Source: a virus
Virus record (IMG/VR): IMGVR_UViG_3300028025_003403
Coordinates: 1-28,501 of that record
DNA: 28,501 bases
Reading direction: 5' to 3' (one strand)
In this document: one piece after another, positions 1-28,501 of the stretch
How positions within the stretch are numbered: the first letter of the stretch is position 1
Layout of the letters: each line of letters opens with the position of its first letter
Program-made: the position numbers and the translations under genes
The notes under the pieces: model-generated
What the model saw: only the letters and a program-made list of their open reading frames with translations
Database searches by the model: none
Told to the model about the DNA's origin: nothing

Positions 1-2
1 AT

Positions 3-386
3 AAACAATTAAGAACTTATGAAGATGCTCAACTTACAGCCAAAACCACCTATCAAAGAACTCGTGATATTGTTCTTGTTCGAGATACTATTGTTCGCGT
101 TGATGTTATACGTTTGGTGAACTCCTGCGATAGCGTTATTGCTGCTGATTCGCTCGTGATTAACAACTTGAAGGAACAAATAAACATCGAGGAAAGAAAG
201 ATAAACAACTTGCAAGAAACGGTCGGTGCTTATGAACAAAAGACCGATGTGTTGAACGAAGAAATTAACAACCTAACGTCTGAAAACAAAAAGTTAGACA
301 AACAAAAAAAGCGCAGAAACCGCGCTTTAGTCGTAACGTCGTCCGTCGCTATTTTGTCGACGTTTGTTCTGAGTGTTTTATTTTAG
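3..386 (+). CDS. Partial coiled-coil protein with C-terminal membrane anchor (possible spanin-like protein)
   Basis: The reading frame is already open at the window edge, so the 5' end is missing; 127 residues are visible. The first ATG in frame is at 114, but the frame upstream reads as normal protein, so 114 is not the likely start. The middle is a long heptad-like charged coiled coil rich in N, E and K. A very basic patch (KKRRNR) follows, then about 20 hydrophobic residues to the stop, so this looks like a tail-anchored membrane protein with the basic side facing the cytoplasm. Lysis-related spanins and several phage accessory proteins have coiled coil plus one membrane helix, but nothing specific identifies it. 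It converges with the leftward operon, overlapping the 349-543 gene by 38 bases, and a minus-strand terminator lies inside its coding sequence. Function unknown. Confidence 0.7.
   Translation, partial: KQLRTYEDAQLTAKTTYQRTRDIVLVRDTIVRVDVIRLVNSCDSVIAADSLVINNLKEQINIEERKINNLQETVGAYEQKTDVLNEEINNLTSENKKLDKQKKRRNRALVVTSSVAILSTFVLSVLF
304..328 (-). terminator. Intrinsic terminator of the leftward operon
   Basis: Read on the minus strand, AAAGCGC (328-322), a 7-base loop and GCGCTTT (314-308) form a 7-bp stem, with the T run continuing to 304. It begins about 20 bases past the stop of the last leftward gene at 349. It sits inside the coding sequence of the convergent plus-strand gene. Confidence 0.7.
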
Positions 387-543
387 ATTCTGGGACGTAG
401 AACTTCATTGAGAACTGAATCGCTTCACTTAAAAATGTGTTGCGACTATTTTCTCCTCTCTTTTCGTCTATCTCGTTCCACAGGTCTTTGTGTAAGTAAA
501 CACATATTCCTTTTTTAGTCTTGCTTTCTGGCATCTTCTTCAA
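349..543 (-). CDS. Small ribbon-helix-helix-like protein
   Basis: This is a 64-residue protein. Residues about 10-45 (KKGICVYLHKDLWNEIDEKR, then a serine/asparagine turn and an amphipathic helix) have the beta strand, helix, helix layout of ribbon-helix-helix DNA-binding proteins such as CopG/Arc. Proteins of this kind are usually dimeric repressors. It is the last gene of the leftward operon, overlaps the MazG-like gene upstream by 29 bases and is followed by the terminator at 304-328. The basic C-terminal tail lies in the region that overlaps the convergent gene. The fold is inferred from pattern only, and the target is unknown. Confidence 0.55.
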   Translation of the reverse strand: MKKMPESKTKKGICVYLHKDLWNEIDEKRGENSRNTFLSEAIQFSMKFYVPESKIKHSEQTSTK

Positions 544-718
544 TTTTAAGTTTCTTCAAATACAACGCAAGGTCTAACGCTTCCTCGTACGCGTGTTGCA
601 GCCATTCTGAGCGCGTTAAGTCGGTTCGGTCTAACGTTGTTCCGTACGTTTCAATTCCCTTCGCTTCACGCGCTTCTAATTCAGCGACAACTTGCGTGAG
701 TAAATTACTTTTGTTCAT
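515..718 (-). CDS. MazG-like small all-alpha nucleotide pyrophosphohydrolase-type protein
   Basis: This is a 67-residue protein. The stretch EWLQHAYEEALDLALYLKKL (residues about 38-57) contains an ExxE-like acidic helix followed by a second helix, as in small phage proteins related to the MazG/all-alpha NTP-pyrophosphatase group. The preceding KGIETYGTTLDR segment is also typical of that small phage family. Full MazG enzymes carry more metal-binding acidic residues, so activity is uncertain. If active it would act on noncanonical or alarmone nucleotides in the cytoplasm. It overlaps its upstream neighbour by 14 bases and its downstream neighbour by 29 bases, which indicates one polycistronic message. 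Confidence 0.6.
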   Translation of the reverse strand: MNKSNLLTQVVAELEAREAKGIETYGTTLDRTDLTRSEWLQHAYEEALDLALYLKKLKIEEDARKQD

Positions 719-917
719 TCGGTTTAGACATCATTGAACCTATCATTAACGCAAGATATACTTTCTCCTTTGCGTTCATATCCTTGCGCTGTGAAAGTTC
801 AAGGAGAATGTCGCCAAGAACCTTTCCTTGTTGAAAATACGTCGCCATTGAGTTCACAATTTCGCGTTCGCGTTCCTGTGTCATTTTTAGTGACGTGTAT
901 AGTGGTGTTTGTTTCAT
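705..917 (-). CDS. Small phage protein of unknown function
   Basis: This 70-residue, mostly helical protein has no recognisable motif. Its start overlaps the stop of the membrane-protein gene upstream by 4 bases, and its end overlaps the start of the MazG-like gene, so it is translationally coupled on both sides. Residues 13-60 form amphipathic helices with no membrane segment. No function can be offered. Confidence 0.55.
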   Translation of the reverse strand: MKQTPLYTSLKMTQEREREIVNSMATYFQQGKVLGDILLELSQRKDMNAKEKVYLALMIGSMMSKPNEQK

Positions 918-1120
918 TCTTGTTCTGTTTTTTCGTCTTCAGATTCGCTAAGAATACGAGGTGTGGTTAATGAAATTAGATAGGATAATGTCCAAAAATC
1001 AACGTCTATAACTTTTCCTATTTCAGTTCCAGTAATAACTGAATACCCAAGTGCAATAAAAAGAAGAATCGCAATCGCAATTTCAGTTCCTTTAAAAAAT
1101 TTACTCATTATTTTATTCAT
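914..1120 (-). CDS. Small membrane protein (holin-like size, function unknown)
   Basis: This is a 68-residue protein. A hydrophobic segment at residues about 12-30 is strong enough to be a membrane helix. A second weaker one at about 41-57 is followed by an acidic, hydrophilic tail (ESEDEKTEQE). Two short helices and a charged tail are compatible with a small holin, but many phage membrane peptides share this shape. It lies directly downstream of the terminase gene in the leftward operon. No signal peptidase or lipobox motif is present. Confidence 0.55.
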   Translation of the reverse strand: MNKIMSKFFKGTEIAIAILLFIALGYSVITGTEIGKVIDVDFWTLSYLISLTTPRILSESEDEKTEQE

Positions 1121-1157
1121 TTGTTTTGTTTCATTGTGCTAATATATGCTAAATTAA

Positions 1158-2453
1158 TTATCCTACAACATACTGTCCATAAGAAGGGTTGAGTTCGAAA
1201 TACATTCGCATCATAATTGCGTCGGCAACGTCTGGAGAAATACCTTCGCGGTTCTTGATTACGTCTTTTGGTGTTACTTGCAATTTACCTTCAACGTCAG
1301 CGCGGTGTCGTTTAATCATCTCCAGTTCTTTCACGATTTGTTCCTTGCGTCCATTGACTAAAATAGTGAGCCGATTTTCTTCGACGTATTGAGCTAATTT
1401 GTAGTAACATTCGCTTTTGAGATTTTGATATTGCGGTTGTTTGGGTTTTGATCCGTTGACGAAGCCTCGACACTTAAGAAAATCAACCACACCACCACCA
1501 ACACCGTCTTCATCTGCGACAACATCCTGTAACAAAATTGAGTGTTCTTTTGTTACGAGACGAATCTTGTTTACGACCTCATCTAACGACGCTCTGCTCA
1601 TCTCGATTAAGTCAATAAGTGTTAACCCATTCCAAACGCAAATGATTGTCCTGTCCTTCCCAAACCGCGCGATGTCGGCGGTGATATATTTCTTTCCTTC
1701 GAGTAGTTCATTGCGGAACATACGGAGTAAGTTATCCGTTGAGAACAACTTGTCGCTGTCGTCGTCGAACTCCCAATTGCCTTCGAGCAGACGTTTGCGG
1801 TCATACTCTGGAAGTTTCTGTAAGTTCTCAAGATAAGTCTGCGAGATATACGGATTATCCGTTGGAAGCGCTTGAATAAAAGCACGGTCGCTTCTTAAAT
1901 TTCCTTTTTGGTGAGCAAAATAAAAGTCATTATACAACCACCCCTTTGAAGGATTACAAGTCATCAATCCCTTTGCTCTGTCGTTAATCAATTTGTAACG
2001 TACACGGCTTTGCAATATGTCGATACAACGCTTCGAAACTTCGGCTACCTCATCTACGAAGTAGTCTGTAATTTCAATCGACCCAAATCTTTGAAAGTCG
2101 GGGTCTGACGGCATATCTGCCAAGTCCATAAGTATCGTTTGGCTTCCGTTGTACCACTTAATAACGTGGTCTTGTCCGTTGTAAGTGTAGTGAACGTTCG
2201 GTTTTAATCCGTGCAAAGTACAAAGTTCGAAAAAAGTTTGCATTGTAGACAAGCGCAACTTCTTCAATTCAGCACGACCGATTAAACCCTTCGTGCCTGG
2301 GTACTTCAACCGTCTTTTTATTTGCCAATCGCAACCGAGAAAAGATTTTCCACTAAACACACCACCACCATAAAGCACCTGCGAAATAGAACTTTCATAT
2401 GAAAGAAGTTCTAACGCTTGTTTCTGTTTGTCGTGGTAAATTATTTCGGGCAT
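1158..2453 (-). CDS. terL: Terminase large subunit
   Basis: This 431-residue DNA-packaging motor protein has both expected domains. The N-terminal ATPase shows a Walker A-type loop GGGVFSGKS (residues 29-37), a Walker B with DE (134-135) after hydrophobic strands, and the coupling motif TCNPS (165-169). The C-terminal RNase H-like nuclease shows the usual acidic clusters: D260 in TADIARFGKDRT, D315/D317 in VVADEDGVGG, and D408/D411 in SPDVADAI. The length is normal for the family. In the virion assembly pathway it docks on the portal, translocates DNA and cuts concatemers. Its ATG overlaps the stop of the QLSLF-protein gene upstream (TAATG), so it belongs to the leftward replication operon, on the strand opposite to portal and capsid. 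No small subunit is adjacent; 11133-11411 and the truncated gene at 28468 are weak candidates. Confidence 0.95.
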   Translation of the reverse strand: MPEIIYHDKQKQALELLSYESSISQVLYGGGVFSGKSFLGCDWQIKRRLKYPGTKGLIGRAELKKLRLSTMQTFFELCTLHGLKPNVHYTYNGQDHVIKWYNGSQTILMDLADMPSDPDFQRFGSIEITDYFVDEVAEVSKRCIDILQSRVRYKLINDRAKGLMTCNPSKGWLYNDFYFAHQKGNLRSDRAFIQALPTDNPYISQTYLENLQKLPEYDRKRLLEGNWEFDDDSDKLFSTDNLLRMFRNELLEGKKYITADIARFGKDRTIICVWNGLTLIDLIEMSRASLDEVVNKIRLVTKEHSILLQDVVADEDGVGGGVVDFLKCRGFVNGSKPKQPQYQNLKSECYYKLAQYVEENRLTILVNGRKEQIVKELEMIKRHRADVEGKLQVTPKDVIKNREGISPDVADAIMMRMYFELNPSYGQYVVG

Positions 2454-2800
2454 TAAAATAAACTTAATTGAGGTTCAACCACAGGACAAAGTTCGTCTTG
2501 AAGAATCTGGATAATACGGTCGTATTTCTTGAAGTCGTTGTTTTGCTTTACTTGGTGCAATAGCAATTCAAGACCTGCGTTAAACGCTTCGTCTTTCGTT
2601 GGATAAACGCAATGTTCAGCGTGGTAAAGTAGCGGTTGCGACCAACCCTGCTCACGTCCGTGAAAACTTATTGCGTAACTCCACAAACCACGTTGAACAA
2701 TAGCGGTGCTAACCTGCGCTTCATAGCCATTGATGCACTTGTAAGTTTTCAAGATAGGGTTCTCGCAAACACCTTGCTCGTTGAATATAAATTGGCTCAT
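2453..2800 (-). CDS. Unknown protein with C-terminal beta-clamp-binding motif
   Basis: This is a 115-residue soluble protein. The last five residues are QLSLF (111-115), matching the bacterial sliding-clamp-binding consensus QL(S/D)LF and placed as in many clamp partners at an extreme, exposed terminus. The rest (an aromatic beta-rich first half and helices at about 70-105) has no recognised fold. It lies between a replication-associated gene (overlap 4 bases) and terL (1-base TAATG overlap). A role in recruiting or blocking the host DnaN clamp is an inference from the motif and the position. Confidence 0.65.
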   Translation of the reverse strand: MSQFIFNEQGVCENPILKTYKCINGYEAQVSTAIVQRGLWSYAISFHGREQGWSQPLLYHAEHCVYPTKDEAFNAGLELLLHQVKQNNDFKKYDRIIQILQDELCPVVEPQLSLF

Positions 2801-3552
2801 TGCTTACTCAAATATAATTTATACAATTCACGAAGTCCTTCAAACTGGATTGATTCTTTAAGTAGCTGTCTTTTTCGGTCGCTCATTCGCTCAACCATTC
2901 CTTTGCTTAATTGTTGTTCGTTGAAAACGGTCTTTCTCGCCTTCGCCTTACAAAGATTGTATTCGTCGTCTGTGAACGTTTCAGCCGTTATCTTTTTACT
3001 TTCTTCGAGCCACCGCATCATTGACACCCCTCGCAGTTCTAACGTCGTAAATTTGCTTTGTTTGAAGCTCTCAACGTCCTCTGCTAACATCCTTCTCCAG
3101 CTGTCGTCGTTTACCGCCATTTCGTTTTCTTTTATTATTTGTGCTTTTTCTTCTATCGCTTCTGCAATTTCACGCTGAATTTGTAGATTCGCTTTGTCCC
3201 TGTGTGGTTTGTAGTGTGTGAGTACGTCACCAATAAATGAAACGCTCAACGCTCCAAAATGCTCACACTTTTTACTCAGTTCATTCGCTGCGTTTAGTTC
3301 AAATGCAAGGTTGAAGTGTTCAAACGTAACCCACCGAAAGTGTTTACCTATGAACTCGTGAAGCATTTGAAGTAATTGCGCTTCGGGAAGTGCTATTCCA
3401 TACATCGCGCACACCTTCGAACATAATTTAACGAACGTTGGCAGGTCGTAGTCTGCTACAAATGCGCTTTCGCGTTCCGCACGATCAACCCTTTGTGTAA
3501 TTGTGAGCGTCGTTGTATATGCGTTGCGCAGCGTCTGAATCGAATTTTCCAT
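2797..3552 (-). CDS. Replication-associated phage protein of unknown function
   Basis: This is a 251-residue, helix-rich, charged protein. Residues about 35-115 form a compact helical domain (FVKLCSKVCAMYGIALPEAQ and following). Residues about 120-250 are highly charged helices, partly coiled-coil. The layout is reminiscent of phage helicase-loader or replisome-organiser proteins, but there is no Walker A motif, so a DnaC-type ATPase is excluded. The chosen ATG overlaps the preceding gene by 68 bases, which is long for this genome. It is kept because no other start exists in frame before residue 51 and an A-rich leader precedes it. Neighbours (replication-type protein upstream, clamp-motif protein downstream) support a DNA replication context. 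Confidence 0.6.
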   Translation of the reverse strand: MENSIQTLRNAYTTTLTITQRVDRAERESAFVADYDLPTFVKLCSKVCAMYGIALPEAQLLQMLHEFIGKHFRWVTFEHFNLAFELNAANELSKKCEHFGALSVSFIGDVLTHYKPHRDKANLQIQREIAEAIEEKAQIIKENEMAVNDDSWRRMLAEDVESFKQSKFTTLELRGVSMMRWLEESKKITAETFTDDEYNLCKAKARKTVFNEQQLSKGMVERMSDRKRQLLKESIQFEGLRELYKLYLSKQ

Positions 3553-3883
3553 TTTTGATTTTTGTGTTTTGGTTTGTTGTTGCGAATGTACTTAAATCCC
3601 ATTTACGAACGGCAGCCTTCCAATCTTTCATTGGATTGCGTCCGACCTTCCAACCATTCGCTTCGTAGTGTGCATGAAATTTCTCGGTAAATGCAAGCGC
3701 GTCGTCGTTGCTTAGTTTCTCACAAGCGTATTCGTATATTTCAACAACCGTTGGTTTGACGAATGTAGACTTCTTTTCTTTTACAGGTGCTGGAAGTTGA
3801 GCGGGTTGTGTTTGCGCTTTCAATAGTTCTTGAACCTGCGCTTCGAGAATCTCGATTCTCTTTTTGAGTTGTAGTATTAACAT
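3485..3883 (-). CDS. Phage replication-type protein with C-terminal GW..GRNPMKDWKAAVRKW module
   Basis: This is a 132-residue protein. Residues 1-25 are a coiled coil (KKRIEILEAQVQELL), 26-42 a proline-rich linker, and 43-96 a compact module beginning KPTVVEIYEYACEK and ending GWKVGRNPMKDWKAAVRKW. The same module commonly forms the C-terminal part of phage replication-initiation or helicase-loader-type proteins in Firmicutes and Bacteroidota. It probably interacts with DNA or the helicase. The usual N-terminal winged-helix domain is absent and replaced by the coiled coil. The gene overlaps its upstream neighbour by 7 bases and its downstream neighbour by 68 bases. Confidence 0.65.
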   Translation of the reverse strand: MLILQLKKRIEILEAQVQELLKAQTQPAQLPAPVKEKKSTFVKPTVVEIYEYACEKLSNDDALAFTEKFHAHYEANGWKVGRNPMKDWKAAVRKWDLSTFATTNQNTKIKNGKFDSDAAQRIYNDAHNYTKG

Positions 3884-4107
3884 TGTGTTCCTCCGTAAGT
3901 TTCGTTGTAGTATTGTTCGCCTTTAGAAATTGTTTCGCAGATTCCAAGACCATCAATATCCTCAAATTCTTGTTGGTTACAAGCCATTTCAATCTGCTCC
4001 CTCTCCATTTGCTTGGCTTGTTGAATCTCCTCATCAGTTAATACGGGAGCAAAACCATCCTTGTTTAGTATGCTTACTAACAAGTCAATTGCAGTTTGCT
4101 TACTCAT
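3877..4107 (-). CDS. Small phage protein, paralogue of the next gene upstream
   Basis: This is a 76-residue protein. It has an N-terminal MSKQTAIDLLVSIL segment, a central QAKQMEREQ helix and a C-terminal GEQYYNETYGG motif, an arrangement common in small uncharacterised proteins of Bacteroidota phages. The first two elements are shared with the neighbouring 4100-4357 gene, indicating tandem duplication and divergence. It overlaps that gene by 8 bases and the replication gene downstream by 7 bases. Function unknown. Confidence 0.65.
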   Translation of the reverse strand: MSKQTAIDLLVSILNKDGFAPVLTDEEIQQAKQMEREQIEMACNQQEFEDIDGLGICETISKGEQYYNETYGGTQC

Positions 4108-4357
4108 TGTTACCTCCTTTTATTTTATCTCTCATCCATTTAGCACCTTCCGTAAAACTGAGATAATCAACCGCTAATATTTTTTCAGCAAGTTCATATA
4201 TCTCCTCATCAGTTGGTAGTTCTAACTGATTTTGCTCTTCCTCCATTTCCTTGGCAACTTGAACAGTATCATAAAACTCCAATATGTTATTGCTTGAAAA
4301 ACCAATGTTTTCAATCTCAGTAACAAGATAATCAACCGCAGTTTGTTTCTTTTCCAT
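4100..4357 (-). CDS. Small phage protein, paralogue of the next gene downstream
   Basis: This is an 85-residue, strongly acidic helical protein. The N-terminus (KKQTAVDYLV) and central VAKEMEEEQ match KQTAIDLLV and QAKQMEREQ in the 3877-4107 product. The C-terminus differs (EGAKWMRDKIKGG instead of the YYNETYGG ending). No catalytic motif is seen. It follows the zinc-ribbon-like gene after 18 bases and overlaps its paralogue by 8 bases. Confidence 0.65.
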   Translation of the reverse strand: MEKKQTAVDYLVTEIENIGFSSNNILEFYDTVQVAKEMEEEQNQLELPTDEEIYELAEKILAVDYLSFTEGAKWMRDKIKGGNNE

Positions 4358-4375
4358 AGTTATTTAGTTTTTAGT

Positions 4376-4579
4376 TTAGTCCCACCCTTCGCCTTTTGCG
4401 TCGTCGTCTGCGTCGTCCCATTCCTGACAATCGAAGCACACTTTGATTTCCCCGTCTTCGTCGACGTGTTCATAAGCGGTGTCCCAGTCTTCGAGTTGTT
4501 GGTCGCGCAATACTTCGTCAACGCGTTCTCCGAGTTCTTTGCTTTCGCAATTAGGGCAAAAGATTAATTCACTTTTCAT
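4376..4579 (-). CDS. Small acidic zinc-ribbon-like protein
   Basis: This is a 67-residue protein. Two CxxC knuckles (CPNC at 8-11 and CFDC at 48-51) could hold one zinc ion, with a long acidic insert between them and a very acidic tail (DDADDDAKGEGWD). Small zinc ribbons like this occur in phage transcription or replication accessory proteins. The acidic tail could mimic DNA, but that is speculation. ATGA overlap with the DnaA-like gene upstream shows translational coupling. Confidence 0.6.
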   Translation of the reverse strand: MKSELIFCPNCESKELGERVDEVLRDQQLEDWDTAYEHVDEDGEIKVCFDCQEWDDADDDAKGEGWD

Positions 4580-5106
4580 TTCTTTAGTTGTTTTTTGAGT
4601 TTAAGTTCTTTTTGATGTTCAAGATGCTCGACAAATTTAGTATAAAATTTCATTGGTTTAGCATAACCCATATCATTAAGAATGTAACAGATGCGTTCAA
4701 CGTTGGCTGCGTAGTTCCTGTCAACCTCAATCTGCCAGCTTACTTGCTTCACTCCGTGCATGACCGTTGCGTGATCCTTGCCGTAATGCTTCCCAATTGA
4801 TTCGTAGCTTTGAAGGTAGCAAGGACGGATAAGAAAAAATATAACTTGACGTGCCGTTACTATTTCGCGTCGTCTTGTTGGTGTGTACAATTGCTGAGAA
4901 GGTATTCCAAGTACGCTGCAAGTAATATCTTCAAGTGCTGACCAAAACATCTCGCGTTCGTTCTCCAGTTCCTGTTGTATCTTAATTTGCTCCGTCGTCA
5001 ATCTTTCGTAACGTGGTGTAAGCATCAACCATAATGTTTCGAATCGTTCCATGTGTCTAAAAGGAATCATATCGATTAGCTCTTGTCTTATTTGCTCGTT
5101 AGTCAT
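4576..5106 (-). CDS. DnaA domain IV-like DNA-binding protein (replication initiator candidate)
   Basis: This is a 176-residue protein. Residues about 80-145 match the DNA-binding domain IV of DnaA: TARQVIFFLIR, then the helix-turn-helix SYESIGKHYG and the signature KDHATVMHGVKQV (110-122), which corresponds to the DnaA signature around DHSTVxHA. The AAA+ ATPase domain of DnaA is absent, and the N-terminal 80 residues are helical. Such DnaA-C-like proteins occur in phages and mobile elements and may bind DnaA-box-like sites at a phage origin. The gene overlaps its upstream neighbour by 8 bases and sits among SSB and replication genes. No cluster of DnaA boxes was recognised by eye, so the origin remains unlocated. 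Confidence 0.8.
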   Translation of the reverse strand: MTNEQIRQELIDMIPFRHMERFETLWLMLTPRYERLTTEQIKIQQELENEREMFWSALEDITCSVLGIPSQQLYTPTRRREIVTARQVIFFLIRPCYLQSYESIGKHYGKDHATVMHGVKQVSWQIEVDRNYAANVERICYILNDMGYAKPMKFYTKFVEHLEHQKELKLKKQLKK

Positions 5107-5338
5107 TTTCTTCGTTGATTAAAATTGTAGGTGTAAAGGTGCTAAATACTTCTTCGCGAGAAAGACCTGTGTGTAGGCAAATGTTGTTGAAGTCTTTGAT
5201 TCTCATTCGCTCTGGGTGTGTGACGTAAAGTCTTGCCGTTGGATCGCTGATGCGAAGAACGTTCTTGAAGTTCTGCATCGTCTTGAAGTTAATCTTGATA
5301 AGGCGACCAAATGGTGTTTTATAGATTGCTTTATTCAT
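5099..5338 (-). CDS. Small protein with possible helix-turn-helix, unknown function
   Basis: This is a 79-residue protein. The segment MRIKDFNNICLHTGLSREEV (residues 45-64) has the spacing of a helix-turn-helix (helix, turn at HTG, helix), preceded by a short basic N-terminal region. It is coupled to the gene upstream by an ATGA overlap and to the DnaA-like gene downstream by an 8-base overlap, so it may be a regulatory partner of replication. The assignment is weak. Confidence 0.55.
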   Translation of the reverse strand: MNKAIYKTPFGRLIKINFKTMQNFKNVLRISDPTARLYVTHPERMRIKDFNNICLHTGLSREEVFSTFTPTILINEEND

Positions 5339-5628
5339 TTCTTAAGTAGTGGTTTAATCAACTGCTCTTTCTTTTTATTGGAAACGTGGTTCGTTCCGCG
5401 TAGTTCTGGATTGCGTTCCTTAATCAATCGTGCAATTCGTGTGATGTTATCCGCGCTTACATATTTACCGCTTTCGTACATCGCAAAGAAGTTGCTTGTG
5501 ATGTCTTTGCGTTCTTCGAACTGTTGTTCCCAAACGCGGACACAAAGTGCTTTGTTGTTGTTGCGAAGAGTTTTGTATTTTTTGAGTAGATTCTCAACAC
5601 GCTTTTCAAGTGATACTAATTTTTTCAT
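5335..5628 (-). CDS. Conserved phage protein of unknown function
   Basis: This is a 97-residue basic protein. Its pattern (NLLKKYKTLRNNNKALCVRV, then FFAMYESGKYVSADNITRIA and ending PELRGTNHVSNKKKEQ) resembles a small helical family seen in many phages as an uncharacterised protein next to replication genes. The high content of K and R suggests nucleic-acid contact. It is the first gene downstream of the GIY-YIG gene (8-base gap) and is coupled to the next gene by ATGA. Confidence 0.6.
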   Translation of the reverse strand: MKKLVSLEKRVENLLKKYKTLRNNNKALCVRVWEQQFEERKDITSNFFAMYESGKYVSADNITRIARLIKERNPELRGTNHVSNKKKEQLIKPLLKK

Positions 5629-5636
5629 TGTATGGT

Positions 5637-6194
5637 TTATTTTCTAACTCGGTTACAAGTTATTTTTGTTTTAATGCTTTCTGATTTTAGTGCAAGTAAA
5701 AGTTTTTTAACAATAGATAAATTAACATTCTGTCCTTTTTCTAATAGTGCCAGTGTAGATCTTGAAACGTTCATTTTTTTAGATAGTTGTTCTTGAGTTA
5801 ATCTTCTGCATTGTCTTTCTGTTTTAGCAATTGAAGATATGTTCGCTATAATTCTAAACAACTCATCAAAATCTTTTTCATCTTGTTCAGACCTTTTTTC
5901 TACTATGTCGCTATTTACAAAATGTATGTTTAATAAATTTGGATTGATATCAGCGTAATAGATTATCCAATGTTTTTCTCTATCTGCTAAATCGTTTAAA
6001 TCATTAACTTCTTCTATTACTTCAATTATTGGATAAAGCCAAAGGTTTTCTAATTCCTTTATCCATTCAACAACTTTAGGTGAACTTGATTGAGTTAAAT
6101 GTTTTAATGGTCTTTTATTACCAACCGTGCTTTTTCCAATGTACTGGTAAACATCATTTCGTGGATCTTTCAATCCGTAAATTATATTTTTCAT
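5637..6194 (-). CDS. GIY-YIG-like endonuclease fused to an XRE-type helix-turn-helix domain
   Basis: This is a 185-residue two-domain protein. The N-terminal part has the GIY-YIG nuclease pattern: IYGLKDP (5-11), YIGKS (18-22), then R28 and H32, and the metal-binding glutamate E73 in DREKHWI. The first GIY element is divergent (IYG). Residues 128-170 are a Cro/CI-type helix-turn-helix (RRLTQEQLSKKMNVSRSTLA, followed by LEKGQNVNLSIVKKLL). The gene looks more A+T-rich than its neighbours, has its own promoter (6211-6241) and is insulated by a terminator from the SSB gene upstream. It could be a sequence-specific selfish nuclease of the Seg/homing type that represses itself, or an exclusion factor. 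Activity has not been established. Confidence 0.8.
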   Translation of the reverse strand: MKNIIYGLKDPRNDVYQYIGKSTVGNKRPLKHLTQSSSPKVVEWIKELENLWLYPIIEVIEEVNDLNDLADREKHWIIYYADINPNLLNIHFVNSDIVEKRSEQDEKDFDELFRIIANISSIAKTERQCRRLTQEQLSKKMNVSRSTLALLEKGQNVNLSIVKKLLLALKSESIKTKITCNRVRK

Positions 6195-6210
6195 TTGTAT
6201 TATATTTTAG

Positions 6211-6241
6211 CAAATGTATGAAATATAATTCATTAAACAAA
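6211..6241 (-). promoter_or_regulatory. Bacteroidota-type promoter for the GIY-YIG/XRE gene
   Basis: On the minus strand, TTTG (6241-6238), 19 bases, then TACATTTG (6218-6211) match the Bacteroidota -33 TTTG / -7 TAnnTTTG consensus exactly. The ATG is at 6194, leaving a short A/T-rich leader. Confidence 0.8.
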
Positions 6242-6262
6242 GATTTATTATAATTAAGTGTC

Positions 6263-6299
6263 ATAAAAGGGAGTTTCATCTCAGATAACACCCTTTTAT
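6263..6299 (-). terminator. Intrinsic terminator downstream of the SSB gene
   Basis: ATAAAAGGG (6299-6291 on the minus strand) pairs with CCCTTTTAT (6271-6263). After one mismatch, a further GTT/AAC pairing shortens the loop. The T run is built into the 3' arm. It separates the SSB gene (stop at 6314) from the promoter of the GIY-YIG gene. Confidence 0.65.
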
Positions 6300-6313
6300 A
6301 ACAACTTATTAAT

Positions 6314-7102
6314 TTAGAATGGCAATTCGTCTTCGTCTTCTTGCGTTGGTTGAACTAACCCGCTTTTTTCGAGCATTGCCTTCGCCTTGTTCATTTGATC
6401 CGCAGAACGCTCTAAACGCTTACTAAACTCAGCAGATGAACTCACTTTGTTCTGCAACCACTCTGGAAGCATCTTGAATCTAAGGTCGAAGTCTTCGCTG
6501 TCGTAGTCCAATAAAAACGCTGCGTTCACCTGTGGTGGACAAGTCATTCCTTTCGCAAGTGGCGACGCTCCTTTCAAGTCTGCGTAGGTTCTTCCTGTGT
6601 TCGCTGTGCGGTGCATAACGCTAACCATTGCTTCCTTCCCAAGCAAAGTACCAATGTCGAATTTGTTCGCTTCTGCGTCCGACATTGCCTTTCCAAGCCA
6701 CGATTGAACGAAGGCGCGTAATCCGCTCTTTTCGTGCATTGACAAAGTGAAGTCGCGTCCAATTGAGAATGGTTGTTCACCTTTGCCGAAGTCGGCTGTT
6801 TCAAGTGGTAGTTCGAATACTAAGCGAACCTTGTTCACCAATTTCTCTTCACCTTGATAGGTGTCGACAATCGTTCCGATGTGAATGATTTGGTAACATC
6901 TTGCGACGTGTGTTCCTGCGGGTACTGTTTGACCTGCGCTGTTGTTGTTGTTGTTTTGGGCAATGATGCTCATGTTGTTGTTTATTTGTTGTTGATTTAT
7001 ATAAATTTCTAATTTGTTCGCGAGTTTCGCTTCTTCATTTTGCCAGAACCATTCGTTTGCTGACATCTGCTCTTCCTCGCTTATTCGCTTGTAGTAACCC
7101 AT
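6314..7102 (-). CDS. ssb: Single-stranded DNA-binding protein with N-terminal extension
   Basis: The frame gives 262 residues from the ATG at 7102. The C-terminus is EDEDELPF, the acidic tip by which bacterial and phage SSBs recruit replication partners. The core (from about residue 55, with strands around HVARCYQIIHIG and NKVRLVFELPLE) is an OB-fold-like phage SSB. Residues 1-43 (MGYYKRISEEEQ, then NEWFWQNEEAKLANKLE) look like a separate small helical protein. They join the core through a Q/N-rich linker made of CAACAA-type sequence, which is the usual leader before starts in this genome. An internal ATG at 6973 (MSIIAQN) would give a 219-residue SSB alone. The 7102 start is chosen because it follows the upstream stop by one base (TAA-A-ATG); the same frame also reaches an ATG at 7135. 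A terminator follows at 6299-6263. Confidence 0.8.
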   Translation of the reverse strand: MGYYKRISEEEQMSANEWFWQNEEAKLANKLEIYINQQQINNNMSIIAQNNNNNSAGQTVPAGTHVARCYQIIHIGTIVDTYQGEEKLVNKVRLVFELPLETADFGKGEQPFSIGRDFTLSMHEKSGLRAFVQSWLGKAMSDAEANKFDIGTLLGKEAMVSVMHRTANTGRTYADLKGASPLAKGMTCPPQVNAAFLLDYDSEDFDLRFKMLPEWLQNKVSSSAEFSKRLERSADQMNKAKAMLEKSGLVQPTQEDEDELPF

Positions 7103-7103
7103 T

Positions 7104-7385
7104 TTAGATATGGTCTTGAAAGATTCGGTAGTCAAACTCGAAAGTGATTCCGTCTTTCTTCAAACGAACGTAGTGAATGTCGAATAGTGGTTCATCTTTG
7201 CGGAAGAAACGTCCAAGAACATCAAAGTCGAAGATGTTTCCTTTTTCGTCAACGAACTGGCGACCTTCGTTTTCTTGAAACCAACCGTTGTCGTGTTCGA
7301 AGTTTCTTGCGATTACTTTTATTTCTTGGTTGAGACGCTCGATGTCGTCCATTGAAAAATGATAAGTGATTTTTGGATTGTACAT
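7104..7385 (-). CDS. Small phage protein of unknown function
   Basis: This is a 93-residue, acidic, aromatic-rich protein with a helical N-terminus and a beta-rich C-terminus (FDIHYVRLKKDGITFEFDYR). No motif is recognised. A promoter about 25 bases upstream (7408-7437) probably starts the SSB transcript here. The stop is followed after one base by the ATG of the SSB frame. Confidence 0.6.
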   Translation of the reverse strand: MYNPKITYHFSMDDIERLNQEIKVIARNFEHDNGWFQENEGRQFVDEKGNIFDFDVLGRFFRKDEPLFDIHYVRLKKDGITFEFDYRIFQDHI

Positions 7386-7397
7386 TGATTTTGATTT

Positions 7398-7533
7398 TTA
7401 GTGGTTACAAATGTATTCAATTAGTTCGTCGTTCCAACGCGCTTCTGAAAGTTTTTGACATTTTTCAATGTTCGCTGCAATTTCGTTGTGGCTGAGGTTG
7501 TAGGCTGACGCTGATGAATAAACGCAAACAAAG
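7398..7533 (-). other. Protein-like open frame without a start codon (possible frameshifted or decayed gene)
   Basis: Immediately past the stop of the 7534-7764 gene, the +1 frame stays open to the stop at 7398. It reads like protein (AAANIEKCQKLSEARWNDEL-like helical, charged composition; the actual frame has NEIAANIEKCQKLSEARWND). It has no ATG, GTG or TTG start in the non-overlapping part. Either a +1 shift near the GAAATCTAAC stop region joins it to the gene upstream, or it is a remnant. It also carries the promoter at 7408-7437. Confidence 0.35.
7408..7437 (-). promoter_or_regulatory. Internal Bacteroidota-type promoter for the SSB transcript
   Basis: On the minus strand, TTG (7437-7435), 19 bases, then TACATTTG (7415-7408). 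The -7 box is identical to the one before the GIY-YIG gene, and the spacing is the same. The ATG of the next gene is at 7385. Confidence 0.65.
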
Positions 7534-7764
7534 TTAGATTTCTTCGTCTGGTGGTGTTGGTAGTTCTTTGAAAGTCGCTGAATCAAGTTTGTTGAATATT
7601 CGTTCAAGTTGTTCAATTCGCGCTTGATAATAATCATTCCAATCCAATGTTCCAATTCTCTTATCACCCCAATAGTTTTGTGCGATAACGATTGCGTCTT
7701 TAATTTCTTGAATGTCTTCTTCGAATAAGAATGGAGTTGCAAAATAGTGTTTTTCATTGTTCAT
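7534..7764 (-). CDS. Small phage protein of unknown function
   Basis: This is a 76-residue, acidic helical protein (MNNEKHYFATPFLFEEDIQE at the N-terminus). It ends in a proline-rich acidic tail (ELPTPPDEEI). The A-rich leader directly before the ATG at 7764 favours this frame over the longer overlapping frame whose ATG is at 7757. No known domain is seen. It is followed by the start-less frame at 7533-7398. Confidence 0.6.
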   Translation of the reverse strand: MNNEKHYFATPFLFEEDIQEIKDAIVIAQNYWGDKRIGTLDWNDYYQARIEQLERIFNKLDSATFKELPTPPDEEI

Positions 7765-7778
7765 TTGATTAGTTGGTT

Positions 7779-8030
7779 TTAGATTTCTTTTGATTCAAGG
7801 ACTGTTTGACGTGGTTCAAAACACACCGCTTTGTCAAATTCTTCTTTCGCGGCTTCGTAGGTTTTAAAGCAACCTACATAGCTTACGTCAATTTTTAACC
7901 AGTACAGAGTTTCGTTGTACTTTACTTCTTCGATTAGTTCTACTTTCATTTTGTTTTGTTGTTTTGTGTTTAAAAAGTTATCGTTAATGTTTGCAAGGTC
8001 ATTGCAGAAATCTTCTATGTATTGGCTCAT
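7779..8030 (-). CDS. Small phage protein of unknown function; alternative start at 7949
   Basis: This is an 83-residue frame. The recognisable part starts at the internal ATG 7949 (56 residues, MKVELIEEVKYNETLYWLKI). It resembles a small beta-hairpin plus helix protein common in phages (WLKIDVSYVGCFKTYEAAKE). An A/C-rich leader of the kind seen before other starts precedes that internal ATG, so translation may begin there. The extra 27 residues from 8030 are protein-like but end in a TKQQNK linker read from the leader sequence. The same ambiguity is seen in the SSB gene. No function is assigned. Confidence 0.55.
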   Translation of the reverse strand: MSQYIEDFCNDLANINDNFLNTKQQNKMKVELIEEVKYNETLYWLKIDVSYVGCFKTYEAAKEEFDKAVCFEPRQTVLESKEI

Positions 8031-8051
8031 TTGCTTATGTGATTTGGTTTA

Positions 8052-8198
8052 TTATAATTTAATAAATTGTGAAACAATACTTCTTTTCAGTATTCTAATT
8101 TGCTCTTTTTCTTCTTCATTATCTGTTTGTGCAAGTAAATGGTAAAGACCATCAATAACAAAATCTAATTGTTCTTCTGTTAATTCTAATGTTTTCAT
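8052..8198 (-). CDS. Small phage protein of the MKTLELTEEQ type
   Basis: This 48-residue acidic helical peptide begins MKTLELTEEQLDFVIDGLYH and ends with a basic helix. Short proteins with a strand, a TEEQ helix start and two helices are very common in phages and have no known function. The ATG overlaps the stop of the 37-residue gene upstream (ATGA), which supports real translation. Confidence 0.6.
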   Translation of the reverse strand: MKTLELTEEQLDFVIDGLYHLLAQTDNEEEKEQIRILKRSIVSQFIKL

Positions 8199-8308
8199 TT
8201 TGTTGTGTGATTTGGGGTTTGTTCTAGTTGTCTTGTTTGTTCGTCAATCGTTCCTGCGATTAACATTCCTGCGAATAGCATCGCGATAAAGAGTAGTGTT
8301 TTTTTCAT
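8195..8308 (-). CDS. Tiny hydrophobic (membrane or exported) peptide
   Basis: This is a 37-residue product. KK at positions 2-3 is followed by a hydrophobic stretch (LLFIAMLFAGMLIAG) and a polar tail, like a signal peptide or a single membrane helix. No lipobox cysteine is present. The start lies 4 bases past the stop of the 8313-8525 gene, and the stop overlaps the next ATG (ATGA), so it fits the operon. It could be a tiny membrane effector; the function is not known. Confidence 0.5.
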   Translation of the reverse strand: MKKTLLFIAMLFAGMLIAGTIDEQTRQLEQTPNHTTK

Positions 8309-8312
8309 TTGA

Positions 8313-8525
8313 TTAATTATTGATTTGAACGATTTCGATTTCTGTCTCTGGCTTGATTCCGTCTGAAGATGCGTAGTAAAGGTCTTCGCGGATGTTGTCT
8401 AACGAGTTGTATGCAGCGTGTTCCATTAAGCAATTGATTGCTTTGTTCTCGTCGTTGAATTCGTAAGACCAATCAATTCTTATTGGTTGACCTGCGATAT
8501 GTGTTGTTTTTGTTACTTGATACAT
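8313..8525 (-). CDS. Small phage protein of unknown function
   Basis: This is a 70-residue acidic alpha/beta protein: N-terminal beta hairpin (MYQVTKTTHIAG...IRIDWSYEF), a helix (NKAINCLMEHAAY), then a C-terminal strand EIEIVQI. The overall layout is similar to the 10511-10711 product (strand, EF turn, helix with HA, strand ending in EIEII), so the two may be distant paralogues. Function unknown. Confidence 0.6.
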   Translation of the reverse strand: MYQVTKTTHIAGQPIRIDWSYEFNDENKAINCLMEHAAYNSLDNIREDLYYASSDGIKPETEIEIVQINN

Positions 8526-8535
8526 GATTTTTGAT

Positions 8536-8724
8536 TTATTTGGTTAAGTTTAACATTGATTTCATTATGATTTTGATCCCATCGATAGCCATCGTATTCG
8601 CATCCTTCTTATTTACACCGCTCATAATAAATGCTTCCTTTAAAATAGAAGCGCAAATGATAACTGTGTTTGGGTTTTTATCAGTTGCAATTTTGTGAGC
8701 GATTTCGAATGCTAATTGTTTCAT
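8536..8724 (-). CDS. First gene of the leftward operon, unknown function
   Basis: This is a 62-residue, mainly helical protein (MKQLAFEIAHKIATDKNPNT, then hydrophobic helices at about 20-35 and 45-60). It is the promoter-proximal gene of the leftward block: a consensus promoter lies at 8765-8798, about 40 bases upstream. An immediate-early role is plausible from position only. Confidence 0.6.
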   Translation of the reverse strand: MKQLAFEIAHKIATDKNPNTVIICASILKEAFIMSGVNKKDANTMAIDGIKIIMKSMLNLTK

Positions 8725-8753
8725 GGCGCGTTGTGTTGTTTTGTTTATCTTTG

Positions 8754-8784
8754 TTTGTTGAGTACAAATCTATGCTAACTTTTG
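8754..8784 (+). promoter_or_regulatory. Candidate rightward promoter for the VRR-NUC/sigma operon
   Basis: TTTG (8754-8757), 19 bases, then AACTTTTG (8777-8784), one mismatch from TAnnTTTG. It overlaps the leftward promoter, as expected for mutually exclusive divergent promoters. First start downstream is at 8840. Confidence 0.4.
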
Positions 8785-8798
8785 TAATATCCGACAAA
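8765..8798 (-). promoter_or_regulatory. Main leftward promoter (Bacteroidota type)
   Basis: On the minus strand, TTTG (8798-8795), 22 bases, then TAGATTTG (8772-8765), a perfect TAnnTTTG box. The first leftward ATG is at 8724. It overlaps the weaker rightward promoter candidate, so the region is a compact divergent control region. Confidence 0.7.
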
Positions 8799-8839
8799 AA
8801 AATGAAAATAAATTGAAAATAATTTATAACTTATTGAAA

Positions 8840-9244
8840 ATGAATGTTAAGACATATAAAAAAAGTTACAAAAAAAGTAGTGCGAAGCGTAAAATTGCAC
8901 CCGAAAGCGAAGCGAACCAACAAGAAATTGTAATCCATTACATAAAATTAGCATATCCCGAAGCGTTGTACTGCGCTTCTGCGGGTGGTATGCGGACAAG
9001 TTACTTACAAGCGATCAAGATGAAACGTACCGGTTACGTTAAAGGCTTCCCCGACTTATTTATTTACGAACCACGCGGATCGTTCTTTGGCCTTGCTATT
9101 GAGATGAAGAAAGAAAAGGGTGGTACTGTGTCACCAGAGCAGAAGCGTTGGCAGGAACAATTAAGAAACAGAGGCTATTGTTCTTATATTTGTAAGGGTA
9201 ATGAAGAAGCAATCAAAGTTATCGACGAATATTTTAATGGGTGA
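8840..9244 (+). CDS. VRR-NUC domain nuclease
   Basis: This is a 134-residue protein from the ATG at 8840; an in-frame TTG at 8813 is less likely. After a basic N-terminus the VRR-NUC pattern follows: ESEANQQEIVIHYIK (22-36), GFPDLFI (69-75, with the catalytic D72), AIEMKKEKG (86-94, with E88 and K90), SPEQKRWQEQLRNRGY (98-113). This is a PD-(D/E)XK superfamily nuclease that, as a stand-alone phage protein, is believed to cut branched DNA or act in recombination and packaging. Length is normal for the phage form. The stop overlaps the GTG of the sigma-like gene (GTGA), so the two are co-translated. Confidence 0.85.
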   Translation: MNVKTYKKSYKKSSAKRKIAPESEANQQEIVIHYIKLAYPEALYCASAGGMRTSYLQAIKMKRTGYVKGFPDLFIYEPRGSFFGLAIEMKKEKGGTVSPEQKRWQEQLRNRGYCSYICKGNEEAIKVIDEYFNG

Positions 9245-9741
9245 CACTTGAAACTTATATAGAAGGACATTACAAAAAGTTCAAAGAACTTGCGAAGAAC
9301 ATTTCGCGAGGTGAAGATTACTACGAGGACTTGTTGCACGATTCTTTGCTCTCTATGTTTGGTTCGAAACACATTGAAAACTTAATTGATACAGGCGACT
9401 TTGAGTTCTATCTTATTCGTGTAATGTATCTGGCAGTTAACTCACCAACATCACCATTCTACAAACAGACTATCGCGTGGAACAGAAATAGACGCGACTT
9501 CAAAGAATACGCTCACGAAGTCGATAAGACTTGGCTTGGCGCACGAATGACAAACGAACAGTTAGACATTCTTATTAGTCGTCTGAGCGAGTTTGAAAGG
9601 CTTATCTTTCAAGAATACATCTTTGAAGGTTTCACCTACCGAGAACTTTCCAAACAAACAGGCATACCGATGCCATTCTTATATCGAACAATAGACAATA
9701 TAAAACAAAAAATAAGAGCAAATGTTATTCGCAAAAAGTAA
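9241..9741 (+). CDS. Sigma-70-like (ECF-type) transcription factor
   Basis: This is a 166-residue protein starting at GTG, which overlaps the upstream stop. The N-terminal helices (FKELAKNISRGEDYYEDLLH) resemble sigma region 2, with the acidic patch that follows the DLxHD pattern. Residues about 105-160 match region 4: a helix ending FERLIFQEYIFEGFTYRELS and a helix-turn-helix QTGIPMPFLYRTIDNIKQKI. The size fits small phage or ECF sigma factors. It would redirect host RNA polymerase, probably to late phage promoters. It sits at the start of the rightward block before the structural genes, which fits a middle-to-late switch. Target promoters are not known. Confidence 0.75.
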   Translation: MTLETYIEGHYKKFKELAKNISRGEDYYEDLLHDSLLSMFGSKHIENLIDTGDFEFYLIRVMYLAVNSPTSPFYKQTIAWNRNRRDFKEYAHEVDKTWLGARMTNEQLDILISRLSEFERLIFQEYIFEGFTYRELSKQTGIPMPFLYRTIDNIKQKIRANVIRKK

Positions 9742-10156
9742 TGAGTACAAGCGCAGGTTAGAAATCTGTCGCACCTGTAAATTCTTCGAACCTTCAACGC
9801 AATCCTGTGGATCTCTCATTGTAGGTGACGAAGTAGAAACCGAAGTTCTATTCCGAAAGAAGTCAATCAAACTTTGTGGCTGCGTTATGCCTATCAAAGC
9901 AAAGTTAGCCTTCGCATCTTGCCCAGCATCAAAATGGAACGGTGTTCTTTCAAAGGACGAACAAATAGAGTTCAAGCGTTTCCTGCTCGATATGAAGGCG
10001 CAAGGACGTTTGGAACAGAAAGATATGTTGAAGTTCTATTCGTTCAAGGATAAAGCCACAGGAGCGTTCAACGAGCGTTCAACGTGTCCGCCTTGCGTTA
10101 AGAAAGACATCAATACTTTTCTTGAATCGATGAAGGATGTTGAAATAGGTGAATAA
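9722..10156 (+). CDS. Cysteine-rich putative zinc-binding phage protein
   Basis: This is a 144-residue protein. C16, C19, C29, C52, C54 and C67 are arranged as RLEICRTCKFF, a loop, LCGCVMPIKAKLAFASCP and KW, a pattern seen in small Bacteroidota phage proteins that probably bind one or two zinc ions. A second pair (C122, C125 in STCPPC) lies near the C-terminus. The first 20 bases overlap the end of the sigma-like gene, so the two proteins are probably coexpressed. A role in transcription together with sigma is possible but not shown. Confidence 0.7.
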   Translation: MLFAKSNEYKRRLEICRTCKFFEPSTQSCGSLIVGDEVETEVLFRKKSIKLCGCVMPIKAKLAFASCPASKWNGVLSKDEQIEFKRFLLDMKAQGRLEQKDMLKFYSFKDKATGAFNERSTCPPCVKKDINTFLESMKDVEIGE

Positions 10157-10163
10157 CTTATCG

Positions 10164-10193
10164 TTGTAACAATTGACATTCAAAGTATATTTG
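10164..10193 (+). promoter_or_regulatory. Bacteroidota-type promoter upstream of the noncoding segment
   Basis: TTG (10164-10166), 19 bases, then TATATTTG (10186-10193), an exact -7 box. It is in a gene-free region. The expected transcription start (about 5-8 bases later) falls at the 5' end of the pseudoknot described next. Confidence 0.75.
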
Positions 10194-10197
10194 TATT

Positions 10198-10268
10198 GTC
10201 AAACCTTGTGAGCTAACCCTCTTTTGTTTTAGGTTTGACGACTAAAAACAATTGGGGGTTATTTTTTT
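10198..10268 (+). ncRNA. Candidate structured RNA or leader (H-type pseudoknot followed by a T7 run)
   Basis: GTCAAACCT (10198-10206) pairs perfectly with AGGTTTGAC (10231-10239). TAACCC in its loop (10214-10219) pairs with GGGTTA (10256-10261), giving a pseudoknot. Seven T's follow (10262-10268). The transcript from the promoter at 10164-10193 would start almost exactly at the first stem. It could be a short RNA ending at the T run, or an attenuator or ligand-sensing leader for the genes from 10511. It matches no riboswitch class I can recall. Confidence 0.45.
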
Positions 10269-10510
10269 GAATTAAATGAAACAAACTGGATAAGAACACA
10301 AACCGCCTTCGTAAGTCAAAGCGAAGTAACCAATGACTACACTTGCAATAAACCAATGCTTGGATCGTGTAACTGCCCTTTTAAGGGCGAGAGTAATCTT
10401 TTTGGGGGAGCTTTTTCTTTTGTTCTTTCTTTATAGTGCTTACACGTTTTCTTTGTTCTTTTCTTTTCTTTGCATATTTAGTGACATACTTATAAATTTA
10501 ATGACATAAA
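10269..10510 (+). other. Noncoding stretch between pseudoknot and next gene
   Basis: No gene with an acceptable start is visible. A frame open from 10240 to a TAG at 10432-10434 has its only ATG at 10358. The stretch holds a short hairpin (CTTCG near 10310 with CGAAG near 10322), a direct repeat AACCAATG (10328-10335 and 10351-10358), and a hairpin GCCCTT-TT-AAGGGC (10375-10388) followed by a T-rich stretch. It ends with a cluster of TGACATA repeats before the next start. It may be the continuation of the leader RNA. Confidence 0.4.
10328..10358 (+). repeat. Direct repeat AACCAATG, two copies 23 bases apart
   Basis: The copies are at 10328-10335 and 10351-10358 in the noncoding region. The centre-to-centre distance is about two DNA turns, so a dimeric regulator site is possible. 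Confidence 0.4.
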
Positions 10511-10518
10511 ATGACATA
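10482..10518 (+). repeat. Triple TGACATA repeat overlapping a start codon
   Basis: TGACATA occurs at 10482-10488, 10502-10508 and 10512-10518. The last two are the same ATGACATA duplicated 10 bases apart: the first reads ATG-ACA-TAA (Met-Thr-stop), the second is the start of the 10511 gene. A near-consensus promoter (TTTG at 10469-10472, 20 bases, TAAATTTA at 10493-10500) overlaps the cluster. Confidence 0.5.
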
Positions 10519-10711
10519 CATAGTAAGAGCGAAATACAAAGGTGACATTCTTTGGAATGCAGAATTTGAAACACACGAACAAGCATTTGATTACTTTTAT
10601 GCACACGCACAATATATGTGTAAAACAGCAGGTAAAGATTACGCTTTTACTTATGACAAAGATAATCCTTGTGTCACATTGAAAGAAATTGAAATAATCG
10701 AAAGCATATGA
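10511..10711 (+). CDS. Small phage protein of unknown function
   Basis: This 66-residue protein is predicted as strand, helix, strand: MTYIVRAKYKGDILWNAEFE, the helix THEQAFDYFYAHAQYMC, and a C-terminal strand (VTLKEIEIIES). This compact layout resembles small phage inhibitors and regulators but gives no specific match; 8313-8525 looks distantly alike. It is preceded by the TGACATA repeats and coupled to the next gene by ATGA. Confidence 0.65.
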   Translation: MTYIVRAKYKGDILWNAEFETHEQAFDYFYAHAQYMCKTAGKDYAFTYDKDNPCVTLKEIEIIESI

Positions 10712-11061
10712 TAATCATACCAGCACAACTTGAAGCAGTAGGAACAAGGAAGGACAAAACTTTGAAGTTAACGTTTGGAACAAACGAGTTAAGTCCTGCT
10801 CAAGCGTCAGAACTATTTACAATTGCTAATCAATTCGGTTATCTTGCATTTAAGGACGAAGACTTCAAACGCGAAGAACTGGATGCAGTAGAAAGTCTTA
10901 AGAGTGAACTTGAAGATACGTTAAAGAAGCCATCACAACGATTGAGAGGTGTTCTATTCAGACTATTCGAACAAGACAACGACGGGTTCAAGACATTCTC
11001 GAAATACTACGATTCTAAAATGGAGCAACTTATTAACCATTACAAGGGTAAGTTAGGCTAA
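10708..11061 (+). CDS. Conserved Bacteroidota phage protein of unknown function
   Basis: This is a 117-residue protein. Its N-terminal strands (IIIPAQLEAVGTRKDKTLKL) are followed by ELSPAQASELFTIANQFGYL and the well-marked segment PSQRLRGVLFRLFEQDNDGF, ending in YYDSKMEQLINHYKGKL. I recall this pattern from small proteins located upstream of structural genes in Bacteroidota phages, where it has no assigned function. The conserved basic/aromatic helix suggests nucleic-acid binding. Four-base overlap with the gene before. Confidence 0.65.
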   Translation: MIIIPAQLEAVGTRKDKTLKLTFGTNELSPAQASELFTIANQFGYLAFKDEDFKREELDAVESLKSELEDTLKKPSQRLRGVLFRLFEQDNDGFKTFSKYYDSKMEQLINHYKGKLG

Positions 11062-11132
11062 TTGTTACCTTCGAAAAGTAAACGAGAGTAGTTTTTATAT
11101 TTATACTTTAGCACAATAAATTATTGTCAGAT

Positions 11133-11411
11133 ATGGAAAGAGACGAACACGGACGATTGAAGAAAGGACACGGAGGTTTGAAGCCGAAAGGCGCAGTAAG
11201 CAAGAAGACTGAAATGTGGAATCAACTTGGTGAATACGTGGTAACGCAAGGAGCGGAACGTGCAATGACTGTCTTGCATTCAATGGACGACGAAGACTAC
11301 TTGCACCACTACCTTGCAATGCTCGAATACTTTAAACCTAAACAAGCGCGAACGGTTCACGCTGGAGATAGCGAAGCACCTGTTCAGATTATTATCAACG
11401 ACAAATTATAA
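11133..11411 (+). CDS. Small basic phage protein, possible terminase small subunit-like
   Basis: This is a 92-residue protein from the ATG at 11133; an in-frame TTG at 11124 would add three residues. The N-terminus ERDEHGRLKKGHGGLKPKGA is the Gly/Lys-rich RxExGRFKKGxxxxPKGA signature. That signature starts many phage DNA-packaging or DUF5681-type proteins, often encoded next to terminase large subunits. The remainder is helical (EYVVTQGAERAMTVLHSMDD). It may be the small terminase, but terL is far away on the other strand. A short perfect inverted repeat (CAATAA-A-TTATTG, 11114-11126) overlaps the region just before the start. Confidence 0.55.
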   Translation: MERDEHGRLKKGHGGLKPKGAVSKKTEMWNQLGEYVVTQGAERAMTVLHSMDDEDYLHHYLAMLEYFKPKQARTVHAGDSEAPVQIIINDKL

Positions 11412-11434
11412 CAACCAATTCGACAAATTACCGA

Positions 11435-11680
11435 ATGAGTACCGCAACATTGACATTTGACTTATCTGACTTCGACGATCGTTTCGAATACACGCGAATG
11501 ATTAAAGCTCTCGATATGGCAATGGCTTTATGGGAGTTACAGATGAACGGATACAGGAAGTTCACCAAGTACAACGACAGGCAAGAAGGCGCATATCAAG
11601 AAGGGATTGAAGAAGTGTTTGAATACATTCGCGGACTACTGCGAGAACACAACATAGACGTTGAACAATTGATTGTATGA
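11435..11680 (+). CDS. Conserved small phage protein of unknown function
   Basis: This is an 81-residue helical protein with an N-terminal TLTFDLSDFDDRFEYTRMIK element. The same kind of start (TLTFNLP followed by an acidic helix) is common in small proteins of phages from Gram-positive and Bacteroidota hosts. The rest consists of two helices (IKALDMAMALWELQM; EGIEEVFEYIRGLLRE). It probably has a housekeeping role in the phage cycle, but none is known. The next gene overlaps its stop (ATGA). Confidence 0.65.
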   Translation: MSTATLTFDLSDFDDRFEYTRMIKALDMAMALWELQMNGYRKFTKYNDRQEGAYQEGIEEVFEYIRGLLREHNIDVEQLIV

Positions 11681-11823
11681 ACGAAGCGTTAGACTGGATG
11701 TTTCAAGAATTGTGGAACACACCAAAAGACAAGTTCGAGTGGAACGCGATATTAAAGAAAGCGAAGGATGTCGCAAAAGTCTACGATACTTGCGACAAAA
11801 ACAAACAACAAAATAAACAATGA
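11677..11823 (+). CDS. Very small phage protein (48 aa)
   Basis: This frame starts MNEALDWMFQELWNTPKDKF and ends with a K/N/Q-rich basic tail. Both ends are coupled by ATGA overlaps (stop of the gene before at 11678-11680; ATG of the next at 11820), and its composition resembles that of the neighbours. The product is an amphipathic helical peptide with aromatic residues. Function unknown. Confidence 0.55.
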   Translation: MNEALDWMFQELWNTPKDKFEWNAILKKAKDVAKVYDTCDKNKQQNKQ

Positions 11824-11975
11824 ATGATAACAAATTAAACTTCCTTAAATCTCAAATAGGAGCGTTTCACCCAGAGTGGACGAAAGAACAAATTGAAATG
11901 GAAGCAATACGCATCTACAACGAAGCAAACACAATCGACGACGATGACGAAGGGTGTTTGTATTGTGGTTCATAA
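11820..11975 (+). CDS. Very small phage protein ending in a CxxC motif (51 aa)
   Basis: This frame starts MNDNKLNFLKSQIGAFHPEW and has a helix (TKEQIEMEAIRIYNEAN), an acidic run (DDDDE) and the terminal CLYC. Its start overlaps the previous stop by ATGA. A single CxxC near the end could bind metal in a dimer or be a redox site; no family is recognised. It is the last gene before the structured noncoding stretch. Confidence 0.55.
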   Translation: MNDNKLNFLKSQIGAFHPEWTKEQIEMEAIRIYNEANTIDDDDEGCLYCGS

Positions 11976-12146
11976 CATTGTACCTACCTCTTGTTTCAAA
12001 GTAGAGTGCCTTGCAGGTGGTCGCGACATTATTGCAAGTAGCTGTGTTAGGTAGTAACAGCAACCGCTAACACAACACACCAAGCTAAAGTCGGGTGTAT
12101 TTTCAACAAACAAACCTTTATTGTAGATATTAAACAACAAAAAGAA
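11976..12146 (+). other. Structured noncoding stretch before the late genes
   Basis: This 171-base gap has at least four inverted repeats: CTTGCA/TGCAAG (12010-12015 and 12033-12038), TGTGTTAG/CTAACACA (12043-12050 and 12067-12074), TACCTA/TAGGTA (11981-11986 and 12048-12053, competing with the previous one), and ACACC/GGTGT (12077-12081 and 12094-12098) followed by ATTTT like a weak terminator. No tRNA cloverleaf fits and no consensus -7 box is seen. It may be a small RNA or a leader and regulatory element of the late operon. Confidence 0.45.
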
Positions 12147-12731
12147 ATGAGCATAAAAGTAAGCATACCTGCTGACTATTCTTCGATTAGTGTCAAGCAA
12201 TACGTTGACTATCACAACGCGAAAAGCGACATCGACAAGTTGGTTAGTATTAGTAACCTACTGAAAGAACAGGCGGAACAGATACCCTTCCAACACTTGC
12301 CGACTTTAGTCCAAGCATTCGAAGGAACGTTGTTGAATGAGAGCGCGAAGTTCTTTGAGACAATCACGATCAAAGACAAAGACTTTGGTTTCATTCCAGA
12401 CCTTTACTCAATCAGTATGGGTGAGTACGCGGACATCTCAACGTGGGCTTCCGACGTGAGCGCGAATATGGTCAAGATAATGGGAACGCTATACCGACCT
12501 ATTGACAAACGCGTTGGAACAAAGTACACAATCATTCCACACAGCAAACAAAACAGAGAGTTAGTTGAAGGGTACGTTGAGCAGATGACGCTCGAACAAT
12601 TCAACGGTGCGATGCTTTTTTTTTCGACTTTGCTCAACGAACTAAGCAACACTTCGCTAGATTATTTGGAGAACGAGGTGAAGAAGTTGACGGAGGAGTT
12701 GACAACGCAATTGAAGACAGAGACAACCTAA
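12147..12731 (+). CDS. Tail assembly chaperone, short (unshifted) product
   Basis: This is a 194-residue protein. The pattern GFIPDLYSISMGEYADIS, followed by a MGTLYRPIDKRVG segment, recalls the tail assembly chaperone (gpG-like) group of Bacteroidota phages. The C-terminal part read in this frame (after about residue 159) is polar and low-complexity (LEN...KKLTEELTTQLKTETT). The gene carries a T9 slippery run at 12616-12624. The gpG-type proteins bind the tape measure in the cytoplasm and help tail-tube assembly. An A-rich leader (AACAACAAAAAGAA) precedes the ATG. Confidence 0.7.
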   Translation: MSIKVSIPADYSSISVKQYVDYHNAKSDIDKLVSISNLLKEQAEQIPFQHLPTLVQAFEGTLLNESAKFFETITIKDKDFGFIPDLYSISMGEYADISTWASDVSANMVKIMGTLYRPIDKRVGTKYTIIPHSKQNRELVEGYVEQMTLEQFNGAMLFFSTLLNELSNTSLDYLENEVKKLTEELTTQLKTETT

Positions 12732-12907
12732 ACCAAGTGTTGGGACGCTACGGTTGGTATCACTTGTTTATGGAAGCCTGTGGACGCGATATAACAAAAC
12801 TTGACGCAATTACGGAAAAAAGCGCGTGGGAAATATTTACATTTATGACTTACCTAATAGACTACAATTATGTCGAACGTACAAAGCTACAACGCTCTTA
12901 TCGATAG
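12147..12907 (+). CDS. Tail assembly chaperone, long -1 frameshift product
   Basis: In the -1 frame the sequence is open from the T9 run to a TAG at 12905-12907, although no start codon with a gene-like context exists there. A -1 shift on T-TTT-TTT (12617-12623) gives 159 residues of the zero frame plus 94 from the -1 frame, 253 in all. The extension ends in a well-folded-looking segment: RDNLNQVLGRYGWYHLFMEA, then KSAWEIFTFMTYLIDYN. It mirrors the lambda gpG/gpGT pair, in which the longer form recruits tail-tube subunits. The last 38 bases overlap the start of the next gene. Predicted, not demonstrated. Confidence 0.75.
12617..12623 (+). promoter_or_regulatory. -1 ribosomal frameshift slippery heptamer T-TTT-TTT
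   Basis: It lies within a run of nine T's (12616-12624), in phase with the chaperone frame (TTT at 12618-12620 and 12621-12623). A small stem, TTGCT (12630-12634) with AGCAA (12645-12649), starts 6 bases downstream, a normal spacer. Its loop CGAA (12638-12641) could pair with TTCG (12653-12656), a weak pseudoknot. Confidence 0.7.
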
Positions 12908-15335
12908 GTTCAAAGCATTTGCCTCTGGACACTTTATATTAAAGAGATTCTCTCACGGACAGATTGAGGTTTCTGACCTTGAAAAGTTTGGTGAATATCC
13001 ATTCATGCACGTCATTCCTTCCAACGTGACTTACTCGCAGGGAATGAAGACTTTCAGTTTTCAGATTGTTCTTGCTGACTTACCACGCGACAAAGAAGAC
13101 AAGAGCGAATATCAGCGCGAGGTTCTTTCTGACCTTCAAAGAATAGCTGAAGATTTGATTGCTGAGATTACGAACCACCGCGTTTTGTTCGGTGACTTAA
13201 TCACAGTTCAAAACGTTTCGTTAGAGCCATTCCTTGAAGAGTTTCAACACACTTTGACAGGTTGGACGATTAGTCTTGATTTGCTCGTTCCTTACTATTG
13301 GGACGCTTGTTCTATTCCTGCGGAGTGGAACGATATGTTTGAAAGTAGCACAGGTGGCACAGGATCAATTTTGACGTTCATTGACAGCATCACACGCGAC
13401 GAGAATGGGAACGTTTCGTTAGTGAATGACGAAGCCGAGCCTGCTCCGAATTACTACTATGGAACGAATGACGAAGGGGTGCGCGGTTGGTACTTGTTGA
13501 CTGACGAAATAGGTTTGACGTGCGAAACGATTGGCGATTGTCAAACGATAATAGACATCGAAGCAGCAATTGACGACTTGCAAGAAGAAATACTTTTGAA
13601 GGCGAACACAGCCGATATAAGCGCGGTTGGTTTCTCGAATGATTACAACGATTTAGACAACAAGCCAACCATTCCCGCAGCGCAAGTCAATTCAGACTGG
13701 AACGCGACAAGTGGAGTGGCTGAAATTCTTAATAAACCTTCGCTACCTGCAACGGTTGGAGATATGCTTAAAAGCGTTTACGACACAGACGTTGACGGAG
13801 TAGTTGACAGCGCGGAACGCATCCAGATAGTAGTTAGAAATTCAACAGGAAGCACACTAACAAAAGGACAAATAGTTTATTTAAGTGGCGCAACGGGCAA
13901 CCGTCCAAACGCGGTTCTTGCACAGGCAAACACCGAAGCGACATCGAGTAAGACTATCGGAATGGTCATTGCAAACATAGCCAACAACGCAGACGGACAG
14001 GTTGCTGTTAATGGAACGTTACACGACCTCGACACGTCAGCATTTACAGCGGGCGACACGCTTTGGCTGAGTGCAACAACGGCGGGTGGTATGGTAGCGA
14101 ACACACCGCCCATTGAACCAAACCACGCTGTGTTTATTGGTTACGTTGCACGTTCGCACCCGAATTTAGGACGCATCGTTTTAGCCATTCAAAACGGCTA
14201 CGAATTAGACGAACTTCACGGGGTGTTAATTACCACACCTGCGAACAACGAGGTGTTAACTTATGAAAGTTCAACAAGCCTTTGGAAGAACAAGACGGTT
14301 GCAACGGCACTCGGTTACACTCCAGTTCCTTCAACGCGCAGCCTAACAATCAACGGCACAACGCAAGACTTATCAGCAGATAGAACATTCACGATAGCCA
14401 CAGGTTTAACCGTTGGCACTACACCAATCACAAGCGGAACGGTAGGCAGAGTGTTGTTCGAAGGGACGGGCAATGTTTTACAAGAGAGTGCTAATTTGGC
14501 TTGGAACAACACAACACAAGCTTTAATTGTTGTTGGTAAACTTGGAATTAATAATGTTTCGCCACTTCAAACTTTAGATATGATTGGTGGTTTTAGAACT
14601 TCGTTAAGTGCAGGAAATGCGGGTGCAGTTGTGATGGACCAATTAGGAACAAGTAGTGCTGGTAGAATTTATGCGTATAATGGAAGTGGTGCAAGTTTAA
14701 ATATTTTATTAACTGCAAATGGTTTCTCTTGGTTGAATGGCGGAAACTTCGCAATCGGCACAACAACAGACGCAGGGTACAAGCTCGATGTGAATGGAAC
14801 GGCTCGATTAAATGGATTGAGTTCTATCAATGGAGCAGGGGTGGCGAATACTGCTTTGGCTGTTTACGGAAATGGAAACGGAGGCGGTAACTACTTATTT
14901 AGAATGTACGATGCAAGTGCTGTTGAAAGATTCTATTTAACTGCAAGTGGTAACTTTAGATTGAATGGTGCTACCGATACATCTACAACAGGCACAGACG
15001 AAAAGTGGAGAATGGTATTAAACTTCGCACCAACAAGTGGAACTCGTGAACACAATGGAATATATCTAACTCAAACAATAAACCAAACGGGCGGTGCAAA
15101 TGGAATAAGTAGAGGTTTACTTATACAGCCAACACTTACGGCAGCAGCGGATTATAGAGCGATTGAAGTAACGGCAGGAACAACTGTTTTAGCAGCTTCA
15201 GTAACAGCGAGAGCATCGTTAAGAATACCAAGCGGAACAGCACCTACTTCACCTGTTAACGGAGACATTTGGTTTGATGGAACTAACTTAAATGTTAGAA
15301 TCGCAGGAGTAACAAGAACAATAGTAGTACTTTAA
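12870..15335 (+). CDS. Tail-completion-like domain fused to a tail fibre (821 aa)
   Basis: Residues 1-155 look like a tail-terminator or tail-completion protein (SYNALIDRFKAFASGHFILK, with beta strands such as MKTFSFQIVLADLP and GWTISLDLLVP). From about 160 the protein becomes a repetitive beta-rich fibre: two NKP repeats (NDLDNKPTIP at about 260; AEILNKPSLP at about 285) with SDWNATSGVA, the LGYTP motif (481-485), then Gly/Asn/Thr-rich strands such as GYKLDVNGTARLNG. The end is a hydrophobic C-terminus of the PVNGDIWFDGTNLNVRIAGV type found at fibre tips of Bacteroidota phages. It is expected to attach virions to the host surface. The two parts are usually separate genes. The distal third (about 14510 to 15335) has visibly different codon choice, which suggests exchange of host-range modules. 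Confidence 0.75.
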   Translation: MSNVQSYNALIDRFKAFASGHFILKRFSHGQIEVSDLEKFGEYPFMHVIPSNVTYSQGMKTFSFQIVLADLPRDKEDKSEYQREVLSDLQRIAEDLIAEITNHRVLFGDLITVQNVSLEPFLEEFQHTLTGWTISLDLLVPYYWDACSIPAEWNDMFESSTGGTGSILTFIDSITRDENGNVSLVNDEAEPAPNYYYGTNDEGVRGWYLLTDEIGLTCETIGDCQTIIDIEAAIDDLQEEILLKANTADISAVGFSNDYNDLDNKPTIPAAQVNSDWNATSGVAEILNKPSLPATVGDMLKSVYDTDVDGVVDSAERIQIVVRNSTGSTLTKGQIVYLSGATGNRPNAVLAQANTEATSSKTIGMVIANIANNADGQVAVNGTLHDLDTSAFTAGDTLWLSATTAGGMVANTPPIEPNHAVFIGYVARSHPNLGRIVLAIQNGYELDELHGVLITTPANNEVLTYESSTSLWKNKTVATALGYTPVPSTRSLTINGTTQDLSADRTFTIATGLTVGTTPITSGTVGRVLFEGTGNVLQESANLAWNNTTQALIVVGKLGINNVSPLQTLDMIGGFRTSLSAGNAGAVVMDQLGTSSAGRIYAYNGSGASLNILLTANGFSWLNGGNFAIGTTTDAGYKLDVNGTARLNGLSSINGAGVANTALAVYGNGNGGGNYLFRMYDASAVERFYLTASGNFRLNGATDTSTTGTDEKWRMVLNFAPTSGTREHNGIYLTQTINQTGGANGISRGLLIQPTLTAAADYRAIEVTAGTTVLAASVTARASLRIPSGTAPTSPVNGDIWFDGTNLNVRIAGVTRTIVVL

Positions 15336-15348
15336 AAATATTTATACA

Positions 15349-15618
15349 ATGGCTAAAATACAACCAATAGTCTTTCCTTTAAACGCAGGAACAGCAACAG
15401 AGATGAGCGTTCTCATTCTCAACTTTGAAACAAGCGCAACAACTTGTACCACTTACTACGAGTTAAAATCTGAAGCAACTGAAGAAGTACCTTCAAAGGT
15501 TTTAAGCAATGGTAACTACACGCTAACAGAACAAGAGTTCGCAGCGTGGGGTGAAGATAATTCGTGGGTGGAGCAATGCGTGGCTAACGCAATAGGAGTA
15601 ACAATTTTATCTTTCTAA
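15349..15618 (+). CDS. Small tail-associated protein
   Basis: This is an 89-residue protein beginning MAKIQPIVFPLNAGTATEMS, with beta strands then an acidic loop ending LTEQEFAAWGEDNSWV. I recall this layout (KIQPIVFPxxGxA..., then LTEEQFxxWGxDNxY) from Bacteroidota phages directly after fibre or tail genes. It may be a tail-tip or chaperone component; its exact role is not known. The motif ATATTTATAC is immediately upstream of its ATG. Confidence 0.65.
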   Translation: MAKIQPIVFPLNAGTATEMSVLILNFETSATTCTTYYELKSEATEEVPSKVLSNGNYTLTEQEFAAWGEDNSWVEQCVANAIGVTILSF

Positions 15619-15620
15619 AC

Positions 15621-15749
15621 ATGAACTTAACAGAGGAACACTTGAAGCAACTTGACGCTTTCATTCAAGAGATGCCTGTCAAATTTGGCTTGCCACTAAT
15701 CCAATTCTTCAACAAGATAAAAGAGGAACAAGAGAAGCACAATGGCTAA
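15621..15749 (+). CDS. Very small phage protein (42 aa)
   Basis: This frame reads MNLTEEHLKQLDAFIQEMPV, followed by KFGLPLIQFFNKIKEEQEK. It is an amphipathic helix pair. It starts two bases after the previous stop and overlaps the next ATG by 8 bases, a typical coupled spacing. The composition fits a real product. No family is known to me. Confidence 0.55.
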   Translation: MNLTEEHLKQLDAFIQEMPVKFGLPLIQFFNKIKEEQEKHNG

Positions 15750-16344
15750 CGAACAGAGCGCACCCAACTTCTTCGCTGTAGTGAACGATATGGCTAAACG
15801 CTTTGTCGAGTTGATGCAGTCCGACTATCGTATGAAGCGAAAGGTAGGACGCAACTTCACGAACGCGGTGGCAAGTGGTACGCTCGAAAAGTCTTTGAAG
15901 TACAGGTTACAAATCAAAGGGCAAAACATCAACGTTTCAGTCTACGCGAAAGGCAAGGCTTCGAAGTATTTCTTGTTTCGTGAAAACGGTGTGAATGGAA
16001 CGCAGAAATCGCAAGGTGCGCCCTACTCGTTCAAGCGTGGCTCTGGAAGCAAACCTGCGAAAGGTCAAATGTCACCAATGCAGAAAGCGATATACGACTG
16101 GATGACAATAAAAGGTATTCGCCTACGTCAAAAAAGCGGTAAGTTCAAGAAGACGACAGAACAACTGAAACAAGAGGTTGCAAAACTCATAATGTTCAAA
16201 GTTCGTCGTGATGGAATCAAGGGGTGGAAAGCATTTGACTACGCTTATGAAAACATTTGGGACGAATACGAAGCAAAGGTAGTAGCAGCATACGCGAAAG
16301 ACTTTGAAGCAACAATAGAGAATCAACTAAACGACATACAATAA
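15742..16344 (+). CDS. Minor tail / head-tail joining protein (HK97 gp10-like candidate)
   Basis: This is a 200-residue basic protein. The core (residues about 45-95: LEKSLKYRLQIKGQNINVSV, a strand, then FRENGVNGTQKSQGAPYSF) resembles the central part of gp10-like proteins that join tail and head or sit at the tail end. The long basic helical tail (about 125-200) is probably structural. It lies between tail-fibre and tail genes. The assignment is moderate. Confidence 0.6.
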   Translation: MANEQSAPNFFAVVNDMAKRFVELMQSDYRMKRKVGRNFTNAVASGTLEKSLKYRLQIKGQNINVSVYAKGKASKYFLFRENGVNGTQKSQGAPYSFKRGSGSKPAKGQMSPMQKAIYDWMTIKGIRLRQKSGKFKKTTEQLKQEVAKLIMFKVRRDGIKGWKAFDYAYENIWDEYEAKVVAAYAKDFEATIENQLNDIQ

Positions 16345-16345
16345 A

Positions 16346-17584
16346 ATGGCAATTACAATAGAAGACCAACCATACGAATACACACCGATTGGTCAGCGAC
16401 TTATGCTCGTTGCATCAAGCGACAACGTAGCGAACGCAGGCTTTCGTTTTGTGTTTGACTTCGGTTCATTCCAAGTCAACGTTCAACCGAACGCGGCGAA
16501 TAAAGGGGTGTTGGATTTAGCACCTATCTTTCGTGAATCGTTACAACACAATCCTTCATATTTGACAGCGTCAGCGGACACAGAGAACAGCAGCGTCGCT
16601 TTCATCTCTTGCACCATTAAAGAAGGGTGGTTGGTTGACGGAGTGTTCACGGTTAGTGGTTTAGGTATGGCTGACATAGACGACGTGTACGCGTTCCTTG
16701 CTGAATATCAAGTGGCGGACGGATATAAGCCAGACCCAAACGTTCGTTATGGAATGGACGGAACAACGAAGTATTTGATGAGCGAAAGAACGATAGACAC
16801 GCATAAGTGGATTGAAGCACCTTCACGCGGTCTTTCTTCTGATTGGGTTTATATTCCAACAAGACTTTCAGATTGGGGTGTGATGTACGCTCCTTCGTCT
16901 TCTGCGTTGCTTGTTGACAACGACTTCGATATTGCTGTGTTCACGTCTTACGACGACACGGATACAATCATTGACACGCAGTTTTTGACAATGGCGGACA
17001 ATCCTTCAATCGTAAATGTGATTGGTGCTTTTTACGCTAATATAAATGCGTTGGGTGCGTTAGATTTAACAGGTGCAAAATATTACACAATACAACTTGG
17101 AAAAGAAACAGCCTTCCCGATTTACACACCTTCGTCACGCGTCTATTGTTTTTACCTTGTCGCTGACGATTGTCGCTTTGACAATGTGCGTTTGGGTTGG
17201 ACGAACACTTGCGGTGGTGTGGATTACTTCAACTTCACGAAGAAGAGTGAGTTGTCGTTCAATTACGATCGTAAACAATATCAAAAAGTAGTTGGTTCTT
17301 ACAACGCTTCAACCTTTGGATTCAACACATACGACAGAGGAACAACGGACAGATACGTCACAACGACGAAAGGACTGCAAATAAACAGCGACTGGGTTTC
17401 TGTTGGAGAGTTCAACCTACTTCAAACGCTTTGTCGTTCTAACGATGTCTTTATCATCAACGACGACGGAACACAAACACCTGTTTTAGTTGACACTCAA
17501 AACTTTGTTATCAAGGACGAAAGATATTCTAAACTTTACAATGTTACTTTGAATCTTAAATACTCTCAACCCGTAGGTCTATGA
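16346..17584 (+). CDS. Virion (tail) protein of a Bacteroidota phage family
   Basis: This is a 412-residue beta-rich protein. Recognisable segments are RLGWTNTCGGVDYFNFTKKS (around 280-300) followed by NSDWVSVGEFNLLQTL near 350. I recall such segments from Bacteroidota phage tail proteins just upstream of the tail-tip gene, with no finer function assigned. No transmembrane segment is seen. The stop overlaps the start of the next gene (ATGATG context at 17581). It is probably a distal-tail (Dit-like) or tail-surface component, by position. Confidence 0.65.
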   Translation: MAITIEDQPYEYTPIGQRLMLVASSDNVANAGFRFVFDFGSFQVNVQPNAANKGVLDLAPIFRESLQHNPSYLTASADTENSSVAFISCTIKEGWLVDGVFTVSGLGMADIDDVYAFLAEYQVADGYKPDPNVRYGMDGTTKYLMSERTIDTHKWIEAPSRGLSSDWVYIPTRLSDWGVMYAPSSSALLVDNDFDIAVFTSYDDTDTIIDTQFLTMADNPSIVNVIGAFYANINALGALDLTGAKYYTIQLGKETAFPIYTPSSRVYCFYLVADDCRFDNVRLGWTNTCGGVDYFNFTKKSELSFNYDRKQYQKVVGSYNASTFGFNTYDRGTTDRYVTTTKGLQINSDWVSVGEFNLLQTLCRSNDVFIINDDGTQTPVLVDTQNFVIKDERYSKLYNVTLNLKYSQPVGL

Positions 17585-20256
17585 TGAATCAAGTAATACT
17601 AACGCTTACTGACAACGAAGGAAACAGCGCGATTCTCGACCTTTATGAGAACGAGAAAATGCACCTCAATTACAAGTTCACGGATATAACCGACTTCGCT
17701 TCTGTGGGCAATTACTCGCAGGAGTTTCGCGTGCCAGCGTCAAAGACGAATACTGATTTCTTCGGTGCTATTTTCAACGTAAACTTCGACGGTTGGTTTG
17801 ACTTTCGCAAGAAGGTAGACGCGGTGCTAACGGTGAACACTATTCCAATCGCAAGCGGTCACATTCAAGTGAAGAAGTTGTATTGGCAGTCGGGTAAGCT
17901 GTTCGAATTTGAGGTTGTATTCTTCGGTGAAGTTCCAAACCTTGCAAGACTATTAAATGAAAAGAAACTCAAAGATATTGAGAGTATTGTCGCGGGTGAC
18001 CTTGACTACGATTTACTTCACGCGAATGTTGAAACACCACCTAACGACCATACGATTTTAACGCTATGTGACAAGTGGAACTTAACCGCAACAAACGTTG
18101 AAGGACAACCTGTTTATTCAACTACTATTGGAGGGCAACCAACCTACAAACCGCTTTATGTTGGACACTTAACACCAGCTGTTAAAGCGCAATACTTGTT
18201 CGATGAGATAATGAGCGACGCAGGGTTGCAGTATCAAAGTGACTACTTAGGAGAAATACTTGAAAACGTTTATGTTCCTTTTGTGAATGGTCAGTATTTG
18301 AGTGGTGAAAATGGAATGAATAACATTACTTCAAGCGTTGGTCTTGCAAGTAACGTTAACAACATAACTGCTACTGCTTCAAATAATACAATTTCACTTT
18401 ATACAAATTATACTGAATACGAGGATCAAGGAAATAATTGGAGTAGTGGAATTTATACCGTTCCTTATTCTGCTGAATACACTTTTCGAGTTTGGATAAA
18501 CGGACAAGCGACGCGAAATAATACAAACACCGACCTTTCAAATACAATACTAACGGTATTTTTTGAACTCAATGGAAGTGGTGCAATAGCCTTAGAACAA
18601 ATCAATTTTATTTCACAAACAGGAACACCTACAAGCACTACTATTGCAGCTGATTTTTTACGAACATTAACACTTCAAGAAGGTGATGTAATGCGTATCA
18701 AATGTTCATTAAGTCCTATACCAATTGGAACAGGTGCTGAGGCTTCTATTGATATTGACTTTTACGGAAATGCAAACGTCGACTACACAGGAACTGGTGT
18801 TGAATTAGTTAGTGTGTCAACTCAATTATACGGCAACCAACCTGTTTATATGGAGTTTAACGCTCCAGATATGAAGCAAATCGATTTCATAACGTCAATT
18901 CAAAAGATGTTCAATCTTGTTTTCGTTGCCGATAAGACGCTACCAAACACGTTGAAGATTGAACCAATGGTTGAATACATCGCAAGTGGTAATACGCTCG
19001 ATTGGTCGCAGAAATTGGACTTGTCGAAGGACATTATGTACTCACCAACGACAGACTTACAAAAAGCGAAGTTCTCTTTCACTTACACGGAAGATGGTGA
19101 CTATTTCAATTCTGTGTACAAAGACAACGGACGCATCTACGGACGCTACGAAGTAACGGAAGCAGACTTCGAAGTAATTAACGAATTTGCAACAGGAAAA
19201 GAAAAGGTTGAACTTGCTTTTGCATCTACACCTTCCGCACCTGTGGAAAATACAGATGTTGTTGTTCCTCGATTCATTAACGCAGAAGGTCAATTTGTAC
19301 AACCAAAACCACGCATCCTGTATTACTTCGCTGACTTCTTCGTGAATATGTTTGATGAAGTGAGTGGTGACGTAGTGCAAACAGCGGTGAAGTGTTTGAA
19401 TAATTATTCGACAATGAACGCAACGGTGACAGATAGCGACTTAAACTTCGCTCCCGAAATACCACCTCACACAATCATTGCGAACCCATACAACAACTTG
19501 TACAATCGTTGGTGGAGAAATTACTACCGCGAGTTGTTCGACGGACAAGCGCGAATTTTAGAAGGAATGTTTGCGTTAACGCTGAACGACATCTTTACAT
19601 TTCAATTCAGCGACAAGATTTGGATAATAGATTCTTGGTGGCGCGTATTGGACATTGAGGGTTATGTGGTAGGCGAGCAGAATGTTACTAAAGTGAAACT
19701 GATTCGTGTGTTGGACATCGACAACGACTGCGACCTTACACCCGTTTCCGCCAACCTTGACCAAAGTCTTAATTGGGAAAATGCCAATGGTGATCCCGCG
19801 ACGATAACACAAGATTGTTGTTTGAGATTTGGCTACAATTGGAACAGCGCGAAGAATAACTGCTATTCACAACCCAACAACGGAACGCGTTCATTCATTA
19901 CTCAACAAGCACCATCACTCGCACCAACGCGCTTCGGTGCACCTGTGAGTTTTGGTGGTTCAATTAGTCAGCCAGTAAGAACGATAACAACAGACTACGT
20001 TGTAACGAATTTCGACAGAATGATTTTTGCAGATACGACAGGCGGAAGCATCACAATTTATTTACCTTCTGCAACGACAACGGCAGGTCGTGAATTAATA
20101 ATTCAACGTGTTGTTTCGGGGGCTAATCCACTAACGATACAAGCATACACAGGAGAAACGGTTCAAGGTAGCGGAAGCATTACGTTGAGCGCGGCAGGTG
20201 ACACAATAACAATTATATCAAATGGCACAGGATTCAGAGCAACTTCTTCAAAATAA
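17581..20256 (+). CDS. Large tail-tip / baseplate-like protein with C-terminal beta domain (891 aa)
   Basis: This is the largest product of the window. Residues 1-215 are a conserved tail-tip-like region (FASVGNYSQEFRVPASKTNT). At about 225-420 there is a region of different, more A+T-rich composition with Asn/Thr-rich beta sequence (YTVPYSAEYTFRVWING), probably an inserted surface domain. Residues 430-790 return to the conserved style. The last 75 residues form a compact beta module (FDRMIFADTTGGSITIYLPS and SGSITLSAAGDTITI), a type seen at the tips of phage receptor-binding proteins. It probably contacts the host surface or the fibre. The end overlaps the next small membrane-protein gene by 35 bases. 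Confidence 0.7.
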   Translation: MMNQVILTLTDNEGNSAILDLYENEKMHLNYKFTDITDFASVGNYSQEFRVPASKTNTDFFGAIFNVNFDGWFDFRKKVDAVLTVNTIPIASGHIQVKKLYWQSGKLFEFEVVFFGEVPNLARLLNEKKLKDIESIVAGDLDYDLLHANVETPPNDHTILTLCDKWNLTATNVEGQPVYSTTIGGQPTYKPLYVGHLTPAVKAQYLFDEIMSDAGLQYQSDYLGEILENVYVPFVNGQYLSGENGMNNITSSVGLASNVNNITATASNNTISLYTNYTEYEDQGNNWSSGIYTVPYSAEYTFRVWINGQATRNNTNTDLSNTILTVFFELNGSGAIALEQINFISQTGTPTSTTIAADFLRTLTLQEGDVMRIKCSLSPIPIGTGAEASIDIDFYGNANVDYTGTGVELVSVSTQLYGNQPVYMEFNAPDMKQIDFITSIQKMFNLVFVADKTLPNTLKIEPMVEYIASGNTLDWSQKLDLSKDIMYSPTTDLQKAKFSFTYTEDGDYFNSVYKDNGRIYGRYEVTEADFEVINEFATGKEKVELAFASTPSAPVENTDVVVPRFINAEGQFVQPKPRILYYFADFFVNMFDEVSGDVVQTAVKCLNNYSTMNATVTDSDLNFAPEIPPHTIIANPYNNLYNRWWRNYYRELFDGQARILEGMFALTLNDIFTFQFSDKIWIIDSWWRVLDIEGYVVGEQNVTKVKLIRVLDIDNDCDLTPVSANLDQSLNWENANGDPATITQDCCLRFGYNWNSAKNNCYSQPNNGTRSFITQQAPSLAPTRFGAPVSFGGSISQPVRTITTDYVVTNFDRMIFADTTGGSITIYLPSATTTAGRELIIQRVVSGANPLTIQAYTGETVQGSGSITLSAAGDTITIISNGTGFRATSSK

Positions 20257-20440
20257 GACAGGCGCAATGGTTGCTTGTTTAGAGTTCATAAAATTAAACA
20301 TGAAAAGCGAAAGCGATTTCGGACGCATGGCGAACGGCAAGCGTAAGTTAAAAATGTGGAAGCACTACGCGTGGAAAATTACTCGCATTTCGGTAAACGT
20401 CGCCTTTTGGATATTTATACTTTATAAACTACTATTCTAA
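20222..20440 (+). CDS. Small protein with one C-terminal membrane helix
   Basis: This is a 72-residue protein. The first part is a polar helix, the middle is basic (MANGKRKLKMWKHYAW), and the last about 18 residues are hydrophobic (ISVNVAFWIFILYKLL). So it is a tail-anchored or small inner-membrane protein. Its start lies 35 bases inside the tail-tip gene, and the tape measure ATG follows directly after its stop. It could relate to lysis or to membrane-located assembly; the function is not known. Confidence 0.55.
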   Translation: MAQDSEQLLQNKTGAMVACLEFIKLNMKSESDFGRMANGKRKLKMWKHYAWKITRISVNVAFWIFILYKLLF

Positions 20441-22393
20441 ATGGCGAATACAATTGACTTTAATGTAAACACAAACGCGGTTACCGTCCTCAATCAAACG
20501 GCAACAGCGGCAGACAATACAGCGCAAGGGTTTAGTTCAGCGAAGGCGGAGTTACGCGCGTTGAATCAGCAGTTATTGCAAATGGATTCTTCAAGTGAGG
20601 AATTTAAGAAAGCGTCCGCTCGTGCTGCTGAATTGAAAGACAACATAAGCGACTTATCAGCAGAGATTAACGCAAATGCAGGTAATGCTTTCGAAGGTCT
20701 TTCGAACAACGTTTCTTTGTTTGGTTCTCGATTGATGGATTTAGATTTGCGCGGAGCAGGACAAGCGTTAACCGCAATGGGTGGCGCAGTTGGTCGCATT
20801 GATTTTAAGACGTTAAAAAATGAAGTTGGTGGTCTTGTTCAAGGTTTAGGAAATCTTGGAAAAGCGGTACTTTCTAACCCATTCTTTTTAGCAGCAGGAG
20901 CGTTAACCGCAATGATTGTTTACTATAAAGAGATAAATGATTTACTTACTGGAACTGCTGAAAAAGTTAAAAATCTTGAAGAAGCAAACGTTGTTTTAGA
21001 AAAGCAAAATTTAGCTCTTGACGCGCAAATCAACAAACAAAAAACGTTATACGGAGAAAGTTTTAGAACTCTTGAACTTGAAAAAGAAAAGGCGCAAAAC
21101 AATGTAAAGGTTGCGGAAAACGAATTAGCCATTGCAAAAACAACAGGCGACATTAACACTATTCGCGAAAAGGAAAATCAGTTAATCGAGATGCGTAACT
21201 TATTAAGCAATATAACTGCTAAAGGTGAAGCGGACAGAATTAAAGGGATTGAAAAAGCAAAAGAATTAACCATTGAAGGTTATAAAGAAGAGGCAGATAG
21301 AAAAAAAGCAATAGCCGAATTTGAAGATTTAAGAGCGCAGCAACTTGCTGTTATTGATGAAAAACAAAGAGTATTGCAATCCAACATTGACAAGGAAAAC
21401 TTGATAATGGCGGAGAAACAATATACAACTGAACGCGCGAATTTTGTTCAGAAAGACATTGAAACTAAAAAAGTTTTAGTTCAAACAGATAGACAAAAAC
21501 AACTTCAAGCAGAGTTGAATCAGTTAATAGCAGATAAAGAAATTATTAAAAATACAAAAGTTGCTATTGCTACAGGTACAACAGTAAACGAATTAAAGGC
21601 GAAAGAATTAGCACTTCAAAAGGAATTAAACAAAGAAGGTAAAACAGCCGAACAACTTCAGAAAGAAGCCGACGACGCAGAAATGGCACGTCGTAAAAAG
21701 TTGAACGACGAAATGATGGCTGAGGACGATCGAATAAGACGTATTTCGGCTGAAGATTATTTTGATGCACAAAGAGCATTATCAGATAAGAAGGTTGCTA
21801 CCGAAATGCAGATTCACGCGAACCTTACTTCTTTACGCGCTCAACAATCTCAACAAGAAATTGAAGAATTAAGACAAGCAGAAGACGCAAAAGCACAACT
21901 CCGCGTCGACGCAATGAGAACTTCATTGTCTATTATTAGCGACTTGGCTCAAGCGTTTGCAGGAGATAGCGAAAGACAACAAAGAAAAGCCTTTCAAATA
22001 CAAAAGGGAGTGAGTATTGCAACGGCTACAATAGACACATATTTAGCAGCACAGGGAGCTTTTCGTTCTCAAATGGCTATCAGTACACCAGACGCACCTG
22101 TTCGCGCAGCGGTAGCAGCAGGTATCGCAATTGCTCAAGGTCTTGCGCGTGTGGCTGTAATTAGCAAACAACAATTCAATGGCGGTGGTGGAACAAGCGG
22201 AGCAAATAGTTCAAGTGGTAACGTTCCACAAGCAGGCGGAATGAACGCACCTTCACCTGCCAACTTCGCGTTCTTGGGCAACCAACCCAACCAACAACAA
22301 CCACCGCTTCAAGCGTACGTCGTGAGCGGTCAAGTGTCAAGCAATTTAGAGGCTCAACAATTAATACAAAATCAATCAAGATTAGGAGGATAA
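20441..22393 (+). CDS. Tape measure protein
   Basis: This is a 650-residue protein. The N-terminal half starts with a helical QLLQMDSSSEEFKKASARAA region, a pattern common in Bacteroidota tape measures. A hydrophobic stretch (about 147-163, NPFFLAAGALTAMIVYY) could be the membrane-active part. Residues about 175-480 are a long coiled coil rich in K/E/Q. At 520-580 a hydrophobic helical segment (GVSIATATIDTYLAAQGAFR) precedes a Gly/Ser/Asn/Pro-rich linker and a C-terminal QAYVVSGQVSSNLEAQQLI tail. Tape measures set tail length: 650 residues would span roughly 100 nm at about 0.15 nm per residue, as for a siphovirus. Unlike the usual order, it lies after the tail-tip genes. Confidence 0.8.
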   Translation: MANTIDFNVNTNAVTVLNQTATAADNTAQGFSSAKAELRALNQQLLQMDSSSEEFKKASARAAELKDNISDLSAEINANAGNAFEGLSNNVSLFGSRLMDLDLRGAGQALTAMGGAVGRIDFKTLKNEVGGLVQGLGNLGKAVLSNPFFLAAGALTAMIVYYKEINDLLTGTAEKVKNLEEANVVLEKQNLALDAQINKQKTLYGESFRTLELEKEKAQNNVKVAENELAIAKTTGDINTIREKENQLIEMRNLLSNITAKGEADRIKGIEKAKELTIEGYKEEADRKKAIAEFEDLRAQQLAVIDEKQRVLQSNIDKENLIMAEKQYTTERANFVQKDIETKKVLVQTDRQKQLQAELNQLIADKEIIKNTKVAIATGTTVNELKAKELALQKELNKEGKTAEQLQKEADDAEMARRKKLNDEMMAEDDRIRRISAEDYFDAQRALSDKKVATEMQIHANLTSLRAQQSQQEIEELRQAEDAKAQLRVDAMRTSLSIISDLAQAFAGDSERQQRKAFQIQKGVSIATATIDTYLAAQGAFRSQMAISTPDAPVRAAVAAGIAIAQGLARVAVISKQQFNGGGGTSGANSSSGNVPQAGGMNAPSPANFAFLGNQPNQQQPPLQAYVVSGQVSSNLEAQQLIQNQSRLGG

Positions 22394-22397
22394 AACA

Positions 22398-23309
22398 ATG
22401 AAAAAAATTAAAGTAATCGAATACGGAATAGACGAAGGTGGTCTATTAGGAGTATACGCTATCAGCGTAGTAGAACAACCTGCAATCGGTGTCGACTTCG
22501 TCGCGTTAAGCGAACAACACAACGTGAAGTTCAAAGAAGATTTTAGAGGTCTGTTGTATGGAGCGTTATTGATTCCCGACCAACTGATTTACCGACGCAA
22601 CGACGAAACGAACGAGGAATACTACGTTAAGTATTCGAAGGACACAATCAGAGCAATTGCTTACAACTATTTGAAACAAGCCAACCAAAACAACGCAACG
22701 GTTGAACACGCGAAAGTTGTTGACGGAGTGTCTTTGGTTGAAACGTGGATAATTGAAGGAGAGAACGACAAGTCGAAGAACTTCGGGTTTGACCTTCCAG
22801 AAGGAACGTGGTTTGGTTGTATGAAAGTGGAGAATGAAGAAGTAAAGAAGCAAATACAAAACAAAGAGGTTCTTGGCTTTTCTATCGAAGGAAACTTCAT
22901 CGCAGAGAAAGAAATGTATTTAAGTAAGCACGAAGAATTTGCAGCCATTCTTGCAGAGATTGAACAATTGTTGACGTTAGCCACGCAAGAAGAAATTGAA
23001 GCGCGTTACGACGATTATATGAGCGCGGTGAATATGACCTATTCAGAACTAAAAGCGTGGTCAGAAACGGAGTGTTCAACTTTGGCTTCACTTGATCGTT
23101 CACCAATCGAAAGAAACCTTGAACTACTTCAAACCAACAAAGCAGATTGGACTGAAAAGCACTACGAAGATGCGGGAAAGACAATTGCCTTCATAAATAG
23201 AATGCGCGAAAATCAAGCGGGTGATATTTTAGAAGACAGCAATGGAAACGTTTGCGGAAGTAAGCGTACAATTTCTCTTTTGAATTGGGCATACAATCCG
23301 AATAAGTAA
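22398..23309 (+). CDS. Prohead maturation serine protease (XkdF-like) with extra C-terminal domain
   Basis: This is a 303-residue protein. The N-terminal module IEYGIDEGGLLGVYAISVVE and the core (GLLYGALLIPDQLIYRR, TVEHAKVVDG with candidate catalytic H104, EVLGFSIEGNF with candidate nucleophile S162) match XkdF-like prohead proteases of the S78/S14-related group. These cut scaffold and capsid precursors during head maturation. Residues 208-303 are an additional module (MTYSELKAWSETECSTLASL, KTIAFINRMRENQAG, then CGSKRTISLLNWAYNP) recurring at the ends of phage proteins. Scaffold and capsid genes follow. It has an SD-like AGGAGG (22384-22389) before the ATG, rare in this window. Confidence 0.8.
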   Translation: MKKIKVIEYGIDEGGLLGVYAISVVEQPAIGVDFVALSEQHNVKFKEDFRGLLYGALLIPDQLIYRRNDETNEEYYVKYSKDTIRAIAYNYLKQANQNNATVEHAKVVDGVSLVETWIIEGENDKSKNFGFDLPEGTWFGCMKVENEEVKKQIQNKEVLGFSIEGNFIAEKEMYLSKHEEFAAILAEIEQLLTLATQEEIEARYDDYMSAVNMTYSELKAWSETECSTLASLDRSPIERNLELLQTNKADWTEKHYEDAGKTIAFINRMRENQAGDILEDSNGNVCGSKRTISLLNWAYNPNK

Positions 23310-23486
23310 ATGAATATCGAAGCAGGTGGTTTCTTTAAGTTGGAATTGTTCAACGATGACGCTAACCTGTTTCTCAACGCACTCACGAAGATTACAAACG
23401 AGGGTGGTAAAATGGGGTTTAAGACGTACGGGTTGAGTGAGGATGAATTGAAAGTATTAAATACTATTCTCGACAATTTAGGATAA
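23310..23486 (+). CDS. Small phage protein (58 aa) following the protease
   Basis: This frame reads MNIEAGGFFKLELFNDDANL, with a second half of GFKTYGLSEDELKVLNTILD. Its ATG follows the protease stop directly (TAA-ATG), and a GC-rich hairpin follows its stop. The two short helices and the acidic content suggest a small folded domain. Function unknown. Confidence 0.55.
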   Translation: MNIEAGGFFKLELFNDDANLFLNALTKITNEGGKMGFKTYGLSEDELKVLNTILDNLG

Positions 23487-23490
23487 AAAA

Positions 23491-23514
23491 ACGGAGGGTA
23501 ATCACTCCCTCCGT
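23491..23514 (-). terminator. GC-rich hairpin with terminator polarity on the minus strand
   Basis: ACGGAGGG (23491-23498) and CCCTCCGT (23507-23514) form a perfect 8-bp stem with an 8-base loop. On the plus strand it is preceded by a run of seven A's and followed by CAAACC. On the minus strand it is followed by a T7 run, so only that direction has a full intrinsic terminator. On the plus strand it may act as an mRNA stabiliser or partial terminator between protease and scaffold genes. Confidence 0.55.
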
Positions 23515-23611
23515 CAAACCTAAAAATCAAATTCAACCTATGAAAAAGCGAATTGTGAAACAAATATACCTCTTTTTATATCTACTCATCAAACAAACAA
23601 TTAACAGAATT

Positions 23612-24187
23612 ATGAATTTACGAGAAAAAGTAAACGCTCTATTCGCCAAACACAACGTTTCTCTCTCTGCTGAAGAAGTAGTTGAGGTGAAGCAAATGGT
23701 TGAAGCAATTTTAGAGGACGGTACAAGCATCTACACAGACAGCGACGTTTGGGCAGCTGGTGTTCGTGTATTCGCTAAAGACGCAGATGGCAACGAGGTT
23801 GTTATTGCAGACGGAGAATACAAGACAGCTGAAAACATCATTGTTGTTGTTGAGGGTGGTCTTGTGACCGAATTAAAACCAATGGAAGAAGAAAAAGAAC
23901 CAGAGGTTGAAGTAGTAATCGAAGAAGAACAAACTTCTGAGGTTGTTGCTGAAGAATCACTAAGCGCAGAAGTTGAAGGACTTTTGTCGTTGGTTGCAAA
24001 ACTTGAAAGCGAACTTTCTGAAATGAAGAAAGCAAACGAAACACTTTCAAGCGAAGTAACAAAATTAAGCGCTCAACCTGCAGTGTCTTCAATAAAAGAA
24101 GTAAAGCAAGCAAAAGTTACCGCACCTTCTAAGCCTTATCACAAGATGAGCGCAGAGGAGCGTTTCTTATTTCATCTTAAAAAATAA
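23612..24187 (+). CDS. Prohead scaffold protein
   Basis: This is 191 residues from the ATG at 23612; the frame also offers an ATG at 23540, rejected because the extra 24 residues are hydrophobic and unlike a scaffold. The N-terminal MNLREKVNALFAKHN and a beta-rich segment (GTSIYTDSDVWAAGVRVFAK) match Bacteroidota phage scaffolds. A very acidic middle (EEEKEPEVEVVIEEEQ) and a coiled coil (LLSLVAKLESELSEMKKANE) precede a basic C-terminus (MSAEERFLFHLKK), as scaffolds have. It would template the procapsid and be removed by the protease at 22398. The capsid gene follows 22 bases downstream. Confidence 0.8.
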   Translation: MNLREKVNALFAKHNVSLSAEEVVEVKQMVEAILEDGTSIYTDSDVWAAGVRVFAKDADGNEVVIADGEYKTAENIIVVVEGGLVTELKPMEEEKEPEVEVVIEEEQTSEVVAEESLSAEVEGLLSLVAKLESELSEMKKANETLSSEVTKLSAQPAVSSIKEVKQAKVTAPSKPYHKMSAEERFLFHLKK

Positions 24188-24209
24188 TAAAAAAAACAAA
24201 CAATAAAAA

Positions 24210-25112
24210 ATGGCTACTACCACATCATTAACTACTACCTATGCAGGTAGAGAAGCAGCAGGATATATTCGCGCTGCATTTTTGAGTAACGAGTCTTTGG
24301 CTGCAGTTACTTTCAAAGAAAACATCGAGTACAAACAAGTTGTGCGTCGCTTAGTTGACAACGTAACTTTCAAAAATGCTACTTGCGATTTCGATCCACA
24401 AGGAACAGTTACTTTAACAGAGCGTATCTTGACTTTGGAAAAATTCCAAATCCACAGACAATTGTGTAAAAATACGTTTTTATCGGATTGGGAGGCGCGT
24501 TCAGAGCAGAACAACGAACTTCACGCTTCATTGACTGACGCTTTAATTGCTAACATCTTAGCGGGAATGGCTGCTGAGAACGAGCGCATTATGTGGCAAG
24601 GTGTTAACGCAACAGCAGGTGAGTACGCAGGTTTCGAAACTTTGTTCTTGGCTGACTCTGACGTTCTTGACGTTTCTTCACCAGAAGCTATCACAACAAC
24701 AAACGTTATCGAAGAAATGAATCGTCTTGTTTTAACACTTCCTGTGCGCGTTCGTCGTGCTTCTGAGAAGCCTGTTATCGCGGTATCTTCAAACGTTGCT
24801 GAAGCGTTCAGAACTGCAATCTTAGGTCTTGGAGGTGGTTCTTACCTTTATCAAGGTGAGACTGTTAAGATGACTTGGCAGGGACAATACGACATCGTTG
24901 AGTGTCCTGGTATGTCTGACGACACAATGGCTATGTTCCAAAAGAGCAACCTTTGGTTCGGAACAAACCTTCTTGACCAATGGAACAACGTTTCTGTTTT
25001 AGATATGTATCAATACGACTTATCTAACAACGTACGTTTCGCTGCTAACTTCTTCGCAGGTGTACAATACGGTTTCGGTGCTGAAATCGCGTTCTACCAA
25101 TACTCTGCATAA
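24210..25112 (+). CDS. Major capsid protein (HK97-fold type)
   Basis: This 300-residue protein starts MATTTSLTTTYAGREAAGYI. It contains the capsid-type segment TLTERILTLEKFQIHRQLCK with TFLSDWEA, an E-loop-like stretch before it, and hydrophobic beta strands in the C-terminal half (MTWQGQYDIVECPGM). The position between scaffold and tail-tube-like genes, the high Ala/Thr/Asn content and the strong terminator behind it all fit the most abundant structural protein. HK97-fold membership is inferred from context and pattern, not alignment. Confidence 0.85.
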   Translation: MATTTSLTTTYAGREAAGYIRAAFLSNESLAAVTFKENIEYKQVVRRLVDNVTFKNATCDFDPQGTVTLTERILTLEKFQIHRQLCKNTFLSDWEARSEQNNELHASLTDALIANILAGMAAENERIMWQGVNATAGEYAGFETLFLADSDVLDVSSPEAITTTNVIEEMNRLVLTLPVRVRRASEKPVIAVSSNVAEAFRTAILGLGGGSYLYQGETVKMTWQGQYDIVECPGMSDDTMAMFQKSNLWFGTNLLDQWNNVSVLDMYQYDLSNNVRFAANFFAGVQYGFGAEIAFYQYSA

Positions 25113-25139
25113 TCTCAACCATTCTAACCCTTGCATAAT

Positions 25140-25171
25140 AGAGGCGGTGGCATAAAAACCACCCCTCTTTT
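25140..25171 (+). terminator. Terminator after the major capsid gene
   Basis: AGAGG (25140-25144), a bulged C, GGTGG (25146-25150), loop, CCACC (25159-25163) and CCTCT (25164-25168) form a stem followed by TTT. It is oriented for the plus strand. It probably gives a separate capsid mRNA end or partial read-through to the next gene. Confidence 0.7.
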
Positions 25172-25193
25172 GTGCTAATAAAAAATTAATAAT

Positions 25194-25706
25194 ATGGCAT
25201 GTGAATTAAGCACAGGTTTTACACTTGATTGCAAAGACGGCATCGGTGGAATTAAGCAGATTGTTCTTGTTGACAAGACAGCGGTAACTTCATTCACTTT
25301 GGATGCAAGCGAAGTTGTAACTTTAATTCTTGGTCCTTCAGCAGGTGATTTGTACACATACGAATTGCCAACGCAAACAGGATCGTTTGAAGAAACAATC
25401 AACTTCAACCGCGACAACGGAACGGTATTCTACACGCAGACTGTGAACGTAATGTTGCAAAAATTGTCAAGCGCAAAGCGTTTGGAATTGCAAAATGTTG
25501 CACAAGCTCGCGTGATTGTTTTCGTTCAAGACACTAACAACAATTGGTGGGCTGTTGGATACGAATACGGAGCAGACCTTTCAACTGCAACAGCAGGAAC
25601 TGGAACGACTTTGGGTGACGCAAATCAATACACTTTGGCGTTCACACACGAAGCTGCAAAGCGCGCTTACAAATTGAACGGTGCGCCTTCAACACTTCTT
25701 GACTAA
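25194..25706 (+). CDS. Tail-tube-like structural protein (major tail protein candidate)
   Basis: This is a 170-residue protein beginning MACELSTGFTLDCKDGIGGI. The consensus features (C at 3 and 13, KDGIGG, ETINFNRDNGTVFYTQTV, then VIVFVQDTNNNWWAVG) match a Bacteroidota phage structural family usually annotated as tail tube or major tail protein. The C-terminal part (TLAFTHEAAKRAYKL) is a conserved ending. It is set between two strong terminators, which fits a highly expressed, separately terminated gene. A tail-tube role is by family pattern. Confidence 0.7.
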   Translation: MACELSTGFTLDCKDGIGGIKQIVLVDKTAVTSFTLDASEVVTLILGPSAGDLYTYELPTQTGSFEETINFNRDNGTVFYTQTVNVMLQKLSSAKRLELQNVAQARVIVFVQDTNNNWWAVGYEYGADLSTATAGTGTTLGDANQYTLAFTHEAAKRAYKLNGAPSTLLD

Positions 25707-25720
25707 TCAAAAAACTTTTA

Positions 25721-25749
25721 CACATAGAGGGGCAACGCGTCCCTCTGTG
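25721..25749 (+). terminator. Terminator after the tail-tube-like gene
   Basis: AGAGGG (25726-25731) pairs with CCCTCT (25741-25746), extended by CAC/GTG with a small bulge; the loop is nine bases. T-rich sequence (TGTAATTTTATAG) follows. Plus strand. Confidence 0.6.
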
Positions 25750-25778
25750 CTGTAATTTTATAGTAAAGGAAAGATAGA

Positions 25779-26162
25779 ATGGTTTATCTAAATACAAACA
25801 CAGCGAATCAATATGCTTGGCTTTCACTCGATGAAGGGCGGCAGTATTTCAACGTTGCCTTTACTCATTATTTGCTTGTCTTAACTTACGAAATGACAGG
25901 TGAACAATTAGCGCAAGTAGTAACCGTGATAACCGAAAACGAACGCGTGACTAAAATAAGACTAACAACCGTTGGATTGACCGATGCAGGACGTTATCAC
26001 TACGAAGTGTACGGACAAAACAGCTCAACGAATATAAACCCAACCAATTCGTCCGTCGTTGGATTGGTTGAAAAAGGTTTAATGATTTTACAAGACGGAA
26101 CTATTTACTTTGACGTTTCAACACCGACAATCCCTGTCGATGTAATTTATACAGGCGCATAA
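25779..26162 (+). CDS. Phage structural protein of the YLLV..EMT type
   Basis: This is a 127-residue beta-rich protein. The segments YLLVLTYEMTGEQLAQVVTV and GRYHYEVYGQNSSTNINPTN, then VGLVEKGLMIL, form a known pattern in Bacteroidota phages, where the protein lies near the capsid and portal genes. Its role may be in the neck or capsid decoration. The next gene (portal) begins two bases after its stop, so it is likely co-translated with portal. Function not certain. Confidence 0.65.
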   Translation: MVYLNTNTANQYAWLSLDEGRQYFNVAFTHYLLVLTYEMTGEQLAQVVTVITENERVTKIRLTTVGLTDAGRYHYEVYGQNSSTNINPTNSSVVGLVEKGLMILQDGTIYFDVSTPTIPVDVIYTGA

Positions 26163-26163
26163 T

Positions 26164-27867
26164 ATGAGCAACATTCAAGCAATAAACTTATCGGCTTATC
26201 AACCTGTTGAAGCGGTTGAAAAAGAAAACAGAAGCGGTTGGATTGATTATGGAAATAACAATCTTTTCCCTCAACATCTCATAAACCTTTACCAAAACTC
26301 ACCAATACACAACGCGTTGGTGAACTCAATCTCTTATATGATTGAGGGACAAGGTACGGGAACAATTCTCGACAATGCGTTGCAAGGTATTGCCTTCGAT
26401 TTAAAGTTACAAGGCGCATTTGTTGCTGAAGTAATTTGGTCAATGGACTTCACTCGCGTTGTACAAATAAACCACTTGCCTTTCGAGAATTGCAGACTTG
26501 CATACGACAAAGAAGAAGACGATATTACAGGAATTTTCTATTCGAAAGATTGGGCAAATACAAGAAGCAAAAGAGGTAAGCCAGAGTTCATTCCTGCGTT
26601 CAATCCTTCAATTGCACAAGAACAACCAAGACAAGTTATTTACGCTCACGGAATGTCAGCAGGAAGTGTTTACTATCCAAAGCCTGACTATTTCGGAGCG
26701 TTGAATTACGTTGAGTTGAGTTACCAAATGGGACTTTACCACGTCAACAACATCTTGAATGGTTTATTTCCTTCATTCATCATTAACTTCTTGAATGGAA
26801 TACCGCAAAAAGAAGAACGTGAAGCTATTCGTCGTGAATGGGAAACACGTTTGAGCGGTGCAAGTAACGCGGGTAAGTTCTTAATGACCTTCAACGAAGA
26901 TCCTGCACGCGCTCCACAAATCGAAGCATTTCCTTTGTCGGACGCAGACAAGCAATATCAGTTTTTATCTGAAGAAACAGCGAAACAAATCATGGTCGGA
27001 CACCGCGTTGTTTCACCATTGATTCACGGCATACGCGACACAACAGGTTTCGGAAGCAATAAGGACGAAATGTTGGTAGGTTTGGAGATATTCAACAACC
27101 AAGTTATTAAGCCATATCAAAGAATCATTGAAAGAGTTTTTACTCCGATTTTAGGAGAGATAAATATCGAAATGAACTCGCCATTCGACGAAGAAGTTGT
27201 AGTTGTTGAACCAACGGTGCAAACTGCTGAATTAAAAAAAAAAGTAGTTGCGGATGCTGAGAATGATTTCAGCGACGAACAAGGCAAAGAGTGGATTGAT
27301 GTACTAAAAGAAAAAGCGGAATACATCGATTTAGACGAATGGCAGTTGGTAAGTGAAGAAGATGTTACCGACCCAGACAACGAAATGAACTACACAAGCG
27401 AGTTCTTTGCAAAGCGTAACAAGATGCCGACAATGAGCGACGCTCAAGGTGAGAAAGAATCTAAGTGGGGAGATAAAGGACTTTATAAATTACGCTATGC
27501 CTATTCACAAAACATAAGCGAAAATAGTCGTGAGTTCTGCAAAGAAATGGTTCAAATGTCGCAGTTAGGCGCAATCTTTCGTTATGAAGATATTGAAGCA
27601 ATGAGCAAGGAAGGAGTGAATGGAAGTTTTGCACCGCAAGGACAAAATACTTATAGTTTGTTCCGCTATGTCGGGGGGTGCTTCTGCCATCATTTTTGGA
27701 AAAGATTAATTTATATCCGCAAACGCGATTCAAAAGGACGCATACTTCCAAACGACGGATTGAACAACGATAAGCGTGTTGGTAATAACCCATATGTTCC
27801 ACAAAAAGGCATCGAAGGAACAGCACCAATCAACAGACCAGACAGAGGTTCTTTAAAATACCCTTAA
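26164..27867 (+). CDS. Portal protein with C-terminal extension (567 aa)
   Basis: Residues 1-345 are a portal body: WIDYGNNNLFPQHLINLYQN, the clip/stem-like region and YQFLSEETAKQIMVGHRVVS. Residues 346-400 form a charged linker. Residues about 410-520 are an unusual extra domain (FFAKRNKMPT, WGDKGLYKLRYAYS, SREFCKEMVQMSQLGAIFR, GGCFCHHFWKR at about 505-512) with conserved-looking Cys/His that may bind metal. The portal forms the DNA gate at one capsid vertex and receives terminase. A run of ten A's at 27234-27243 in the linker can allow slippage; a -1 shift would stop at 27258-27260. Portal normally neighbours terL; here they are about 24 kb apart within the window, on opposite strands. Confidence 0.8.
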   Translation: MSNIQAINLSAYQPVEAVEKENRSGWIDYGNNNLFPQHLINLYQNSPIHNALVNSISYMIEGQGTGTILDNALQGIAFDLKLQGAFVAEVIWSMDFTRVVQINHLPFENCRLAYDKEEDDITGIFYSKDWANTRSKRGKPEFIPAFNPSIAQEQPRQVIYAHGMSAGSVYYPKPDYFGALNYVELSYQMGLYHVNNILNGLFPSFIINFLNGIPQKEEREAIRREWETRLSGASNAGKFLMTFNEDPARAPQIEAFPLSDADKQYQFLSEETAKQIMVGHRVVSPLIHGIRDTTGFGSNKDEMLVGLEIFNNQVIKPYQRIIERVFTPILGEINIEMNSPFDEEVVVVEPTVQTAELKKKVVADAENDFSDEQGKEWIDVLKEKAEYIDLDEWQLVSEEDVTDPDNEMNYTSEFFAKRNKMPTMSDAQGEKESKWGDKGLYKLRYAYSQNISENSREFCKEMVQMSQLGAIFRYEDIEAMSKEGVNGSFAPQGQNTYSLFRYVGGCFCHHFWKRLIYIRKRDSKGRILPNDGLNNDKRVGNNPYVPQKGIEGTAPINRPDRGSLKYP

Positions 27868-27879
27868 TAAAAACACACA

Positions 27880-28452
27880 ATGGCACTACAACCCGAAGTT
27901 CTACTCATTGACGAAAATTACATAAAGAAATATACTTGGATTAACGGCTCAGTTGATCCGCTTTTAATGTACCCTGCAATCTATTTGTCGCAAGATAAAT
28001 ATGCGCAATTGTATTTGGGAACTGACCTTTACAATAAGATTAAAGAAGACGTTGTCAACGATGACATTGCAGGTGCATACGAAACGCTTCTTGACGATTA
28101 CTTGCGTCGCATGGTTATGTGGTGGACGATGTACGAAGTCTTGCCTCATTTGTACGTTAAAACTGACAATGGAAGTTTGGTTATTCGCACAAGCGAAGAC
28201 ACAACACCAATTAGCCAAACCGACTTGCAAAACTACCGCGATCAAGCGCGTTCACAGGCTATGTTTTACACTCAAAGAATGGTCGATTATTTGTGTTTCA
28301 ATCAATCAGACTTTCCAGAGTACACGACGAACACAACACAGCAAATTTGGTCGCAAACAAATGTGTATCCGTCGAACGCTTTCGAGATTAGCGACGGACG
28401 TGATAGACTACCATACGAATACAGACGACGCGGTTTAGGTTGGTTGAGATAA
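27880..28452 (+). CDS. Head-tail connector/completion protein, DUF6712-like
   Basis: This 190-residue, mostly helical protein starts LIDENYIKKYTWINGSVDPL and continues with LGTDLYNKIKEDVVNDD and a long helix with RRMVMWWTMYEVLP. This resembles DUF6712, a Bacteroidota phage family next to capsid and portal genes with a likely adaptor role at the portal. The C-terminus (PYEYRRRGLGWLR) is basic. The gene follows the portal gene after 12 bases. Confidence 0.7.
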   Translation: MALQPEVLLIDENYIKKYTWINGSVDPLLMYPAIYLSQDKYAQLYLGTDLYNKIKEDVVNDDIAGAYETLLDDYLRRMVMWWTMYEVLPHLYVKTDNGSLVIRTSEDTTPISQTDLQNYRDQARSQAMFYTQRMVDYLCFNQSDFPEYTTNTTQQIWSQTNVYPSNAFEISDGRDRLPYEYRRRGLGWLR

Positions 28453-28467
28453 ACTAAAACAAAATAC

Positions 28468-28501
28468 ATGGCCACAAGGGGACGCAAGAAAGATATGGTT
28501 A
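28468..28501 (+). CDS. Truncated gene start at the window edge
   Basis: Only 11 codons (MATRGRKKDMV) are present, following the DUF6712-like gene after 15 bases with an AAACAAAATAC leader. The basic GRK-rich start resembles starts of some small terminase subunits or other DNA-binding phage proteins, but this is too short for a call. Confidence 0.5.
   Translation, partial: MATRGRKKDMV

Follow-up and report, generated by a model that had tools for sequence, protein, structure and literature searches.

Can one gene of a tailed phage encode two products that differ in their C-terminal parts, and which machine, the ribosome or RNA polymerase, would make the transition between the two frames? The question is raised by a locus in the IMG/VR virus record IMGVR_UViG_3300028025_003403, whose 28,501 bases were analyzed here and are called the window. 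In this locus, a stretch of nine T's lies within a phage gene, and from there the -1 frame continues without a stop far beyond the stop codon of the gene (Table 1). The combination of two frames and a T9 run in one gene is real. The 0 frame, the run and the -1 frame up to its TAG lie exactly where the sequence-only reading had placed them, and the two further claims of that reading about the local layout hold as well: a T_TTT_TTT heptamer (12617-12623) is in phase with the 0 frame, and the ATG of the next gene lies inside the end of the extension. The codons spanning the run (157-160) are CTT TTT TTT TCG, and the window contains no other T run of eight or more.

Table 1. Positions of the discussed features, given in window coordinates unless another sequence is named.
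Feature	Position	Strand	Remarks
0-frame gene	12147..12731	+	ATG at 12147, stop at 12729-12731; 194 aa; putative gpG-like product
T9 run, C-TTTTTTTTT-C	12616..12624	+	candidate slippage run; invariant in the near family
-1-frame extension	12623..12907	+	94 codons and TAG at 12905-12907; C-terminal part of the putative gpGT-like fusion
Dual-coded stretch	12624..12731	+	codes for the 35-aa C-terminal tail of the 0-frame product and for the beginning of the extension
TAA shutting the +1 frame	12643..12645	+	six codons past the run
Overlap of extension end and next-gene start	12870..12907	+	38 bases
Next gene	12870-15335	+	821 aa; ATG at 12870
Weak tape-measure match	20441-22393		about 7.7 kb from the chaperone-like gene
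XkdF-type protease	22398-23309		same assembly block
Portal gene	26164-27867	+	same assembly block
A10 run in portal gene	27234-27243	+	TTA AAA AAA AAA GTA
P12024L gp41	L160 12444-12695 (JQ823123 24389-24640)		end of the gp40 frameshift extension, annotated as a gene of its own
Flavobacterium phage 6H gp10	L549 10352-10927	-	fold-level relative by model search

Two coding frames kept across homologous phages

Homologues were collected from IMG/VR, from the cultured Nonlabens phages P12024L and P12024S, and from Flavobacteriia metagenome-assembled genomes (MAGs); all evidence is comparative, and the contigs are environmental. About 300 distinct homologous proteins, down to approximately 25% identity, keep both frames and the run. 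When viral contigs were scanned with either half, the other half adjoined it in the -1 phase at 158 of 158 near loci, and the C-T9-C sequence was the same throughout. Since the near family dominates such counts, they were clustered by identity in the analyses of the wider family.

Nucleotide diversity among 63 distinct ungapped near-family sequences changes its phase along the locus: (i) before the run, diversity at the three 0-frame codon positions is 0.11, 0.08 and 0.39, that is, the third position varies, (ii) within the T run, diversity is zero, (iii) in the dual-coded overlap, all positions are damped (0.06, 0.07 and 0.13, mean 0.09), (iv) after the 0-frame stop, the values for the -1 frame are 0.07, 0.03 and 0.26, the third position being again the variable one, and (v) beyond the stretch coded in the -1 frame only, diversity tracks the frame of the next gene. 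As the constraint passes from the 0 to the -1 frame once the 0-frame stop is reached, the extension is under coding selection and has the signature expected of translation. Of these 63 sequences, 62 have an open -1 frame, and the +1 frame is closed in all 63; across the wider family, the +1 frame shuts after a median of two codons. In the remaining near sequence, a stop interrupts the -1 frame.

The same run and -1 frame were found in distant homologues (25-56% identity), and searches starting from the P12024L protein and from alignments recovered several hundred further contigs. At every homologous site having enough sequence the run is kept. The expectation that homologues should share both the -1 frame and the slippery site is thus borne out in the near and far families: no homologue lacking the run was found, and breaks in the -1 frame are confined to two run-length variants and the interrupted sequence. 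The consensus of the extension is LxFRxR...YxELFG...FxxKWGWYxSIYxLAxGDxxRFxxITxL...CLxxLxFEKEK, and the 0-frame parts have the motifs YGFIPNLD..S.GEY.DLD and VLYRPI in common.

Phages P12024L and P12024S, the sole sequence relatives in the phage collection searched, carry a homologous gp40-gp41 pair at about 30% identity to the window's proteins. The run of P12024L is a T9 in the same codon phase as that of the window, and its extension shares the GWY core with the window's extension. In contrast to this likeness, the annotation treats gp40 and gp41 as hypothetical genes with no connection, although gp41 corresponds to the tail of the extension. The remark of the sequence-only reading that the extension would be lost in a standard annotation therefore describes what has happened in a cultured phage. 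The pair is located after the terminase in P12024L, where the tape-measure match is at gp50; this phage is grown in the laboratory on Persicivirga sp. IMCC12024.

The MAG contigs with a homologue are labelled Flavobacterium, Winogradskyella and Epsilonproteobacteria, and no further copy was found in 396 genomes from the order of the Flavobacterium MAG. The contig from the MAG labelled Epsilonproteobacteria (L306) holds a gene 99% identical to that of an IMG/VR contig (L307); it is probably a mis-binned phage contig, and otherwise its host lies outside Bacteroidota. In another set of contigs (L188-L222), the 0-frame tail past the run has about 80-85 aa and overlaps nearly all of the extension, the two stops being 23-38 bases apart; here, the two products would differ in C-termini of near-equal length encoded by one DNA stretch.

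Length and phase of the T run

The distinct 0-frame proteins number 294 and form 126 clusters at 90% identity; across them, the run is 9, 10, 11 or 12 bases long and never 7 or 8. Runs of nine and of ten each occur in codon phases 0, 1 and 2, and an in-phase copy of T_TTT_TTT is present at every homologous site. We scored the T's to the left and to the right of this heptamer separately. Most lineages have one flank T per side. In one clade (L306, L320-L324 and L422), the right flank T is lost and the left flank holds two (TTT TTT TTT CNN); in L365 and L417, the left one is lost and the right flank holds two or three, the configurations being GGT TTT TTT TTG and AGT TTT TTT TTT CGT. Shuffling of the flanks among 48 clusters at 60% identity produced on average 4.0 runs shorter than nine, and only 0.015% of the shuffles left no such run. 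On a tree of 76 representatives, we counted 14 flank changes with repeated gains, and all losses are paired with gains on the opposite side; as the deep branches of the tree are poorly resolved, only about three of the flank losses are independent.

The residue before the FF pair is V, L, I, F, G or S, and the residue after it is Y, W, S, L, F or C; given such variety around the pair, no single amino acid dictates the flank T's. Replacement of the eighth T by C would leave both proteins unchanged in 93 of the 126 clusters, where the -1 frame reads TTA or TTG, and it was never seen. TTC accounts for 23% of the other upstream phenylalanine codons, and the window's own genes use TTC 129 times versus 88 for TTT. 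Taken over the aligned sequences, this pattern indicates that selection keeps a minimum of nine T's, whatever the codon phase.

Two single contigs within a T10 clade have longer runs, T11 in L325 and T12 in L327. L325 has the extension in the normal frame, whereas in L327 the normal frame stops directly past the run. Either the longer runs are genuine, which a slipping polymerase could tolerate, or they are homopolymer errors.

Routes into the extension frame

Since at least nine T's are kept in any codon phase, slippage of the polymerase fits better than slippage of the ribosome, and we consider programmed transcriptional slippage on the run to be the most likely mechanism, a preference held with some reserve. 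The layout agrees with it, as the run lies in the overlap of two coding frames and has 9-12 T's. The presence of another conserved long run, the A10/A11 of the portal gene described below, also speaks in its favor. In bacteria, such slippage operates on runs of nine A or T (PMC5009743, PMC1088944), and some AT-rich bacteria may suppress it (PMC1088944). At title and abstract level, we found no earlier report that ties slippage to tail assembly, portal proteins or Bacteroidetes.

According to the proposed mechanism, RNA polymerase would slip on the T9 (U9 in the mRNA), and ordinary translation of the fraction of mRNAs with one extra U, or with four, would enter the extension. Messages short of one U, or with two extra, would be read in the +1 frame up to its early TAA. 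Two products with 159 shared N-terminal residues would result, a common gpG-like protein of 194 aa and a rarer gpGT-like protein of 253 aa. The junction peptide AMLFF-FDFAQR would be identical for a -1 ribosomal shift and for the insertion of one U, and therefore it cannot separate the mechanisms. The peptides predicted for other changes are AMLFFFFDFAQR for four inserted U's, AMLFFFSTLL for three, and the truncated AMLFFRLCSTN for the loss of one U. An easy test at the RNA level is offered by the polymerase-slippage reading. Slippage of the RNA, the ratio of the products and the chaperone role discussed below are what we infer from these patterns, and are not read from the sequence.

The sequence-only reading had assumed that the transition is made by the ribosome, at the heptamer and with the help of a stem that begins six bases downstream. 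A stimulatory structure downstream of -1 ribosomal sites is common but not obligatory. No downstream fold signal was detected in the 76 representatives, in which the mean z was about zero in every 60-base downstream window, and the 80-nt downstream fold of the window itself is unremarkable (z -1.31); the stem is therefore unsupported. From 45 bases before the run to 15 past its end, the representatives have slightly less structure (z +0.40, s.e. 0.12). A transcription terminator was rejected as an explanation of the run, because an upstream hairpin is absent and the stretch before the run is, if anything, less folded. Of the earlier proposal, the programmed -1 transition giving a gpG/gpGT-like pair thus stands, whereas the ribosomal heptamer with a stem is doubtful, because nine or more T's are retained and no stimulator was detected.

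Frameshifting by the ribosome at U_UUU_UUU, in the manner of lambda, though with a U run as the site and no structure to stimulate it, is nevertheless the alternative that survives best, and we regard it as quite possible, though less likely. A heptamer of the X_XXY_YYZ type is in phase at every site and gives the correct direction, the precedent among chaperones is ribosomal (PMC5009743), and a T at the Z position preserves identical re-pairing of tRNA-Phe. On this explanation, the extra T's would be kept by the two protein sequences, or longer U runs would raise ribosomal slippage; as runs of at least nine hold the heptamer in any phase, a ribosomal preference for long U runs could mimic the length rule; the small number of independent flank losses also weakens the case for the polymerase. 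Seven T's suffice for a ribosomal heptamer, yet runs of seven or eight are missing and flank losses are compensated; the constraint is not limited to the heptamer, while the flanking residues vary. Furthermore, the ribosomal site U_UUU_UUU is weak in E. coli, A_AAA_AAG being much stronger (PMC5009743). Ribosomal slippage and polymerase slippage may also both contribute.

Expression of the extension as a separate gene, by re-initiation or from an internal start and without any frameshift, is very unlikely. The annotation of gp41 in P12024L follows this model, as it begins at an internal ATG overlapping the gp40 stop, but the conserved -1 coding already begins at the run, before any conserved start codon is reached, and a start codon leaves the invariant presence of at least nine T's unexplained. 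Homopolymer errors of sequencing or assembly, or decay of the gene, can be dismissed almost entirely: homopolymers are error-prone and the single T11 and T12 contigs break the frame pattern, but the comparative data refute both ideas, as hundreds of independent contigs and two cultured phages have the same run and frames, and both frames are under coding selection.

Role of the products and comparison with known systems

It is plausible that the gene encodes a tail assembly chaperone pair of a Bacteroidota (Flavobacteriia-type) tailed phage, an assignment that rests on architecture and gene neighborhood. The comparative evidence points to a short and a frame-shifted longer product of one gene, and the chaperone role is the most likely one because that group is characterized by assembly genes with a frame-extended minor product. 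The gene sits in a virion-assembly block together with a protease, a portal gene and a weak tape-measure match.

Searches by similarity added little to this assignment. The 0-frame product matches phrog_32199, a PHROG of unknown function, and scans of both products gave no match in Pfam and no PHROG with a function. No PDB match was obtained at E <= 0.001, and a comparison with PDB structures by Foldseek and VIA-align yielded nothing credible, the hits being mostly to the C-terminal helix 148-194. The nearest viral structure models are uncharacterised, and named chaperones appear weakly (ctCpR1, E 0.075; Kitkat, E 0.87). The mean pLDDT of the AlphaFold2 models is 88.7 for the 0-frame protein and 68.6 for the extension. 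The description of the extension as well-folded-looking is therefore apt for its second half, which alone has confident helices, and not for the extension as a whole. A fold-level relative, gp10 of Flavobacterium phage 6H, has T6C near its end instead of T9, with a -1 stop directly behind; an unannotated extension-like frame follows downstream, out of reach of a simple -1 shift at T6C. For these reasons, 6H gp10 says little either way.

The portal gene of the window contains a second long homopolymer. A10 or A11 is retained in each of the 20 related records that include a portal; a broader scan, whose sequences may overlap with these records, yielded 73 distinct sequences, of which 72 have it. 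The run always consists of AAA codons, AAG making up 46% of the lysine codons in the window's genes, and third-position diversity is 0.10-0.45 in the portal's other invariant lysine codons, whereas the codons of the run do not vary. Stops follow within 0-1 codons in the +1 frame and within 3-11 codons in the -1 frame. By analogy with Thermus dnaX, slippage on this run could give a truncated portal of approximately 357-360 aa beside the 567-aa one. The portal of P12024L lacks the run, which is therefore a trait of a subgroup.

Tentatively, and with rather less confidence than the slippage on the T run itself, we suggest that a widespread lineage of Bacteroidota phages sets the stoichiometry of virion assembly by RNA-polymerase slippage, with T9 or longer runs lengthening a chaperone-like product and A10 or A11 shortening the portal in the window's subgroup. 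If so, the mRNAs would form a mixed population, and the polymerase would determine the proportions of the products. Frameshifting in tail chaperones is usually ascribed to the ribosome; a family whose signal resembles polymerase slippage would mean that the same kind of product pair is obtained via another machine, much as Thermus and E. coli differ for dnaX. Whichever machine is used, a conserved protein has been missed by gene finders in hundreds of environmental phages and two cultured ones, and the run length in such genomes should not be "corrected".

Among known systems, the gpG/gpGT pair of lambda is similar in that one gene in the virion-assembly region gives a common short product and a rarer -1-extended one. 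Lambda slips at the ribosomal heptamer G_GGA_AAG, whereas the window's family keeps a T run of at least nine; in addition, no sequence likeness between the window's proteins and a named chaperone family was detected, and the gene that follows is no recognised tape measure. The closest layout is that of mxiE in Shigella, where transcriptional slippage inserts a base at a U run and fuses two overlapping frames (PMC1088944): here too, a T run lies in the overlap of the frames, and one added U would lead to the longer product. The difference is that mxiE is a bacterial regulator gene with proven slippage, and the window's gene is a phage assembly gene in which slippage is proposed from comparison. 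In dnaX of Thermus thermophilus, slippage on an A9 run yields two products (PMC1088944), and a run of nine likewise sets the ratio of two products of one gene, but slippage shortens the product there and would lengthen it in the window's T9 gene. The A10 run in the portal gene of the window's phages is the closer parallel to Thermus dnaX.
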